From: an uncultured Pseudomonadota bacterium
GTDB lineage: Bacteria > Pseudomonadota > Gammaproteobacteria > CAJXQU01
Direction of reading: 5' to 3'
DNA length: 64,000 bases
Assembly (NCBI GenBank): GCA_913058255.1
Contig: CAJXQU010000011.1
Location: 1-64,000, forward strand
Shown: positions 1 to 64,000 of the stretch, piece by piece
Layout of the letters: each line of letters begins with the position of its first letter
Position numbering within the stretch: position 1 is the first letter of the stretch
Translations under genes and position numbers: made by a program
Notes under the pieces: model-generated
What the model was told of the DNA's origin: nothing
The model's input: only the letters and a program-made list of their open reading frames with translations
The model's database searches: none

Positions 1-56
1 CCAAACCTCCCCATTCTTAACCATTGTATTGAGGATAGTTATCATTTTTCTCATAA

Positions 57-265
57 AAATCAATGGGGTCAGACTCGATTGATTTAAGCCTGTCGGTGGA
101 GTAAACTAGTCGTTTAGTTATTAACGAGGTGGTTTCATGGCTAGGCAAGCTCGTTTCGTATTACTGGGTCATCGACAACCTGTCATTATTCGAAGGAATA
201 GCTCCGATCTTATCTTTTGTATTGGGAATTCGGATGGAATCAATCGAAACTAACCTCATTGATTT
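57..265 (+). mobile_element. Internally deleted REP/RAYT-type element with inverted ends
   Basis: The left end has the arms AAATCAAT (57-64) and ATTGATTT (78-85) separated by 13 nt (ggggtcagactcg). The right end has AATCAAT (238-244) and ATTGATT (258-264), also 13 nt apart (cgaaactaacctc). The right end read in reverse complement matches the left spacer at 9 of 13 positions, so the two ends are inverted copies of one hairpin. The GGGGTCAGACTCGATTGATT signature is known from REP-associated tyrosine transposase loci (recalled). Only the N-terminus of the transposase remains inside, which makes this a MITE-like relic of about 210 bp that cannot move by itself. Confidence 0.7.
137..253 (+). pseudogene. 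Remnant of REP-associated tyrosine transposase (TnpA_REP, IS200-like)
   Basis: An ATG at 137 opens a 38-codon frame beginning MARQARFVLLGHRQPVIIRR, which closely resembles the start of Y1/REP-associated transposases (typically MARxxR...G...HVIxRGNN). The family is normally about 200-300 residues long with a HUH metal motif and a catalytic Tyr. None of that is present: after about 20 family-like residues the frame becomes unrelated and stops at 251-253, inside the right inverted end. The GGT preceding the ATG region could still act as a ribosome-binding site, but no functional protein is expected. Confidence 0.6.
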
Positions 266-322
266 TCAATTTTTGAAATGATTTTTTCTTTTATGAAGCA
301 TCTAGTGAAGATGCAAACTCAA

Positions 323-418
323 GGCTAACAAGTTACTCAAACGGACGCTAAACTGTTGACTAGCGCTCGTTCCTCGCAACTTTAGCTAACAATGTCACGC
401 CGCTTAGTCAGGCGTTAT
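323..418 (+). other. Integron attC-like recombination site 1
   Basis: The 5' side reads GGCTAAC...T-ACT..AA.CGG and the 3' side, in reverse complement, repeats TAAC-N3-T-N-ACT.A..CGG, with the 5' arm carrying extra unpaired bases, as expected for R''L''/L'R' of an attC. The 3' end CGCTTAGTCAGGCGTTAT is a typical attC terminus; recombination would fall at G414/TT. The central part (acggacgctaaactgttgac...agctaacaatgtcacgcc) has further partial complementarity. The size of about 96 bp is within the attC range. The next cassette starts at about 415. Confidence 0.72.
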
Positions 419-534
419 AGCAGATGCGTGCTCCGCGCGGCCTGTTATATGTATATTCTATAAAATCAAGTCTAGTAGTATTTAAAATACTAAAACTATG
501 AATTGAGGGTATAGATAGGAACTAGAGAAAATAA

Positions 535-1017
535 TTGAAAAACAAACATATTATTATAGCCTTTTTTATCCTGTTATTTAGTGGCGCTTTATATAGTTTT
601 GCAAAAATACCATATTATCCAAAAGGGTTAATTGTGAAATCTGAGCAATTTATTCATTTTTTAAATAAAAATGATCTTAAGTCAGCATATGAGCTAACAA
701 CAAAAAAAGGAAATTACTATAATTTCAGTTCCCCTCAGTTATTTAAAAAAGTTGTTAATAGACAGGCTTACAAATTTATTAAAGCTAAAGATATAAGCGT
801 TATATATAGGTCAAATTTCCCTTTCCAAACTTACGGCAATAGAATTCGTAGATGGTTTACAGGAAGAGAGTTGAATCCCAAACAGAGAAATATAGATTTT
901 TTAATTCATGTTGATGGTAAAACAAACATTAGTTCTGGCATCCTGTTTGAAGTTCGTTGGGAATTACAAGTTAATAAGAACTGGCAAATTTCATTTTTTC
1001 AATCTCATGCTGGTTAA
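535..1017 (+). CDS. Hypothetical single-pass membrane or secreted protein in an integron cassette
   Basis: 160 residues, family not recognised. The start is TTG at 535, with a stop codon directly before it in frame and a purine-rich stretch (aggaactagagaa) upstream. The N-terminus MKNKH is basic and is followed by a hydrophobic stretch at about residues 7-24, so it is either a signal peptide or a membrane anchor. The remainder is Lys/Asn/Phe-rich and polar, and seems to be a small extracytoplasmic domain: it has aromatic residues and RRW near residue 107. The stop codon lies inside the R'' box of the following attC site, which is the normal packing of an integron cassette gene. It has very AT-rich codon use compared with the housekeeping genes. 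Function is unknown. Confidence 0.7.
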   Translation: MKNKHIIIAFFILLFSGALYSFAKIPYYPKGLIVKSEQFIHFLNKNDLKSAYELTTKKGNYYNFSSPQLFKKVVNRQAYKFIKAKDISVIYRSNFPFQTYGNRIRRWFTGRELNPKQRNIDFLIHVDGKTNISSGILFEVRWELQVNKNWQISFFQSHAG

Positions 1018-1115
1018 TAACAGAGCATCGTATTAAAATTCATACCATACGCTCAAGTATCGTTCCGGCCAAGAACAGGCCTTCACTGGACGCGTAAAAG
1101 GTGCGCGTGTTATAC
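1015..1115 (+). other. Integron attC-like recombination site 2
   Basis: Starts at the stop of the preceding small gene with TAATAAC and ends with GTTATAC (1109-1115). The 5' sequence ATAACA-GAGCATCGTATTA pairs with the reverse complement of the 3' sequence TAAAAGGTGCGCGTGTTAT at about 15 of 18 positions, provided one extra base is allowed in one arm, a hallmark of attC L boxes. A central GGCC-aagaaca-GGCC hairpin is also present. Recombination point would be G1109/TT. Less typical at its 3' core than the sites on either side. Confidence 0.55.
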
Positions 1116-1217
1116 CCTGCTAGGGAAAATATTGTCAAATCATTTAATAAAAATGGTGGATGGTGCACTTTGAACTCGAAACCGCCTTATAGAAAGTACC
1201 ATTAACTCAATAACTAA

Positions 1218-1311
1218 TTCTAACGAAAACCTTGAAGAGTCGTCCTAAAAAACAAACGTTGTGGGTTTGGGACGCGAAACTAATCTCATGCCTTTATTGC
1301 CGGTGTTAGTC
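1218..1311 (+). other. Integron attC-like recombination site 3
   Basis: R'' TTCTAAC (1218-1224) pairs with R' GTTAGTC (1305-1311). An internal inverted repeat CGTCCTAAAA (1241-1250) / GTTTGGGACG (1265-1274) forms a stem. The 3' end TGCCTTTATTGCCGGTGTTAG resembles common attC termini. Together with site 2 it delimits a cassette of about 196 bp (1110-1305) of which only about 100 nt precede the attC and in which I see no credible gene. Confidence 0.6.
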
Positions 1312-1313
1312 AT

Positions 1314-2072
1314 ATGAAAATAATTTTAAGTTTTGCCTTTTTAGTACTATTCGGCTACCTATGCGCTGCAGGGTTACTCTATGTCTTTCAGCGTAATTTT
1401 TTGTACTTCCCAACGAAAGAATACGAACATCCCTTTGAGCGTATTAGCATTTCAAACCAAGATGTCACTAATGAGGTTATTGTATTAAATAAGGGCAATA
1501 GTAAAGCTTTGATATATTTTGGTGGAAATGGCGAGGCAATTGTCGCTAACGCTGAGAAGTTTTCATCTGTTTTCTCCGGAGTCACAGTTTATCTTGTTAA
1601 TTATAGAGGCTATGGCGGTAGTAGCGGCAAGCCAACGGAGTCTGGTATTTATAGTGATGCACTAGCGGTATATGATGAAATAAAAGAATTTCATACTCAT
1701 GTTTCTGTCGTTGGAAGAAGCCTTGGATCTGGGGTCGCTACTTATTTAGCGGTTAACCGAACGATAGAAAAAATCGTGCTTATAACACCTTATGATAGTG
1801 TGTTAAATGTAGCTAAAACAAAATTTCCTTTTTTTCCTATTAAGTTTCTTCTAAAAGATAATTATGATTCATTATCTAGAGTGAAACTTATTAAATCAAA
1901 AGTGTTAGTTATTGCAGCTGAGCATGATCAAGTAATACCTATGAGTCATACAGAAAGGCTGGCTAATGAATTTGGAAACGATCAAGTTTTGTTAAAAGTC
2001 ATAAAGAAAGCGGGGCACAATAGCCTTTCAAATAGCACTGATTATTACCAAGCTCTTAGTGATTTTATGTGA
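1314..2072 (+). CDS. Alpha/beta hydrolase, BEM46/ABHD-like
   Basis: 252 residues. An N-terminal hydrophobic segment (about 4-24) anchors it or exports it, followed by the FLYFPTKEY motif common in BEM46-type hydrolases. The oxyanion loop YFGGNGE lies near 68-74, then NYRGYGGSSGKP (96-107), the nucleophile elbow GRSLGSG with Ser136, Asp205 in EHDQVIP, and His235 in AGHN, which completes the catalytic triad. Substrate is unknown; relatives are esterases or acyl hydrolases. The ATG lies 9 bp after the recombination point of the attC at 1218-1311, so the gene sits where a cassette gene would. Codon use is AT-rich like the preceding cassette gene and unlike trmA downstream. Confidence 0.85.
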   Translation: MKIILSFAFLVLFGYLCAAGLLYVFQRNFLYFPTKEYEHPFERISISNQDVTNEVIVLNKGNSKALIYFGGNGEAIVANAEKFSSVFSGVTVYLVNYRGYGGSSGKPTESGIYSDALAVYDEIKEFHTHVSVVGRSLGSGVATYLAVNRTIEKIVLITPYDSVLNVAKTKFPFFPIKFLLKDNYDSLSRVKLIKSKVLVIAAEHDQVIPMSHTERLANEFGNDQVLLKVIKKAGHNSLSNSTDYYQALSDFM

Positions 2073-2087
2073 CGTTTTAATATATGA

Positions 2088-2168
2088 AGTTAACCTACAA
2101 AAACTACGGATAGATAGTCTTTAGATATGGATAAACAAGATTCGAGAGGAATTAGTTTTAAGTTAAGA
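2088..2168 (+). other. Possible degenerate attC-like inverted repeat
   Basis: AGTTAAC (2088-2094) followed by CTACAAAAACTA is mirrored by TTAGTTTTAA-GTTAAG (2152-2167): the reverse complement of the latter reads TTAAC-TTA-AAACTAA. Position (just after the hydrolase stop) and length (81 bp) suit an attC, which would make the hydrolase a third cassette. The region is very AT-rich, so chance complementarity is a real possibility. Confidence 0.28.
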
Positions 2169-2242
2169 AAATAAAAAAAACGTATAAATTTCAAAGCCTT
2201 CAAGAATCAATATTTTCACTTCGAATCTAAACTGATCAAGAA

Positions 2243-3334
2243 TTAAACCTTTTTAGTAAGATAAACACCACACTCCAAATGGTGTGTATAAGGAAACTGA
2301 TCAAACGCTGCAAAGCGTTCTATTTTATGAGTTTCGGTGATTACACTCAGGTTGTCGTGTAGTGTTTCAGGATTACAGCTGATATAAATAATATTCTCAT
2401 ACTCTGTGACTTGTTGGACTGTGTCGGCGTCTAAACCACAGCGTGGAGGGTCTACTAGCACGGTTGAAAACTGGCATTCTTCTAACGCTAAGTCGGCCAC
2501 TTTTCGTGTTTCTTTTTTACCTTGTAAAACTAGGGTTAAGTCTTCAGATGGCATTCTTAGGATATCTACATTTTTTATATTATTTTGTTCGATATTAAAA
2601 CGCGCAGCGTTGACGGATGTCTTTGAAATTTCGGTTGCGACGACGCGATTGAAGTTTTGTGCGAGTGGTAGGGTGAAGTTGCCGTTTCCGCAGTAAAACT
2701 CGATTAAGTCTCCGCCTGCATCACGCGTGGCATCCAGCGTCCATTCGATCATCTTTTGACAGACTTCACCATTCGGCTGAGTGAAACCATTTTCAATTTG
2801 TTGGTAGTGATATTCTCGATCATTAATGTTGAGTGTTTCGATGACAAAATCACGTTCAAGTATGATTTTCTTTTTCCGTGAGCGTCCGACTATATCGATA
2901 TCATATTGTTGACGCAGTTGTTGTGCTTCCTGTTCCCATTCTTCATCAATAGGTTTGTGATACAACATGCTCACCAATAGTTGACCGGACAAGGTACTCA
3001 GGAAATCGATTTCAAATAACTTGAAACGTAGTGTTTGGTTTTGTTTGATCGTATTTAGGAAATCAAACATCATGTCACGAATGCGTGGTGACACCATTTC
3101 GCAACTATCTAGTTTAATGGGGTGTTTATTATTACCCGGTTCAAACATCACATAATCTAGCTCATCGTTATCATGCCAGACTCGAAATTCTGCTCGAAGA
3201 CGATAATTAGAGGTTAAGGATGTGAATACTTCTATTTCAGGAGAATCAAAGTTTGAGAAGTCTTGCTTAATTTTATTAACTTTATCTTTAAGTAATTGAT
3301 CATAACGTTCTGGTTGAATTTTGGGTAATGCCAT
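2243..3334 (-). CDS. trmA: tRNA (uracil-5-)-methyltransferase TrmA
   Basis: Makes 5-methyluridine at position 54 of the T loop in tRNA (and the equivalent in tmRNA) using S-adenosylmethionine. 363 residues, full length. The SAM-binding motif FYCGNGNF is at 213-220, DPPRCG at 295-300, the nucleophile Cys320 in YISCNPETL and the general-base Glu354 in HHLECGVYL, equivalent to Cys324 and Glu358 of the E. coli enzyme. It lacks the TRAM domain and Fe-S cysteines of RlmD-type paralogues, which supports TrmA. It is transcribed alone, towards the hydrolase gene, and separated by about 165 bp from waaA. Confidence 0.96.
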   Translation of the reverse strand: MALPKIQPERYDQLLKDKVNKIKQDFSNFDSPEIEVFTSLTSNYRLRAEFRVWHDNDELDYVMFEPGNNKHPIKLDSCEMVSPRIRDMMFDFLNTIKQNQTLRFKLFEIDFLSTLSGQLLVSMLYHKPIDEEWEQEAQQLRQQYDIDIVGRSRKKKIILERDFVIETLNINDREYHYQQIENGFTQPNGEVCQKMIEWTLDATRDAGGDLIEFYCGNGNFTLPLAQNFNRVVATEISKTSVNAARFNIEQNNIKNVDILRMPSEDLTLVLQGKKETRKVADLALEECQFSTVLVDPPRCGLDADTVQQVTEYENIIYISCNPETLHDNLSVITETHKIERFAAFDQFPYTHHLECGVYLTKKV

Positions 3335-3499
3335 CTGTGTCTCTTAGTATGTGTTTCGAGGGTGAGGTCAATTCTTTGCGCATTCTATCAGCCATCTGGC
3401 TTGGTGGCATATAAAAAAATCTATGATGGAAAAAGTGAAATGCTAGCAGGCAGGTGTAAAACACAACAATAGTTGATTGAATATATTCAGTTTACTTAA

Positions 3500-4774
3500 C
3501 TATGATAGTAACTTATGAATAATTTGCATATGCAGTTCAGCAGCACCTTGATTTTTTATAACAAGATTTTTTGCACTTTCCCCTAACTCTTTTCTTTTGG
3601 TTTTATTTTGAAAAAGTTCAATTATTTTAGTGGCTATATCATATTGATCGGAAACTCTCTCTACGGCATTAGTATCTAAAAAAGTTTGGAATATTTTTTC
3701 TATTTTGAACGTGTAAGGTCCCATTAGTATGGGCAAGCTCAGGCTTGCAGGTTCAAGTAGATTGTGGCCGCCGATAGGAGTCAGGCTGCCTGCGACTAAC
3801 GCGATATCAGAAGCTCCATAACAAATCAACAGATCGCCCATTGTGTCGACTAAATAGATGTGTCCTTGAATATCTTGATTCAGACTTCTTCTTACTGTGG
3901 TGAAACTTTTTTTTATGCAGAGCTGGTATACGTTATCAAACCTTTCAGGATGCCTTGGTACGAGGATTAGTAAGGAGTCAGGGATTGTTTTTAGTATTTC
4001 CTGATGTGCGGCTAAAATGATCTCTTCTTCACCTTCGTGTGTGCTGGCGGCTATCCATACTGGCCGTGTGATACCGATTCTCTTTTTTAAGGCTAATGCT
4101 ATCTTGGTCAGATCTGCGGGTAGTTGTTGATCAAATTTTAAGCTGCCAGTGATGGTTACATTTTCTGAGGCTGCGCCTAAAGCAATGATCCGTTTAGCAT
4201 CCTGATCTGTTTGGGCTGCAATGCTGTTTATACCTGCAAATGTTGCTTGAGAAAGTATCGATATTTTTTGATAGCCATTATATGAGCTCTCTGACATGCG
4301 GGCATTAGCCAGTAAGACAGGAATATTTTTTTCTTGGCAAAGGTGGATTAAGTTAGGCCAGACTTCGGTTTCGATGATGATCAGAATATCGGGTTGTATC
4401 TGCTCGATAAACCGTTGTTGAAAGTTGATCAAATCATACGGAATGTAGTGATGGATGATTTTATTTTTATACTTGTTCTTGTAACGTCGCTCAACGGTTT
4501 CTGCTCCGGTTGGCGTTGTTGTTGTCATGATGATTACTAGATCAGAGTATTCGGCAAACAGCTTTCTTACCAGCGGAGCAGTGGCTTCGACTTCGCCGAC
4601 TGAAACGGCGTGGATCCAGAATAGATGTTTTGGCCTTTTTTCTATTTTTTCTACAAAACCTAAGCGCTCTTTCCAGCGCTGGCGATACATGGGGTTTTTA
4701 TTGCCTTTGAGAAAAAGACGAGTAAAAACGACCGGTAGGCCAATAAATAGCAACAGTGAATAAAGTCTGCGCAT
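3500..4774 (-). CDS. waaA: 3-deoxy-D-manno-octulosonic acid (Kdo) transferase WaaA
   Basis: Transfers Kdo from CMP-Kdo to the lipid A precursor at the inner face of the inner membrane. 424 residues. An N-terminal membrane anchor lies at 4-21; the GT30 domain shows IHAVSVGEVEA with the likely base Glu61, IMTTTTPTGAETV, and the conserved ETEVWPN at 135-141; the C-terminal half contains the sugar-nucleotide site with GGHNLLEPA and MGPYTF. It follows hldD directly (stop of hldD at 4775, ATG at 4774), so heptose supply and Kdo transfer are coupled in one leftward operon hldE-hldD-waaA. Confidence 0.96.
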   Translation of the reverse strand: MRRLYSLLLFIGLPVVFTRLFLKGNKNPMYRQRWKERLGFVEKIEKRPKHLFWIHAVSVGEVEATAPLVRKLFAEYSDLVIIMTTTTPTGAETVERRYKNKYKNKIIHHYIPYDLINFQQRFIEQIQPDILIIIETEVWPNLIHLCQEKNIPVLLANARMSESSYNGYQKISILSQATFAGINSIAAQTDQDAKRIIALGAASENVTITGSLKFDQQLPADLTKIALALKKRIGITRPVWIAASTHEGEEEIILAAHQEILKTIPDSLLILVPRHPERFDNVYQLCIKKSFTTVRRSLNQDIQGHIYLVDTMGDLLICYGASDIALVAGSLTPIGGHNLLEPASLSLPILMGPYTFKIEKIFQTFLDTNAVERVSDQYDIATKIIELFQNKTKRKELGESAKNLVIKNQGAAELHMQIIHKLLS

Positions 4775-5713
4775 TTAATTATTTATTACGTCGAGGTATT
4801 CCTTTGTGCCTTGTTCTACGCTTTTAAAGTCTGCGATGTAGCCAACACCTCTTAGTGCTGAAATATCTGCTTGAGTGAAACTTTGATAACGCCCTACAAG
4901 ATGTTCAGGAAAGGGGATGTATTCTAACTCACCTTTTCCATGCCAAGCGAGAACGGCTTTTGCGACATCATTGAAGGTTTGTGCTCGGCCTGTTCCTAAG
5001 TTAAAGATCCCTCGAACTTGAGGGTTTTCCATGAGCCAGTGATTGACGTTTACGACATCGCCTACATAGACAAAATCTCGTTGTTGCTCACCATTACCAT
5101 AGCCGTCACAGCCTTCAAATAGTTTCACTTTCCCATTGTCTTTAATTTGATTATTTAGATGCCAAGCAACGCTCGCCATGCTGCCTTTATGCTGCTCACG
5201 TGGACCATAAACATTGAAGTATCTTAATCCAACAACTTGGCTATGGATCTTTCTTTGGTTTTGTCGCACGTACTGATCAAACAAAAGTTTTGAGTATCCA
5301 TAAACATTTAATGGCGCTTCATTTTCTGGCGATTCTTTGAAGGTTTCATTACCGCCATAGGTTGCTGCACTGGATGCATAAACAAATGGGATTTCTTTAT
5401 TGACACAAAATTTGAACAGGTTTTTTGTATAGGTATAGTTATTTTCCATCATGAACTTTCCATCCCATTCGGTGGTTGCTGAGCATGCACCTTGGTGGAA
5501 AATCATATCGATACCTTTTGCATCTAGATTCTTAAGCTGAGATTGAAATTCATCTTTATCAAAATAATCCATTACTGTGCAGTCAGCGATATTTTTGAAC
5601 TTGGTGCCGTCGCTTAAATCATCCACGACTATAATATCGCTACGACCCATGGCATTGAGTTGTTTGACTTGGTTACTGCCGATGAATCCGGCCCCGCCTG
5701 TTACGATGATCAT
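4775..5713 (-). CDS. hldD: ADP-glyceromanno-heptose 6-epimerase HldD
   Basis: Converts ADP-D-glycero-beta-D-manno-heptose to the L-glycero form for the LPS inner core. 312 residues. An extended SDR fold is shown by the NAD(P)-binding [10 protein letters not shown] at 5-14, DDLSDG near 31-36, SSAATYGG at 114-121 and the catalytic YxxxK, Tyr138/Lys142 in [17 protein letters not shown] and the late QRDFVYVGD segment are characteristic of HldD. It lies between hldE and waaA with a 40-bp gap to hldE. Confidence 0.97.
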
Positions 5714-5753
5714 GTTTTTAGTCCTAAGTATTAATTACTAAATATGGCTTAAT

Positions 5754-7181
5754 TTAATGGTTTTTTTGTGCGGACTCGATCAGTTTGGTCGTTGAGTAAC
5801 CATCGAGAAAGTCGAGTACGATAACCTTGCCGCCATTGTCAGCGACCTGTTGGCCACCGGCGATGTCTTCAATTTTATAGTCACCACCTTTGATCAAAAT
5901 ATCGGGGAGTAAACGGCTGATCAAACGTTCTGGAGTATCTTCAGTAAACGGTACTACCCAGTCTACGCAGGATAAAGCGCCGAGAACGGTCATTCGATCG
6001 TTGAGTTTATTTAAAGGTCTTGTTTCTCCTTTTAGGCGTTTAACCGATGCATCGTCGTTAACTGCAATAATGAGTCTATCGCCGAGTGCGCGGGCTTTCT
6101 CAAGGTAGCTAACATGACCTGCATGGAGAATATCAAAACAGCCATTGGTCATGACAATTTTTTCACCACGCAAACGTGCTGCGGCGATTTGATCGGCCAT
6201 GGACTCTTCATCTTGAATGCCGGTTTCTTCTTCGCTTGGTTCGTGTAATGCGGTGTGTAATTCCTCAAGCGTGACACTGGCAGCACCGAGTTTGGCGACG
6301 ACGAGCCCGGCTGCTGTATTGGCTAATGTTGTTGCGTGGACTAATGTTCCGCCAGCCGCGAGAGTTGTTGCTAGGGTTGCAATAACGGTGTCACCAGCGC
6401 CAGTGACATCAAAAACTTCAGCAGCTTTTGCGGGTAAATGCACGGGCTCTTCATCGTGTTGCAATAGCGTCATACCGTGTTCGCCACGAGTAACCAGTAG
6501 GGCTTCAAGCTTTAGAGCAGAGCATAATGCTTTGCCTTTACTGACTATTTCTTCGACATCACGACACTCTCCAACCACGTCGGTAAACTCGCCATAGTTT
6601 GGGGTCATTAGTGTTGCCCCAGTGTATTTACGGAAGTCGTTTCCTTTCGGATCAACGATAACTTTCTTGCCGGCACTTTTTGCTAAGCCGATCATTTTCT
6701 GGACTTCTGAAAGGCAGCCTTTTGCGTAGTCCGATAAGATCACAACATCGGTATTTTCAAGTCGTTGTTTATAATTTTCGATTAAGCCATCGACATCTAA
6801 ACCCATAGTATTCGATTCAAAGTCGAGGCGGATCAGTTGTTGATGCTGACTTAAAACGCGTAATTTTGTAATCGTCGGATAATCTGATAATCGAGTAAAT
6901 TGACAGACGACACCTAGATTATTGAGTTCTTTTTCTAGCGTATTGGATGCATCATCGTTGCCAGTGAGGCCCATTAAGGTTGCATTTGCATTAAGGCTTG
7001 CAACATTGAGAGCAACGTTGCCAGCACCACCAGGGCGCTCTTCAATTTCATTGATACGTACGACGGGAACAGGGGCTTCAGGCGAAACGCGTTGGGTTGG
7101 GCCTGACCAATAACGGTCAAGAATGATGTCTCCAACGACAAGAACTTGGGCTGAATCAAACGGAAGATATGTAGGTAGCAT
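5754..7181 (-). CDS. hldE: Bifunctional heptose 7-phosphate kinase / heptose 1-phosphate adenylyltransferase HldE
   Basis: Supplies ADP-heptose for the LPS core: the N-terminal domain phosphorylates D-glycero-beta-D-manno-heptose 7-phosphate and the C-terminal domain adenylylates heptose 1-phosphate. 475 residues, the usual length of the fused enzyme. The PfkB/ribokinase domain (1 to about 320) has GGAGNVALN at 51-59 and DVTGAGD with the catalytic Asp264. The nucleotidyltransferase domain carries [12 protein letters not shown] (345-356) with HxGH, and IKGGDY. First gene of the leftward hldE-hldD-waaA unit and divergent from the DUF3108 gene, whose ATG is about 40 bp away. Confidence 0.97.
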
Positions 7182-7218
7182 GAAACTATGGCAAAATGGA
7201 AAGGTCGAATTCTACCAT

Positions 7219-7959
7219 ATGACTATGAAACAGTATTTATTTCCAACAATATTCTTTGTTTTTTCCTTAATCAGTTCATCTGTGTTTGCTGAGTTACCAC
7301 GTTCTTTCAGTGCTTCTTATGCTTTGCATTATGATGACTTACGCATTGGCGTGATGGAACGTCGTTTTACTCGTAATAATGATGGTTCAGGTATGTTTGA
7401 GTCTAAAGGTAAGCTGACTGGGTTAGCTGCTTTGTTTCGTAAAGATCAGATATCAGAAAGCAGTCGGTTTGAGATTAAAGCAGGGCAGTTACGACCGATT
7501 CAATATCAGTACTCTAAAACGGGTGGTAAAAAAGAGAAGGTGGAGAAGCATCGTTTTGATTGGGAGAATAATAAGGTTTCGAGTACGACAAATGATGGTA
7601 ATAAGGAATCAGACATTACTCGAGGTTTGTTAGATAAGCTACTTTACCAACTAGCGATTATGGAAGTTGAGGAGCCGAAAGCAGGTTTAGAGTTTAATAT
7701 CATTGATGGCACAACATTAAAAACCTATCAATTTGCTTATAAAGGTGAAGAGGAACTGAAAACGCCCATGGGTACGTTTCAAACATTGAAGTTTGAACGG
7801 GTACGTTCTAAAGAGTCTGATAGTAATAACCCAAACAAACGTAGCACTATTTTATGGAGTGCACCTTCGTTACATAATTTACCGATCAGGGTTGATAATG
7901 TTGATAAGAAAGGACATTTGACCTCGATTGTGGTCAAGAAGGTATCTGGACTCAAATAG
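7219..7959 (+). CDS. DUF3108-family exported protein
   Basis: 246 residues from the ATG at 7219 (a second ATG at 7225 gives 244). Longer in-frame starts back to 7123 would overlap hldE antisense and would bury the signal peptide, so I reject them. The signal peptide is MKQYLF... up to a probable cleavage in SSVFA|ELPRS. The mature part is rich in beta strands and matches the DUF3108 pattern: ASYALHYDDLRIGVMER near the start, GLLDKLLYQLAI in the middle, TPMGTFQTLKFERVR and the closing LPIRVDNVDKKG. Probably periplasmic; function unknown. A weak GGAAAGG lies 14 bp upstream. Confidence 0.82.
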   Translation: MTMKQYLFPTIFFVFSLISSSVFAELPRSFSASYALHYDDLRIGVMERRFTRNNDGSGMFESKGKLTGLAALFRKDQISESSRFEIKAGQLRPIQYQYSKTGGKKEKVEKHRFDWENNKVSSTTNDGNKESDITRGLLDKLLYQLAIMEVEEPKAGLEFNIIDGTTLKTYQFAYKGEEELKTPMGTFQTLKFERVRSKESDSNNPNKRSTILWSAPSLHNLPIRVDNVDKKGHLTSIVVKKVSGLK

Positions 7960-7970
7960 CTCGAGTCCAG
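7946..7970. terminator. Inverted repeat between convergent genes (possible terminator)
   Basis: CTGGACTC (7946-7953) and GAGTCCAG (7963-7970) are perfect 8-bp arms around a 9-nt loop, overlapping the stop codon of the DUF3108 gene and facing the end of dsbC. Neither side has a strong T-run, so an intrinsic terminator is likely but not certain. Confidence 0.42.
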
Positions 7971-7983
7971 ATTCAGAGTTGCT

Positions 7984-8715
7984 TTATAAGTTGGACTTGA
8001 AGTATTTAATGAGTTCTTGAGCAGGAATGAATCCACCCAGCTCTTTACCACTGGCAGTATAAACGGCTGGTGTTCCAGACACTCCCATGGATTTTCCTAG
8101 TTCGTATTGCGCGGCGACACGATCATCACAAACGACGGGAGGAATGTTTTTTCCAGCTTTAGCCATGGTGAGCGCAGATTTTTTATCATCAGCGCACCAT
8201 GCGGATTCAGCAGCAATGTAGGCAGATGAGTCCAGGCCTGCTCTAGGAAATGCAAGGTAACGAACAGCAATACCATTATCGTTTAGTGTTTTCATTTGAT
8301 TATGGAATTTACGGCAGTATGAGCAATCTATGTCGGTATAGACATACAAAACATGCTCGATCTTGTCTGGAGCGTATTCGATTAACTTATCAATATCAGC
8401 ATTTTTAAAGCCGATTGCTCGTGCTTCTGTACGACGGTTTTCAGTTAAGTTTTTTCGCTCAACCAAGTCCATCAGATCACCTTCGAAGACATAACGGCCA
8501 TCTTTCGACATATAAACGACTTTGCCATTATCAAAGGTTATTTCGTACAGATCGTTAACGGGTGTTTGCGTAATTGAGTTGATGTCGATATTTCCACCTA
8601 AAACTTCTTGGATTTTAGTAGAAAGCAATTTTTCAATGTCAGTGTCTGCATAAGCCGATGTCATTAGCAATAAGGAAGCTAGGACTAGTGATATGGATGA
8701 TTTTAGGTAGTGCAT
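7984..8715 (-). CDS. dsbC: Thiol:disulfide interchange protein DsbC
   Basis: Periplasmic disulfide isomerase that reshuffles wrong disulfides as a V-shaped dimer. I choose the ATG at 8715 (243 residues): GGGAG lies 11 bp upstream and the protein then begins with a signal peptide MHYLKSS...TSAYA|DTD. A start at 8775 would place 20 polar residues before it. The N-terminal dimerisation domain covers about 25-90; the thioredoxin-fold domain has the active site CSYC at 131-134, a second Cys pair at 174 and 196, and the cis-Pro loop SGTPAVY near 213-219. No dsbD is nearby. Divergent from the LEA14-like lipoprotein. Confidence 0.93.
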   Translation of the reverse strand: MHYLKSSISLVLASLLLMTSAYADTDIEKLLSTKIQEVLGGNIDINSITQTPVNDLYEITFDNGKVVYMSKDGRYVFEGDLMDLVERKNLTENRRTEARAIGFKNADIDKLIEYAPDKIEHVLYVYTDIDCSYCRKFHNQMKTLNDNGIAVRYLAFPRAGLDSSAYIAAESAWCADDKKSALTMAKAGKNIPPVVCDDRVAAQYELGKSMGVSGTPAVYTASGKELGGFIPAQELIKYFKSNL

Positions 8716-8838
8716 TATAGTGTTGCTCCCATGAAATTTATCTTTACTCAAACAAGTGATATAGCTGATTTGCATAGTCTATCAGACTCCAATATACATA
8801 CTAGGTTCCATTCGTTAACTACTAGTGTAGAGTATACA

Positions 8839-8869
8839 TTGATAACTACTACTATCACCATGATATAAT
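8839..8869 (+). promoter_or_regulatory. Probable sigma-70 promoter, extended -10
   Basis: TTGATA at 8839-8844 and a perfect TATAAT at 8864-8869 preceded by TGA (extended -10), with a long 19-bp spacer. It points to the LEA14-like lipoprotein gene whose ATG is at 8938, leaving a 5' UTR of about 60 nt. Confidence 0.55.
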
Positions 8870-8937
8870 TACTATAAATGTTGCTAGTTAATCAACATTA
8901 TCAAGTTATTTTTGGATGAACAGGGAGAATTAAAGAC

Positions 8938-9399
8938 ATGAAAAAAATATTAATTATGTTGTTGATGACGATCGGTTTACTGGGCTGTAGCTCAGAAATG
9001 ATTCAGCAGTTTGTCGATGCACCACAAGTAAAGAATGTTCAATTGAAGTCATTTTCAGCTGAGAACAAAAGCGTTGTTTTTGAGGTTGATCTGTTTAACC
9101 CTAATGCTTTTCCTTTACCACTGTCAGGTCTAAGTGGTGCTATGAGCCTGAATGATCATGCTATAGGTAGTCTGAGTGCTAGTAGTGATCAGAGTCTAGC
9201 AGCAAATGCTACGCAGACAGTAACGGTACCCGTTCAGCTGGATGCCAATGCATTCTTGGAAGCTGCGAAAACGGTTTTGACTCAACGACAAGCAAAGTAT
9301 AATTTTAATGGTGGCGTTAATACATCCATCGGTAAAGTCCCTTTTTCAACCAGTGGTGATCTGTCTATTAAAGAAATTATTTCGACGCTTTTGAGGTAA
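8938..9399 (+). CDS. LEA14-like (WHy domain) lipoprotein
   Basis: 153 residues. A lipoprotein signal ends in the lipobox LLGC with Cys17. The rest forms one LEA type 2/WHy domain (about 30-150), an immunoglobulin-like beta sandwich: VKLKSFSAENKSVVFEVDLFNPNAFPLPLSGLSG is the typical VDxxNPNxxPLPLxG start (motif at about 49-60) followed by alternating small strands. Such lipoproteins sit in the envelope and have been linked to stress; molecular role unknown. Strong GGGAG ribosome-binding site, own promoter upstream and an intrinsic terminator just after. Confidence 0.85.
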   Translation: MKKILIMLLMTIGLLGCSSEMIQQFVDAPQVKNVQLKSFSAENKSVVFEVDLFNPNAFPLPLSGLSGAMSLNDHAIGSLSASSDQSLAANATQTVTVPVQLDANAFLEAAKTVLTQRQAKYNFNGGVNTSIGKVPFSTSGDLSIKEIISTLLR

Positions 9400-9420
9400 A
9401 ACACACAGGCTTAAGAGAAA

Positions 9421-9445
9421 GCGCTAACAACTGTTAGTGTTTTTT
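9421..9445 (+). terminator. Rho-independent terminator
   Basis: Arms CGCTAAC (9422-9428) and GTTAGTG (9433-9439, one G-U pair) with a 4-nt loop, followed by TTTTTT (9440-9445). It ends the LEA14-like gene and overlaps the end of the convergent isochorismatase-family gene. Confidence 0.72.
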
Positions 9446-10014
9446 CATTGTAGCCATGCTGCAATTTCTTTGAAATATTCATTTTTTGCATCTCGCAACC
9501 ATTCAAAGACTACCGACTCTGTATTGGTTTGATTGACACCTAAGTACTCTAATCGTTCTAAGGCATTCTGATAGTTATCTAAGCGTCGTGAACAAATGGC
9601 ATCACCGACAGTAAACACTTCATAACCATGTTCTTGAAGTTCAATAGCTGTTTGCAACACGCAAACGTGTGCTTCCATACCGGTTAGAATGACTTGTTTA
9701 CGACCTGATTTTTCTAAAATTTCCATAAACTCATCAGAACCACAGCAGGAAAAACAAGTTTTCTGAATATGTTGAGTTGTTGCAGGAAGGTTTTCGTTTA
9801 CTTCCGAAACATATTCACCCAAACCTTTTGGATATTGCTCACTAGCTATCACAGGGACACCCATTAGTTCAGCTGATTTTAGTAAAAAAACAGTGTTTTC
9901 TACAACACGGGTTAACACTTTGCTTGGCATTGATTTGCCTAGTCTAGTTTGGATGTCAATCACAACGAGAGTGCTGTTTTCAACGTCACACAAGTGTGCT
10001 CCTGATGCTTTCAT
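9445..10014 (-). CDS. Isochorismatase-family cysteine hydrolase (YcaC-like)
   Basis: 189 residues, a single isochorismatase-like domain. The catalytic triad is visible: Asp20 in VVIDIQTRLG, Lys85 in HIQKTCFSC and the nucleophile Cys118 in TGMEAHVCVL; a cis-peptide Gly-Met-Glu-Ala stretch precedes the Cys. The substrate cannot be read from sequence; family members hydrolyse isochorismate, nicotinamide or other amides. Last gene of the leftward pcm-like/rhodanese/tolC unit, 30 bp after tolC. Confidence 0.85.
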   Translation of the reverse strand: MKASGAHLCDVENSTLVVIDIQTRLGKSMPSKVLTRVVENTVFLLKSAELMGVPVIASEQYPKGLGEYVSEVNENLPATTQHIQKTCFSCCGSDEFMEILEKSGRKQVILTGMEAHVCVLQTAIELQEHGYEVFTVGDAICSRRLDNYQNALERLEYLGVNQTNTESVVFEWLRDAKNEYFKEIAAWLQ

Positions 10015-10044
10015 TTCCTGTATTCCCAGAGGTTTTTAGTTCTG

Positions 10045-11412
10045 TTAGTTAGCATTATGAATCGAGTGCTGTGTCTTTAAATTTAAGGATGAATTGATTT
10101 TTTGAATATCTGCAGGCAGCAAGGTTCCTGAGACCTGCTTGAGACTCAAAGTATCAAGGATATACTCATACTTTGCTTGTGAATAGTCCCTTTGAGCGCG
10201 AAAGAACTCTTGTTCTGCGGCGACAACATCGGTCGCAGTTCGTGTACCGACCTCATACCCGGTCCGCGTTGCTATGACTGCCGTTTCTGATGAAATCACG
10301 GCCTGTTTGAAAGCTTTTATTTGACTGAGCCCTGATAATATTCCCCGGAAGGCTTCGCGACATTGTCGTTCTGTAGACCGACGAGCTTGCTCAAGATTCT
10401 CTAGTGCGACTAGATGACGATGCAAAGCTTCGCGAGATTTAGAACTGACTTGACCACCTGAATAAAGTGGAATATTGATTTCGACACCAATTTTAGAGAA
10501 GTCGGCATCCGTATTTCCAAACTGTCCACCGGTTGAGCGATAGCCATGGTTTCCAACAAGATCGACGGTTGGATAATGACCACTCGTCTGGCGAGATATT
10601 TCTTTTTCTATAATTTCAGTTTCGACCAATTTAGCTTTCAGTTGTAAGTTATTTTTTAAAGCGGCTTGTGCCCAAGCTTCGATATTATTAGGCTCGGGGC
10701 TAGTTTGAGTTAAATTGTCGGAGAGAGTTGCTAATGTCTGCGGATATTGGCCAGTTATTTCGCGTAATGATTCTACCGCATCTTCAAGAGCATTTTGTGC
10801 TTGTAGTTCTTTTGCTGTCGCCAGATCAAACCCTGCCTGTGCTTCATGAACATCGGTGATGGCGATCAGGCCGACATCAAAACGCTGAGAAGATTCTTCT
10901 AGCTGTCTTTTTAAAGCTAGTTCTTCTGCTTTAGAGAATTGAAGGCTATCTTGTGCGGCTAATACGGAGAAATATTGACGAGCTGTTCTAAGCATTAGTT
11001 CTTGTTCTGCAGCACCGACTTCAAGCTGAGCTTTAGCAACTTGTAAATTAACCTGCTTGAGGTGAATGTAACGATCGTGGTGATAAATCGGTTGAGATAG
11101 ATTTAGACTATAACCTTTGCCGGTAAACTGTGAATCGCCGCCACCAAAAGCCGATGTTATGTCTTGATAGTTTCTATCTAAGTTAGCTGAGACCGACACA
11201 TTTGGTAGAAATAGTTGCGCATTGGCCTGGTTCCGAACTTCCAGCTCTGCTTGTAAAGATGCCTGTTGCGCTCGAAAGACAGGATCATTTTTGATGGCAA
11301 GTTGGTAGATCTGTTGCAGATCTTCAGCAAAGGAGGATGTATGTATACTGAGCACTAGCCCACATACTCCTATTCGGGCGAATTTATTTAACGCTAGTCT
11401 AAAGGTCTTCAT
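10045..11412 (-). CDS. tolC: TolC family outer-membrane channel protein
   Basis: 455 residues with a signal peptide ending near residue 29 (HTSSFA|EDL). Two outer-membrane-efflux repeats follow, rich in long coiled-coil helices: EDLQQIYQLAIKNDPVFRAQQA at the start of the mature protein (conserved in TolC), RFDVGLIAITDVHEAQAGFD in the first repeat and YEVGTRTATDVVAAEQEFF in the second. As in TolC, it would be the trimeric exit duct for RND or ABC pumps and type I secretion. It is distinct from the lipoprotein OMF at 56110-57540. It follows the rhodanese gene by 23 bp. Confidence 0.92.
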   Translation of the reverse strand: MKTFRLALNKFARIGVCGLVLSIHTSSFAEDLQQIYQLAIKNDPVFRAQQASLQAELEVRNQANAQLFLPNVSVSANLDRNYQDITSAFGGGDSQFTGKGYSLNLSQPIYHHDRYIHLKQVNLQVAKAQLEVGAAEQELMLRTARQYFSVLAAQDSLQFSKAEELALKRQLEESSQRFDVGLIAITDVHEAQAGFDLATAKELQAQNALEDAVESLREITGQYPQTLATLSDNLTQTSPEPNNIEAWAQAALKNNLQLKAKLVETEIIEKEISRQTSGHYPTVDLVGNHGYRSTGGQFGNTDADFSKIGVEINIPLYSGGQVSSKSREALHRHLVALENLEQARRSTERQCREAFRGILSGLSQIKAFKQAVISSETAVIATRTGYEVGTRTATDVVAAEQEFFRAQRDYSQAKYEYILDTLSLKQVSGTLLPADIQKINSSLNLKTQHSIHNAN

Positions 11413-11435
11413 TTATGAGGTGAATATATTACTTT

Positions 11436-11756
11436 TTAATATGCTGCCATCTCAGGATCAACTTCTCTAGCCCAAGCATCAATACCACCTTCAAGGTTTA
11501 GCGCGTGAATGTAACCTTTGCTAGTTAAGAAATTCACAACTTGAAGGCTGCGCATGCCATGGTGGCAATAGACGATAGTCGGTAGGTTGAATTCTAGTTT
11601 ATGCAACGAGTTCGGAATTGTGTTCATTGGAATATGCAGGCATCCATCGATCTTGCAACGCGCTAACTCCCAATCCTCGCGCACATCAACAAGCGTAATC
11701 TCGGCATCCTTATCGTTAAGTAAATCTTTTAATTGCTTTGGTGTGATCGTATTCAT
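11436..11756 (-). CDS. Single-domain rhodanese-like sulfurtransferase
   Basis: 106 residues, one rhodanese domain. The active-site loop CHHGMRS starts at Cys64, a six-residue loop as in GlpE-type enzymes. LVDVREDWE (22-30) and the closing GGIDAWAREVDP are family signatures. Cytoplasmic; probably moves sulfane sulfur, acceptor unknown. The gene sits 5 bp after the pcm-like gene and before tolC, an arrangement also known in other gammaproteobacteria. Confidence 0.9.
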   Translation of the reverse strand: MNTITPKQLKDLLNDKDAEITLVDVREDWELARCKIDGCLHIPMNTIPNSLHKLEFNLPTIVYCHHGMRSLQVVNFLTSKGYIHALNLEGGIDAWAREVDPEMAAY

Positions 11757-11761
11757 AAGTT

Positions 11762-12415
11762 TTACAGTACAAATTTGTTGGTTTCAGTAGCGCCGATGAG
11801 GGGTGGTAGTACAGTTTCAAGTATCACTGTTTGCTGCCACTTGTTTTCAGCGAGTCTTGTGATTAGTCGTGCCTCCATCACGGGAGCTTCGCCGATGACG
11901 ATAAATAACCGACCTCCGATTTCTAATTGCTCTTGGAAGATAGCTTCAAATTGTGGCAGAGAACCGGTGACGAGAATGACATCAAAGCGATTTTGAAATT
12001 TGCGGTTTTTTAGTGAGTCAGTCACTTTTAGATCAACGTTGTTGATGTTTAAAGCTTGGAGTTGATCTGAGGCTTGTTGTGAAAGGTCAGTATGAATTTC
12101 TTCACTGCTCACGCTTGTCGCTAATTGGGCGAGTAGGGCGGTGACATAGCCACTTCCAGTACCAATTTCTAGAACCCGTTCATGAGATTGGATTTTTAAA
12201 GCCTGCAGCATTCTCGCTTCAATGATGGGTTTCATCATGGCTTGAGCATGAGGCAAAGGGATATTCGTGTCAGAAAAAGCCAAGTGTTGATATTTTTCAG
12301 GAACAAATTTTTCGCGTGGGGTTTGTGAGATGAGATCTAAAATTGTTTGGTCAGATACATCCCAAGGACGGATTTGCTGTTCAATCATATTAAAACGAGC
12401 TTGCTCAATATCCAT
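11762..12415 (-). CDS. Protein-L-isoaspartate O-methyltransferase family protein (divergent)
   Basis: 217 residues, Class I SAM methyltransferase of the PCMT family: motif I VLEIGTGSGYVTALLA at 81-96, VTGSLPQF in the later sheet. Canonical Pcm enzymes repair isoaspartyl residues and carry a catalytic Ser in a (T)ISQP loop ahead of motif I. Here the corresponding stretch is PHAQAMMKPIIEA (about 55-67), with Met-Lys in place of Ser-Gln, so repair activity is doubtful and another substrate is possible. First gene of the leftward operon with rhodanese and tolC. Confidence 0.85.
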   Translation of the reverse strand: MDIEQARFNMIEQQIRPWDVSDQTILDLISQTPREKFVPEKYQHLAFSDTNIPLPHAQAMMKPIIEARMLQALKIQSHERVLEIGTGSGYVTALLAQLATSVSSEEIHTDLSQQASDQLQALNINNVDLKVTDSLKNRKFQNRFDVILVTGSLPQFEAIFQEQLEIGGRLFIVIGEAPVMEARLITRLAENKWQQTVILETVLPPLIGATETNKFVL

Positions 12416-12446
12416 TGCTTTTCTTCCACTATTAATTGGTCATGCA

Positions 12447-12455
12447 TGTTATTAT
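12447..12455 (+). promoter_or_regulatory. Possible extended -10 promoter of the thiC transcript
   Basis: TGTTATTAT at 12447-12455 is an extended -10 (TGn-TATTAT) with no good -35. A transcript starting near 12462 would begin just ahead of the TPP riboswitch. Confidence 0.4.
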
Positions 12456-12476
12456 AGCGTTACTAACTAACATGCA

Positions 12477-12560
12477 GCTAGGGGTGCTCGACAATAACGG
12501 GCTGAGACTCACCCTTTGTACCTGATCCGGTTAATTCTGGCGTAGGAAAGCTTCTCTAGC
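12477..12560 (+). promoter_or_regulatory. TPP riboswitch (THI element)
   Basis: Contains the conserved THI-box parts in order: AGGGGTGCTC, GGGCTGAGACTCACCC, then TGTACCTGATCCGGTTAATTCTGGCGTAGGAAAGC. The closing P1 stem is GCTAG (12477-12481) with CTAGC (12556-12560). It lies 45 nt upstream of thiC, and the ribosome-binding site AGAGGTG is beyond it, so thiamine pyrophosphate binding probably represses thiC (and moaB behind it) at translation initiation or by termination. Confidence 0.95.
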
Positions 12561-12590
12561 GGCATCAGATCTTCCTGAAATATTTTCTAA

Positions 12591-14456
<1,866 letters not shown>

Positions 14457-14458
14457 CG

Positions 14459-14983
14459 ATGACGACGAATAAAAGAAAGTTAATACCACTTAATATTTGT
14501 GTTTTGACGGCGAGTGATACTCGCACAGAAGCAGAAGATAAATCAGGAAAATTGCTCGTAACTCGGCTTGAGAAAGCTGGGCACAGTTGTCAGGATAAGA
14601 TTATCGTCCCCGATGATGTTTATCAAATCCGTGCCGCTGTGGCTTGTTGGATTGCTGATCCAGAAGTTAATGTTGTGATCACAACGGGAGGTACGGGTGT
14701 GACTGGCAGAGATGGAACACCAGAAGCGATCAGTGTGCTCTTCGACAAGCAACTTGATGGTTTCGGAGAAATGTTTCGGAATATTTCTGTAGAAGATATC
14801 GGTACTTCTTCTTTACAGTCACGTGCGATGGCTGGTGTTGCGAATGGTACTTATATTTTTGTGTTACCAGGATCTTCAAATGCTTGTGCTACTGCTTGGG
14901 ATAAGATCATAAAAGAACAGATTGATTATCGAACTCGACCATGTAATTTAGCTGAGTTAATTCCACGACTAAAGGAAGCATAG
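14459..14983 (+). CDS. moaB: Molybdenum cofactor biosynthesis protein MoaB
   Basis: 174 residues, MoaB/Mog fold. Molybdopterin-binding signature TTGGTGVTGRDGTPEA with GGTG at 77-80, ASDTR near 18-22 and LPGSSNACATAWD near the end. The family adenylylates molybdopterin, though E. coli MoaB is inactive in this. Its ATG is 2 bp after the thiC stop, so it is translated from the riboswitch-controlled thiC mRNA unless an internal promoter exists; no other molybdenum cofactor gene is in the window. Confidence 0.93.
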   Translation: MTTNKRKLIPLNICVLTASDTRTEAEDKSGKLLVTRLEKAGHSCQDKIIVPDDVYQIRAAVACWIADPEVNVVITTGGTGVTGRDGTPEAISVLFDKQLDGFGEMFRNISVEDIGTSSLQSRAMAGVANGTYIFVLPGSSNACATAWDKIIKEQIDYRTRPCNLAELIPRLKEA

Positions 14984-14998
14984 TTTAAACTATACAAT

Positions 14999-15044
14999 CT
15001 CAGTTGGTTGAGTTTATCAATCAGCTGAGGTTCTTAGTTTTTTT
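14999..15044 (+). terminator. Strong intrinsic terminator between moaB and the phytase-like gene
   Basis: A 13-bp stem, CTCAGTTGGTTGA (14999-15011) with TCAATCAGCTGAG (15017-15029), contains only two G-U pairs and no mismatch, has a 5-nt loop, and is followed by TTCTTAGTTTTTTT. It overlaps the 3' end of the leftward gene and may work in both directions. Confidence 0.82.
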
Positions 15045-16014
15045 CTAATAGTTCAAAATACACAAGAATCGTTCTTTGAAATAGATTGTTGTTATCATCA
15101 CTAACCATAAAGTATTTCTTTCCTTTATGACGTGACAATCCCTCAAAATTATCTATATTCCAACCCTTGCTTGATTCAAAAAGAGCCACTATTTCAGTGG
15201 GTAGAACCTTATTATTTTGATCAGATTTATTGAGTTTTATTTTGCGAATAATTGATTGGATAGGCGCTAAAATATTTGAGTAACGTCGCTCTAAAATTAA
15301 GACGGATCCATCTTCGGTGATTTCTAGGTCCGTTATTGAGCTATGTTTTTCATGTTGAGGTTTGAATTGCCATGACTGACCTTTTAAATCATGAATCGAG
15401 CGCAAATTTTTCTGAGCTTTTTTTAGCGGCATTTGTGGTGCGGTGAGATAACCTAATTGTGGGTGAATGACAAAGGATTCCAGTGCGGCATTTTTGTAGT
15501 TATAGTCATTAATTTTATTCAGTGCTTTAGGAAGTTTATACTTCTCAAGAAATTTACCTGTTGTACTGTACCGGTAGATTCTTGGCTTTAGTTCAAAGGA
15601 AACGATTAATTCAGAATCACCTTTAATACCATTGTTGCCATTGATAATATCTAAGCCTTCTGAGTCTGGTTTGGAGACTTTTTTACCTTCTTCATTGACC
15701 AGGTAATATGCATCTAGTAACTCAATATTTTTTAAAATATTTTTTACGAAAATCGGTCGTAAATGTACTAGATAGCCTTTATCAGATACTGCATAGAGAA
15801 TTTGATCGTCTTCATCCCAAGCCAATCCTGATAACTCGTGTGCGGCCATACCCTTGATCGGAAGCCCTGATAGATCTAACGTGCCTAAAAGACGAATACC
15901 CATAAATTCGTCACCCGTTTGATACTGGCGTGACATTTCCATGTGTCTGCCGATCGTCGCTGAATGAGAGCTTACAGAAACAATCATTACCAAAAATATA
16001 GTCAGTAGTTTCAT
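15034..16014 (-). CDS. Esterase-like activity of phytase family protein (exported)
   Basis: 326 residues. A signal peptide (MKLLTIF...VSSHS|ATIG) suggests a periplasmic protein. The mature part has features of the phytase-like beta-propeller esterase family: HELSGLAWDEDDQILYAVSDKG (about 60-80), a central PDSEGLDI, GYLTAPQMP, and the closing NIDNFEGLSRHKGKKYFMVSDDN. The family name reflects remote homology and the true substrate is unknown. Last gene of the leftward map-glnD-mutH-dusA operon, its start overlapping the dusA stop by 4 bp. Confidence 0.82.
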   Translation of the reverse strand: MKLLTIFLVMIVSVSSHSATIGRHMEMSRQYQTGDEFMGIRLLGTLDLSGLPIKGMAAHELSGLAWDEDDQILYAVSDKGYLVHLRPIFVKNILKNIELLDAYYLVNEEGKKVSKPDSEGLDIINGNNGIKGDSELIVSFELKPRIYRYSTTGKFLEKYKLPKALNKINDYNYKNAALESFVIHPQLGYLTAPQMPLKKAQKNLRSIHDLKGQSWQFKPQHEKHSSITDLEITEDGSVLILERRYSNILAPIQSIIRKIKLNKSDQNNKVLPTEIVALFESSKGWNIDNFEGLSRHKGKKYFMVSDDNNNLFQRTILVYFELLEKN

Positions 16015-16970
16015 GAATAAACCTCAGACAGTGCATCTTTGATTACCTGAGACGTTGTATTTGGTTTATGTGCATTTTCGCTGATATGACGACGCCATTT
16101 TTTTGCTCCGACTTGACCTTGAAATAAACCGAGGATATGACGAGACATGTGCTTTAAGTGCACACCTTTATCAATTTGTTTATCAAGGTAGCCGATGAAC
16201 TCTTCAATGACTTCGATCCTGCTGGGACTGGCTTGATGATTGTAAAAAAGTTGATCAATATCGGCAAGAATAAAAGGGTTGTGATATGCCTCACGGCCGA
16301 TCATCACGCCATCAATGTGTGCTAGATGTGTATTGATATCGTGCTTACTTTTAATGCCACCGTTGATCATGATTTCTAACTCAGGAAAATCTTTTTTAAT
16401 CTGATAAACAACATCATACTGTAAGGGTGGAACCTCTCTATTTTCTTTTGGACTGAGTCCATTTAGCCAAGCTTTTCTAGCATGTAAAATAAAGGTTTCA
16501 CAACCTGCTTTCTGCACGGTTTTTATGAAGTCAGAAAGCTCTTCATATGAGTCACGATCATCGATTCCTAGTCTTGTTTTTACAGTGACGGGCAGCGATG
16601 TTTTTTGCTTCATACTAGCGACACACTCTGCGACTAGATCGGGCTCGGCCATTAAACAAGCACCGAAGCTGCCCGATTGCACTCGAGCACTTGGACAACC
16701 AACATTCAAATTAATTTCATCATAACCGTAAGTTGTGACAATTTCTGCGCAAGTTCCTAAGTCTTTCGGATCACTACCACCGAGTTGGATGGCGATAGGA
16801 TGTTCTTCTTCGTTATAGGTTAAGAACCGATCGCGATCACCATGAATGATCGCACCTGAAGTAATCATTTCTGTGTAGAGCAATGAGTGCTTTGTTATCA
16901 GCCGAATGAAGTACCGAAAATGACGATCTGACCAATCCATCATTGGGGCAATGGAAATAAAGTTTTTCAT
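16011..16970 (-). CDS. dusA: tRNA-dihydrouridine(20/20a) synthase DusA
   Basis: FMN enzyme that reduces uridine 20/20a in the tRNA D loop with NADPH. 319 residues. The start IAPMMDWSDRHFRYFIRL is the DusA-specific form, NVGCPSARVQ lies at 89-97, the catalytic proton donor Cys105 is in SFGACLM, and the phosphate-binding INGGIKS and GVMIGREAYHNP are present. Overlaps mutH and the phytase-like gene by 4 bp on either side, so all three are translationally coupled. Confidence 0.97.
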   Translation of the reverse strand: MKNFISIAPMMDWSDRHFRYFIRLITKHSLLYTEMITSGAIIHGDRDRFLTYNEEEHPIAIQLGGSDPKDLGTCAEIVTTYGYDEINLNVGCPSARVQSGSFGACLMAEPDLVAECVASMKQKTSLPVTVKTRLGIDDRDSYEELSDFIKTVQKAGCETFILHARKAWLNGLSPKENREVPPLQYDVVYQIKKDFPELEIMINGGIKSKHDINTHLAHIDGVMIGREAYHNPFILADIDQLFYNHQASPSRIEVIEEFIGYLDKQIDKGVHLKHMSRHILGLFQGQVGAKKWRRHISENAHKPNTTSQVIKDALSEVYS

Positions 16971-17659
16971 AAATAATGTTGGTTTATTAATGTGGCTGTA
17001 AATGATGTTCTAAGATAAAACCCTCTGGGTAATGATCTAACGACCTCGCCATTTTTGCCGATAGTTTCTGAGAGGGCATGACTATTTGCGCCCTTAGGTC
17101 TTATCTGAATTACTTCACCTAAATGTGCCGTGATTTGCTCTAGTTCTCCTTGACCTATTAGCTCCATAAATTCTTCCCAATCAGTCTTTAACATAGCTTC
17201 CTCAGAAGGTGATGGAGACCAAAGTAGGGGAGCGCCTATTTTTCGATTTTCTAATGTTATGTTTTCATCAAACTCAATAGGTATCCATAGCACTCTGTTG
17301 AGTTTTTCTTTTACCAATGAGTTTTCCCAGAGCATGCCTGTTGTGTTGATAATAGGGACAGTACAAACATGAGTGGTTTCTTTCGGCTGACGGTTCTTTC
17401 TTATGGGGATCGTTTTAAGTTCGACGCCGATCAATTGAAAGTCTGGTTCAGGTTTTGAGCTGGCCGTTGCACCTAAGGCTTTTTCTAAAGTTTCACCGAT
17501 CCAACCCTTATTTCGCAATAGGTTTTGAGGCGTAGGAAGCTCCAGTTGGCTAGCGAGTTCTCCTAAACTTAAGCCTGCGATATTCCATGCTCTTACGAGA
17601 AGTTCTTCTTCAGTTTTGGGTGGCGTTATTTTTTTCATTATTCGTTGAATCTTGTTCAT
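16967..17659 (-). CDS. mutH: DNA mismatch repair endonuclease MutH
   Basis: Nicks the unmethylated strand at hemimethylated GATC after activation by MutS/MutL. 230 residues. The catalytic triad Asp73, Glu80, Lys82 in PDFQLIGVELK matches Asp70/Glu77/Lys79 of E. coli; GWIGETLE, RVLWIPIE, GAPLLWSPS and LPRGFYL are family signatures. Starting at 17659 the gene overlaps the 3' end of glnD by 50 bp; the ATG at 17638 would shorten the overlap to 29 bp. No Shine-Dalgarno is seen for either, which suggests coupling to glnD translation. Its presence implies a Dam methylase elsewhere in the genome. Confidence 0.96.
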   Translation of the reverse strand: MNKIQRIMKKITPPKTEEELLVRAWNIAGLSLGELASQLELPTPQNLLRNKGWIGETLEKALGATASSKPEPDFQLIGVELKTIPIRKNRQPKETTHVCTVPIINTTGMLWENSLVKEKLNRVLWIPIEFDENITLENRKIGAPLLWSPSPSEEAMLKTDWEEFMELIGQGELEQITAHLGEVIQIRPKGANSHALSETIGKNGEVVRSLPRGFYLRTSFTATLINQHYL

Positions 17660-20324
17660 TTTGGGTATTTAAGGCTGATAAAATGGTTGTTTCTAAACAC
17701 TCAAACTTGATAGGTTCTGATATCGGATTATTTTCTAAATCAGAAATGTAAAAATAATCTTCGACTCTTTCTCCAAACGTAGCGACTTTTGCATTGTGAA
17801 GTCTGACACCACAGAAGGCCATTGCTATACCGATAACGGCTAATAAGCCGGGTTGATCGTTAGTCATAACCTCAAGTATTGTTCGGTTGTTTGTATGATC
17901 TTCACTAAAACTAACTTGAGCGGGTAGGTTGAAGCTGCGCATTTGGCGTGGTTGCATTCGGTTGATCTGATTCAAGATTGGCTGTGGAGCAGATAAATAT
18001 TGTTTTAAAGATTGAACGATATGTTCAGCACGCTCACTGTCTGTGATCGGTTCATTTGTGTTTGCATCAAGGACTATGTAAGTATCAAGATTATAGCCAT
18101 TTTGAGTGGTGAAAACACGTGCATCGACAATGGTTAATCCCATCTGATCCATAGAGTAGGCCATGGCAGCAAACAGGCTATCTTTATCTAAACAGTAAAT
18201 AAAAATCTCTGTACCACCACTTCGAGTATGTTGGCGGATTTTGATAAGGGGGAGATCATCCTCGGTACTTTCGATGATCGACTCTGTTACCCAGGCTATC
18301 TCGTCTGTTGAGTGTCTGAGGAAGTAGTCATCGGTAAGGTTTTTCCAGATGTCATATAGTTTAATAATTTTGACTTTATCAGCTGCAATAGCAATTAAAA
18401 CTTGCGCTTTTACTTGTGCTACACGCTCTTCTTTTTGTAAGGGGTTTTCGACACCACGGCGGATTGCACTGAGTGTTTTTCTATAGAGATCTTTTATTAA
18501 TGAATCTTTCCAGCTATTCCAAAGGTCAGGATTTGTTCCACGTATATCTGCCACGGTTAATAGGTATAAATAATCCAAGTGTATTTTGTCGCCAATTAAT
18601 TGAGCAAACTGATTGATCACATCTGGATCTGATAAGTCTTTCTTCTGTGATGTTGACGACATTTGTAGGTGATTTTTGACTAACCAAGCAACTAAGCTGG
18701 TATCAAATTGACCGAGGCCGTGATGACTGCAAAATTCAGTTGCGTCCTTTACACCTAGTTCTGCATGATTGCCACCGCGGCCCTTTGCAATGTCATGAAA
18801 CAAGCCGGCTAAATAGAGTAGTTCTGGTTTAGAGATTTTACTGTAAATCTGAGCACACAAGGGTAGTTGCTCGATTATTTCAGGTTGAGCATAGCGACGT
18901 ATGTTTCTGACAACACGGAGTGTATGTTCGTCCACTGTGTATACATGAAAAAGATCAAATTGCATTTGTCCTGAAATCGCTTCGAATGCCGGAATGTAGG
19001 CACCTAAAACGCCGTAGCGTTGCATGCGTTGTAGCTCATGACCTAAGCGAAGAGGTTGTCGAATGATCTCCATGAAAAGGTTACGCATACGAATATCTTG
19101 TCTAAACTTTTCGTCAATTAAGTAGAGATTGTCACGTATCGCGCGAATGGTTCTCGATCTAACACCTCTTATTTCAGGATCCTGTTGAATGATTAAAAAT
19201 ATCTCTAATAGTGCATAAGGGCTTTGTTCAAAAATTTCAGGATGAATAACTTTTATGCATTTATTGCGGATTTCAAAGTGGTCATTAATAGGCGTTATTG
19301 CAGACGTTTCAGGATCCTCAAGTAGGGCTTCTTCAAAGAAGCCAAGTAACATTTCATTAAGTAGATTTAATTGAGAAATTGTTCGATAAAACAACTTCAT
19401 AAAACCTTCTACGGCTAGCTGGTTCTTTTCATCTTTAAATCCAAACTCAGTCGCAACATCTTTTTGATACTCGAAAAGGAGCCTATCTTCCCGCCGGCCG
19501 GCGAGAAGGTGGAGAATATATCGAACTCTCCACAGGAAGTTTTGTCCATCATTGAGAGTTTTAAATTCTTCTTCGGTCAAGAAATTATGTAGAACTAGCT
19601 CATGAAATCGATCTGCGCCGAAGTAGCGTTTAACGACCCAGCCGATCATCTGGATGTCACGAAGACCGCCAAGCCCTTCTTTGATGTTCGGCTCTAAATT
19701 GTAAGCGGTATCACTAAATTTCTGATGGCGAGATATTTGTTCTTGATATTTAGCTTGGAAAAAATCATGATTGGACCAAATTTGTTCTGGCCCTGTAGAA
19801 TCTTTCATATCACAGAAAATATCTGAACTTCCTGTGAGTAAACGTGCTTCCATTAGATTGGTTGCTACAGTGATGTCTTTTTCACCTTCAATAGCGCACT
19901 CTGCGAGCGTGCGGACACTGAGACCGACTTCTAAGCCAATATCCCAAAGAAAGGTGACAAAGCATGATAACTTTTCATTGATGGCATCATCCGCTTCATC
20001 TTTGATGATGATCGCTAAATCGATATCTGAACCAGGATGCAGCTCTCCGCGTCCATACCCACCCACAGCGACCAAGCTCAGATTATCTTGTTCCATCTGA
20101 TGATGTTTCCAAGCAATGATGAGTAGTTGATCGACTAACTCTGCTCGTTGATAAACGAGCTCTGTAACATGAATGCCATCTCTGAAGCGCGACTCGATAA
20201 GTTCGCGACCTTGATCTAGAGATTCTTTAAAAATGGAGATTGGGTTTGTCGTGTTTTGCAGAGCCTCTAAAAAATTTTCTGCATCAAACAGGGCTATATC
20301 AAAGCTAACGGGACTAACGTTCAA
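17610..20324 (-). CDS. glnD: Bifunctional uridylyltransferase/uridylyl-removing enzyme GlnD
   Basis: Nitrogen sensor that uridylylates PII when glutamine is low and removes UMP when glutamine is high. 904 residues. The nucleotidyltransferase domain has GGYGRGELHPGSDID (88-102) with Asp100/Asp102; a PII-UT linker region with EGLGGLRDIQ follows; the HD domain has LFHDIAKGRGGNH with His510-Asp511; two ACT domains occupy roughly 720-790 and 820-890. It overlaps map by 4 bp. All catalytic motifs of both activities are intact. Confidence 0.98.
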   Translation of the reverse strand: MNVSPVSFDIALFDAENFLEALQNTTNPISIFKESLDQGRELIESRFRDGIHVTELVYQRAELVDQLLIIAWKHHQMEQDNLSLVAVGGYGRGELHPGSDIDLAIIIKDEADDAINEKLSCFVTFLWDIGLEVGLSVRTLAECAIEGEKDITVATNLMEARLLTGSSDIFCDMKDSTGPEQIWSNHDFFQAKYQEQISRHQKFSDTAYNLEPNIKEGLGGLRDIQMIGWVVKRYFGADRFHELVLHNFLTEEEFKTLNDGQNFLWRVRYILHLLAGRREDRLLFEYQKDVATEFGFKDEKNQLAVEGFMKLFYRTISQLNLLNEMLLGFFEEALLEDPETSAITPINDHFEIRNKCIKVIHPEIFEQSPYALLEIFLIIQQDPEIRGVRSRTIRAIRDNLYLIDEKFRQDIRMRNLFMEIIRQPLRLGHELQRMQRYGVLGAYIPAFEAISGQMQFDLFHVYTVDEHTLRVVRNIRRYAQPEIIEQLPLCAQIYSKISKPELLYLAGLFHDIAKGRGGNHAELGVKDATEFCSHHGLGQFDTSLVAWLVKNHLQMSSTSQKKDLSDPDVINQFAQLIGDKIHLDYLYLLTVADIRGTNPDLWNSWKDSLIKDLYRKTLSAIRRGVENPLQKEERVAQVKAQVLIAIAADKVKIIKLYDIWKNLTDDYFLRHSTDEIAWVTESIIESTEDDLPLIKIRQHTRSGGTEIFIYCLDKDSLFAAMAYSMDQMGLTIVDARVFTTQNGYNLDTYIVLDANTNEPITDSERAEHIVQSLKQYLSAPQPILNQINRMQPRQMRSFNLPAQVSFSEDHTNNRTILEVMTNDQPGLLAVIGIAMAFCGVRLHNAKVATFGERVEDYFYISDLENNPISEPIKFECLETTILSALNTQNEQDSTNNEKNNATQN

Positions 20325-21088
20325 AATGATTCATCTGATCTTTGAGTCAATACATCACGACCTGTTTCAGTAACGAGAATAGTGTGCTCCCATTGCGCGG
20401 ACATCTTTCGATCTTTGGTCACCACGGTCCAACCATCGGGCAAAGTTGATACATGGCGTTTACCAAGGTTAACCATAGGCTCGATTGTGAATGTCATACC
20501 TGCTTCAAGGACAAGGCCTGTACCCGCTTGTCCATAATGAAGTACTTGTGGCTCCTCATGGAATACACGTCCGATGCCATGACCACAATATTCTCGAACA
20601 ATGGAACCGCGATTTTTTTCGGCATGAGTCTGGATGGCATGACCAATATCACCAAGAGTAGCGCCAGGTTTAACAAGATCAATGCCTATGAACAGACATT
20701 CACGGCTGAGCTCACAAATGCGTTTACGAGCTTGAATAGGCTTGCCGACATGAAACATTTTGCTGGTGTCGCCATGATATTCGTCTTTGATTACGGTGAT
20801 GTCGACATTGACGATATCACCATCTTTTAGTTTTCGGTCATTAGGAATACCATGACAGACAACATGATTTACCGAGGTACAGATCGATTTCGGAAAGCCT
20901 TTATAATTGAGTGGTGCTGGAATAGATTTCTGTTCGTTGACCATATAGTCATGACAGATCTGATCGATTTCGTTAGTCGTTACACCAGCTTTGATGTAAG
21001 GCTCGATCATTTCTAATACGTCAGCGGCCAATTTACCTGCCACACGCATTTTTTCGATCTCTTCAGAAGTTTTTAGGGTTATAGACAC
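20321..21088 (-). CDS. map: Methionine aminopeptidase type I
   Basis: Removes the initiator methionine from nascent proteins. 255 residues, type Ia without extension. Metal ligands are visible in context: DGDIVNVDITV and YHGDTSKMF (two Asp), GHGIGRVFHEEP (His), FTIEPM (Glu) and the final QWEHTILV (Glu). It is divergent from rpsB, as in many gammaproteobacteria, and is the first gene of the overlapping map-glnD-mutH-dusA-phytase-like operon. Confidence 0.97.
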   Translation of the reverse strand: MSITLKTSEEIEKMRVAGKLAADVLEMIEPYIKAGVTTNEIDQICHDYMVNEQKSIPAPLNYKGFPKSICTSVNHVVCHGIPNDRKLKDGDIVNVDITVIKDEYHGDTSKMFHVGKPIQARKRICELSRECLFIGIDLVKPGATLGDIGHAIQTHAEKNRGSIVREYCGHGIGRVFHEEPQVLHYGQAGTGLVLEAGMTFTIEPMVNLGKRHVSTLPDGWTVVTKDRKMSAQWEHTILVTETGRDVLTQRSDESF

Positions 21089-21221
21089 GATTTCACTGTT
21101 TTTGATTGTTGTTAGAAGTTGTGTATGTTATAAATGCTCGGCTTGATTAGCAACTAATCTTTTAGTTAGTTGTTGGTGGAGTAACTTAAACTTTATTAAT
21201 ACGAGCATATACCAAACTGAA

Positions 21222-21291
21222 CGCTGGGGTGCCCACTAGATGGGTCGGCGACAGGGTGTATGTGAAGTCTAACCCTGACAGGAGAAATCTA
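21222..21291 (+). promoter_or_regulatory. Candidate S2 leader in the rpsB 5' UTR
   Basis: Two hairpins precede the ribosome-binding site. The first is closed by CGC (21222-21224) with GCG (21248-21250) and has CCCA (21232-21235) with TGGG (21241-21244). The second is AGGGT (21253-21257) with ACCCT (21272-21276), just before AGGAG. rpsB leaders of gammaproteobacteria are known to bind S2 for feedback repression of rpsB-tsf; that these hairpins do so is inferred from position and shape. Confidence 0.5.
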
Positions 21292-22092
21292 ATGGCAGAA
21301 GTAAGCATGCGCCAAATGCTAGAAGCAGGCGTACATTTCGGGCATCAAACTCGATATTGGCATCCAAAAATGGCACCTTATATCTTCGGTGCTCGCAACA
21401 AAATTCATATTATTAACTTGGAAGAAACACTTCCACTTTTCAATGACGCACTTAACTTTATCGGTAAAGTCGCTTCTAAAAAAGGCAGCGTTCTTTTCGT
21501 AGGAACGAAACGGTCAGCTCAAGATGCAGTTAAAGAGGAAGCTATCCGTTGTGGCATGCCTTATGTCAACCGTCGCTGGTTGGGTGGAATGTTGACTAAT
21601 TACAAAACAGTTAAACAGTCTATCAACCGTCTGAAAGCGCTTGAAGAGATGCAAGAAAACGGAACGTTGGATCGTCGCTCGAAGAAAGAAAAACTTATGT
21701 TAACTCGTGAGATGTTGAAGCTAGAAAACAACATTGGCGGAATCAAAAACATGAAGGGCATCCCTGATGTTATGTTTGTTGTTGACGTAGGCCACGAAAA
21801 AATAGCCATAGCTGAAGCAAACAAGCTGGGCATTCCTGTTGTTGCTATTGTCGACACAAACTGCGCTCCTAAGGGCGTTGACTATGTGATTCCGGGTAAC
21901 GATGATGCGATCAGTGCGATCAAACTTTACATGCAAGCTGCTGCTGATTCAGTACTTGATGCTCGACAAGTGATACCAACTGCGGTTGCAGAAACTAAAG
22001 GTGAGTATGTGGAAGTGGCTGAGACTGAACCTGAACCTGAACCTGAGGTTAGTAAACCAGTATCAACTGATGAAGCAGGTAAAACTGAATAA
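21292..22092 (+). CDS. rpsB: 30S ribosomal protein S2
   Basis: 266 residues from the ATG at 21292, with GACAGGAG upstream. An in-frame start at 21229 exists but would translate the leader hairpins and add 21 residues absent from S2. Signatures: [24 protein letters not shown] at the N-terminus, [11 protein letters not shown], and the P-D-V-M-F-V-VD segment. The C-terminus has an acidic repeat EPEPEPE tail. Assembles late on the small-subunit head with S1. Followed by tsf in the universal rpsB-tsf pair. Confidence 0.98.
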
Positions 22093-22151
22093 ATCATCAA
22101 TCGAATTGGTTTTTATAGAACGAATATTAGATTTAGAAAGAGGTAATCAAT

Positions 22152-23042
22152 ATGCAGATCACTGCTGCTATGGTTAAAGTACTACGCGAGCGCACTGGCG
22201 CTGGCATGATGGAATGTAAGAAAGCACTATCTGAATGCGATGGTAATCTTGAGAATGCTATCGAGATGATGCGTAAAGCAGGTACTGCCAAGGCGGCTAA
22301 AAAGGCGGGTAATGTTGCTGCCGAAGGTAAAGTTCAGATCATAGTCTCTGCTTGTGGTAAAAAAGCCGTTATTGTTGAAGTTAATTCACAAACGGATTTT
22401 GCTGTTAAATCAGAAGATTTTACGGGTTTTGCTGAAAAAGTTGCGAAATGTGCACTGACTAATAATCCAACTGATGTTGATGCACTGAATGCGTTACCTA
22501 TTGAAGAAGGTGCAGATACTGTCTCCATTACTCGTGACAATCTAGTTGCGAAAATTGGTGAAAACATCAATGTAAGACGTTTTGATGTGCTGTCTGCGAC
22601 AGGTATTTTGGGCGCCTATTCACATGGAGCACGTATTGGTGCAGTTGTTGAACTTGATGGCGGCGACGAAACGTTAGCGAAAGATATTGCTATGCATATC
22701 GCTGCTGCTCGACCAGCCTGTATTAATGAAGATCAAGTGTCACCAGAGTTGTTGGAAAAGGAGAAGGATATCTTCATGGCACAAGCTGCTGAAAGTGGCA
22801 AGCCACCGGAAATCATTGAAAAAATGATCTCAGGTCGAATGAAGAAGTTTGTTGGTGAGATTACGCTAACAGGCCAACCTTTCGTTAAAGATCCTGATCA
22901 AACAGTTGGTAAGCTTTTATCTGCGGCAAATGCTTCTGTTAAATCTTTCACTTGTTATGAAGTTGGTGAAGGTATTGAAAAAGTTGAAGAAAATTTTGCT
23001 GCAGAAGTTGAAGCGCAAGCAAAAGCCGCACAAAAATCTTAA
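22152..23042 (+). CDS. tsf: Elongation factor Ts
   Basis: Guanine nucleotide exchange factor for EF-Tu. 296 residues. N-terminal UBA-like domain with [16 protein letters not shown], the conserved TDF motif in SQTDFAV which disrupts the Mg site of EF-Tu, and the C-terminal VGEGIEK module. Starts 59 bp after rpsB behind a GAAAGAGG ribosome-binding site. Confidence 0.98.
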
Positions 23043-23082
23043 ATTAGTAAAGTAAGATATTTAATCAGAGAGGATATAGCAT

Positions 23083-23805
23083 TTGAGTAGTTCTTCAGAA
23101 AATAACAGTCGTCGAGTTTTAATTAAATTAAGTGGCGAAGCCCTAATGGGCGAAGATGATTTCGGGATTAATCCTGAGGTTATGCAAAATGTTGCTGAAG
23201 AAATCAAATCTTTGATTGATGCGGATGTTCAAGTCGCCATCGTTATCGGTGGCGGCAATATTTTTCGTGGCGCTGGGCTGGCCGCGAGCGGTATGAATCG
23301 CGTTAGTGGTGATCAAATGGGTATGTTGGCAACAGTCATCAATGCTTTAGCCATCCAAGACAAGCTTGAGCAACACGGAATGTTTGCGAGAGTGATGTCG
23401 GCAGTAAAAATATATGAAATCTGTGAAGACTATATCTGCCGTCGGGCTATTCGCCATCTTGAAAAAGGTCGGGTGGTTATTTTTGCAGCAGGTACCGGAA
23501 ACCCCTTTTTTACGACAGACTCTGCAGCGAGTCTTAGAGCGATCGAAATAAAAGCGGACTTGATGATCAAGGCAACTAAAGTTGACGGTGTTTACACATC
23601 TGATCCTGCAAAAAATGCTGATGCTGTTCGTTATGATCAATTAAAATACGACGAAGTCTTAGAGAAAAAGCTAGCTGTTATGGATGCGACGGCAGTTGTA
23701 CTTTGTCGTGATAATAATATGCCATTACGTGTATTGGATATGACCGAAAGAGGCTCAATATTACGTGCGGCATTAGGTGGCAATGAAGGTACACTTGTCT
23801 CTTAA
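23083..23805 (+). CDS. pyrH: Uridylate kinase PyrH
   Basis: Phosphorylates UMP to UDP; hexameric amino-acid-kinase-family enzyme. 240 residues. Starts with TTG at 23083, preceded by GAGAGGAT; no ATG is available before the conserved [12 protein letters not shown]. Other signatures: [22 protein letters not shown] and the uridine site region [12 protein letters not shown]. Expected after tsf and before frr. Confidence 0.97.
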
Positions 23806-23858
23806 GGAATAGCTGAACAACAAATATAAGAGATATTAGTTCGTACGAGGGGAACACA

Positions 23859-24416
23859 ATGATTGAAGAAATTATAAAAGATGCGGACTCCCGCATGAAC
23901 AAAAGTATCGAATCACTAAGGTTAGATCTTGCAAAGATAAGAACGGGCAGGGCACATCCTTCACTACTTGATCATGTTACGGTTGACTATTACGGCTCTC
24001 AGGTTCCCTTGAGTCAAGTTGCCAACATTAATATACAAGATTCTCGAACGCTAAGTTTGACGCCTTGGGAAAAGCCAATGGTTTCAGAAATCGAAAAAGC
24101 GATTATGAACTCCGATCTCGGCTTAAACCCAAATACAGCTGGTGAGGTGATCAGAATTCCGTTACCCCCATTGACTGAAGAGCGCCGTAAAGATCTGATC
24201 AAGGTAGTTCGCGCTGAAGGTGAACAATGTAAGGTTGCACTAAGAAATATTCGTCGTGATGGGAATAGCTCGTTCAAAGATTTATTAAAAGAAAAAGAAA
24301 TATCCGAAGACGATGAACGTAAAGGCCAAGATCGTGTTCAGAAAGTTACCGATGCGCATGTCAAAGCCATAGATGAACTGCTTGTTGAGAAAGAAAAAGA
24401 GTTAATGGAAATATAG
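23859..24416 (+). CDS. frr: Ribosome recycling factor
   Basis: Splits post-termination ribosomes with EF-G. 185 residues, the standard length. Long three-helix bundle with [13 protein letters not shown] near 31-43, the hinge/beta domain containing PWEKPM and [14 protein letters not shown], and a charged C-terminal helix. Begins at ATG 23859 behind GAGGGGA. Confidence 0.98.
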
Positions 24417-24455
24417 TCTGAAGCTTAACTAATTTAACTTATTAAGAAGACTACT

Positions 24456-25181
24456 ATGACAGATTCTACACCACGACACATCGCCATCATCATGGATGGT
24501 AATGGTCGTTGGGCAAAAGGCCGAAAACTACCACGTATTGCAGGACATCGAATGGGGGTCGACTCTGTAAGGAAAATAGTTCGCGCCTGTGGTAAAAACA
24601 AGGTCGAAGTACTCACCTTGTTTGCTTTTAGCAGTGAAAATTGGCGTCGTCCTAAACGTGAAGTTACTCTCTTGATGGAGCTTTTTATTCGGGCATTGCA
24701 GCAAGAAGTAAAGAGTCTTAACAAGAATAATGTGCGATTGCGGGTTATTGGTGATCTGGCTGCACTACCACCTAAGCTACAGGAACTGATCGCCTCTTCA
24801 GAAGAAGCTACTAAAGATAACACTGGCCTAACACTTGTCATAGCTTCCAATTATGGAGGCCGTTGGGATATAACACAGGCTACTAAACAGGTGGCCCAGA
24901 AGGTTTTAAATGGTGAGTTCCAACCGGAAGACATTACGGAAGAAATTATTCAGCAACATACTTGTATATCGGATCTTCCCGAGCCCGACCTCTTTATCCG
25001 TACTGGAGGCGAAAAACGTATTAGTAATTATCTGTTATGGCAACTTGCTTATACGGAACTGTTTTTTACCGAAAAACTTTGGCCAGATTTTGATGAAGCT
25101 GATTTTTCTGAGGCTTTGGGATCTTTTGCTGGACGACAGCGACGCTTTGGTAAAACAGGTGAGCAGGTAGAAAATGCTTAA
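24456..25181 (+). CDS. uppS: Undecaprenyl pyrophosphate synthase (cis-prenyltransferase)
   Basis: Condenses eight isopentenyl units onto farnesyl diphosphate to make the lipid carrier for peptidoglycan and O antigen. 241 residues. Catalytic Asp in IIMDGNGRWAKGR (about 11-23), FSSENWRRP, and the IPP-binding RTGGEKRISNYLLWQ with Arg/Ser residues. Its 3' end overlaps cdsA by 8 bp. Confidence 0.97.
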   Translation: MTDSTPRHIAIIMDGNGRWAKGRKLPRIAGHRMGVDSVRKIVRACGKNKVEVLTLFAFSSENWRRPKREVTLLMELFIRALQQEVKSLNKNNVRLRVIGDLAALPPKLQELIASSEEATKDNTGLTLVIASNYGGRWDITQATKQVAQKVLNGEFQPEDITEEIIQQHTCISDLPEPDLFIRTGGEKRISNYLLWQLAYTELFFTEKLWPDFDEADFSEALGSFAGRQRRFGKTGEQVENA

Positions 25182-26001
25182 ACAAAGAGTTCTTACTGCT
25201 CTTATTCTTGCTCCATTAGTTTTGGCAGCTATCTATTTTTTACCTTCACCAATCGTTGCGATAATTCTAGGTTTGATCATTCTGATAGGTGCTTGGGAGT
25301 GGGCTGGCCTGTCGGGTTTTGAAGCTGCTCGCAGTAAGGCCATGTATGTTGGCATCACAGGAATACTTATCGTTGCGAGTTATCCGCTAATATTGAAAGC
25401 AACAATGGGACATGTTCTTATTGTGGCTTGTCTATGGTGGTTGCTTGCTTTGATTGTCATCATCTCAGCACAAGTTAAAGGGACTTTGCCACGACAAAAC
25501 CGATGGCTGTTTTTAAATTTAGGCTATTTGATCTTAATACCTGCATGGATGGCTATTGTCTTTCTTCATTCACATACAAAGCTAGGCCCAACATGGGTCT
25601 TGTTTCTCTTTGCTTTGATTTGGACGGCTGATATTGGCGCATACTTTGCCGGTCGTGCCATAGGTAAACATAAACTAGCCGATAAAATTAGCCCGGGGAA
25701 AAGTTGGGAAGGTGTATTTGGTGGACTAATTGCAGTCTTAGTTCTAGCGATGCTGTTATTACCAGTATTAACAGGTAAAGAAGAAGTTTCCACGAGTATG
25801 ATCTTACTTTGCCTAGGCACCGTTTTAATGTCTGTTTTAGGTGACTTGACGGAAAGCGTTGTTAAACGTATATCAGGTAAGAAAGATAGCGGGACTATTC
25901 TACCTGGCCATGGCGGTGTCATGGATCGTATTGATAGCCTTACTGCTGCTGCACCTGTGTTTGTTGCTGGCCTGACTCTGCTGGGTTATGTTTCTTTATG
26001 A
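25174..26001 (+). CDS. cdsA: Phosphatidate cytidylyltransferase CdsA
   Basis: Makes CDP-diacylglycerol for all phospholipids in the inner membrane. 275 residues with about eight hydrophobic segments. The family signature is intact near the C-terminus: [20 protein letters not shown]...DRIDS, plus [12 protein letters not shown] in the preceding loop. Overlaps uppS by 8 bp and dxr by 4 bp. Confidence 0.97.
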
Positions 26002-27188
26002 TCGGGGTTACGATACTAGGCTCGACGGGTACGATAGGTGTTAATACACTTGATGTTATTGCCAAGCATAAACAGGCGTTTTATGTTACGGCTCTCACGG
26101 CTAATCGTAATGTTGAAGGTTTGTTTGATCAGTGTTTACAATGGAAACCTACTTTTGCCGTTATGGCAGATGAAGATGCTGCGACGCGATTAGCTGAAAA
26201 AATCAAGCGTGCGGGAATAGAAACAGAAGTGCTAGCGGGTATTTCAGGCCTAGAGCATGTTTCAGAAATGCCCAGTGTTGATTATGTTATGGCAGCAATT
26301 GTTGGTGCAGCAGGTTTGCTTCCAACCTTGGCAGCGGCAAAAGCCGGAAAACGGGTAATGCTTGCAAATAAAGAGGCTCTGGTTATGTCTGGCCAGCTTT
26401 TTATGGATGCCGTAAAAAATAACAATGCTGAACTCTTACCGATTGATAGTGAGCATAATGCTATTTTCCAAAGTATGCCTGAATGTTATTTAGGACAAGG
26501 GCTACCTGGTTTATCATCAGCTGGTATCAATAAAATTTTACTTACCGCTTCCGGCGGTCCCTTTCGTGGAATGCCTGTGGCTGATCTAGAACATGTGACA
26601 CCTGAACAAGCTGTTGCTCATCCAAATTGGGTGATGGGGCGTAAAATCTCTGTAGATTCGGCAACGATGATGAATAAGGGCCTTGAAGTCATTGAAGCCT
26701 GCTGGTTATTTAACACAAAGCCTAATCAAATTGATGTCGTCATTCATCCTGAAAGTGTTATTCATTCTATGGTTCAGTACAATGACGGTTCTGTGCTCGC
26801 GCAACTAGGTAACCCCGATATGCGTACACCGATTGCATATGCTCTTGGCTGGCCAGAAAGGATTAACTCTGGTGTTGCTGATCTCGATTTGTTTGATATT
26901 GCACAGCTTAACTTTGAACGTCCCGACCTAACTAGGTACCCATGTTTACGTTTAGCGAATGAAGTGATGGAAGCTGGTGGAACTAAAACAACGATTTTGA
27001 ATGCGGCAAATGAAGTCGCTGTTGAATCATTTTTATCCGGGGATTTGAAATTTTCTGATATTCCTGTTGTCATAGATCAAACACTAACAGGTATCATAGG
27101 GAAACCTGCAGACTCAATTAGCACAATACTTGAAGCGGACTTTGAATCTCGCGAGTTTGCAATGACATCTATAAACAAATTGAACTGA
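25998..27188 (+). CDS. dxr: 1-deoxy-D-xylulose 5-phosphate reductoisomerase
   Basis: Commits DXP to the MEP isoprenoid pathway that feeds UppS. 396 residues. NADPH-binding LGSTGTIG at 7-14, the metal site [12 protein letters not shown] (Asp and Glu ligands), the substrate loop SGGPFRGMP, and the second metal residue in [14 protein letters not shown]. Overlaps cdsA by 4 bp; rseP starts 1 bp after its stop. Confidence 0.97.
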
Positions 27189-27189
27189 T

Positions 27190-28551
27190 ATGGACATATT
27201 GCAAAACATCTTATTTTTTATTGTAGCTATCGCTATATTGGTTACTATTCATGAATTTGGTCACTACTGGGTCGCAAAACAGTTAGGGATTAAGATTCTA
27301 AAGTTTTCAGTTGGTTTTGGTAAGCCTCTCTGGTCGACACGTTTAGGCTCAGACGATACTGAATTTGCTATTGGTGCGATTCCTCTCGGCGGCTATGTAA
27401 AAATGCTTGATGAACGAGAAGGACCCGTTCCTATGGATCTTCGTGATAGAGCCTTTAATAATAAACCTGTTTTACATCGTATTGCCGTCGTTGCGGCGGG
27501 GCCTATTTTTAACTTTCTATTTGCTATCGTTGCTTACTGGCTTATGTTCGTTCTTGGTGTGACTGGAGTGAAGCCTCTGATAGGTGAAGTTAAACAAGAC
27601 ACTCCGGCTTATACTGCTGGCATTGAGCAGGGACATGAAATCTTAGCTGTTGATGGCGAACGGACTCCGACATGGTCTGCCTTCGTGCAAAAATGCATCA
27701 ATAAAATTGTTGATGAAGAACCTTTGACTGTTTTAGTGAAAGATTCTGTTGGTGCAGAACAGACATTAAAAATGGACTTATCTTCTATTCAGGTAGATGA
27801 CTTGTCTAAAGGTAACCTTCTAGAACAACTTGGTTTTAGTCCTAAACGATTTCCGTTACCAGCGGTTATTGAAAAGGTTTTGCCCGATAGCCCCGCTGAA
27901 AAAGCAGGTCTTATGCCAAAAGATAAAATCTTATCAGCTGATGGTCAGTTAATAGTGAATTGGACGGAGTGGGTCTCCTATGTTCAAAAGCGTCCGAATC
28001 AAACGATTGAAACAGAAGTATTTCGAGATGAAAACAAGATCACATTACAATTAGTTCCTGCACCAACAAAGCAAGGGGAAAAAACAATCGGCAGAATAGG
28101 TGCTATTGCTAAAGCTAAGCCATTAGATAAGAGTTATCTCGGAAAAGAACAATTTAGCCCTATAAATGCACTCCAACAAGGTGTTAAAAAGACATGGGAG
28201 ATGTCTACACTTACTCTGAAGCTAATGGGTAAAATGATCATGGGTGAAGCTTCTGTTAAAAACTTAAGTGGTCCAATCAGTATTGCCCAATATGCAGGAC
28301 AGTCGGCCAATATGGGCTTAACGGCATTTTTGTCATTTTTAGCCATTGTTAGTGTCAGTTTAGGAGTCTTGAATTTATTACCCATACCTATTCTTGATGG
28401 CGGACATTTACTGTATTACCTTGTTGAGTTGATCATCGGTAAACCTGTCTCTGAGTCAGTACAATTAGTGGGACAAAATATTGGTGTTCTTTTACTAGTC
28501 GCAATGATGAGCATAGCCTTTTATAATGACATCATGCGACTCTTCTCTTGA
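27190..28551 (+). CDS. rseP: Site-2 zinc protease RseP
   Basis: Intramembrane protease that cleaves RseA to release sigma E and clears signal peptides. 453 residues. HEFGH at 21-25 in the first membrane segment, two PDZ domains (about 125-200 and 205-290), and the third zinc ligand in PIPILDGGHLLYYL near the C-terminus. Placed between dxr and bamA, the usual sigma E-linked position. Confidence 0.97.
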   Translation: MDILQNILFFIVAIAILVTIHEFGHYWVAKQLGIKILKFSVGFGKPLWSTRLGSDDTEFAIGAIPLGGYVKMLDEREGPVPMDLRDRAFNNKPVLHRIAVVAAGPIFNFLFAIVAYWLMFVLGVTGVKPLIGEVKQDTPAYTAGIEQGHEILAVDGERTPTWSAFVQKCINKIVDEEPLTVLVKDSVGAEQTLKMDLSSIQVDDLSKGNLLEQLGFSPKRFPLPAVIEKVLPDSPAEKAGLMPKDKILSADGQLIVNWTEWVSYVQKRPNQTIETEVFRDENKITLQLVPAPTKQGEKTIGRIGAIAKAKPLDKSYLGKEQFSPINALQQGVKKTWEMSTLTLKLMGKMIMGEASVKNLSGPISIAQYAGQSANMGLTAFLSFLAIVSVSLGVLNLLPIPILDGGHLLYYLVELIIGKPVSESVQLVGQNIGVLLLVAMMSIAFYNDIMRLFS

Positions 28552-28596
28552 ACATTGTCAAAGCAGAGCTCTTTCATTTAAATAGCCTATAAAATA

Positions 28597-30891
28597 ATGC
28601 AGAAAATAATAACAAAACATTTTAACATCCTGTTAATTTTGACTTTATTCTCAACCAGTAGTTGGGCTGTGGATGAATTTGTAATTCAAGATATTCGTTT
28701 AGAGGGTTTAAACAGAATTTCTGCGGGTAATGTCTTTAATCATTTACCTGTAAAAGTGGGTGATAAATTCAATGACAGAATATCTAGCCGTGCCGTAAAA
28801 GCTTTATTTAAAAGTGGCTTTTTTAAAGATGTTGCTCTCGAACGTAGAGGAAATGTCTTGGTTATTGCTCTCGAAGAGAGAGCCGCCATTTCCAAGATCA
28901 TCATGGTAGGGAATGACGACATCAAAAAAGATGACCTTTTACAAGGTTTGAGTAGTGTAGGTTTTTCCGAAGGTGAAGTTTTTAATCGCTCTTTGCTAGA
29001 TAAGGTTGAGCAAGAGCTGCATCGCCAATATTTTGCATTAGGTAAATACGGCGCGAAAATCACAACAGACGTAACAGAGCAAGAAGATAATCGTGTACAG
29101 GTTGCTATCAATATTACAGAAGGCGAAGCGGCACGAATCAAAGAGATTAATATCGTCGGAAATACGCAATATACGGATAAACAAATCTTGAAAAAGTTTG
29201 AATTATCGACACCAAAATGGTTCTCGTTTTTTTCAAAGAAAGATCAATATTCAAAACAAAAACTCGGTGCAGATTTAGAAACCATTAAATCACTTTATCT
29301 TGATCATGGCTTTATCAATTTCAATATTGACTCAACCCAAGTTTCAATTACACCTGACAAAAGTGATGTTTATATTACGATTAATATCAATGAAGGCGAT
29401 CAGTTTACGGTTTCTGATGTGAAAATTTCTGGTGATTTGATCGTACCTACTGAAGATCTATTTGAAAATGTTTTGACCCACAAAGGTGAAATATTTTCAC
29501 GTAAAGAGATCACTAAAACCAGCGCCAACTTAACCGAACGACTAGGTGATGAAGGTTACGCCTTTGCAAATGTAAATGCGGTCCCAGATATCAATGAAGA
29601 GACTGATGAAGTATCGGTTACTTACTTTATCGATCCCGGTAAACGTGTATATGTTCGCCGAATTAATTTTACTGGGAACACTAAAACGCGTGATGAAGTG
29701 CTGCGAAGAGAAATGCGCCAAGCTGAAGGAGGTTGGGTTTCCACTAAAAAAGTTGAACGTTCAAAAGTGCGATTACAACGGCTTGGTTATTTCGAAGATG
29801 TAAATGTCGAAACGCCCGCAGTACCTGGAACGACAGATCAAGTTGATGTTAATTATTCTGTTGTAGAAAGAGCCTCGGGTAACTTACTCTTTGGGCTTGG
29901 TTTTTCACAGTCACAAGGTTTAATTCTCAGTAGCAGTGTGTCACAGAATAACTTCCTAGGCAGTGGTAAAGCTGTTTCATTTGACTTTAATAACAGTTCT
30001 GTAAATCGTCGGTTTGGTCTTGGTTACACAAACCCGTATTGGACTATCGATGGGGTCAGCCGCGGTTTCGATGCTTTCTACCGTGAAACTGATTCAGATG
30101 ATGCGAACATAACTAGTTTCGACTCAACGGTATTTGGTGGCGGAGTAAACTTTGGAATACCTATCACAGAGTTCCAGCGGTTTAACTCTGGCTTGAGTTA
30201 TGAAAGCACCAAAATTAGTACAAATAGCCTATCGTCAACAGAAGTGCTCGACTTTGTAAAGGAAGAAGGGAACAAGTTTGATGTATTGAGACTCACAAGC
30301 AGTTTAGCATACGACACGCGAAATAAGTCGCTCTTACCCGACAGAGGTATACTACATCGAGTCCGTGCGGATATGGCGATCCCCTTTGGAGATTTGCGTT
30401 ATTATAAACTGACTTATGATGGACGCTGGTTTATACCACTGGCACAAGACTATACGTTGCTATTTAAAAGCTCTATTGGCTATGGCGATAGTTATGGGGC
30501 AACTAAAAAGCTACCATTCTTCGAGAATTTCTACGGTGGTGGGCCACGATCTATCCGTGGCTTTGAAGAAAATACACTGGGTCCAAAAGATTCAACCGGC
30601 GATGCTATAGGTGGTAATTTGAAGCTGGTTGGGAATATTGAGTTGATCATTCCTGTGCCTTTTATTACAGAATCAAAATCTTTTCGTTTGACGGGCTTTC
30701 TCGATGGCGGTAATGTTTACGACATTGATGATGATAATTTCGACATAGGTGATGTTCGGTATTCTGCGGGTATTTCTGGCATATGGGTTTCACCTTTTGG
30801 AGTTATTTCAGCAAGTTTGGCTAAACCATTAAACGATAAGCCGTCAGATGAGACGCAAACGTTCCAGTTTACATTTGGAACCGCTTTTTAA
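28597..30891 (+). CDS. bamA: Outer-membrane protein assembly factor BamA
   Basis: Core of the beta-barrel assembly machine. 764 residues. Signal peptide ends near SSSWA|VDEF. Five POTRA domains follow (the first begins FVIQDIRLEGLNRISAGNVF), then a 16-strand barrel from about residue 420. The conserved loop-6 motif IRGF occurs in GGPRSIRGFEENTLGP and the protein ends in FQFTFGTAF with a terminal aromatic. Essential; precedes its chaperone gene skp. Confidence 0.97.
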   Translation: MQKIITKHFNILLILTLFSTSSWAVDEFVIQDIRLEGLNRISAGNVFNHLPVKVGDKFNDRISSRAVKALFKSGFFKDVALERRGNVLVIALEERAAISKIIMVGNDDIKKDDLLQGLSSVGFSEGEVFNRSLLDKVEQELHRQYFALGKYGAKITTDVTEQEDNRVQVAINITEGEAARIKEINIVGNTQYTDKQILKKFELSTPKWFSFFSKKDQYSKQKLGADLETIKSLYLDHGFINFNIDSTQVSITPDKSDVYITININEGDQFTVSDVKISGDLIVPTEDLFENVLTHKGEIFSRKEITKTSANLTERLGDEGYAFANVNAVPDINEETDEVSVTYFIDPGKRVYVRRINFTGNTKTRDEVLRREMRQAEGGWVSTKKVERSKVRLQRLGYFEDVNVETPAVPGTTDQVDVNYSVVERASGNLLFGLGFSQSQGLILSSSVSQNNFLGSGKAVSFDFNNSSVNRRFGLGYTNPYWTIDGVSRGFDAFYRETDSDDANITSFDSTVFGGGVNFGIPITEFQRFNSGLSYESTKISTNSLSSTEVLDFVKEEGNKFDVLRLTSSLAYDTRNKSLLPDRGILHRVRADMAIPFGDLRYYKLTYDGRWFIPLAQDYTLLFKSSIGYGDSYGATKKLPFFENFYGGGPRSIRGFEENTLGPKDSTGDAIGGNLKLVGNIELIIPVPFITESKSFRLTGFLDGGNVYDIDDDNFDIGDVRYSAGISGIWVSPFGVISASLAKPLNDKPSDETQTFQFTFGTAF

Positions 30892-30923
30892 TTTTTTTTA
30901 ACTGAAGAACCAGGAGTCACATC

Positions 30924-31439
30924 TTGAAGATACAAACTTTATCAAAACTGCTTGTTGCTATTTCTATTGTTTTGCTGATGCCAGCAACGGCAATGGCAGA
31001 AAATTACAAAATTGGTGTTGTTAACGCGATCAAGGTACTTGAAGCGGCACCACAGGCTGAACAGGCAAAAAAACGACTAGAAAAAGAATTTTCTGGTCGT
31101 GATAAAAAACTTGTTGCGGCGCAGAAAGCTGTAAAACAGAAAGAAGATAAGCTCACGAAAGATGGCACGATCATGAGTGAAGCAGAACTTAAAAAGCTAC
31201 AAAAGGATACACTGTCAGCAAGACGTGAACTGAAACGCGATCAAGATGAATTCCGTGATGACTTGAACTTCCGCAGGAATGAGGAGTTTGGAAAAATTCA
31301 ACGTCAAATTGTCCAAGCTATCCAAAAAATAGCAAAGGATGAAAAGTTTGATTTGATCGTTGGCGAAGGTGTTATCTACGCAAGTTCTAAGGTTGATATT
31401 ACTAAGAAAGTAATCGATCAACTCAAAAAAGGTAAATAA
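30924..31439 (+). CDS. skp: OmpH/Skp family periplasmic chaperone
   Basis: Holds unfolded outer-membrane proteins in the periplasm. 171 residues, TTG start at 30924 behind CAGGAG. Signal peptide to about residue 25 (ATAMA|ENYKIG). The body is a charged coiled coil (EQAKKRLEKEFSGRDKKL...KQKEDKL) that forms the Skp tentacles, ending with LIVGEGVIYASSKVDIT, the family trimerisation strand. Follows bamA by 32 bp. Confidence 0.94.
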   Translation: MKIQTLSKLLVAISIVLLMPATAMAENYKIGVVNAIKVLEAAPQAEQAKKRLEKEFSGRDKKLVAAQKAVKQKEDKLTKDGTIMSEAELKKLQKDTLSARRELKRDQDEFRDDLNFRRNEEFGKIQRQIVQAIQKIAKDEKFDLIVGEGVIYASSKVDITKKVIDQLKKGK

Positions 31440-31464
31440 TTAAATATATATTTGAATTTTTGTC

Positions 31465-32454
31465 GTGACTACACTTGGTCAACTTGCAGCGCATGTAGGT
31501 GCAGAACTAGATGCCATAAATGAGACTGACTCTGAGATAGAGATACAACAGGTCGCGACTCTGGATGACGCACAGGAAGGTGAGATTGCCTTCCTGTTCG
31601 ACAAAAAGTATCGAAAGTTTTTACAAGTGACACATGCTTCTGCTGTCATACTTCAAGAACGATATCGGCATGATTGTCCTGTTCCTGCCATTATTACGAG
31701 TGATCCTTACTTAGCTTACGCACGGATCGCAACACTCCTCAATAAACCAATGCGAGCGAATGGCAAAGTTCATCCATCAGCAGTGATTGATCCACTAGCA
31801 AAGGTTGATTCATCCGCTGAGATTTCTGCAAACACAGTAATTGAAAAGGGTGTAATGATCGGTGCAAACACTCTTATTGGTCCGGGTTGCGTGGTTTCTG
31901 AAGGTGCTTACATTGGTGATTACTCACATCTAGTTGCTAATGTCACTATTTGTCATCATGTGTCTATCGGTAAGAGGGCGCTTATTCATCCTGGGGCCGT
32001 TATTGGTTCTGATGGTTTTGGCTTAGCAAGAGATAATGGTGCATGGGTTAAAATCCCACAAATTGGGAGCGTTCAGCTTGGAGATGATGTTGAGGTTGGT
32101 GCTAACACGACTATTGATCGTGGTGCATTAAAAGATACGATCATCGAAAATGGCGTTAAACTTGATAATCAAGTTCAGATTGCTCACAACGTACGTATTG
32201 GCGAAAACTCTGCAATTGCTGGTTGTACTGGGGTTGCTGGAAGTGCGACTATAGGTAAGCGCTGTATGTTAGGCGGTGGTATTGGTATAGCTGGGCATAT
32301 TGAGATTGCTGATGATGTTACCATTACGGGTATGAGCGTGGTTACTAAATCTATAAGGGAAGAGGGTAGCTACTCGTCCGGTTGGCCTGTTCGTGAAACT
32401 AAGGCATGGCGTAAAACGGTGGCTAAAGTTCACCGGTTAGATAGTAAAAAATAA
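31465..32454 (+). CDS. lpxD: UDP-3-O-(3-hydroxyacyl)glucosamine N-acyltransferase LpxD
   Basis: Adds the second acyl chain in lipid A synthesis. 329 residues. GTG start at 31465; the sequence MTTLGQLAAHVGAELD aligns with the LpxD N-terminus and no ribosome-binding site is obvious. N-terminal uridine-binding domain to about 100, then left-handed beta-helix hexapeptide repeats; the catalytic His is in VQIAHNVRIG. C-terminal helix with WRKTVAKVHRL. Confidence 0.96.
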   Translation: MTTLGQLAAHVGAELDAINETDSEIEIQQVATLDDAQEGEIAFLFDKKYRKFLQVTHASAVILQERYRHDCPVPAIITSDPYLAYARIATLLNKPMRANGKVHPSAVIDPLAKVDSSAEISANTVIEKGVMIGANTLIGPGCVVSEGAYIGDYSHLVANVTICHHVSIGKRALIHPGAVIGSDGFGLARDNGAWVKIPQIGSVQLGDDVEVGANTTIDRGALKDTIIENGVKLDNQVQIAHNVRIGENSAIAGCTGVAGSATIGKRCMLGGGIGIAGHIEIADDVTITGMSVVTKSIREEGSYSSGWPVRETKAWRKTVAKVHRLDSKK

Positions 32455-32529
32455 TAAAGAACGAACAGTTGTGGTTATTTATGGTCATAGCAAATATGTT
32501 TCAAAAACATTGAGTGGGTTGTAGAGAGT

Positions 32530-32982
32530 ATGGCAGTTGAAATGGATATAATGAAGATTCAGACTTTGCTTCCGCACAGGTATCCGATGTTGTTGATCGA
32601 TAAAGTTTTGGATTGTGTGCCAGGAGAGTCACTAGTTGGTATAAAAAACGTCACTTATAACGAGCCTTTTTTCACTGGCCACTTCCCTAATAAACCTATC
32701 ATGCCTGGGGTTTTAATTTTAGAAGCAATAGCACAAGCAACAGGTGTGTTGGCATTTTATTCTTTAAACAAAACACCCGATGTAAATACGCTTTATTATT
32801 TGGTCGGGATTGATAAGGCAAGGTTTAAGATACCGGTTGTGCCAGGTGACCAATTACAACTTGAAGTTAAGTTGACGCGTGAGATCAGAGGGATTTATCG
32901 CTTCGATGGTGTCGCAAAAGTTGATGGAAAGGTTGTGGCTTCAGCCGAAATTATGACTGCTAAACAGGAAATCGAGTCTTGA
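32530..32982 (+). CDS. fabZ: 3-hydroxyacyl-ACP dehydratase FabZ
   Basis: Dehydrates 3-hydroxyacyl-ACP in fatty acid elongation, competing with LpxA for its substrate. 150 residues. Hot-dog fold with [12 protein letters not shown], the catalytic His51 in [12 protein letters not shown] and Glu65 in LEAIAQ. The stop TGA overlaps the TTG start of lpxA. Confidence 0.97.
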
Positions 32983-33752
32983 TCGACCCTGATGCCAGAA
33001 TTTCACAAGATGCGAAGATCGCAGATGGTGTAACTGTCGGTGCTGGAACCATAATTGGGCCCAACGTTGAAATAGAAGAAGGTACTTGGATCGGTCCTCA
33101 TGTTGTTATCAATGGTCCAACAAAGATTGGTAAAGAAAACAAAATTTATCAGTTCTCATCCATAGGCGAAGATCCTCAAGATAAAAAATTTCATGGTGAA
33201 AGCGAATCACGCCTTGAAATCGGTGATAGAAATACCATCCGTGAATTTTGTACGCTTAACCGTGGGACTGAAGATGGTGGTGGTGTAACTCGCATAGGAA
33301 ATGGGAATTGGATCATGGCTTATGTGCATATTGCTCATGACTGCTTTATCGGCAATGAGACTATATTTGCAAATAATTCGTCCTTGGCTGGTCATGTAGA
33401 AATAGGAGATTTTGCTATTCTTGGTGGATACACATTAATACATCAGTTCTGTCGTGTAGGAATGCATACCATTACTCGTTTTTCTACGGGAACATCTAAG
33501 GATATTCCTCCTTATATGATTGCTGCTTGGGATCCTGCGCAACCAAAAGGTTTGAATAAAGAGGGGCTGAAGCGTCGCGATTTTTCTAAAGAGACAATAG
33601 AAACCCTTCGTCAGGCTTATAAAACCATTTATAAAAAAAAGCTAACGGTAGTTGAGGCGTGTGCTCAACTAGAAGGTATGGCAGAGGAATGCCCAGAAGT
33701 TGGCCATATGCTTGATTTCATTAGATCGAGTGAAAGAGGTATTATCCGCTAG
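32979..33752 (+). CDS. lpxA: UDP-N-acetylglucosamine acyltransferase LpxA
   Basis: First step of lipid A synthesis. 257 residues, TTG start at 32979 overlapping the fabZ stop, so it depends on translational coupling. Left-handed beta helix of hexapeptide repeats; the catalytic His120 in AYVHIAHD corresponds to His125 of E. coli, and the C-terminal helical domain begins near [13 protein letters not shown]. Confidence 0.97.
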
Positions 33753-33776
33753 TGTCACTGTGTAGGTGATCTCAAA

Positions 33777-34910
33777 GTGAGAATAGGTATCGTAGCTGGC
33801 GAGATCTCAGGTGATAATCTTGGATCTGGCCTGATCAAGGCTATCAAAGCTAAACATCCTGAAGTCGAGTTTGTTGGTGTCGGCGGAGCTGGCATGATCG
33901 AGGCTGGTTGTATAAGTCTTTTTCCATTAGAAAAACTTTCTGTCATGGGACTAGTTGAAATACTGGTTCATTATCGTGAGCTTTACGGTATTCGTAAAGA
34001 ACTTATCAACTATTACCAAGAAAACCCTATCGATATCTTTATTGGTATTGATTACCCGGGCTTCAATCTTGGTCTCGAGGCGATTCTCAAAAAATCGGGT
34101 ATAAAGACTATCCATTATGTTTGTCCGCAGGTTTGGGCGTGGCGCGAAGGTCGTATACCTAAAATCCGTGCAGCGGTTGATCTGATTCTAGCTATCCTTC
34201 CTTTCGAAGAGAATTATTTAAAAAGGCATAACATTAATGCACGTTTTATCGGTCATACTATGGCTGATCAGATCCCTGAACATGTGGATCAGCAAGCAGT
34301 ACGAAGACAACTTGGTTTATCGGCAGAGAAAACCACGATTGCTCTAATGCCCGGTAGTCGTTCAAAGGAATGGCAACATCATGCTGAAGAGTTTATTAAA
34401 TCGGCTGTTTGGTGTGCTGAGAATAGAGCTGATCTGCATTTTATTGCAGTAATGGTTAATGAAAAGGCGGAATTGATCTTCAAACAACATCAGCATCAAT
34501 TAGCACCTGATCTAGCTATTACCTATATTCGTGGTAACTCACTCGCTGCAATTGCAGCATCTGACGTAGTATTAAGCGTTTCAGGAACGGCGGCATTAGA
34601 AATTATGCTTTCGAAAAAGCCGATGGTGATAGCCTATAAGACTTCTTGGATGACTTATCAGCTTGCAAAGAGGCTGGTAAAACTACCTTACCTTTCTTTG
34701 CCGAATTTATTAGCCGAGCAAGCTTTGATTCCTGAATTTATTCAAGAACAAGCTACAGCTGAAAACCTTGGAAAGGCATTACTGGAGTGGTTAGATCAGC
34801 CAACAAAGCTACAGACTTATACTCAAATATCACAAAATATACACGATCAACTACGCTGCAATGCTAATGAACAAGCAGCCGAGGCCGTACTTAATCTATG
34901 CAAAAATTAA
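33777..34910 (+). CDS. lpxB: Lipid-A-disaccharide synthase LpxB
   Basis: GT19 glycosyltransferase joining UDP-diacylglucosamine and lipid X. 377 residues. GTG start at 33777 with AGGTGA 8-13 bp upstream. Begins [30 protein letters not shown] and MPGSRSKEW are family signatures, and SGTAALE contributes to the donor site. Overlaps rnhB by 13 bp. Confidence 0.97.
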
Positions 34911-35470
34911 TTGCGGGTGTCGATGAAGTTGGCCGTGGGCCTTTAGTTGGCGCTGTAGTCACCGCAGCGGTTATCTTGCCTGCAGAATATGATATTCCAG
35001 GCTTAAATGACTCGAAAAAACTAACAGAAAAAAAACGTGAATTACTTTATGATGTGATCCTCGAGCAGGCGCTTAGTTGGTCACTTGGACGGGCAGAAGT
35101 TGATGAAATTGATCAACTGAATATCTTGTATGCAACGATGTTGGCCATGCGACGCGCTGTTGAGGGCTTATCCGTTAAGCCTGATCACGCGCAGATTGAT
35201 GGCAATCGTTGCCCTGATATTGAGCATATATGTAGTGTCGAAGCGATTATCAAAGGTGATGGGTTGATCCCAGCGATCAGTGCGGCCTCTATTATCGCTA
35301 AGGTGACTCGAGATAGGGAAATGCGAGCGTTGGATGCCCTATATCCCGAGTATGGATTTGCTCAACATAAGGGCTATCCTACAAAACAACATTTTACCGC
35401 CTTGGAAGAGCATGGTGTATTAGCAGAGCACAGAAAATCATTCGCGCCTGTAAAAAAATTATTATCTTAA
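34898..35470 (+). CDS. rnhB: Ribonuclease HII
   Basis: Cleaves RNA in RNA-DNA hybrids and at single ribonucleotides in DNA. 190 residues. Acidic catalytic residues start with Asp9-Glu10 in [13 protein letters not shown]; further sites lie in DQINIL-like [20 protein letters not shown] and [13 protein letters not shown]. Starts inside the lpxB 3' end. Confidence 0.97.
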
Positions 35471-35492
35471 ACCTAAGATCGACTTTATATAA

Positions 35493-38400
35493 ATGACCGG
35501 ATTCGTTCATCTAAATCTGCATACAGAATATTCGGTAGTTGATGGTCTTAACCGTGTAAAGCCGTTAATCAACAAAGTTGCTGAGATGAATATGCCAGCT
35601 GTCGCAGTGACGGATAAAGGCAATCTTTATGCAACAGTTAAGCTCTATCGAGCAGCTCAATCAAAGGGTATTAAGCCTATTATTGGAGCCGATCTATTAC
35701 TCGAAGGTTTCGATGGTAATGAAGAACCTTCGAGTTTTATAGTCTTATGTCAGGATATTGATGGCTATAAGAACCTTTCACATCTCATTAGTAAATCGTA
35801 TACAGAAGGCCAAGAGTCAGGTGCTGCAGTTGTTAAGTGGCAGTGGTTATCCGAGTATTCAACAGGGTTGATTATTCTTTCAGGTGCCGCGCAAGGTGAA
35901 ATTGGACAATTGATCGAAACCGGTAACCTTGAAGCAGCTGGAATTCGGTGTTTAGCATGGAAGCAGTTATTTTCTGATCGTTTCTACCTAGAAATACAGA
36001 GAGTTGGTAAGGTTGGTGAAGAAGATCTGATCGATGATACGGTTGATTTAGCGGCAAAATATGACATCCCCGTTGTTGCGACTAATGCTGCGCGCTTTTT
36101 AGAAACGGATGCTTTTGATTCACATGAAGCGCGAGTTTGTATCAATGAGGGGCGGACATTGGACGATCCTCGCCGGCCTAAAAATTACACGCCGCAACAA
36201 TATGTTCGATCATCTGAAGAGATGTCTGAACTCTTTAAAGATCTTCCTCAGGCTATTGAAAACACATGGTTTATTGCACAACGATGCAATATAGAAATTA
36301 ATTTTGATGATTATTTTCTACCGAACTTCCCTGTCCCAGAAGGGACGACAATTGATGAATGGTTTCGTCAAGTTAGTTGGGAAGGCTTGGAAAAAAGACT
36401 GCCTTTCTTACTCGATGTAAATGCCGATGATTTTTCTGAAAAGCGCAAGGTCTATGATGCGCGTCTGGAGCGTGAACTCGGTGTTATTATTGATATGGGG
36501 TTTCCGGGCTACTTTTTGATCGTTGCTGACTTTATTCAATGGGGCAAAGAAAATGCTATTCCTGTTGGCCCCGGTCGAGGTTCTGGTGCGGGTTCTCTGG
36601 TTGCGTATGCCTTGGAAATTACGGATCTAGATCCGCTTGAATATGATCTCTTATTCGAACGATTTTTAAATCCTGAACGTGTTTCGATGCCCGATTTTGA
36701 TATCGATTTCTGCATGGATCGCCGTGATGAGGTTATTGATTATGTTGCACGAAAATATGGCCGTGATCATGTTTCGCAAATTATTACACACGGTACGATG
36801 GCCGCAAAAGCGGTGGTTCGTGATTGTGGCCGTGTGTTGGGTTTCCCCTATGGTTTTGTTGACCAAATTTCGAAGCTGATCCCTTTTGAAATTGGGATAA
36901 CGCTCGAGCGCGCACTCAAGGAAGAAGAAACACTAGCCGAACGTTATGCAAACGAAGAGGAGGTTCAAACCCTACTTGATTTAGCCTTGAAGCTCGAAGG
37001 TACCGTTCGTAACGTCGGTAAGCATGCGGGTGGTGTTGTTATTGCACCGACACCGATGCCAGACTTTGTACCACTTTATTGTGAGCAGGGTGGAACCAGC
37101 GTTGTTTGTCAATTTGACATGATCGATGTTGAATCGATCGGGTTGGTTAAGTTCGATTTTCTTGGACTCAGGACGCTGACGATCATCGATTGGGCGGTAC
37201 GTGATGCTAATATCCTACTCGATAAAAAGGGTGAAGAACCCATAAATATCAGTCAGATAGCTCTTGATGATACACCAACGTATGATTTAACAACGCGGGC
37301 TGAAACTACAGCAGTCTTCCAGCTAGAATCACGTGGAATGAAAGAGTTGATCAAACGCTTAAAGCCAGATGTATTTGAAGATCTGGTCGCATTGGTTGCC
37401 TTGTTTCGACCGGGACCGCTACAGTCAGGCATGGTTGATGACTTTGTTGAGCGTAAACATGGTCGTCAAAGAGTCGAGTACCCACATCCGGATCTAGAGC
37501 CGATTCTGCAACCTACTTATGGTGTCATACTCTATCAAGAACAGGTTATGCAGATTGCACAGGTGCTCGCTTTGTATAGTCTTGGTGCTGCTGACATGCT
37601 GCGTCGAGCGATGGGTAAAAAGAAGCCTGAAGAGATGGCTAAGCAGCGTGTTATTTTTAATGAAGGTGCGGCGAGAAATGGTATCGAAGAAAGTGTAGCG
37701 ACCTACATCTTCGATTTGATGGAAAAGTTTGCCGGTTATGGTTTTAATAAATCACATTCAGCCGCATACGCCCTGGTTGCATACCAAACGGCTTGGTTAA
37801 AAACACATCATTCTGCAGCATTTATGGCGGCTGTTTTATCGTCAGATATGGATAACACCGATAAGGTTGTAGGCTTGATCGATGAATGTCGGCAGATGGA
37901 AATAGAAGTTATCTCTCCAGATGTTAATACTTGCCACTCTAAGTTCACTGTTCAGGATGAACAAACGATTTGCTATGGACTTGGAGCGGTTAAAGGAGTT
38001 GGTGAATCTGCTATAGATGAGCTTGCGAATGAACGAGACGAAAATGGCAAGTTTGTTGATTTGTTTGATCTGTGTAAACGCATGGATACTCGTAAAATTA
38101 ATCGACGGGTTTTAGAGGCCTTGATCAGGGCTGGGGCTCTGGATGATTTGGGCCCAGGACGGGCTAGCTTGATGGAGTCATTAGAAAGTGCGATAAAAAT
38201 GGCCGATCAACATGCGAAGAATCGATCCGCTGGTCAGAATGATATGTTCGGCCTGTTAAGCAGTTCGGGGAACGATGAGAGCAGTAACTCATTTATTATT
38301 GTTAAAGACTGGACTAAGGAAGACGTTCTTGCCGGTGAAAAAATTACTCTTGGTCTGTATTTATCAGGACACCCTATTGATAGATATGAGGCTGAGTTGA

Positions 38401-38954
38401 AGAGCATGATTAGTAACCGGCTCAGTAACCTGAAGATAGGCCCACGACGAATTGCCGGACAGATCATTGCAATTAGAATGATCAATACTCGCCGTGGCCG
38501 CATGGCTATTGCTACTTTAGATGATAAAACGGATCGTGTGGATGTTGTTATTTACTCTGATGTTCTTGAAGAATACGGTGAGTATATAAATAAGGATCGT
38601 ATCATCGTCGTTGAAGGTGAGTGTAAAGAGGATGACTTTAGTGGTGGTTTTGCAGTCACAGCTGAGAAAATAGCTGATATGGAAAAATCACGAGCAAATT
38701 ATGCTAAACAATTGGTGATAAAACTTGAACAGAATAACTTTCCTAACAGTAACTTAAGTAGCTTACTCACTGAGTTGCAGGAGATTCTCTCACCGTATAA
38801 AAATGGGGCTTGCCGCATAATGGTTGATTTTCAAGAATCAACGGCTAAGACGCGGATAGTATTAGGCAAAGACTGGCGCGTTCAATTACCAGATCGATTG
38901 CTTGATCAATTGATCGAAAAACTCGGTGAAGATAAAGTCTTGGTTGAATATTAG
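35493..38954 (+). CDS. dnaE: DNA polymerase III subunit alpha
   Basis: Replicative polymerase. 1153 residues, close to the E. coli length. PHP domain at the N-terminus (HLNLHTEYSVVDGL), polymerase palm with catalytic Asp401 and Asp403 in MPDFDIDF (same numbering as E. coli), fingers with GRGSGAGSLVAYAL just before, the beta-clamp binding and helix-hairpin-helix region, and an OB fold (ITLGLYLSGHPID...). Follows rnhB by 22 bp. Confidence 0.98.
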   Translation: MTGFVHLNLHTEYSVVDGLNRVKPLINKVAEMNMPAVAVTDKGNLYATVKLYRAAQSKGIKPIIGADLLLEGFDGNEEPSSFIVLCQDIDGYKNLSHLISKSYTEGQESGAAVVKWQWLSEYSTGLIILSGAAQGEIGQLIETGNLEAAGIRCLAWKQLFSDRFYLEIQRVGKVGEEDLIDDTVDLAAKYDIPVVATNAARFLETDAFDSHEARVCINEGRTLDDPRRPKNYTPQQYVRSSEEMSELFKDLPQAIENTWFIAQRCNIEINFDDYFLPNFPVPEGTTIDEWFRQVSWEGLEKRLPFLLDVNADDFSEKRKVYDARLERELGVIIDMGFPGYFLIVADFIQWGKENAIPVGPGRGSGAGSLVAYALEITDLDPLEYDLLFERFLNPERVSMPDFDIDFCMDRRDEVIDYVARKYGRDHVSQIITHGTMAAKAVVRDCGRVLGFPYGFVDQISKLIPFEIGITLERALKEEETLAERYANEEEVQTLLDLALKLEGTVRNVGKHAGGVVIAPTPMPDFVPLYCEQGGTSVVCQFDMIDVESIGLVKFDFLGLRTLTIIDWAVRDANILLDKKGEEPINISQIALDDTPTYDLTTRAETTAVFQLESRGMKELIKRLKPDVFEDLVALVALFRPGPLQSGMVDDFVERKHGRQRVEYPHPDLEPILQPTYGVILYQEQVMQIAQVLALYSLGAADMLRRAMGKKKPEEMAKQRVIFNEGAARNGIEESVATYIFDLMEKFAGYGFNKSHSAAYALVAYQTAWLKTHHSAAFMAAVLSSDMDNTDKVVGLIDECRQMEIEVISPDVNTCHSKFTVQDEQTICYGLGAVKGVGESAIDELANERDENGKFVDLFDLCKRMDTRKINRRVLEALIRAGALDDLGPGRASLMESLESAIKMADQHAKNRSAGQNDMFGLLSSSGNDESSNSFIIVKDWTKEDVLAGEKITLGLYLSGHPIDRYEAELKSMISNRLSNLKIGPRRIAGQIIAIRMINTRRGRMAIATLDDKTDRVDVVIYSDVLEEYGEYINKDRIIVVEGECKEDDFSGGFAVTAEKIADMEKSRANYAKQLVIKLEQNNFPNSNLSSLLTELQEILSPYKNGACRIMVDFQESTAKTRIVLGKDWRVQLPDRLLDQLIEKLGEDKVLVEY

Positions 38955-38987
38955 CCAGAAATATCGATAATTTGATGAAGAGACTAT

Positions 38988-39007
38988 CAGTGATTCTCTG
39001 ATCACTG
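38988..39007. repeat. Short inverted repeat between dnaE and accA
   Basis: CAGTGAT (38988-38994) and ATCACTG (39001-39007) are perfect arms around TCTCTG. No T-run follows. It could be a weak terminator of dnaE or an operator; nothing further supports either. Confidence 0.35.
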
Positions 39008-39052
39008 TGTTAGAATTCCAAAATAATAATTTGAATAGGATGCGAACTAGGC

Positions 39053-40012
39053 ATGTCTTTGAACTTTCTTGATTTCGAACAACCGATAGCTGACTTAGAA
39101 GCTAAAATTGAAGAATTACGTTTTCTTGGGGATGACTCTGAGATAGATATAAATGATGAGATTGCACGTCTTAAGGTTCATTCAAAAGAACTAACGGAAT
39201 CGATATTCTCAAACTTGACCTCAGTACAGATTTCTAAATTAGCGAGACATCCTAAGCGCCCATATACACTCGACTATATCGAACATATATTTACAAATTT
39301 TGAAGAGTTACATGGTGATCGTCAATATGCCGATGATGCTGCTTTAGTTTGTGGACTGGCAAGATTAGATGGTCAAGCGGTAGCTATCATTGGCCATCAG
39401 AAAGGGCGGAACACCAAGGAAAATATACATCGAAATTTTGGTATGCCACGACCAGAAGGTTATAGAAAAGCACTTCGGATCATGAAAATGGCAGCAAAAT
39501 TTAAAATCCCTCTTTTAACTTTTATCGACACACCCGGGGCTTATCCAGGCATTGGTGCTGAAGAACGAGGTCAAAGTGAAGCGATCGCGAAGAATCTGTT
39601 CGTTATGTCTCGCCTAGGCACTCCCATTGTTTCCATTGTTATAGGTGAAGGTGGTTCAGGTGGTGCATTAGCGATAGGCGTGGCGGATAAAACCTTAATG
39701 CTTGAATACAGTACCTATTCGGTAATTTCACCTGAAGGTTGCGCGAGTATTTTATGGAAGAGTGCTGACAAGGCTGAAAAAGCGGCTGAAGCGATGGGGA
39801 TCACTTCAGACAGGCTGTTTGAGCTAGGTTTAATTAATGAAGTTGTTAAAGAACCTTTAGGTGGATCACATCGCGATCATGTAGCAGCAGCAATGAATCT
39901 AAAAGAGCATATTAAAGCGTCTCTTGCAGAAATCACCGATATAGATATTGATGACTTACTGGAGAGTCGTTATGAAAAAATTATTGGAGCCGGACATTTC
40001 GTTACGAATTGA
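39053..40012 (+). CDS. accA: Acetyl-CoA carboxylase carboxyltransferase subunit alpha
   Basis: Forms malonyl-CoA with AccD, feeding FabZ/LpxA upstream in the same block. 319 residues. Crotonase-fold signatures: [42 protein letters not shown] and [15 protein letters not shown] (oxyanion and CoA binding). Coiled-coil N-terminus for AccD contact. Confidence 0.98.
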
Positions 40013-40021
40013 TCTGTATGA

Positions 40022-41353
40022 ATGTTATTTACTGCTGAATACCTTCATCAACGATTAGCATTACTGCCTAAAGCTAAACGATATCTTGTTGGATTCAGTG
40101 GAGGGTTGGATTCTCAGGTTCTCCTGCATGCCATCACTGAGCTGGAATTAAAAATCCCAATCCTCGCTGTTCATATAAACCACTCTATTCAAGATGAGTC
40201 TGATCAATGGCAAGCTGACTGTGAGTCTACTGCGAAAGGTTTAAAGGTAGATTTCTTCAGTCAAAAAGTTGATGGTATGAATCCTCGTGGTGAAAGTCCT
40301 GAGGCATGGGCGCGTACTAAACGCTATGAAGCCTTTACTAGCATGATGATAGCTGGTGATATTCTTCTTCTCGCTCATCATCAAGACGATCAAATTGAAA
40401 CCTTTTTTTTACAGCTTCTGCGTGGTTCAGGACCCAGCGGGCTTGCCGCTATGTCATCTGAGATGGCTTTTGCAGAAGGTTTCATCGGACGGCCATTGCT
40501 TCTTGATATTGGACGCGAAGATCTAGAGGCTTATGCACAAATGAATGGCCTTCAGTGGGTAGAAGATCCGAGTAATCAGGACTCGCGGTATGATAGAAAT
40601 TATCTGCGGCATCAAGTCCTGCCACTACTCAAGCAACGTTGGCCTAGTTATACAAAAAACATAAGTCGTTCGATTGACTTGCAGTCTGATGCTTGTCTTG
40701 TGATTAATGCATCTGCAGTAGCGGACTATCAGCTGGTTGTTGATCAGAATAATTCATTATCAGTCAAAAAATTATTGGCATTTAGTGATCTACGAATACG
40801 TAATATTATCCGTTACTGGATCCGTGAATCAGGTTTCCAGCTTCCTTCAACACAAAAGCTACGGCAGGTGATAGATACGATACTAACGGCAGCTGAAGAT
40901 CGCAACCCATGTGTTGCTTGGATAGGAATTGAAGTGCGCCGTTATCGCGATCAATTGATCCTTATGACCCCACTTTGTAAGCATGAATCTAACGCTCGTT
41001 TTGTCTTTGATATTGATCATGTTTTAAAGCTACCAACAGGTCATTTGATGGCAAAGAAAGTGAAAGGGAATGGCTTTAAGCTAGGCTTGGAATCTCTTCA
41101 GGTTAGATTCCGCCAAGGTGGTGAGAAACTGATACCGGCAGGAAAGAAACACAGAGTTAGTTTGAAAAAATATCTGCAAAGTCAAGGTGTCCCACCTTGG
41201 TTACGTGATCGTATTCCCTTGGTTTATAGCGAAGATCGACTTGTTGCTGTTGCAGATATGTGTGTTGCCGAAGGCTTCTCGGTAGAAGGTGAGAATGAGG
41301 GTTGGTTGTTAGATTGGCAAGAAAAAGAGCCTGTTCAAACGAAGCCGTACTAA
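40022..41353 (+). CDS. tilS: tRNA(Ile)-lysidine synthase TilS
   Basis: Attaches lysine to C34 of tRNA-Ile(CAU) with ATP. 443 residues. PP-loop SGGLDS at 26-31, HINHSIQDES, HHQDDQIETFFLQLLRGSG and EDPSNQDSRYDRNYLRH are all intact; a C-terminal TilS domain follows. Starts 9 bp after accA; end of the rightward block. Confidence 0.97.
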   Translation: MLFTAEYLHQRLALLPKAKRYLVGFSGGLDSQVLLHAITELELKIPILAVHINHSIQDESDQWQADCESTAKGLKVDFFSQKVDGMNPRGESPEAWARTKRYEAFTSMMIAGDILLLAHHQDDQIETFFLQLLRGSGPSGLAAMSSEMAFAEGFIGRPLLLDIGREDLEAYAQMNGLQWVEDPSNQDSRYDRNYLRHQVLPLLKQRWPSYTKNISRSIDLQSDACLVINASAVADYQLVVDQNNSLSVKKLLAFSDLRIRNIIRYWIRESGFQLPSTQKLRQVIDTILTAAEDRNPCVAWIGIEVRRYRDQLILMTPLCKHESNARFVFDIDHVLKLPTGHLMAKKVKGNGFKLGLESLQVRFRQGGEKLIPAGKKHRVSLKKYLQSQGVPPWLRDRIPLVYSEDRLVAVADMCVAEGFSVEGENEGWLLDWQEKEPVQTKPY

Positions 41354-41377
41354 AGCTACCGGTAGGAACTAATAAGA

Positions 41378-42976
41378 TTAACTAAGCTTCTTATCCAAAA
41401 TAAATTTTAAACGTACGTCGCCAATATCAACTTTATCCTGATCTTTTATTAACCCTGTCGAAATTTTCGTGTTGTTGATATAGACGCCATTGAGTGAATC
41501 TAAATCTGTTACTGTGAAGCTGCCATCACGGTTACGTTTAAATTCGGCATGATTCCTTGAAACCGATGAGTGCTCAAGAAAGAGGTCTTTCTCCTTGACT
41601 CGTCCAACTTTCCAAGGCGTTCCGTAGATGGGGTAATAAAGGGAATCCTCACTTAAGGAGACGAGGTAAGCTAGAGGTTTGCTATCATCCAATTCCTCAA
41701 TAATGGTTTGTGGCGTTTTCTTTCTGGTCAAGAGGTATATCAGTAAGCTGATAAGGAAAAGGGCACCAACAATAAATGGAATGTAATCAAGGTAAGCAAA
41801 ACCCTGAAAGATAGAGAGGATATTTGAAGGTTGCTCTTCTAGCTGCTTATAAGGAATGCTGCGATCTTCTATTGGGGCTTGATGAGCTTCTTCTTGATGA
41901 ATCTCAGCGACTTCAAGCTCCGAGTGTTGTTCTTCCTTAATAGCGCTTTCTTCGGCTTCCTCATCAGCTTCTTGACGATGAATATCGATTTCGACAGAAC
42001 CATTGTCTGTGAGCAGTGCACCGATAGCATTACTGTCTGCTGAGAGTTCCAATGGCAATTTTACGGTGATTTTTTTCCTGCTGGTATCAAAAACCAACAT
42101 AGCCACTTGTGCACCTTTTAGTTCACCAGACAGCACCGGTTCGAGATCAAGCGTTAAAATGCCACCATTATCGATTGCTGCAAAAGGATCGGATAGAAAT
42201 TCTTCTGGTAGCTCTAAGTCGCCAGTTGAAGCTTGGAAGAAGCTACCACCGGAATCAGTCGATAGACTATGTAATGTTTGCGAGTCTTCAGTAGATTCGT
42301 TGGAATCTGGATAGGCTATTGAGATGATGCGAACATTGGCAGCATTGGCCGCATTAATCACATCGTTGTGATAAACGGCTTGGTCATCAGATTTGCCGCT
42401 TGAAAACAAATACACCGCTTTTCGATTTGATTGACTGGCTTTAAGGAGCTCTAAGGCATCGAGAATATTCTGATAAAGCTCAGTCGGTTGCTCTGTTTCA
42501 ATAATGTCTTCGACAGCATTGATAATTTCTTCAGGGTTGCTACCAAGCGGTTTTACAATTTTTAGACTTGTATCAAATGTCGCTAAACCGATCTCTTGAT
42601 AAGGCAATGCATGCTGTGCAAGAGTCGTAGCATGGTTTTTAATCTGTTGAATTTGTTCAATATTTTCGGCTTTACTGCGATCGATTAATAAAAGAATACT
42701 GGTCGTACTGTTTTCGAATGGATAGGTTTTTATATCTAGGATTGGAAGCTCTGTTTTGTCGAGTGTTGCTGATATTTTTTTTGTTATATCTGGCTCGATA
42801 AAGCGATATGCGCATTCAATGGTGTGCCCACTCTCTGGCTGGTCACATGAAAACTCTATATCCGGCGTCAATACTTGAGCATGTTCAGCCAAGCTATTTT
42901 GGAGCGGCATGGAAAGAAACGTCAAGCTCAAAAATAAGCTTTCTGTGAGTCTTTTATATGTCATTTTTAGTTTCAT
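41378..42976 (-). CDS. VWA-transmembrane-FHA protein
   Basis: 532 residues. Signal peptide or signal anchor to about residue 30. A von Willebrand A domain (about 92-270) begins LLLIDRSKA: the MIDAS DxSxS is degenerate, the third position being Ala103 instead of Ser. A Glu-rich linker (about 336-375) precedes one membrane helix (about 399-417), and a cytoplasmic FHA domain (about 445-525) has Gly458-Arg459, SSVSRNH (480-486) and Asn506-Gly507, the residues that bind phosphothreonine. So a periplasmic sensor/adhesion domain is wired to a cytoplasmic phosphopeptide reader. Last gene of the leftward cluster with the channel-like proteins. Confidence 0.85.
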   Translation of the reverse strand: MKLKMTYKRLTESLFLSLTFLSMPLQNSLAEHAQVLTPDIEFSCDQPESGHTIECAYRFIEPDITKKISATLDKTELPILDIKTYPFENSTTSILLLIDRSKAENIEQIQQIKNHATTLAQHALPYQEIGLATFDTSLKIVKPLGSNPEEIINAVEDIIETEQPTELYQNILDALELLKASQSNRKAVYLFSSGKSDDQAVYHNDVINAANAANVRIISIAYPDSNESTEDSQTLHSLSTDSGGSFFQASTGDLELPEEFLSDPFAAIDNGGILTLDLEPVLSGELKGAQVAMLVFDTSRKKITVKLPLELSADSNAIGALLTDNGSVEIDIHRQEADEEAEESAIKEEQHSELEVAEIHQEEAHQAPIEDRSIPYKQLEEQPSNILSIFQGFAYLDYIPFIVGALFLISLLIYLLTRKKTPQTIIEELDDSKPLAYLVSLSEDSLYYPIYGTPWKVGRVKEKDLFLEHSSVSRNHAEFKRNRDGSFTVTDLDSLNGVYINNTKISTGLIKDQDKVDIGDVRLKFILDKKLS

Positions 42977-43144
42977 CTAAAGAGAAAAATTATCGTCAAC
43001 TGGATGCATTTTGCACGATAGTAGAAGACTATGAAAGGTTTGTTTCAACTAGATTGTGAGCAATGTTTTGGTATCTGACATAAATTAATGATATTGAAAC
43101 ATGCCGATACAGAATGTAATGAATAACGCATTGTGGCTAAAGCG

Positions 43145-43666
43145 TTACTTTTCGGGAAATAAAGGGTCCGGCATATCAAAAAATTCTAGGTTAACGCTGA
43201 CTTGACCACCTTGTGAATTATCTTTTACCTCACCAACGGGCCTGTCATCTTCTGTTATCTCACCTAACTGTGGTAGCTTTTTATTAAGTTTTGCTTTCGC
43301 GTCAACGACCTTTTTATGCAAACTATTAGTAAAAGTTAGGCTGTACGCTCGAGGCTTTTTAGCGTTATTTCCGGGAGTCATATCGGTGATCCATAAGTAG
43401 ACTGCTCCGTCTGTGCCATCAATTTTGTTGGGCTCTTCAACGTGAGCGGAGATCAAACGGAAGCGTTCTGGCAGATTGGAACTTTTCGTTGGCCAGCCAA
43501 GTAACGGCGGGAAGGAGAAATAACTGACCAGGTAAAACAATGAAACCAATACAATCGCACTAGCTTTGACCGGCCAAGACCAATTTGAATAGAGGTTGAG
43601 GCTAAGTAATAGTACAGCCAATAGCACAAAGGCGATGAGTATTCCTGCGATGCTTAAGCTGATCAT
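43145..43666 (-). CDS. Hypothetical two-helix membrane protein
   Basis: 173 residues, family not recognised. Two hydrophobic segments at about 4-25 and 35-53 place a C-terminal domain of about 115 residues on one side of the membrane. That domain has a beta-rich start (FRLISAHVEEP...AVYLWITDMT) and a proline/charge-rich end. It sits 52 bp after the ExbD-like gene and 168 bp before the VWA-FHA gene, all leftward, so it is probably a component of the same membrane assembly. Confidence 0.75.
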   Translation of the reverse strand: MISLSIAGILIAFVLLAVLLLSLNLYSNWSWPVKASAIVLVSLFYLVSYFSFPPLLGWPTKSSNLPERFRLISAHVEEPNKIDGTDGAVYLWITDMTPGNNAKKPRAYSLTFTNSLHKKVVDAKAKLNKKLPQLGEITEDDRPVGEVKDNSQGGQVSVNLEFFDMPDPLFPEK

Positions 43667-43718
43667 TATCTATCTCCAAAATATTTTCTATGATTAAATT
43701 ATGCTTTTAAATGTGCTC

Positions 43719-44330
43719 TTAACTATTGATGACGAGTTGTTTGTAGAGATGATTTATATCAGAGACTTTTCCATCTGAGTTAATCTCAAACCTGACAGCG
43801 GTTTTCTCGTCTCCAGCTTTTTCAAGAATATGGGTGCCGTAATAAACGATCTCTAATGCCGGATTTACCTTGGCCAGTTTAACCTTGACCTCAACAGGTT
43901 GATCGGTCTCGGATGCATAATATTGAATATTAACAATATATTCGCCAGGAACGACGCCACGGATAGTGACGACTTCTTGGTTGAGAGGATTTGAAATTTC
44001 TTCACCATTGATCGTGATCATGTCATTCGCGACACCACGATCATCTCTATCTAGATGAATGAGTCCGGCTTCACGGTTTCTGAACCAGATCAAATTGCCT
44101 TTTGGATCTTCAACCCAAGTATCGACATCATCAGGGATTTCATCGGGCCAAGTGATGGTTATTATATATTCGGCTTTGGGGTCAATAATGCCTTTTTTTG
44201 CTACCGGATTCATAAACATGATGGCGACGACAAATAGAAAGGTAAAGCCGAGTAGGGCGTTGAATAACAGATCCGTAAAGGGATCGGATGTGTAGCGTTG
44301 TTTTGCTTTTTGACTCCAAGAACTCGCCAT
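43719..44330 (-). CDS. ExbD/TolR-like anchor with YfaP-like periplasmic domain
   Basis: 203 residues. A short basic cytoplasmic N-terminus (1-15) leads to SDPFTDLLFNALLGFTF: Asp20 at the start of the single membrane helix (about 20-41) is placed as the proton-carrying Asp in TolR/ExbD/MotB. The periplasmic part resembles the YfaP/DUF2135-type domain: DDVDTWVEDPKGNLIWFRN (77-95) and LDRDDRG. Classical ExbD C-terminal domains are different, so this is a stator-like partner with a swapped outer domain. Its ATG is 2 bp after the stop of the MotA/TolQ-like gene. Confidence 0.75.
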   Translation of the reverse strand: MASSWSQKAKQRYTSDPFTDLLFNALLGFTFLFVVAIMFMNPVAKKGIIDPKAEYIITITWPDEIPDDVDTWVEDPKGNLIWFRNREAGLIHLDRDDRGVANDMITINGEEISNPLNQEVVTIRGVVPGEYIVNIQYYASETDQPVEVKVKLAKVNPALEIVYYGTHILEKAGDEKTAVRFEINSDGKVSDINHLYKQLVINS

Positions 44331-44332
44331 GA

Positions 44333-45088
44333 CTAGCTTTGTGATACGGCGAGGTTAGGGAGAATATGAACTTCGGCAGTATGGATGGCTGTGTGCATTA
44401 GATCATCGGCTCCACGATCAAGCATTTGATACTGCATGGCGAGTAATAGGCTTCCGGTCACACCTGTTAAGGTTGTATATAGAGCAGTACCCATTCCAGA
44501 GCTCATTTGTTGCATGACTTTCTGCATAGCGTTGAGATCAAGGTTGGCCGTGTCTGCTACTGAACCGAGCATCAATATGAAACCAACGATGGTTCCTAAT
44601 AAACCAAGTTTTATCATCGCATCAACAAAAAACCAACCATATTCATGGCTGGACTTGAGCTTGTCGCTGTAAATTTCTGCGAGTGCTGTGCTGCGAGTAT
44701 TGTCTTCTTTACTATCATTTGAAGCGGTAGTTGCTGTGACAGTATCAATGAGAAAATCAGTTATAAAGCTAGTAGAAATATAGGTTTGCTTACCTAACCT
44801 AAGCCTTGTTCTATCTAAATGGACACTAGAATGTTGATGATGTTTGATTAGGCGGGTAGTTTTATCAGCGATCAAAAGTTGTGATGAAACCTGCCATGCT
44901 CTAATAGCGCAATGAAGGCTACCTAATGTATAAATAAGGCAAATTGCAATTGAAATTTTACTTTTATCGTTGGTAAATAAGGTATGAAAAAAACCTTGAT
45001 GCCAGACGATAACGATGCTGGTAGTAATAACGCCTGTTAGGATTAGCCAGTTAAGAAAAAGGTGGTGATCGTGCTTTTTCATCATCAT
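44333..45088 (-). CDS. MotA/TolQ/ExbB proton channel family protein
   Basis: 251 residues from the ATG at 45088 (MMMKKHDHH; the two following Met codons are equally possible). A longer frame back to 45244 would overlap the upstream lipoprotein gene and add a non-membrane leader, so I reject it. Membrane segments near 9-29, 44-62, 158-180 and 198-218. The MotA_ExbB core is clear in the C-terminal half: IKLGLLGTIVGFILMLGSV (159-177) and SGMGTALYTTLTGVTGSLLL (197-216). It should form the pentameric ring around the ExbD-like helix encoded next. Confidence 0.85.
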   Translation of the reverse strand: MMMKKHDHHLFLNWLILTGVITTSIVIVWHQGFFHTLFTNDKSKISIAICLIYTLGSLHCAIRAWQVSSQLLIADKTTRLIKHHQHSSVHLDRTRLRLGKQTYISTSFITDFLIDTVTATTASNDSKEDNTRSTALAEIYSDKLKSSHEYGWFFVDAMIKLGLLGTIVGFILMLGSVADTANLDLNAMQKVMQQMSSGMGTALYTTLTGVTGSLLLAMQYQMLDRGADDLMHTAIHTAEVHILPNLAVSQS

Positions 45089-45197
45089 TATTTTGATCAG
45101 TTTATTTAATAGCTTGAAAAAAAGTATACATGCCCTATTAGGAGTTTCCCAATTAACAAGCTTTATAGGAATTATTCGCGTCTTTCTGCAGGCATAA

Positions 45198-45668
45198 TCA
45201 TAATGCCACGGCATTTTCTTCCAACACGTAATCAACAATTTCACGAAGTGTTTTGTTCATTTTTCGGGAGAACTCATTAACGCGGGGATCTTTGTGGTTG
45301 GTCGGGAGTAAGATCAAGCTGATAATGACGGCATTATCTTGCTCATGAATGGTGACACGGCAAGGCATCTGGGCAATAAAGCCAGGATCAATGTCTAAGA
45401 CTTCTCTGGCGATATCCAATGAGCAAAAATGGATAACTTCGATCTCAGGATAATTTTCAAAACCTCTTTCTCGCAGGCCTTTGCCGACAGTATTTCTACC
45501 GGTGATGCGGAAGTTTTTTTCAGTAATGGCAAAATCTAACTCTTGAATAACATTTGAAAAAGTTTTTTCAGTTTTAAAACGCTCAATAAGGGGAGAAGGC
45601 TCAGTTTTTTTTTCAGTACAAGCGAAGACTAATAGGCAAAGTAGTAGGGATATGATTATTTTTTTCAT
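45198..45668 (-). CDS. DUF302-domain lipoprotein
   Basis: 156 residues. The lipoprotein signal ends in LVFAC with Cys17. The DUF302 fold covers about 35-150: TFSNVIQELDFAITEKNFRITGRNTVG and the central VIHFCSLDIAREVLDIDPGFIAQMPCRVTIHE with two Cys. DUF302 proteins are poorly characterised and are placed in the periplasm. It lies 110 bp upstream of the channel gene in the same direction and may share its transcript. Confidence 0.85.
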   Translation of the reverse strand: MKKIIISLLLCLLVFACTEKKTEPSPLIERFKTEKTFSNVIQELDFAITEKNFRITGRNTVGKGLRERGFENYPEIEVIHFCSLDIAREVLDIDPGFIAQMPCRVTIHEQDNAVIISLILLPTNHKDPRVNEFSRKMNKTLREIVDYVLEENAVAL

Positions 45669-45714
45669 TGTTTTTTATTGTCTAAATAAACATAAGTACA
45701 GAATATTAATAATG

Positions 45715-46308
45715 TTAATCAAAAATAAGCACTGTTGTCCCAATCTTAACGAATCTACGTAATTCTTCAATTTCTTTATTTCTCATAGCGATGCAGCCTT
45801 TTGTCCAGTTTTCATCTTTATGTAAGGCTAGCCGATCTTCTGTTTCATTACCGATCCCATGAATGCCGATGGCACCACCAAGATCGGTATCTTGGTCGGG
45901 CATTCGATTGCGTTTTAATGAGTTAATCATCATTCCAAACTCATCTTTATTAATGGTTTCGTGTTTTAAGCCATCAAGTGCATCCTTGGCATTGGGATAA
46001 TTTAACTGCATAAAAACATGGAAACGACTATCGTCTTTGAAATACATAATCTGATAAACACCGGTTGGCGTTTTTTTATCACCGCGGTGGGTTTTATTAC
46101 CGACTCCTCCGCTTCCACTTGCGATACGGTAGGTTTTTCTTAATACGTGGTTCTTTTTTATCAGCATGACACGATCAGACTTATGGATCTCTACAGTATA
46201 GCTTCCTGCGGCAAAACTATGGCTACTAACTAATAACATGAGGGAAAGAGCACTAAGTATGCGTAGGCAGATTTTAGAACGTCTGTAGTGTTGTTTACTT
46301 GACTTCAT
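45715..46308 (-). CDS. L,D-transpeptidase family protein (YkuD fold)
   Basis: 197 residues from the ATG at 46308, which gives a signal peptide (MKSSKQHYRRSK...SSHSFA|AGSY); a start at 46377 would add 23 residues before it. The YkuD domain has KTPTGVYQI, the HGIG motif in IGIHGIGNE and the catalytic Cys in WTKGCIAMRN. Such enzymes form 3-3 cross-links in peptidoglycan or attach or remove lipoproteins. Divergent from cytochrome b561. Confidence 0.88.
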   Translation of the reverse strand: MKSSKQHYRRSKICLRILSALSLMLLVSSHSFAAGSYTVEIHKSDRVMLIKKNHVLRKTYRIASGSGGVGNKTHRGDKKTPTGVYQIMYFKDDSRFHVFMQLNYPNAKDALDGLKHETINKDEFGMMINSLKRNRMPDQDTDLGGAIGIHGIGNETEDRLALHKDENWTKGCIAMRNKEIEELRRFVKIGTTVLIFD

Positions 46309-46436
46309 GGAGTGGGTAGCAACCTTAAACAAATTTTCGAGAAATATTATTATATTTTTTGATTTATACTGTTTCATAATTTTAGTTTGAAATTTTAATG
46401 CGATGTGCTCATAGAAGCTACATAAAAAAGGAAGCT

Positions 46437-46979
46437 ATGGAAAATAAAGTAGAAAAATACACACTCCCAGCGATCGGTCTGCACTGGGTTATAGCAATAT
46501 TGATTATTGTTCTCTTCGCAATGGGGCTATACATGGTTGAACTACCCGAAAATGTGGTGCCTTCTGTGCGAAAACCTTGGTTCGAGTGGCATAAAACTAT
46601 CGGACTCTTAGTCTTCTTATTGCTGTTAGTCAGAGTTTTATGGCGCATAACGCATCAGCCGCCAGAACTGCCAGATACAATGACGGCGGTACAAAAAAGT
46701 TTTGTGAATGTAGTGCATAAACTATTTTATGTTTCAATGATTATTCAACCGGTTAGTGGCTATTTATCATCTTCTTTCAGTGGTTATAAAACTAAATTCT
46801 TTGGTCTCCCCTTGCCTCAGTGGGGTTGGAAAGATGAACACTATAATCATTTTTTCGGGGAGATACATGAGATTAGTGCAATCATCTTGGCAGGATTTAT
46901 CCTGATCCATCTAGCTGGGATTGTCTCACACAAACTAAAAGGTAATAGTCAAAGCATCATGCAGCGAATGTTGCCATAA
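46437..46979 (+). CDS. Cytochrome b561 family protein (CybB-like)
   Basis: 180 residues from the ATG at 46437, which has AAGGAAG upstream; the in-frame start at 46398 lacks one. Four membrane helices with likely haem ligands His16 (GLHW), His52 (EWHKTIG), His144 and His158 (LIHLAG). Family members carry two b haems and transfer electrons between quinol and periplasmic acceptors such as superoxide; the exact partner is unknown. Confidence 0.9.
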   Translation: MENKVEKYTLPAIGLHWVIAILIIVLFAMGLYMVELPENVVPSVRKPWFEWHKTIGLLVFLLLLVRVLWRITHQPPELPDTMTAVQKSFVNVVHKLFYVSMIIQPVSGYLSSSFSGYKTKFFGLPLPQWGWKDEHYNHFFGEIHEISAIILAGFILIHLAGIVSHKLKGNSQSIMQRMLP

Positions 46980-47024
46980 ACTGAATCATAGACTAGTTGA
47001 AAAGAAGCTTCTTACGGTTTAGTT

Positions 47025-48317
47025 TTATTCGGAAATTTCTTGTTTCTGATGCATTACTCGCCAGATCCTGCCTTGAACTGAGTCGGCAATATAGAGCGAT
47101 CCATCTGGTCCTTGAGCCAACCCCACGGGGCGAAACTCTGCATCTTCCGGTGCTTTAATCGCATCAGCCCCACTAAAACCATCGGCAAAAACCTGACTAT
47201 TTCCCGTCGGCAAGCCATCTTTGAAAGGTACGTAAACGACTTGATAGCCCACCTGTTCAAACGGGCCACGGTTATAAGAGCCATGAAATGCGATAAAAGC
47301 ACCATTTTGATATTGTAGCGGGAACTGCTGGCCTGAATAGAAGGTTAAATCGTTCGGACTATAATGCGCAGGAAAGGCAAAAATTGGATCTTTATAGTCG
47401 CTGCAGATGCCAGATTGTTGGCCATCACCACCGTACTCTGGTGCTAAAACATTTTGGTTCTTATTGGGATCATAGTAACAATATGGCCAGCTAAATTTAT
47501 CATCTTGCTCAATTTTTAAGAATTCTTCAGCAGGCAGTTCAGCGCCTTGTTGGGCTTCATATATATCAGGCCATAAATCGTGAAGGCCATCACGGCCATG
47601 TTGAACGGCATATAAAGTCTCATTCAACGAATTCCAACTGATTGCGTAGGTATTACGGATACCTGAGGCGTATTTTACACCATCAGTGGCAAAGTCTTGG
47701 TTGGTGTATTGTGTATCAAAACGCCAGATAGCCGCTTGCTGAACCAGCTGAGGACAAGGCGTTAGCCCAGGTGAACCGACTGCCAACTCTTCTCGCTGGC
47801 AAGCATTGGAAGGTGATCCAACATTGACATAGATTAATCCGTCTGGAGTAATAGCAAAGGTTTTTCCTGCATGGACTTTTTGATCAGGGAAATTATCAAT
47901 AACGACTTCTGCAGTATCATGAGGGAGTAATTTTGTCTCATCCAAACGATGTCTGAGGATCCTTTTATTAGCTCCGAAATAAAGGAAATTATTATGCACA
48001 GCTATCCCTAAAGCGGGTTCATCACCAAACTCTTCAACACGATCGGCTTTACCATCACCATCGAGATCACGAATAGCGACAAGTCCTCCTAACTTCAGCC
48101 TGCGATTGCGGCGAGAACCATAAATATCGCCACTTTCAGTGACAACGATATGCCGGAGAAAACTAATATGATCAGCAACCACTAACGCGCAAAAACCTTC
48201 TGGTAAGGTTAAGCCTCCATTGTCGGCATCACACTTAACCTGTGAGATTTCCGCTGTCGGAGTTTCTTCGCAGCCAGATAAAAATATTAAAAGAAAGATA
48301 AGAAATCTTATTTTCAT
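47025..48317 (-). CDS. PQQ-dependent sugar (sorbosone) dehydrogenase-like lipoprotein
   Basis: 430 residues from the ATG at 48317, which puts the lipobox LSGC (Cys16) right after a basic, hydrophobic signal; an ATG at 48341 adds 8 residues. The mature part is a six-bladed beta propeller of the GSDH/sorbosone dehydrogenase family: RHIVVTESGDIYGSRRN, NVGSPSNACQ, GIRNTYAISWN, and AEFRPVGLAQGPDGSLYIADS. PQQ and calcium ligands cannot be verified from sequence alone. Divergent from the histidine kinase. Confidence 0.82.
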   Translation of the reverse strand: MKIRFLIFLLIFLSGCEETPTAEISQVKCDADNGGLTLPEGFCALVVADHISFLRHIVVTESGDIYGSRRNRRLKLGGLVAIRDLDGDGKADRVEEFGDEPALGIAVHNNFLYFGANKRILRHRLDETKLLPHDTAEVVIDNFPDQKVHAGKTFAITPDGLIYVNVGSPSNACQREELAVGSPGLTPCPQLVQQAAIWRFDTQYTNQDFATDGVKYASGIRNTYAISWNSLNETLYAVQHGRDGLHDLWPDIYEAQQGAELPAEEFLKIEQDDKFSWPYCYYDPNKNQNVLAPEYGGDGQQSGICSDYKDPIFAFPAHYSPNDLTFYSGQQFPLQYQNGAFIAFHGSYNRGPFEQVGYQVVYVPFKDGLPTGNSQVFADGFSGADAIKAPEDAEFRPVGLAQGPDGSLYIADSVQGRIWRVMHQKQEISE

Positions 48318-48356
48318 AGGCTCATATAGTATCATGCCCAAAAAGACTTTAGCTTG

Positions 48357-49814
48357 ATGAAAAAAACTCTAAAACTCAAACAACTTTTATTTCGTTACGA
48401 GTTAGCATTTTTGGTGCTCTTGTTAGTGACGGGTGCTTTGGGTGGGCTTTGGGTTTATTTCTGGCAACAAACCTCGGCTGAGTCTGTCCGTCTTAGTCAC
48501 TTACGCAGTTCCGGCCAACAAATTCAAACGGATTTATTTCGACAAATTAAAGAAGTGACGTGGGCTCGATTAAAGGAAGATCCTGAAGCGTTACAGCTTT
48601 ACTCTAATTTTTCACGGCAAATAGCGGATAATTTTTCTTTGTTGAGAAAATTTGCAAATGACGACGCTGAGAAAGTGGCCTTGGATAAGGTGGTGAAATC
48701 ATATCGGATCATCGAAAAAGATATGAACAAGATCTTCACCGATCCTTATATGATAAGTCGTGTCGTGCGTTTGCGTATGCTGGATCCTGCCTATGAACGT
48801 TACATGGTCAGCTATTTTGAAAAAAGTTATGCTGACTTTCAACATATTCTGAATGAAAAACAGTCTGCTTTAGATCAAAAAATGGAATATTGGACTGGGC
48901 TGGCACCGATGATGATCCCTGTGCCACTGTTACTAGCGGGTATTTTATTCCTATTTTCACGTGCGAGTGTGCAACGTGAAGTTGTGCGTCCGGTGGAGGT
49001 TGTGAAGCAGGGTGCTTCATTGATCAGCAAAGGTGAGTTTAACCATGAGATCCCACAACAAGGGATTGCTGAAATGGTCAGTCTTGCGGGTACGATTAAT
49101 AATATGGCGGGAGAATTAGCTCGTAATCGTGATGCATTGATCGATTCTGAAAAACAAGCAGCCTTAGGTGCGTTAGTACCTGTTGTGGCGCATAACATAC
49201 GGAATCCTCTCGCCAGTATTCGTGCTAGCGCACAATTGCTCGATCATATTGATGACCCTGATGATAAGGCAGAAATAAAAGATGCCATTCTTGAAACTGT
49301 CGATAGATTAGGCCGTTGGGTCAGTGCATTAGTCTCTTATTTACATCCATTAAAACCGCATAAAAAAATCACCCAAGTAACGGTCTTGTTAGACACAGTT
49401 ACAAGGTTATTAAAACCACGCTTGGATGATCAAGAAGTAACAGTCAAGCACGGCCAATGGGAAACCCAACATTCAGTGCCGATAGATCCGGATTTAATGG
49501 AGCAGGCATTATATGGGTTACTGTCAAATGCCATCGAGATTTCCCCGCGTGGTGGAGAAGTTATATTATCGGTGTTTGAAGATGGCCTTGAGCTAAAAAT
49601 AAGCATCGACGATCAAGGCACTGGCATGCCTTTCGATCCGAAGCCTAGTGAGTTAGCACCAGGGCGGACGACAAAGCGGTTTGGTACAGGACTTGGTATT
49701 CCAGTCGCTTTCAAGGTATGCAACACTCATGGTTGGAAGATGGCATACGAAAAGAACTTACCCAACGGTACGCGTGTGATGATTACAATCCCTGAAGGAA
49801 TGAAAGTGGTATGA
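48357..49814 (+). CDS. Sensor histidine kinase (NtrB/ZraS-type)
   Basis: 485 residues from ATG 48357 (a TTG directly before it is possible). Two membrane helices (about 16-37 and 181-201) flank a periplasmic helical sensor domain of about 140 residues. A HAMP-like segment (about 205-260) leads to the H box VVAHNIRNPLASIRASAQLL with His279, then the ATPase with LLSNAIEISP (N box), DQGTGMPF and GTGLGIPVAFKV. Overlaps the response regulator gene by 4 bp; signal unknown. Confidence 0.93.
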   Translation: MKKTLKLKQLLFRYELAFLVLLLVTGALGGLWVYFWQQTSAESVRLSHLRSSGQQIQTDLFRQIKEVTWARLKEDPEALQLYSNFSRQIADNFSLLRKFANDDAEKVALDKVVKSYRIIEKDMNKIFTDPYMISRVVRLRMLDPAYERYMVSYFEKSYADFQHILNEKQSALDQKMEYWTGLAPMMIPVPLLLAGILFLFSRASVQREVVRPVEVVKQGASLISKGEFNHEIPQQGIAEMVSLAGTINNMAGELARNRDALIDSEKQAALGALVPVVAHNIRNPLASIRASAQLLDHIDDPDDKAEIKDAILETVDRLGRWVSALVSYLHPLKPHKKITQVTVLLDTVTRLLKPRLDDQEVTVKHGQWETQHSVPIDPDLMEQALYGLLSNAIEISPRGGEVILSVFEDGLELKISIDDQGTGMPFDPKPSELAPGRTTKRFGTGLGIPVAFKVCNTHGWKMAYEKNLPNGTRVMITIPEGMKVV

Positions 49815-51214
49815 CGGAAAACGAACATCAAAAAACGCGTATCCTGATCGTTGAAGATGAAGCCTTGTTTGCAAAGGCGGTAAAGAAGCGCCTCGAAGTC
49901 GCGGGATTTCACCCGGAAGTTGCTGGAACCTTAGCGATTGCGCACGACTCGTTAGATACTTTCAATCCTGATTTGGTTTTGCTCGATATGCGTCTGCCTG
50001 ACGGATCGGGCTTGGATTTTCTTACCGAGATAAGAGAACAGAAAAATGCCAAGGTTCCGGTGTTAGTTTTATCCGCTTATGGCGAATTAGAAGATGCTGT
50101 GGCAGCAATGAAACTGCAAGCCTCAGACTATTTAAAAAAACCGATCGATCTGGACGAGCTGTTACTTAACATCGAAAAAGTACTCAAACGCGAAAAAATC
50201 TCTCGTCAGCTCGAATATTCCAGAAAGCGTGAGAGCGCGACAGCGACGACAGATAAGGTTGAGTTTCTTGGTGAATGTGATCAGATCAAAAAGCTTGTCT
50301 CCCAAGCGCAGCATATTGGTTCACTGTGTAATGACCCAAATGTTTTGCCACCGAATATTTTGATCCTCGGCGAAACAGGAACAGGTAAAGATATGGCTGC
50401 GAGATTGTTACATGATATTAGTGCACGCAAAAACAAACCATTCGTACATGTTGATTGTGCTTCTTTGCCGAAGGATTTGATTGAAGCTGAGCTTTTTGGG
50501 CATGAGAAAGGTGCTTTTACGAATGCACTGGAAGCACGAACAGGATTATTAGAGGCGGCTGAAGATGGTGTCGTCTTTTTGGATGAGATAGGTGAACTAC
50601 CATTAGAACTTCAAGCTAAGCTGTTAGCTGTGTTGGAACGAAGAACCCTAAGACGAGTGGGTAGCACGCAAGAGCGATCCATCGATGCCTGGGTGATTTC
50701 TGCCACTAATCGAGATCCCGAAAAAATGGTTGAGAATGGGGAAATGCGCTCGGATCTATTTTTCCGTCTCAATGTTTTGAGCATGGTCATGCCACCACTG
50801 AATCAACGTGGTGATGATATTTTATTGTTAGCTAACCATTTTACGAAACAAACGGCTGCACGCTATAGCTTGAAGACTGTTTTGATCACTAGTGATGCCC
50901 AAACAGCACTGCTTGATTATCATTGGCCTGGGAATGTCCGGGAGTTAAAACATTTAATGGAAAGAGCGGTGCTATTGGCCACTGATGGTCATGTTTCTGC
51001 TGAGACGTTAATGCTCAACAATCAGGCTGAGAATGTTGCCGCTACGGTGGCGGAGGGTATGGTGGATTTGACTAGGCTAACATTGGAAGAAGCCGAAAGA
51101 GTGATGTTGGAAAGCGCGCTAGATCGTACTGATAATAACGTTTCTGAAGCGGCACGTCAGTTGGGCGTTACAAGAATGGCTATGCGTTATCGTATGCAAA
51201 AACATAATCTTTAA
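49811..51214 (+). CDS. Sigma-54-dependent response regulator (NtrC family) with GAFTNA loop
   Basis: 467 residues. Receiver domain (about 10-125) with phospho-acceptor Asp59 and Lys109/110. AAA+ domain with Walker A GETGTGKD (187-194), Walker B VVFLDEIGE (254-262) and the sigma-54 contact loop GAFTNA (234-239) in place of the consensus GAFTGA. Arginine finger region NVRELKHLMERA is intact. Fis-type HTH at the C-terminus (about 430-467). The partner kinase is the overlapping upstream gene. The changed loop may alter sigma-54 activation. Confidence 0.93.
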   Translation: MTENEHQKTRILIVEDEALFAKAVKKRLEVAGFHPEVAGTLAIAHDSLDTFNPDLVLLDMRLPDGSGLDFLTEIREQKNAKVPVLVLSAYGELEDAVAAMKLQASDYLKKPIDLDELLLNIEKVLKREKISRQLEYSRKRESATATTDKVEFLGECDQIKKLVSQAQHIGSLCNDPNVLPPNILILGETGTGKDMAARLLHDISARKNKPFVHVDCASLPKDLIEAELFGHEKGAFTNALEARTGLLEAAEDGVVFLDEIGELPLELQAKLLAVLERRTLRRVGSTQERSIDAWVISATNRDPEKMVENGEMRSDLFFRLNVLSMVMPPLNQRGDDILLLANHFTKQTAARYSLKTVLITSDAQTALLDYHWPGNVRELKHLMERAVLLATDGHVSAETLMLNNQAENVAATVAEGMVDLTRLTLEEAERVMLESALDRTDNNVSEAARQLGVTRMAMRYRMQKHNL

Positions 51215-51231
51215 AGGATTCTAATTTAGAA

Positions 51232-51277
51232 AACGTCTGATCTATGGTCATAGATCAGACGTTAGAACGTTTCTTTC
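51232..51277 (+). terminator. Long perfect hairpin between convergent operons
   Basis: AACGTCTGATCTATG (51232-51246) and CATAGATCAGACGTT (51249-51263) are perfect 15-bp arms with a 2-nt centre. TTTCTTTC follows on the plus strand. Placed between the kinase/regulator pair and aqpZ, it can terminate both. Confidence 0.7.
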
Positions 51278-51297
51278 AATCAAACACTGCTGCCGTA

Positions 51298-51990
51298 TTA
51301 ATCTTCACTACCTAACCAGTTATAAACAAAACCAGCGATGATGGCGCCTATAATTGGAGCGACCCAAAAAAGCCATAATTGTGGTATTGCTGCTGTATCA
51401 GCGAACAAGGCTGCGCCTGTGCTACGAGCAGGATTGACGGATGTGTTACTGACAGGAATGCTGATTAAATGGATTAAGGTTAAGCCTAAGCCAATTGCAA
51501 TCGGAGCAAAGCCAGCTGGGGCTCGAGCATCGGTTGAGCCTAAAATGATCAACAAGAACATAGCCGTCATAACGACCTCTGTGATCAGAACGGACATCAT
51601 CGAGTATTTCCCCGGTGATAGCTCATCGAACCCATTTGAAGCAAAACCTGCTGCTTCAAAACCTGTTTGACCACTGGCGATTAGATATAGAATACCAGCG
51701 CCTGCGATGCCGCCCAAGACTTGAGCTATAATATACGGCACTAGTTCAGAGCTTGAAAAACGACCACCAGCCCAGAGTCCAAAAGACACGGCAGGATTAA
51801 GATGGCAACCGGAAATATGGCCTATGGCATAAGCCATGGTTAATACGGTTAGTCCGAATGCAAAAGAAACACCGACAAGGCCGATGCCCACATCTGGAAA
51901 TGCAGCGGCTAAAACAGCACTACCACAACCTCCAAGTACTAACCAAAACGTTCCTATAAATTCTGCTGCTAATTTTTTTGTAAGATTCAT
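51298..51990 (-). CDS. aqpZ: Aquaporin Z
   Basis: Inner-membrane water channel. 230 residues from the ATG at 51990, preceded by GGGGAGAAG; the ATG at 52029 would add 13 residues. Six membrane helices and both pore motifs: HLNPAVSFG with NPA at 65-67 and SVNPARSTG near 185-193, the latter with the selectivity-filter Arg. Transcribed leftward, alone. Confidence 0.95.
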
Positions 51991-52191
51991 AACCACTTCT
52001 CCCCGAGTTAAATGAATTATCTTGATCAAATAGCCTTAATGAGATTATCAAAAGTTCGGTAGCTTTTAGAAGCTTAATCGACAGTTGATAACTCCAAAGA
52101 CATATGAAGTTATTTTTTTAAATATTGCAGCATAACCTTAGGCTTATTGTTCGAATGTTTCAAGAAATTAGGTATAAAAACTAATTAGGTG

Positions 52192-53061
52192 TTAATGAAT
52201 TTCATCGACTTTGACTAGGATATGGTTATCTTCACTGCCGTAACGATGTGTTTGATATGTGCCTTCATGATGTTGTTCATCATACTGTTCAGAGATGCCA
52301 CTCAAGCTGATCCACTGACCTAACTTTCCGGTGATAGTCATCTGTGCTTCTTGAGTCTCAACACGTCCGGCATAAGCATCGTTTGTCTGTGAACGCTGAG
52401 GGGAGATGGTTAACGTTACGCGATCACCATTGAGGTTTGAAATCACATAAAACCCTGAGCTGATATCTCGATATTGGACGGAGTCATAAACGTCTGATCC
52501 GTATGGGTGCAGGACGATAGTGCGTTCTGGTATTGGGACCGTTTTACCAGCACGTATCCAAGCCGCTTGGCCTTCAATTGTGCGAACAAAATAGACATCG
52601 TCATCACTATTTTGGCTTTCAGTACGCCAGTTGTGATAGCTGATCGCTCTATCTTTACCCCTGACGGTAACGGAAGCCTGATCTTGGGACGACGACTTGT
52701 TAGTTTCTATATGAATATTACGTGTGTCGTAATAACCATCGATACCATGCTCACGGCCCTGATGCTGACCTTGAGTATCATAACGAACACTGATCTTGAG
52801 CGAGCGTAACGGTCGGTCAATAATCGTTAGTGTTTTGATTAGCTCACGAAGGTTCTGCGGCGTGGTTTTTATGATCAGCTGATTGTTCATCCCAGATAGG
52901 CTTCCACCCTCAACCAGCAGTGGCTGAAGAATGGGGACGATATCACTGACCAGTCGATGTTGTAGTGGAATAATTTCCAGTTTCATCGCTGGCGCAGCCT
53001 GCACCGTTTGACTCAAAATGAGTGATAGTAGACAGAGCAGGGTGGACAGACATTTTCTCAT
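52192..53061 (-). CDS. Secretin N-domain-like exported protein
   Basis: 289 residues from the ATG at 53061, which gives a signal peptide (MRKCLSTLL...SQTVQA|APAMK). Residues about 25-75 (MKLEIIPLQHRLVSDIVPILQPLLVEGGSLSGMNNQLIIKTTPQN) have the N1-type fold signature of secretins such as GspD/PilQ. The remainder lacks the secretin barrel domain and is polar, His/Gln-rich and beta-like. So it is a small periplasmic protein with one secretin-type domain, not a pore. It is 10 bp after the DUF7931 gene. Confidence 0.78.
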   Translation of the reverse strand: MRKCLSTLLCLLSLILSQTVQAAPAMKLEIIPLQHRLVSDIVPILQPLLVEGGSLSGMNNQLIIKTTPQNLRELIKTLTIIDRPLRSLKISVRYDTQGQHQGREHGIDGYYDTRNIHIETNKSSSQDQASVTVRGKDRAISYHNWRTESQNSDDDVYFVRTIEGQAAWIRAGKTVPIPERTIVLHPYGSDVYDSVQYRDISSGFYVISNLNGDRVTLTISPQRSQTNDAYAGRVETQEAQMTITGKLGQWISLSGISEQYDEQHHEGTYQTHRYGSEDNHILVKVDEIH

Positions 53062-53071
53062 AGGGCTTGTC

Positions 53072-53584
53072 TCATAAAGATAAATACCTAAAGTTAGGAT
53101 CTTGCAGGCCATGTTCCCAGAGAATTTTGAATTCCTCTTGTAGTTCCGCTACGGTTTTCCGATCATCGAAACTTGCTCGACCTTCAAACCGATCTGAGTG
53201 TGGACGGCGAATGTAACCGCAATTATCAACCAGCATAAGCGAGCTGTTATAGTCGCTGTGTTGTTTGCTTGGCTTCTTTATTTCGATAAAACTGCTTAAT
53301 CGCTCACTCAAATCCAGTAGTCTATGGTTATGAGATTTCAACGACTCAGATTGTAATATCAGTATTCTGATCCGAGAAGAACGTGAACGTAATGCAAGTT
53401 TTTTGATTGCATCTGACATCTCGCGAGTATCATAAATACACGGATCAAGATCTCGACTAATAATATTTAAATAACGTCGACAACCGTCGATCATTCTAAT
53501 CGCAGCCGCACGATTTTCATCGCTCGTTTCTAGCGTAATCTCTTCAGCAGTTTCTCCAAGAATACAATCGTCAAAATTTTCCAT
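53072..53584 (-). CDS. DUF7931-family hypothetical protein
   Basis: 170 residues, no signal or membrane segment. ENRAAAIRMIDGCRRYLNIISRDLDPCIYD (about 24-53) and RSSRIRILILQSE are typical of the DUF7931 family, remotely like phospholipase D folds but without an HKD motif. Ends with FRYLSL. Forms a leftward pair with the secretin-N gene and lies 30 bp after purB. Function unknown. Confidence 0.72.
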   Translation of the reverse strand: MENFDDCILGETAEEITLETSDENRAAAIRMIDGCRRYLNIISRDLDPCIYDTREMSDAIKKLALRSRSSRIRILILQSESLKSHNHRLLDLSERLSSFIEIKKPSKQHSDYNSSLMLVDNCGYIRRPHSDRFEGRASFDDRKTVAELQEEFKILWEHGLQDPNFRYLSL

Positions 53585-53614
53585 TTCAAGCTCCCTGTTT
53601 ATGAAATAAAAAGG

Positions 53615-55033
<1,419 letters not shown>

Positions 55034-55180
55034 TTAAATGAGCTGAGCAATGTACGTGGTAGCTCAAGAGGGTGATTTTACATGAAATATTAAATGTACT
55101 CGAATTCTCCTAAAGAGATGCTTTTATCTATATTTAATGACAATAAATAAAAAGCTTAATCGAAGAAAACTTGATCAGAG

Positions 55181-55199
55181 ACATTGTACGATACAATGT
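55181..55199. repeat. Perfect inverted repeat at the end of the HTH gene
   Basis: ACATTGTA (55181-55188) and TACAATGT (55192-55199) with a 3-nt centre; the last base is in the stop codon of the HTH gene. No T-run follows on the minus strand. It may be a terminator, an operator or a remnant of a mobile end. Confidence 0.45.
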
Positions 55200-55543
55200 T
55201 AATCCCAAAGAGAACGCTGCTTAGGAAGCTCTTCAGGCAAAACCTTCTTTTTTCTCTTTACTCTTTTTTTAGGTTCAACTAACTCAACAGGAGCAGGTTC
55301 AACTTCGGTAGGCGTAGCGGTATTGATAGCTTTTAGTACGGCTTGAAGTTTTTCCTCAGGGATCAGTAGCAAGGAACACTTCAAGCCAGCAGCGATCTGT
55401 TCAAGCGTACTTAGACGAGGGTTACCCTTAGATTCTAACCTCTGATATTGTTGTCGAGACATTCCGACAAGCGGTGTTAAATCGTGTTGTTTAAGGCCTA
55501 GTGCTAGTCGGCGGTCTTTTACTACTTTAAGTAATGGCTGCAT
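55199..55543 (-). CDS. HipB-like helix-turn-helix protein (orphan)
   Basis: 114 residues from the ATG at 55543; the frame opens earlier only with a TTG at 55564. The HTH_3 domain spans about 7-62: KVVKDRRLALGLKQHDLTPLVGMSRQQYQRLES and the later LSTLEQIAAGLKCSLLLIP, as in HipB antitoxins. A Pro/Val-rich linker and a basic patch (EPKKRVKRKKK) make up the C-terminus. HipB usually precedes hipA, but purB follows here and no hipA fragment is visible. Palindromes at 55558-55565 and 55602-55621 upstream could be its operators. Confidence 0.85.
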   Translation of the reverse strand: MQPLLKVVKDRRLALGLKQHDLTPLVGMSRQQYQRLESKGNPRLSTLEQIAAGLKCSLLLIPEEKLQAVLKAINTATPTEVEPAPVELVEPKKRVKRKKKVLPEELPKQRSLWD

Positions 55544-55875
55544 AAAGAAATATATATATTGCAATTAATGTGAGTAATGTAGTAATTGTACAGCCTTATT
55601 TAAGCAATTAATATATTGCTTTTAAGGTGCTTGTATATACGATTATTAATCGTTATAAAAATATTCATACTCAACAATACCTATCAGCTTCAGGGATCGG
55701 GAAACAGTCTATTCTAGCTTGTTGTGATCTCAATAAGTTGATCCGCTAGGGGGTGGTATGAGTTTGTTGGCCTTTTAATCTCCTATTGGAATTTCTTAGC
55801 TAGTCAAACGGAGCAGACGATCAAGCTATCAATAGTCTTACCAAGAAGGAATGAGGAAGCTCGCAGATTTAATAA
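55544..55875. other. Gene-poor stretch
   Basis: Contains the 5' region of the HTH gene with short palindromes (ATTGCAAT at 55558-55565 and the one at 55602-55621) and many stop codons in every frame. I see no RNA gene or convincing protein gene. Confidence 0.6.
55602..55621. promoter_or_regulatory. Palindrome, possible operator of the HTH gene
   Basis: AAGCAAT (55602-55608) and ATTGCTT (55615-55621) are perfect arms around TAATAT, 60-80 bp upstream of the HTH start. A similar shorter ATTGCAAT lies at 55558-55565. HipB-type repressors bind such palindromes near their own promoter; assignment is inferred from position. Confidence 0.42.
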
Positions 55876-56040
55876 ATGGTTGAAAAAGTCGTATTTTACT
55901 TTCTCAATAGACAGCCAGTCATAGCACCCTCAGCGATTAACAATGATGGAACGGTTAGAGGCTATGAGAAGGTAAGCGATTTTCAGGTCTTGTTAGATAG
56001 TCGAATCGCACCAAAACGGCTAATCTCAACTACACATTAA
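55876..56040 (+). CDS. Possible small ORF or gene fragment (54 codons)
   Basis: ATG at 55876 opens a 54-codon frame (MVEKVVFYFLNRQPVIAPSA... ending KRLISTTH) in an otherwise stop-rich gap. A stop lies directly before the ATG in frame; a GAGGAAG sits about 20 bp upstream, too far for a good ribosome-binding site. The amino acid composition looks protein-like, including a INNDGTVRGYEKVSDF stretch, but I recognise no family. It may be a short protein or the trace of a longer gene. Confidence 0.3.
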   Translation: MVEKVVFYFLNRQPVIAPSAINNDGTVRGYEKVSDFQVLLDSRIAPKRLISTTH

Positions 56041-56109
56041 TAAATATGTTAATTCGACTTTTTTCAGATCAACTGAAACTATAGTAATAGCTATTAGATA
56101 ACTCTTAGC

Positions 56110-57540
56110 TTAGTGCGCATTATAATATAACTCTCTAGGTGTCAGGTTTATATTATCGCCGCCGCCCAGAGCTTTATAGAGTAGTATGATAGCCTCTATT
56201 TCAGCACCTTCAGCTAGTAATTGGTTTTGTTCGGCAGTAAATAAATCTTGTTGTGAATCTAAAACTTCGAGATAACTAGAAATGCCAGCATTATAACGTG
56301 CTTCAGATAATTCCAAACGCTTCTTTTGTGCACTCACTAAGGTATCGTGAGCAATGGCTTCTTTTTCCAGTGCCTTTCTAGCATTAAACTGCGTATAAAC
56401 TTCAGAAAACGCCACTTGAATTTTTCTCTCATATTCAGCAACTGTTCTAATTTTTCTGGCTTCTGTGACATCCAAGTTTGCTTGTAGATTATTACCAAAT
56501 AAAGGTAATGAGATAGAAGGCATAAAGCTCCATGTTTTTGAACTCGATTCGAATAAATTATTTAAGTCAGTACTTGCCAGACCGCCACTGCCGATCAGGC
56601 TGACTCGTGGTAAAAAGGCTGCACGTGCGGCATCAATATTTGCATTAGCTCGATATAAGGCTTCTTCTGCAGCAATAACATCAGGACGATTTAACAGTAC
56701 TTCTGAAGATAATGTTTCCGGTACTGATAGTGCAAAAAATTGCCTACGGAGATCTGTATTTGAATTAACTATATCCCGGATGGATGTTCCAACCAGTACT
56801 TCCAGAGCAGCATAAGAAGTTGATAATGTCCGTTCATTTTGCGCGAGTTGAGTTTCAACACTGGCTTTTGATACTTCCGCCTGAGCATAATCCAGTGATG
56901 AAGCGATGCCGATGGACCGACGTAACCCGATAAGCTCCAAAGATTTATTACGTGCTGTTAATGTTTGGTGACCAAGAGCGACGTTCTCTTTAGCTGTCAG
57001 CCATTTATAGTAAGCGTTAGCCACTTCAGAAATTGTCGATAATTTAACTGTGCGCTTGGCAGCAAGCGTTGCGAAATAGTCGGATAGGGCGGCATCTTTT
57101 AAATTTCGGATCCGACCCCAGAAATCCAGTTCATATGAAACTAGTCCCAGCTCTATATTATAACTATCGGAGACTTGATTATTGCCGGTAAAGTTTTCAG
57201 AGTTTCTTGTTTTGCTACCACTTGCACCTGCGTTAATGGAAGGTATCAATTCGCGTGCCTGAATTTGATAGAGGCCTTGTGCTTCAGCAATTTTTGCCGT
57301 TGCAATGTATAAGTCACGGTTATGTTCAAGTGCCAGTGCTATGAGTTTTCTTACGGTCGTATCTGTAAAAAATATTTGCCAGGCTACAAGTTCTATTTCA
57401 GGTGTGACGGAACCCTTTTCCCCACTGATAGTTTGACTAATAGGAATAGCAGGACGTTCGAATAAGGTAGGATTGTTTGCACAACCGGACAGAAAAAATA
57501 CAATAAGGGCAAGTAACAATAGTTTAAGTTTTATGCGCAT
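56110..57540 (-). CDS. RND efflux outer-membrane lipoprotein (NodT/OprM type)
   Basis: 476 residues. Lipobox LSGC with Cys20. Two OEP repeats with the NodT-type signatures VAWQIFFTDTTVRKLIALALEHNRDL, YELDFWGRIRNLKDAAL and LNRPDVIAAEEALYRANANIDAARAAFLPRVSL; ends with YLEVLDSQQDLFTAEQNQLLAE and LYKALGGGD. Forms the outer-membrane duct of the pump encoded by the two preceding genes; its ATG is adjacent to the stop of the permease gene. Confidence 0.94.
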   Translation of the reverse strand: MRIKLKLLLLALIVFFLSGCANNPTLFERPAIPISQTISGEKGSVTPEIELVAWQIFFTDTTVRKLIALALEHNRDLYIATAKIAEAQGLYQIQARELIPSINAGASGSKTRNSENFTGNNQVSDSYNIELGLVSYELDFWGRIRNLKDAALSDYFATLAAKRTVKLSTISEVANAYYKWLTAKENVALGHQTLTARNKSLELIGLRRSIGIASSLDYAQAEVSKASVETQLAQNERTLSTSYAALEVLVGTSIRDIVNSNTDLRRQFFALSVPETLSSEVLLNRPDVIAAEEALYRANANIDAARAAFLPRVSLIGSGGLASTDLNNLFESSSKTWSFMPSISLPLFGNNLQANLDVTEARKIRTVAEYERKIQVAFSEVYTQFNARKALEKEAIAHDTLVSAQKKRLELSEARYNAGISSYLEVLDSQQDLFTAEQNQLLAEGAEIEAIILLYKALGGGDNINLTPRELYYNAH

Positions 57541-60500
57541 TTACATTTTCTCCGAAGGTTGAATAGTTTTTTGTTGCGCTAGTGACTCTAGTTCTAATTG
57601 TGCTTTAGATTTTCGCATAGGGAAAAACTTTCGGATAATCAGATAAAATACGGGGACAAAAAATATGGCTAATAAGGTTGCGCTGAGCATGCCACCAAAT
57701 ACCCCCATCCCAATAGCTCGACGACTGGCAGAACCCGCGCCAGTGGAAAAAACTAAAGGTAATACACCCAAGATAAAGGCGAAGGAGGTCATCAGGATTG
57801 GCCTGAAGCGGAGACGACAAGCCTGAATAACGGCGTCGTATGCTGACAGGCCTTCTTGTTGTAAATCACGGGCAAATTCTACGATCACGATAGCATTTTT
57901 AGTTGATAACCCGATAATGGTAATTAGTCCAACAGTAAAATATACATCATTTGGCATACCTGCAGAGCCCACTGCGAGCACACAACCTAATACGCCAAGA
58001 GGCACGACTAACATAACGGCAAGTGGCACAGTCCAGCTTTCATACAAAGCCACTAAGACTAGGAAAACGGCAAGCAGTGAGAATGCAAATACCATTGGGG
58101 CTTGTCCACCGGATATTTTTTCTTCCAACGATTGACCCGACCAGGCATAACCTATTGTTTTAGGTAGTTTGGCAGCTAGCTCCTCCATTGTGTCCATTGC
58201 GACACCTGAACTCATTCCGGGAGCAGGATTACCCGTGAAAGGAATAGAAGGCACGCCATTATAACGGCTTAATTTTGCAGGACCTTGAATCCACTTAGCG
58301 GTAGCGACTTCTTTTAGATCGACTAAACTCCCCTGAGTATTACGGATTTGTAGATTCAGGATCTCTTTAACAGTCGAACGTGCTGACATATCGGCCTGAA
58401 CCCAAACTTCATGGACTTTACCATTCTCAATATAATCATTAATGTAGGCAGAACCTAGCGCGACTTGCAGACTTGAGTTTAGTTCGGCAATATCAGTATT
58501 AAGTGCTCTGGCTTTAATACGATCAACATCAATAGATACTTGTGGTGTTGCTGGTAAGGTATTGGGACGAAACCCAACAATTTTATCCTGTTCTTTGTGG
58601 ACCATTCCCATGAGCTGCCCCGTTGCCTGCATGAGGGCTAACGTATCACCACTGCCAGAGCGATCCTGTAATCTAAAGTCAAAACCATTATTGTTACCCA
58701 GTCCCGGAATAGGTGGTAAGTTAAAGGCAAACACTAGACCATCTCCCATAAACTGCTGGTAGGCTTTGCCAGCATCAACGACTAGGTCATCAGCAACGCG
58801 CTGATTTTTTTCGGTACGTTCTTCCCAAGGATGTAATGTGGCAAAGGTAAGTGATGTATTCTGCCCAGTTCCTAAAAAACCGAATCCTAAGATTGTAATA
58901 ACATCTTTAACCTCTGGCTGGCTTAGTAACCATCCATCCGTTTTCTTTGCTAACGCCTGAGTGCGTTTTTGTGTGGCTCCTGCGGGTAGTAACGCGCCCG
59001 TTACTACAAAGCCTTGATCTTCGGAAGGAACAAATCCTTTGGGCAATGCTGAGAACTTTTCATAATCCAGAAAACTAATACCACTAAAGATAAACAGAGT
59101 AATAATAATGCCGATAGTCGATAGCATTAACCGGACAATGAACATATATCTTGAGGTGACACCCTTAAATAAATAGTTAAATGCACGGCCAGGTGCAGAC
59201 AGGAAATGCATAATTTTACTAGGTCGTTTATTATTTTTTGATTTCAATAACCCCTGAGCCATGGCAGGCGTTAATGATAACGCTAAAAATGAGGAGAGAA
59301 GAACGGATACAACAATGGTCAATGAAAATTGTTTATAGATCTCGCCAACAGAGCCCCCCATAAAAGTCATCGGCACGAATACCGAGACTAAAACCACTGT
59401 AGTACCGATGATTGCGCCGGTTATTTGTTTCATGGCCTTCTTGGTTGCCGCGTAGGGTTCAAGACCTTCTTCAGCCATTAATCGTTCAATGTTTTCTACC
59501 ACCAAGATTGCATCGTCTACGACAATTCCTATCGCTAGCACCATTCCAAACATGGTGAGCATATTGATCGAAAAACCAAATAAATACATGCCAATCCCTG
59601 TACCAATCAGAGAAATGGGCACTACAATCAGAGGGATAATGGTGGTACGCCAGTTTTGTAAAAACACGAACATGACAAGTGTTACCAGAATAATAGCTTC
59701 TATCAGTGTTTTGAAAACTTCGCTTATGGAAACGGCAACGAATAGTGAGGTGTCATAAGGGGACATCCAGTCCATATCTTCAGGAAAAAATTCTTTTAAC
59801 TCATCCATTTTAAGTTTGATTTGCTTAGCCGTTTCCAGAGCATTACCATCATTGGACAGTTTCGTGGAAAAGGCCGCAGCAGGTTTGCCATTGAGTAAAA
59901 CTCGGGTGGCATAGCTTTCTGCACCACGTTCAATACGGGCAATGTCCTGCAAGCGAACTGTCGCACCATCTGTTGAGGAGCGCATGATGATATTGCCAAA
60001 TTCAGCCACGGTTGACAGGCGTGAAGGTACTAATACTGTTGCATTAACCTGTTGATTATCCATGGAAGGCAAAGCGCCTAGCTCACCAGCAGCCAACTGT
60101 GCGTTTTGATCTTTAATAGCCTGCACAACCTCATTGGGGGTAACCCCATAAGAAGTCATCTTCTTAGGATATAGCCAGATTCGCATTGCGTATTTTGAAC
60201 CGAATAAATCAGCCGAACCAACACCAGGGATTCGACGAATCTCACCTAAAACATTGGCATCAATATAATCACCTAAGTCCGTCGCATTGTAAGTACTATT
60301 CGGGGAATGCAGAGCTAGGATCATTAAGAAATCAGGTCGTGTTTTATCAATATTCACCCCTTGTTGCTGTACGGGTGCGGGTAATCTTGCTTCAACTCGT
60401 TTTAAACGGTTTTGTACTTCTACACCTGCAAGCTCAATGTCAGTGCCTGTTTCGAAGGTTAGTGTGATGGTACTGGTACCTGAACGGCTGGAATCAGAAA

Positions 60501-60735
60501 CTATATATTTCAAGTCCTCAATACCATTCATCTCATCTTCAATAACGGTGGTAACTGAGTCTTCGATTATCTTGGCCGAAGCACCTGGATAAACAGCGTT
60601 AATAGTGACTTGTGGTGGTGCAATACTGGGATAGGAGGAAATAGGTAGACCCAGAAAAGACAAGCCACCCAAAATTAACAACATTATTGCAAGTACCCAT
60701 GCGAACTTAGGGTGATCAATAAAAAACTGTGCCAT
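57541..60735 (-). CDS. RND multidrug efflux permease (HAE1/AcrB family)
   Basis: Proton-driven inner-membrane pump. 1064 residues with 12 predicted helices and two large periplasmic loops. The proton relay Asp407/Asp408 in GIVVDDAILVVENIE has the same numbering as AcrB; the relay Lys is in STKNAIVIVEFARD. GSSYPSI-type N-terminus ISSYPSIAPPQVTI and the pore-domain FGSKYAMRIWL are typical. Substrates cannot be predicted. Middle gene of the MFP-RND-OMF operon, 10 bp after the adaptor. Confidence 0.96.
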   Translation of the reverse strand: MAQFFIDHPKFAWVLAIMLLILGGLSFLGLPISSYPSIAPPQVTINAVYPGASAKIIEDSVTTVIEDEMNGIEDLKYIVSDSSRSGTSTITLTFETGTDIELAGVEVQNRLKRVEARLPAPVQQQGVNIDKTRPDFLMILALHSPNSTYNATDLGDYIDANVLGEIRRIPGVGSADLFGSKYAMRIWLYPKKMTSYGVTPNEVVQAIKDQNAQLAAGELGALPSMDNQQVNATVLVPSRLSTVAEFGNIIMRSSTDGATVRLQDIARIERGAESYATRVLLNGKPAAAFSTKLSNDGNALETAKQIKLKMDELKEFFPEDMDWMSPYDTSLFVAVSISEVFKTLIEAIILVTLVMFVFLQNWRTTIIPLIVVPISLIGTGIGMYLFGFSINMLTMFGMVLAIGIVVDDAILVVENIERLMAEEGLEPYAATKKAMKQITGAIIGTTVVLVSVFVPMTFMGGSVGEIYKQFSLTIVVSVLLSSFLALSLTPAMAQGLLKSKNNKRPSKIMHFLSAPGRAFNYLFKGVTSRYMFIVRLMLSTIGIIITLFIFSGISFLDYEKFSALPKGFVPSEDQGFVVTGALLPAGATQKRTQALAKKTDGWLLSQPEVKDVITILGFGFLGTGQNTSLTFATLHPWEERTEKNQRVADDLVVDAGKAYQQFMGDGLVFAFNLPPIPGLGNNNGFDFRLQDRSGSGDTLALMQATGQLMGMVHKEQDKIVGFRPNTLPATPQVSIDVDRIKARALNTDIAELNSSLQVALGSAYINDYIENGKVHEVWVQADMSARSTVKEILNLQIRNTQGSLVDLKEVATAKWIQGPAKLSRYNGVPSIPFTGNPAPGMSSGVAMDTMEELAAKLPKTIGYAWSGQSLEEKISGGQAPMVFAFSLLAVFLVLVALYESWTVPLAVMLVVPLGVLGCVLAVGSAGMPNDVYFTVGLITIIGLSTKNAIVIVEFARDLQQEGLSAYDAVIQACRLRFRPILMTSFAFILGVLPLVFSTGAGSASRRAIGMGVFGGMLSATLLAIFFVPVFYLIIRKFFPMRKSKAQLELESLAQQKTIQPSEKM

Positions 60736-60745
60736 TTTGTATGCC

Positions 60746-61909
60746 CTATTCGTTATTGGTGCTTGAGTGTGCGGCAGCCATTTCTTCTGCAGTCATGGCA
60801 ACGATGGGCATGCCTGACATCTTGGCGACAGTAACGTCACTGACAACGACTCTATCCCCTTGGGTAAGGCCAGAGATGACTATCCATAGTTCACCTGACA
60901 TCGGGCCCAAGACCACAGGTACTGTAATGAGTTTCTTATCTTTAACCATATGAACGATTGCCCCGGATTGCGTGATCTGCACGGCCTTTTGGGGTATTTT
61001 TATGACATTATCAGCATCAGCTACAGGCAGTTTCACTCGAACAAACATGCCCGGTAATAATTCATTCTGTGGATTATTAACAATAGCGCGTAATATAGTC
61101 GAACCAGTAGTCTCATCAACTGACATGGAAGAGAATTCTAAGCGTCCTTTTTCTTCGTATAGTGTCTCGTCATCAAATAGAATTTCAACCTCAGGATTAA
61201 CAGTACCAGTAAGATTCATAGCACTGTCAGTGTTAAGGCGATGTTTATTGTGAATGAACCGGCGTATTTTTGAAGTTTCAGCACTTGATCGGGTGAAGTT
61301 AACATAGACTTTATCAATCTGTTCAATGATAGCTAATTTTGTCGAACCAGACACTGTTAAGGCACCTTCGGTGACCAAGGCTTGATCGATTCTACCGGTT
61401 ATGGGAGCTGTAACGGTGGCATAATCCAGATTTATTTTTGCAATGTCCTGATTGGCTTTAGCTTGTTCTACTTTTGCTCTGGCTTGCTGAGTTTCTGCGG
61501 CATAAGTATCGTGTTCCTGACGACTAACAGCCCCTAACTTAAGTAGATCTGCGTAACGCTTCAAAGTCTGTTTAGATAAATTATATGTGGCAATCGCATT
61601 GGCTACATCTGCACTTCTTGCACGAAGGGTTGCTTTCAGGCTTTTATCTTCAATTTTGAATAAGATATCGTTGGCATTGACAATCGAACCTTCTTTAAAA
61701 ATACGTTTTTCGATAATCCCTGTTACACGAGCACGAACCTCTGCTGTACGGAAAGCTGAAATTCGACCTGGTAAATCTCGTGTGATAGTGGTGGGTCGCG
61801 CTTCAACCTCAACTACCTCAACAGGAAACCCATTTGCTTGTTGCGGAGTTTCAGCCTGTACCATGTTGTTGAGCGAAATTAGACTTGCAAATAAAATTGC
61901 TTCTTTCAT
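60746..61909 (-). CDS. RND efflux periplasmic adaptor (MFP)
   Basis: 387 residues from the ATG at 61909, which has AGAGGC upstream; the frame opens earlier at 61954. A signal peptide (to about residue 19, MVQA|ETPQQ) without lipobox Cys. Adaptor layout: beta strand TTITRDLPGRISAFRTAEVRARVTGIIEKRIFKEGSIV (lipoyl half), a coiled-coil hairpin (about 85-155), second lipoyl half with DYATVTAPITGRID, beta barrel and membrane-proximal domain. First gene of the pump operon; no regulator gene adjoins it. Confidence 0.93.
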   Translation of the reverse strand: MKEAILFASLISLNNMVQAETPQQANGFPVEVVEVEARPTTITRDLPGRISAFRTAEVRARVTGIIEKRIFKEGSIVNANDILFKIEDKSLKATLRARSADVANAIATYNLSKQTLKRYADLLKLGAVSRQEHDTYAAETQQARAKVEQAKANQDIAKINLDYATVTAPITGRIDQALVTEGALTVSGSTKLAIIEQIDKVYVNFTRSSAETSKIRRFIHNKHRLNTDSAMNLTGTVNPEVEILFDDETLYEEKGRLEFSSMSVDETTGSTILRAIVNNPQNELLPGMFVRVKLPVADADNVIKIPQKAVQITQSGAIVHMVKDKKLITVPVVLGPMSGELWIVISGLTQGDRVVVSDVTVAKMSGMPIVAMTAEEMAAAHSSTNNE

Positions 61910-61973
61910 AGTTGCCTCTGTAATAGAATTCACAAGGATATAAATGAAGTACACGAGTTCGGGTAAATAATTA

Positions 61974-62000
61974 AATGAGATGTTTTCAAGACAAAGTAAT
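61974..62000 (+). repeat. 27-bp direct repeat, copy 1
   Basis: Starts AATGAGATGTTTTCAAGA and matches copy 2 (62231-62257) at 25 of 27 positions, same orientation. It lies about 65 bp upstream of the adaptor ATG, in the expected promoter/operator zone. Confidence 0.7.
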
Positions 62001-62230
62001 CTATCTCATTTTAACTCTTAGATAACAATGGAAATGCTAACATGTATTTACATTCTATACAGCTTTAGCAGCTACTTATTCAGACTCAACAGGACTCATG
62101 TCAACCCCCATTCTAAAAGGCTTCTTGTATTGTGTGCCGCGCTCCGAACGTACTATTAAATCAGAGCTTATCTGGTGTTGATTGAACGGCATACTAATAG
62201 CTTTACTTGAGTCATCGCCGTATCTAAACT

Positions 62231-62257
62231 AATGAGATGTTTTCAAGATAAATTAAT
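62231..62257 (+). repeat. 27-bp direct repeat, copy 2
   Basis: Second copy, differing from copy 1 at two positions, separated from it by 230 bp and lying 65 bp past the autotransporter stop. The pair could flank an inserted or duplicated segment or be two regulator sites. Confidence 0.7.
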
Positions 62258-62322
62258 ATAGGTTGATCTAACTATACTAGATGACTACTAATTGTGGGTA
62301 ACGCGGGTGCCTGTTTTGGCGG

Positions 62323-64000
62323 CTAAAACTTCACGCTAAAGCCTAGAGTTCCTTTTAGGCCATTACTTTCACCAATGTCTTCTAGACTAGTATTGGCGGT
62401 CAGCTCCCCATATAGCTCATAGCTAGTTTTTCCTTTGCCATTCCAAACATGGGAGGCACCACCACCCAACTCAGCTTTCCAGCGGTCAACTTCTAGTTCC
62501 AAATTTGCGCCGTTAATCTGCGCTTGGTTATCATTGTCAAACTCATGAATCACATTGGCTATTACGTAACCTTGAGTTGAATGGTTTTCTTGATTATTAA
62601 GCTGCCCATCCAACTTCAAGCCAAGGCGGGCTTGCAGGCTTTTTGCATCACCTGCGTCGACAGTGAGATTATTTTTCCCTGTAAACTGATCAAATTTAAC
62701 CTTGGAGTAGGTAAGTTGTGCTTGGGGCGTAAGGTTCAGTTTATGGCGCTTAGCGGGCTCAAGTTGAATACGTTTTCCGACCTCGAGAGAAGCACTGTAA
62801 CCATGACTTTCAATATTCTCTATGCTGTCGGCACCTTGTCCTTGAGGTGAACCCTTGATAGCACCGCCTGACATATCGCTCCTATATCGGCTTGCTTGTA
62901 GCTGCCCATTAACATAAAGGCCATCGGTATGAGCATGCCAAGTCGTGGTTAACCCTAAGCTATAGCCTTCAGTATCAATGTCGCCTTTACCTGCTGTGGC
63001 GTTAGTATTGGTATCACTTTCAGCGTAATTGCCGTTGACACCCACAACAAAACGGCCTTGTTGGTTATCTGAACGATAGATGTCAGCACCCATTTGTATT
63101 TTCCAGTAATCAGTCTCAAAGTTAGCACGGGTTGTTGAATCGCCATTGTTTATATTACGTTCACCGCCTTCTGTGCGTAACCATATATGTTCGCTGGCAA
63201 AGCGTGTGTTGTCGTTAGTTTTAAATCGGTCATTGCGCAGGGATTGTCGCTGATCAAGTGTTGGTAACGTTTCCAGGACCAATAAGCTGCGGCCAAAGCC
63301 TTCAATACTTGAGGCTAGCGGGATGTAGGATGCTCCTCCGTCTGCAGCTGCAGACTGTAATACCCAACTTTGTCCGTCTAAAGCCAGGCTATTATAATTA
63401 AAAGCACCACTGATAATGGGCGCAGCCAAGGTGAAGTCGCTTGCAGCAGTTGTGCCAGCAACAGTGACGATGGAAAAAACGTTACCCGTCGACGGGCCCG
63501 ATGAGATGTCTTGAATTTGTATCTGTGTACCAGAACCTGTGACATTTCCAGCGATGGTTAGCATATCTGAAGTACCTGCTGCAAAGTTAGTATCAATCAG
63601 TAGTTGCCCTGTACTGACATAGTCGCCACTAACAGCAAGCACATCACCCGTATTGCCATCTTGCATGGTGATGATGGCGTTATTAGTTAGGTTGCCGGTC
63701 AGGTTAAAGCCGCTGAATGCGCTAAGCGTGGTGCCATTGCTTAAGGTTAGCCCGGTGCCTGCATCAGAGCCGACGGTGAGCATTGCGTCAGCAAAGCTTA
63801 GAGAGCTGTTGTCGAGGGTGATGTTTTCCCAATTAATCATCGTGCCGGTAGCCACCGTGGCTGTTTTGCCTTGAATAGTGAGGGTGTCTGTCCAATCATC
63901 AGCAACGGCTACATCGTCGCCACCATCGAAGGTTTCGGTGCCGTCATAGACTGAAGCTCCTGAAATAGTGGCCGTATCGGAACCATTGCCACCAAAGAAG
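62323..64000 (-). CDS. Autotransporter, C-terminal part (5' end outside the window)
   Basis: The frame is open from the right edge to the stop at 62323, so at least 559 residues are present and the gene starts beyond 64000; a GTG at 63855 is internal. The C-terminal autotransporter barrel (about the last 270 residues) includes LRTEGGERN, QGRFVVGVNGNYAESDTN and the terminal LGFSVKF with the C-terminal Phe needed for BamA. The passenger end is a beta-helix with Gly/Asp/Thr-rich repeats, and the first visible residues (GGNGSDTATISG, FDGGDDVAV) resemble calcium-binding RTX turns. A surface adhesin or enzyme is likely. Confidence 0.88.
   Translation of the reverse strand, partial: FFGGNGSDTATISGASVYDGTETFDGGDDVAVADDWTDTLTIQGKTATVATGTMINWENITLDNSSLSFADAMLTVGSDAGTGLTLSNGTTLSAFSGFNLTGNLTNNAIITMQDGNTGDVLAVSGDYVSTGQLLIDTNFAAGTSDMLTIAGNVTGSGTQIQIQDISSGPSTGNVFSIVTVAGTTAASDFTLAAPIISGAFNYNSLALDGQSWVLQSAAADGGASYIPLASSIEGFGRSLLVLETLPTLDQRQSLRNDRFKTNDNTRFASEHIWLRTEGGERNINNGDSTTRANFETDYWKIQMGADIYRSDNQQGRFVVGVNGNYAESDTNTNATAGKGDIDTEGYSLGLTTTWHAHTDGLYVNGQLQASRYRSDMSGGAIKGSPQGQGADSIENIESHGYSASLEVGKRIQLEPAKRHKLNLTPQAQLTYSKVKFDQFTGKNNLTVDAGDAKSLQARLGLKLDGQLNNQENHSTQGYVIANVIHEFDNDNQAQINGANLELEVDRWKAELGGGASHVWNGKGKTSYELYGELTANTSLEDIGESNGLKGTLGFSVKF

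Follow-up and report, generated by a model that had tools for sequence, protein, structure and literature searches.

A putative stator-like membrane module with a DUF2135-like outer domain and a lineage-specific phosphothreonine reader

Three adjacent genes, A, B and C, in the window (the whole 64,000-nucleotide stretch of DNA that was analysed) appear to encode a so far undescribed, conserved bacterial membrane machine, which resembles the proton motors of flagella and of nutrient uptake and would differ from them in its outer domain and in a third subunit. In the reading that we favour, at a probability of about 0.52, these proteins represent a new inner-membrane stator-like family, in which a ring of A surrounds the helices of B, ions pass via Asp20 of B, and a fourth protein, D, adds Ser/Thr-kinase control in the lineage of the window. 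This reading rests on gene order, co-conservation, residue conservation and domain content. Swimming, gliding, nutrient uptake, outer-membrane upkeep and phage defence all depend on ion-driven stators, of which only a few families are understood. A description of an A-B-C system was not found in the literature on stators with DUF2135, FHA proteins or Bradyrhizobium.

Organization and distribution of the locus

The original prediction of four leftward genes was borne out, as all four ORFs were found on the minus strand where it had placed them (Table 1). The stop of A and the start of B are 2 bp apart. An in-frame GTG upstream, at 45244, is a possible alternative start of A; the start at 45088 agrees with the lengths of its relatives. 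Promoter and terminator scans revealed no excess of promoters over shuffled sequences.

Table 1. Features of the stator-like locus and its upstream neighbours (positions in the window)
Feature	Position	Strand	Basis
Gene A, MotA/TolQ/ExbB-family ring protein, 251 aa	44333..45088	-	ORF call, Pfam MotA_ExbB, conserved motifs
Thr166 codon, A helix 3 ring threonine, GLLGT..GF motif	44591..44593	-	Alignment of A proteins
Thr205-Thr206 codons, A helix 4 ring threonines, GM..AL.TT motif	44471..44476	-	Alignment of A proteins
Gene B, single-pass axle-type partner with DUF2135/YfaP-like outer domain, 203 aa	43719..44330	-	ORF call, AlphaFold2
Asp20 codon of B, putative ion carrier, PFxD helix start	44271..44273	-	Alignment of B proteins
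B outer (periplasmic) domain, residues ~48-200, DUF2135/YfaP-like	43731..44189	-	Profile and motif comparison
Gene C, two helices and a further domain, 173 aa	43145..43666	-	ORF call; Pfam family: none
Gene D, VWA-helix-FHA protein, 532 aa	41378..42976	-	ORF call, Pfam VWA and FHA
VWA domain of D, residues 94-253	42218..42697	-	Pfam VWA, 50.1 bits
Membrane helix of D, residues ~396-417	41726..41791	-	Reading of the sequence
FHA domain of D, residues 455-519	41420..41614	-	Pfam FHA (PF00498), 59.9 bits
DUF302 protein, lipoprotein-type signal; possible upstream operon member	45198..45668	-	Pfam DUF302
YkuD-type L,D-transpeptidase-like protein; possible upstream operon member, weaker case	45715..46377	-	Pfam YkuD

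Conservation was analysed across alpha- and gammaproteobacteria in a sample of 88 B loci. Gene A is the immediate upstream neighbour of B in 81 of the 84 testable loci, C is found on the downstream side in 78 of 85, and the gene order A-B-C is the same across the two classes. This grouping is far from chance, and A-B-C is the conserved unit. Gene D is present in 20 of the 88 loci; in another 20 a DUF3108-like lipoprotein gene takes its place, and the two were never found together. The phosphothreonine reader D is thus an addition made in particular lineages to a stator-like module of wider occurrence. The predicted co-conservation of four families was thereby confirmed for A, B and C and not for D, several representatives of which are also devoid of the VWA domain.

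The A-B-C family was detected in 31 of 274 sampled gammaproteobacterial genomes, in 36 of 289 alphaproteobacterial genomes and in 50 of the 61 genomes of one alphaproteobacterial genus. Its core is present in Azospirillum brasilense Sp7, a tractable laboratory strain, where it is of the Asp type with the motif VFRD; in the Azospirillum plasmid records the genes of A-B-C carry no annotation. The operon genes are under purifying selection, and about 15 loci sit in a fixed chromosomal context next to tilS-accA-dnaE. In 13 loci a member of the DUF302 family likewise precedes A; among these are L062, L067 and L068, which are without the shared tilS neighbour. The YkuD family is also found near the core in 12 loci, which may reflect shared chromosomal order.

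The ring protein, its partner and the pore residues

Protein A passes the Pfam MotA_ExbB model (PF01618) with 36.9 bits against a cut-off of 22.9. It is one of eight MotA_ExbB genes in the genome, the other seven of which lie elsewhere and include TolQ/ExbB/MotA-like genes. Four helices are predicted (residues ~13-31, 47-69, 155-178 and 200-222), and the loop between helices 2 and 3 suggests a MotA-like layout. The motifs GLLGT..GF and GM..AL.TT are near-invariant among the aligned relatives. Of the ring threonines, Thr206 is found in all 82 aligned A proteins and Thr205 in 80 of them, and position 166 is Thr in 79 and Lys in 3. The window protein has all three threonines, as expected for a member of the MotA/TolQ/ExbB superfamily.

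Protein B consists of one helix, starting with D16-P-F-T-D20, and a beta-rich outer domain, an arrangement also seen in its AlphaFold2 model (mean pLDDT 80, helix at 17-40). PFTD20LLFN is in register with the PLID/PYID of ExbD/TolR in a single comparison, which is short and statistically weak (E 0.027). In the outer domain the motifs LDRDDRG, NQE.VT.RG and RF are nearly invariant. A Pfam scan of the window protein itself gave no family match, and its relatives touch DUF2135 weakly (E 0.17-0.22). The B family profile, on the other hand, finds a VIT...DUF2135 protein with a genome-wide E of 5e-6 and matches it in its C-terminal DUF2135 region, which itself scores 36.9 bits with Pfam DUF2135; the earlier designation of the outer domain as YfaP-like is therefore correct. 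A fold search with the B model returned insignificant beta-sandwich matches (best E 0.016), and for the fold we propose no name past DUF2135-like. Searches against the sequences of solved structures with A and B yielded no match. The proposal of a stator-like A-B pair is supported, the window having the pore residues that such a pair should show. In domain content the pair is not ExbBD/TolQR, MotAB or ZorAB.

These residues are canonical in the window and are lost in some relatives, a loss of the kind that had been set as a refutation of the prediction. Asp20 is found in 76 of the 88 B proteins, or in 77 when L112, which the profile misaligned, is included; in 11 it is replaced by Ala or Val, always together with Lys24 and Gln27. 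The best tree places the Asp-less proteins in two clades. A tree of the outer domain only requires up to four changes and a tree of A and B together two; a test of a single clade was not significant (p 0.063). Two origins are consequently favoured over one, although not proven. A search of A for an acidic residue that would offset the Lys variants found none. Gene D is still present in three Asp-less loci (L066, L067 and L068), and its retention is thus independent of Asp20. As the residue losses coexist with an operon under purifying selection, proton coupling cannot be assumed family-wide, and ion flow via Asp20 is not universal. In the window, where the key residues are canonical, a proton motor is the likely reading. 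Such natural swaps of Asp for Ala or Val with Lys and Gln put the long-standing assumption that the superfamily cannot do without its carrier Asp within reach of testing.

The same replacements allow a different speculation, which we consider rather unlikely: that A-B-C uses a stator scaffold as a sensor of the envelope or as a gated channel, and not as a motor. The outer domain of B together with C would sense the envelope, the helix bundle would change shape, and D or the lipoprotein would relay or receive the signal, ion flow being optional. The correlated appearance of Lys24 and Gln27 in two clades that kept the operon, the change of Thr166 to Lys in another family, and the fact that the neighbourhoods of the loci showed neither a TolA/TonB-like transducer nor a motility gene with the core are all consistent with it. 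However, the majority form, with Asp20 so widely kept and Thr206 in every aligned A protein, is hard to explain without ion handling, and the Lys24/Gln27 forms could themselves be motors of altered pore chemistry. Tentatively, and with less confidence than in the stator-like family as such, we suggest that A-B-C forms a separate, new class of envelope machines of the stator type. In two separate lineages of it the Asp would have been replaced as a Lys and a Gln entered the pore, and in a third a ring Thr by Lys, while selection was kept. It would have either a different charge chemistry or the role of a non-motor sensor, and the window lineage would be tied to Ser/Thr-kinase signalling via the FHA subunit.

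Proteins C and D and a possible mechanism

The two helices predicted for C were found (~2-26 and 31-56), and they are followed by a conserved beta/alpha domain of ~110 residues that had been missed; this outer domain would be periplasmic if the positive inter-helix loop faces inside. The model of C is of moderate quality (pLDDT 69), and its best fold matches are insignificant, several of them being OB-fold-like.

Protein D has a signal-peptide-like N terminus, a periplasmic VWA domain, a single helix and a cytoplasmic FHA domain. Its MIDAS is incomplete: D99-R-S101-K-A103 and T165 are present, the third Ser is absent and Ser replaces Asp at 193. The membrane helix carries no conserved acidic residue or histidine. 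FHA domains read phosphothreonine, and the residues responsible (GR, S.SR.H and S.NG) are conserved across the D proteins. A VWA domain was not found in the D proteins of L082, L085, L043 and L064; the constant part of D is the FHA domain, not the VWA domain. Kinase-family matches number three or more in each of the 14 FHA-carrying genomes that were counted, and they are more frequent per Mb there than in genomes without FHA (p = 5e-4, uncorrected for kinship). The genome of the window has seven matches to the Ser/Thr-kinase family. It had been suggested that the system reports through Thr phosphorylation. The reader is indeed present, but 'regulated or recruited by Thr phosphorylation' is the better wording, because FHA domains read phosphothreonine.

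For the stoichiometry, ion flow, rotation, direction of signalling and envelope target of the stator-like machine we propose the following. Several copies of A, probably five, would ring the helices of two B subunits, and the path of the ions, most likely protons, would lie between Asp20 in B and the threonines of the A ring. Their passage would turn or twist the B pair, and the DUF2135-like domain, together with C, would pass this movement to an envelope target. In the window lineage, the FHA domain of D may bind an intracellular phosphothreonine protein, and the VWA domain, in those D proteins that have one, a periplasmic partner; Ser/Thr kinase signalling via D could in this way switch, place or anchor the motor. 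The DUF3108-like lipoprotein encoded in the position of D in other lineages may be an envelope partner. The FHA subunit lets one ask whether kinase control acts on a stator.

Comparison with known systems

The locus shares with ExbBD/TolQR a MotA_ExbB ring protein and adjacent genes, and the PFxD of B is weakly similar to the P(L/F/Y)ID of ExbD/TolR. A, a member of the same Pfam family, could be imagined to drive, with B, a periplasmic transducer in a divergent Tol/Ton-type energiser, C, which is membrane-anchored, has an outer domain and is encoded beside the motor genes, standing in the place of TolA/TonB. We regard this as improbable. The genome has separate TolQ/ExbB/MotA-like genes, and B has a DUF2135/YfaP-like domain instead of that of ExbD/TolR, PF02472 matching five genes of the genome, none of them at the locus or elsewhere on this contig. 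Moreover, A differs in having two N-terminal helices, C comes in addition as a further subunit and has two helices rather than one, TonB/TolA was not seen, and the helices of C and D, as we read them, are devoid of the TolA/TonB-type SHLS histidine.

Membership in the Zorya anti-phage defence systems was rejected as hardly credible: the best weak PADLOC and NCBIfam matches of A are ZorA models (E 1.8e-6 to 4e-5), but they are limited to the shared ring helices and reach 19-23 bits against cut-offs of 100-500, A is without the ZorA tail, B has no ZorB match, B, C and D match no PADLOC defence model, a nuclease or helicase effector is absent at the locus, and the tilS-accA-dnaE context is stable, unlike that of mobile defence islands.

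In a survey of generic ion transporters (mBio 2025, PMC12505986), the part available includes in the non-flagellar class members of unknown function with added domains and names DUF3450 and DUF2341 on the A side; a DUF2135-like B, a third subunit C or an FHA partner is not described in that part. VWA force-transducer families with TolQ-like motors (Mol Biol Evol 2025, PMC12204202) likewise have, in Proteobacteria, a VWA protein whose gene neighbours that of a ring protein. There, however, it is the vWA protein that bears the Asp pore helix or, next to tolQR, an SHLS helix of the TonB type, whereas here the Asp is on B, and D, with VWA outside, a helix and FHA inside, has neither type of helix; these families were set apart by reading their description.

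MotAB is similar in the four-helix ring layout of A and in the Asp at the helix start of a single-pass B. In contrast to MotB, B has no OmpA-like peptidoglycan-binding domain in the Pfam scan, and flagellar genes are not nearby; the genome carries separate MotA/MotB genes.

In the AglRQS/Glt gliding machine of Myxococcus, a stator-type motor works with an FHA protein, GltG. The GltG model matches the FHA domain of D only (36.8 bits against a cut-off of 650), other Agl/Glt genes were not seen, and D differs in its periplasmic VWA domain. GltG is a likely precedent for pairing a phosphothreonine reader with a stator.

The operon and its conserved core

The four genes lie on the minus strand at the positions originally predicted, as confirmed by the ORF coordinates. 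Gene A is one of eight MotA/TolQ/ExbB-family genes in the 2.78 Mb genome, whose closest relatives are gammaproteobacterial metagenome-assembled genomes. The predicted Asp20 of B is indeed found at the helix start (S-D16-P-F-T-D20-L-L-F-N24), and C proved to be more than a two-helix protein, the two helices being followed by a further conserved domain.

Genes of the operon in the window
Gene	Positions	Strand	Features
A	44333-45088	-	MotA/TolQ/ExbB family (Pfam, 36.9 bits; cut-off 22.9)
B	43719-44330	-	Starts 2 bp past A
C	43145-43666	-	Two helices, then a conserved domain of ~110 residues
D	41378-42976	-	Signal-peptide-like start, VWA (94-253), helix near 396-417, FHA (455-519)

Loci of B were collected within Pseudomonadota, from gammaproteobacteria, named genome contigs, a phylum-wide sample and alphaproteobacteria. 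They were present in 31 of 274 sampled gammaproteobacterial genomes, 36 of 289 alphaproteobacterial genomes, 17 of 398 genomes of the phylum-wide sample and 50 of 61 genomes of one alphaproteobacterial genus of large genomes. Of the 88 loci, 84 lie on contigs long enough to look for A, which sits immediately upstream of B in 81; for C, found downstream in 78, the number is 85. Azospirillum brasilense Sp7 also has the triad (E 6e-39 for A, 3e-46 for B and 2e-10 for C). The conserved core is thus A-B-C. A search for co-conservation of the four genes had been suggested; this part recurs in most of the 88 loci, but D follows C in only 20. None of these 20 belongs to the second group of loci, assigned to Alphaproteobacteria through protein kinship with the A. 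brasilense Sp7 triad. Many loci come from metagenome-assembled genomes, and some apparent breaks in reading frame, for example in the split D of locus L044, may be assembly errors. A dnaE-accA-tilS run (35493-41353, named by reading the proteins) adjoins the operon and is common to ~15 loci, which indicates a stable chromosomal setting.

Pore residues and the proposed mechanism

Proteins related to A assemble into rings of five subunits that surround two Asp-bearing helices, and they draw their power from the flow of ions (PMC9389320). From gene order, co-conservation, domain content and residue conservation, we infer that A and B form such a stator-type complex here. The A ring would enclose a pair of B helices and ion flow would drive the complex, its movement being handed by the outer domain of B, together with C, to a target in the envelope. 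In the lineage of the window, the FHA domain of D may tie the complex to intracellular Ser/Thr phosphorylation, by switching or by recruiting.

Asp20 is present in 76 of the 88 B proteins and absent from eleven; an apparent twelfth case, L112, carries YVDLLG and was a misalignment. All eleven have Lys24 and Gln27, a combination found in no Asp20-bearing protein of the compared set, and all retain Asp16. A search of A for an acidic residue that could offset the new Lys found none. They form an Ala20 clade of five loci of the window's class (L066, L067, L068, L070 and L052, the first four with two C genes) and a Val20 clade of six loci of family f207 (L105-L110). A tree of A and the outer domain of B, excluding the B helix, requires two changes of Asp20, forced by well-supported branches; a single clade of all eleven was not rejected at 0.05 (AU p 0.063). 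In these loci and in those of family f107, described below, purifying selection acts on the genes (dN/dS of B 0.02-0.28 between closely related pairs, some with saturated dS), which are therefore not decaying. Owing to these Asp-less forms, it cannot be taken for granted that ions flow through position 20 in all members of the family, a point in favour of the main rival reading, in which the complex acts as a sensor or gated channel instead of a motor.

As for the stator reading, loss of the pore-lining residues of A had been named as evidence against it. Across 82 aligned A proteins the motifs GLLGT166..GF and GM..AL.T205T206 hardly vary: Thr206 is present in all 82 and Thr166 in 79, but Lys replaces Thr166 in three proteins of family f107 (L074:7301-8209, L113:6359-7036 and L114), whose B carries Asp20.

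The outer domain and accessory genes

B itself matched no Pfam family, and a comparison with solved structures gave no significant match. Its relatives match DUF2135 weakly (E 0.17-0.22), and the B-family profile (398 genomes) finds an 1118-aa VIT and DUF2135 protein (E 5e-6), the alignment (residues 997-1081) overlapping its Pfam DUF2135 match (1053-1100). These matches support the predicted YfaP-like outer domain. The AlphaFold2 model of B (mean pLDDT 80; single-chain models were built from only 16-17 sequences) shows a single helix (17-40) and a domain rich in beta structure. An ExbD domain had been denied to B, rightly: the five genes that PF02472 matches in this genome all lie outside this locus. 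The B helix is in register with the ExbD/TolR helix, a weak similarity over a short stretch (E 0.027 for a single comparison). Elsewhere in this genome, contig C2 carries two ExbD-like genes in tandem, of which the second (L005:2375-2776) reads PLIN, not PLID, with Asn at the carrier position. The 1118-aa protein (L115:4083-7436) has, by eye, a VWA-like middle with DASGS, uncalled by Pfam; the joining of VWA and DUF2135 in a single chain would point to a possible interaction between the VWA domain of D and the outer domain of B.

In 20 loci other than those with D, a DUF3108-like protein (PF21347) is encoded downstream, in most cases with a lipoprotein signal judging from its sequence. The two never share a locus (0/88), which may partly be due to kinship, and three genomes (G119, G235, G140) carry two operons of different type. 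Locus L178 has three DUF3108-like genes (group c12) near one another downstream of C. FHA is the constant part of D, since the D proteins of L082, L085, L043 and L064 have it without a detectable VWA domain. Its phosphothreonine-reading residues are conserved across D proteins; the VWA metal site of the window's D is incomplete. Upstream of A (45198-46377) lie a DUF302 lipoprotein-like gene and a YkuD L,D-transpeptidase-like gene; both recur there in many D-type loci and are possibly operon members tied to peptidoglycan.

Kinase-family matches per Mb are higher in genomes with the FHA operon than in those without (Mann-Whitney p = 5e-4, kinship ignored), an association that is only suggestive. 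The core is independent of kinases, as two genomes of ~1 Mb each (G142, G255) keep A-B-C with one weak kinase match each; this retention suggests a basic envelope role. In these strongly reduced genomes, A-B-C adjoins an aconitase-like gene (L077, L079).

Comparison with known systems

An FHA protein that accompanies a stator has a likely precedent in GltG. Full-text literature searches, covering few subscription papers, returned nothing relevant for stator terms combined with either DUF2135 or FHA proteins. The portion consulted of a 2025 survey of MotAB and related non-flagellar systems mentions members with added domains of unknown function and does not describe the A-B-C(-D) set (PMC12505986); an earlier description elsewhere in the literature is possible. 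Another 2025 study reports two vWA families adjoining TolQ-like genes, one whose vWA protein itself bears the Asp pore helix and another with an SHLS helix resembling that of TonB (PMC12204202). Neither fits the present system, in which the Asp sits on B and D has its VWA domain outside and its FHA domain inside.
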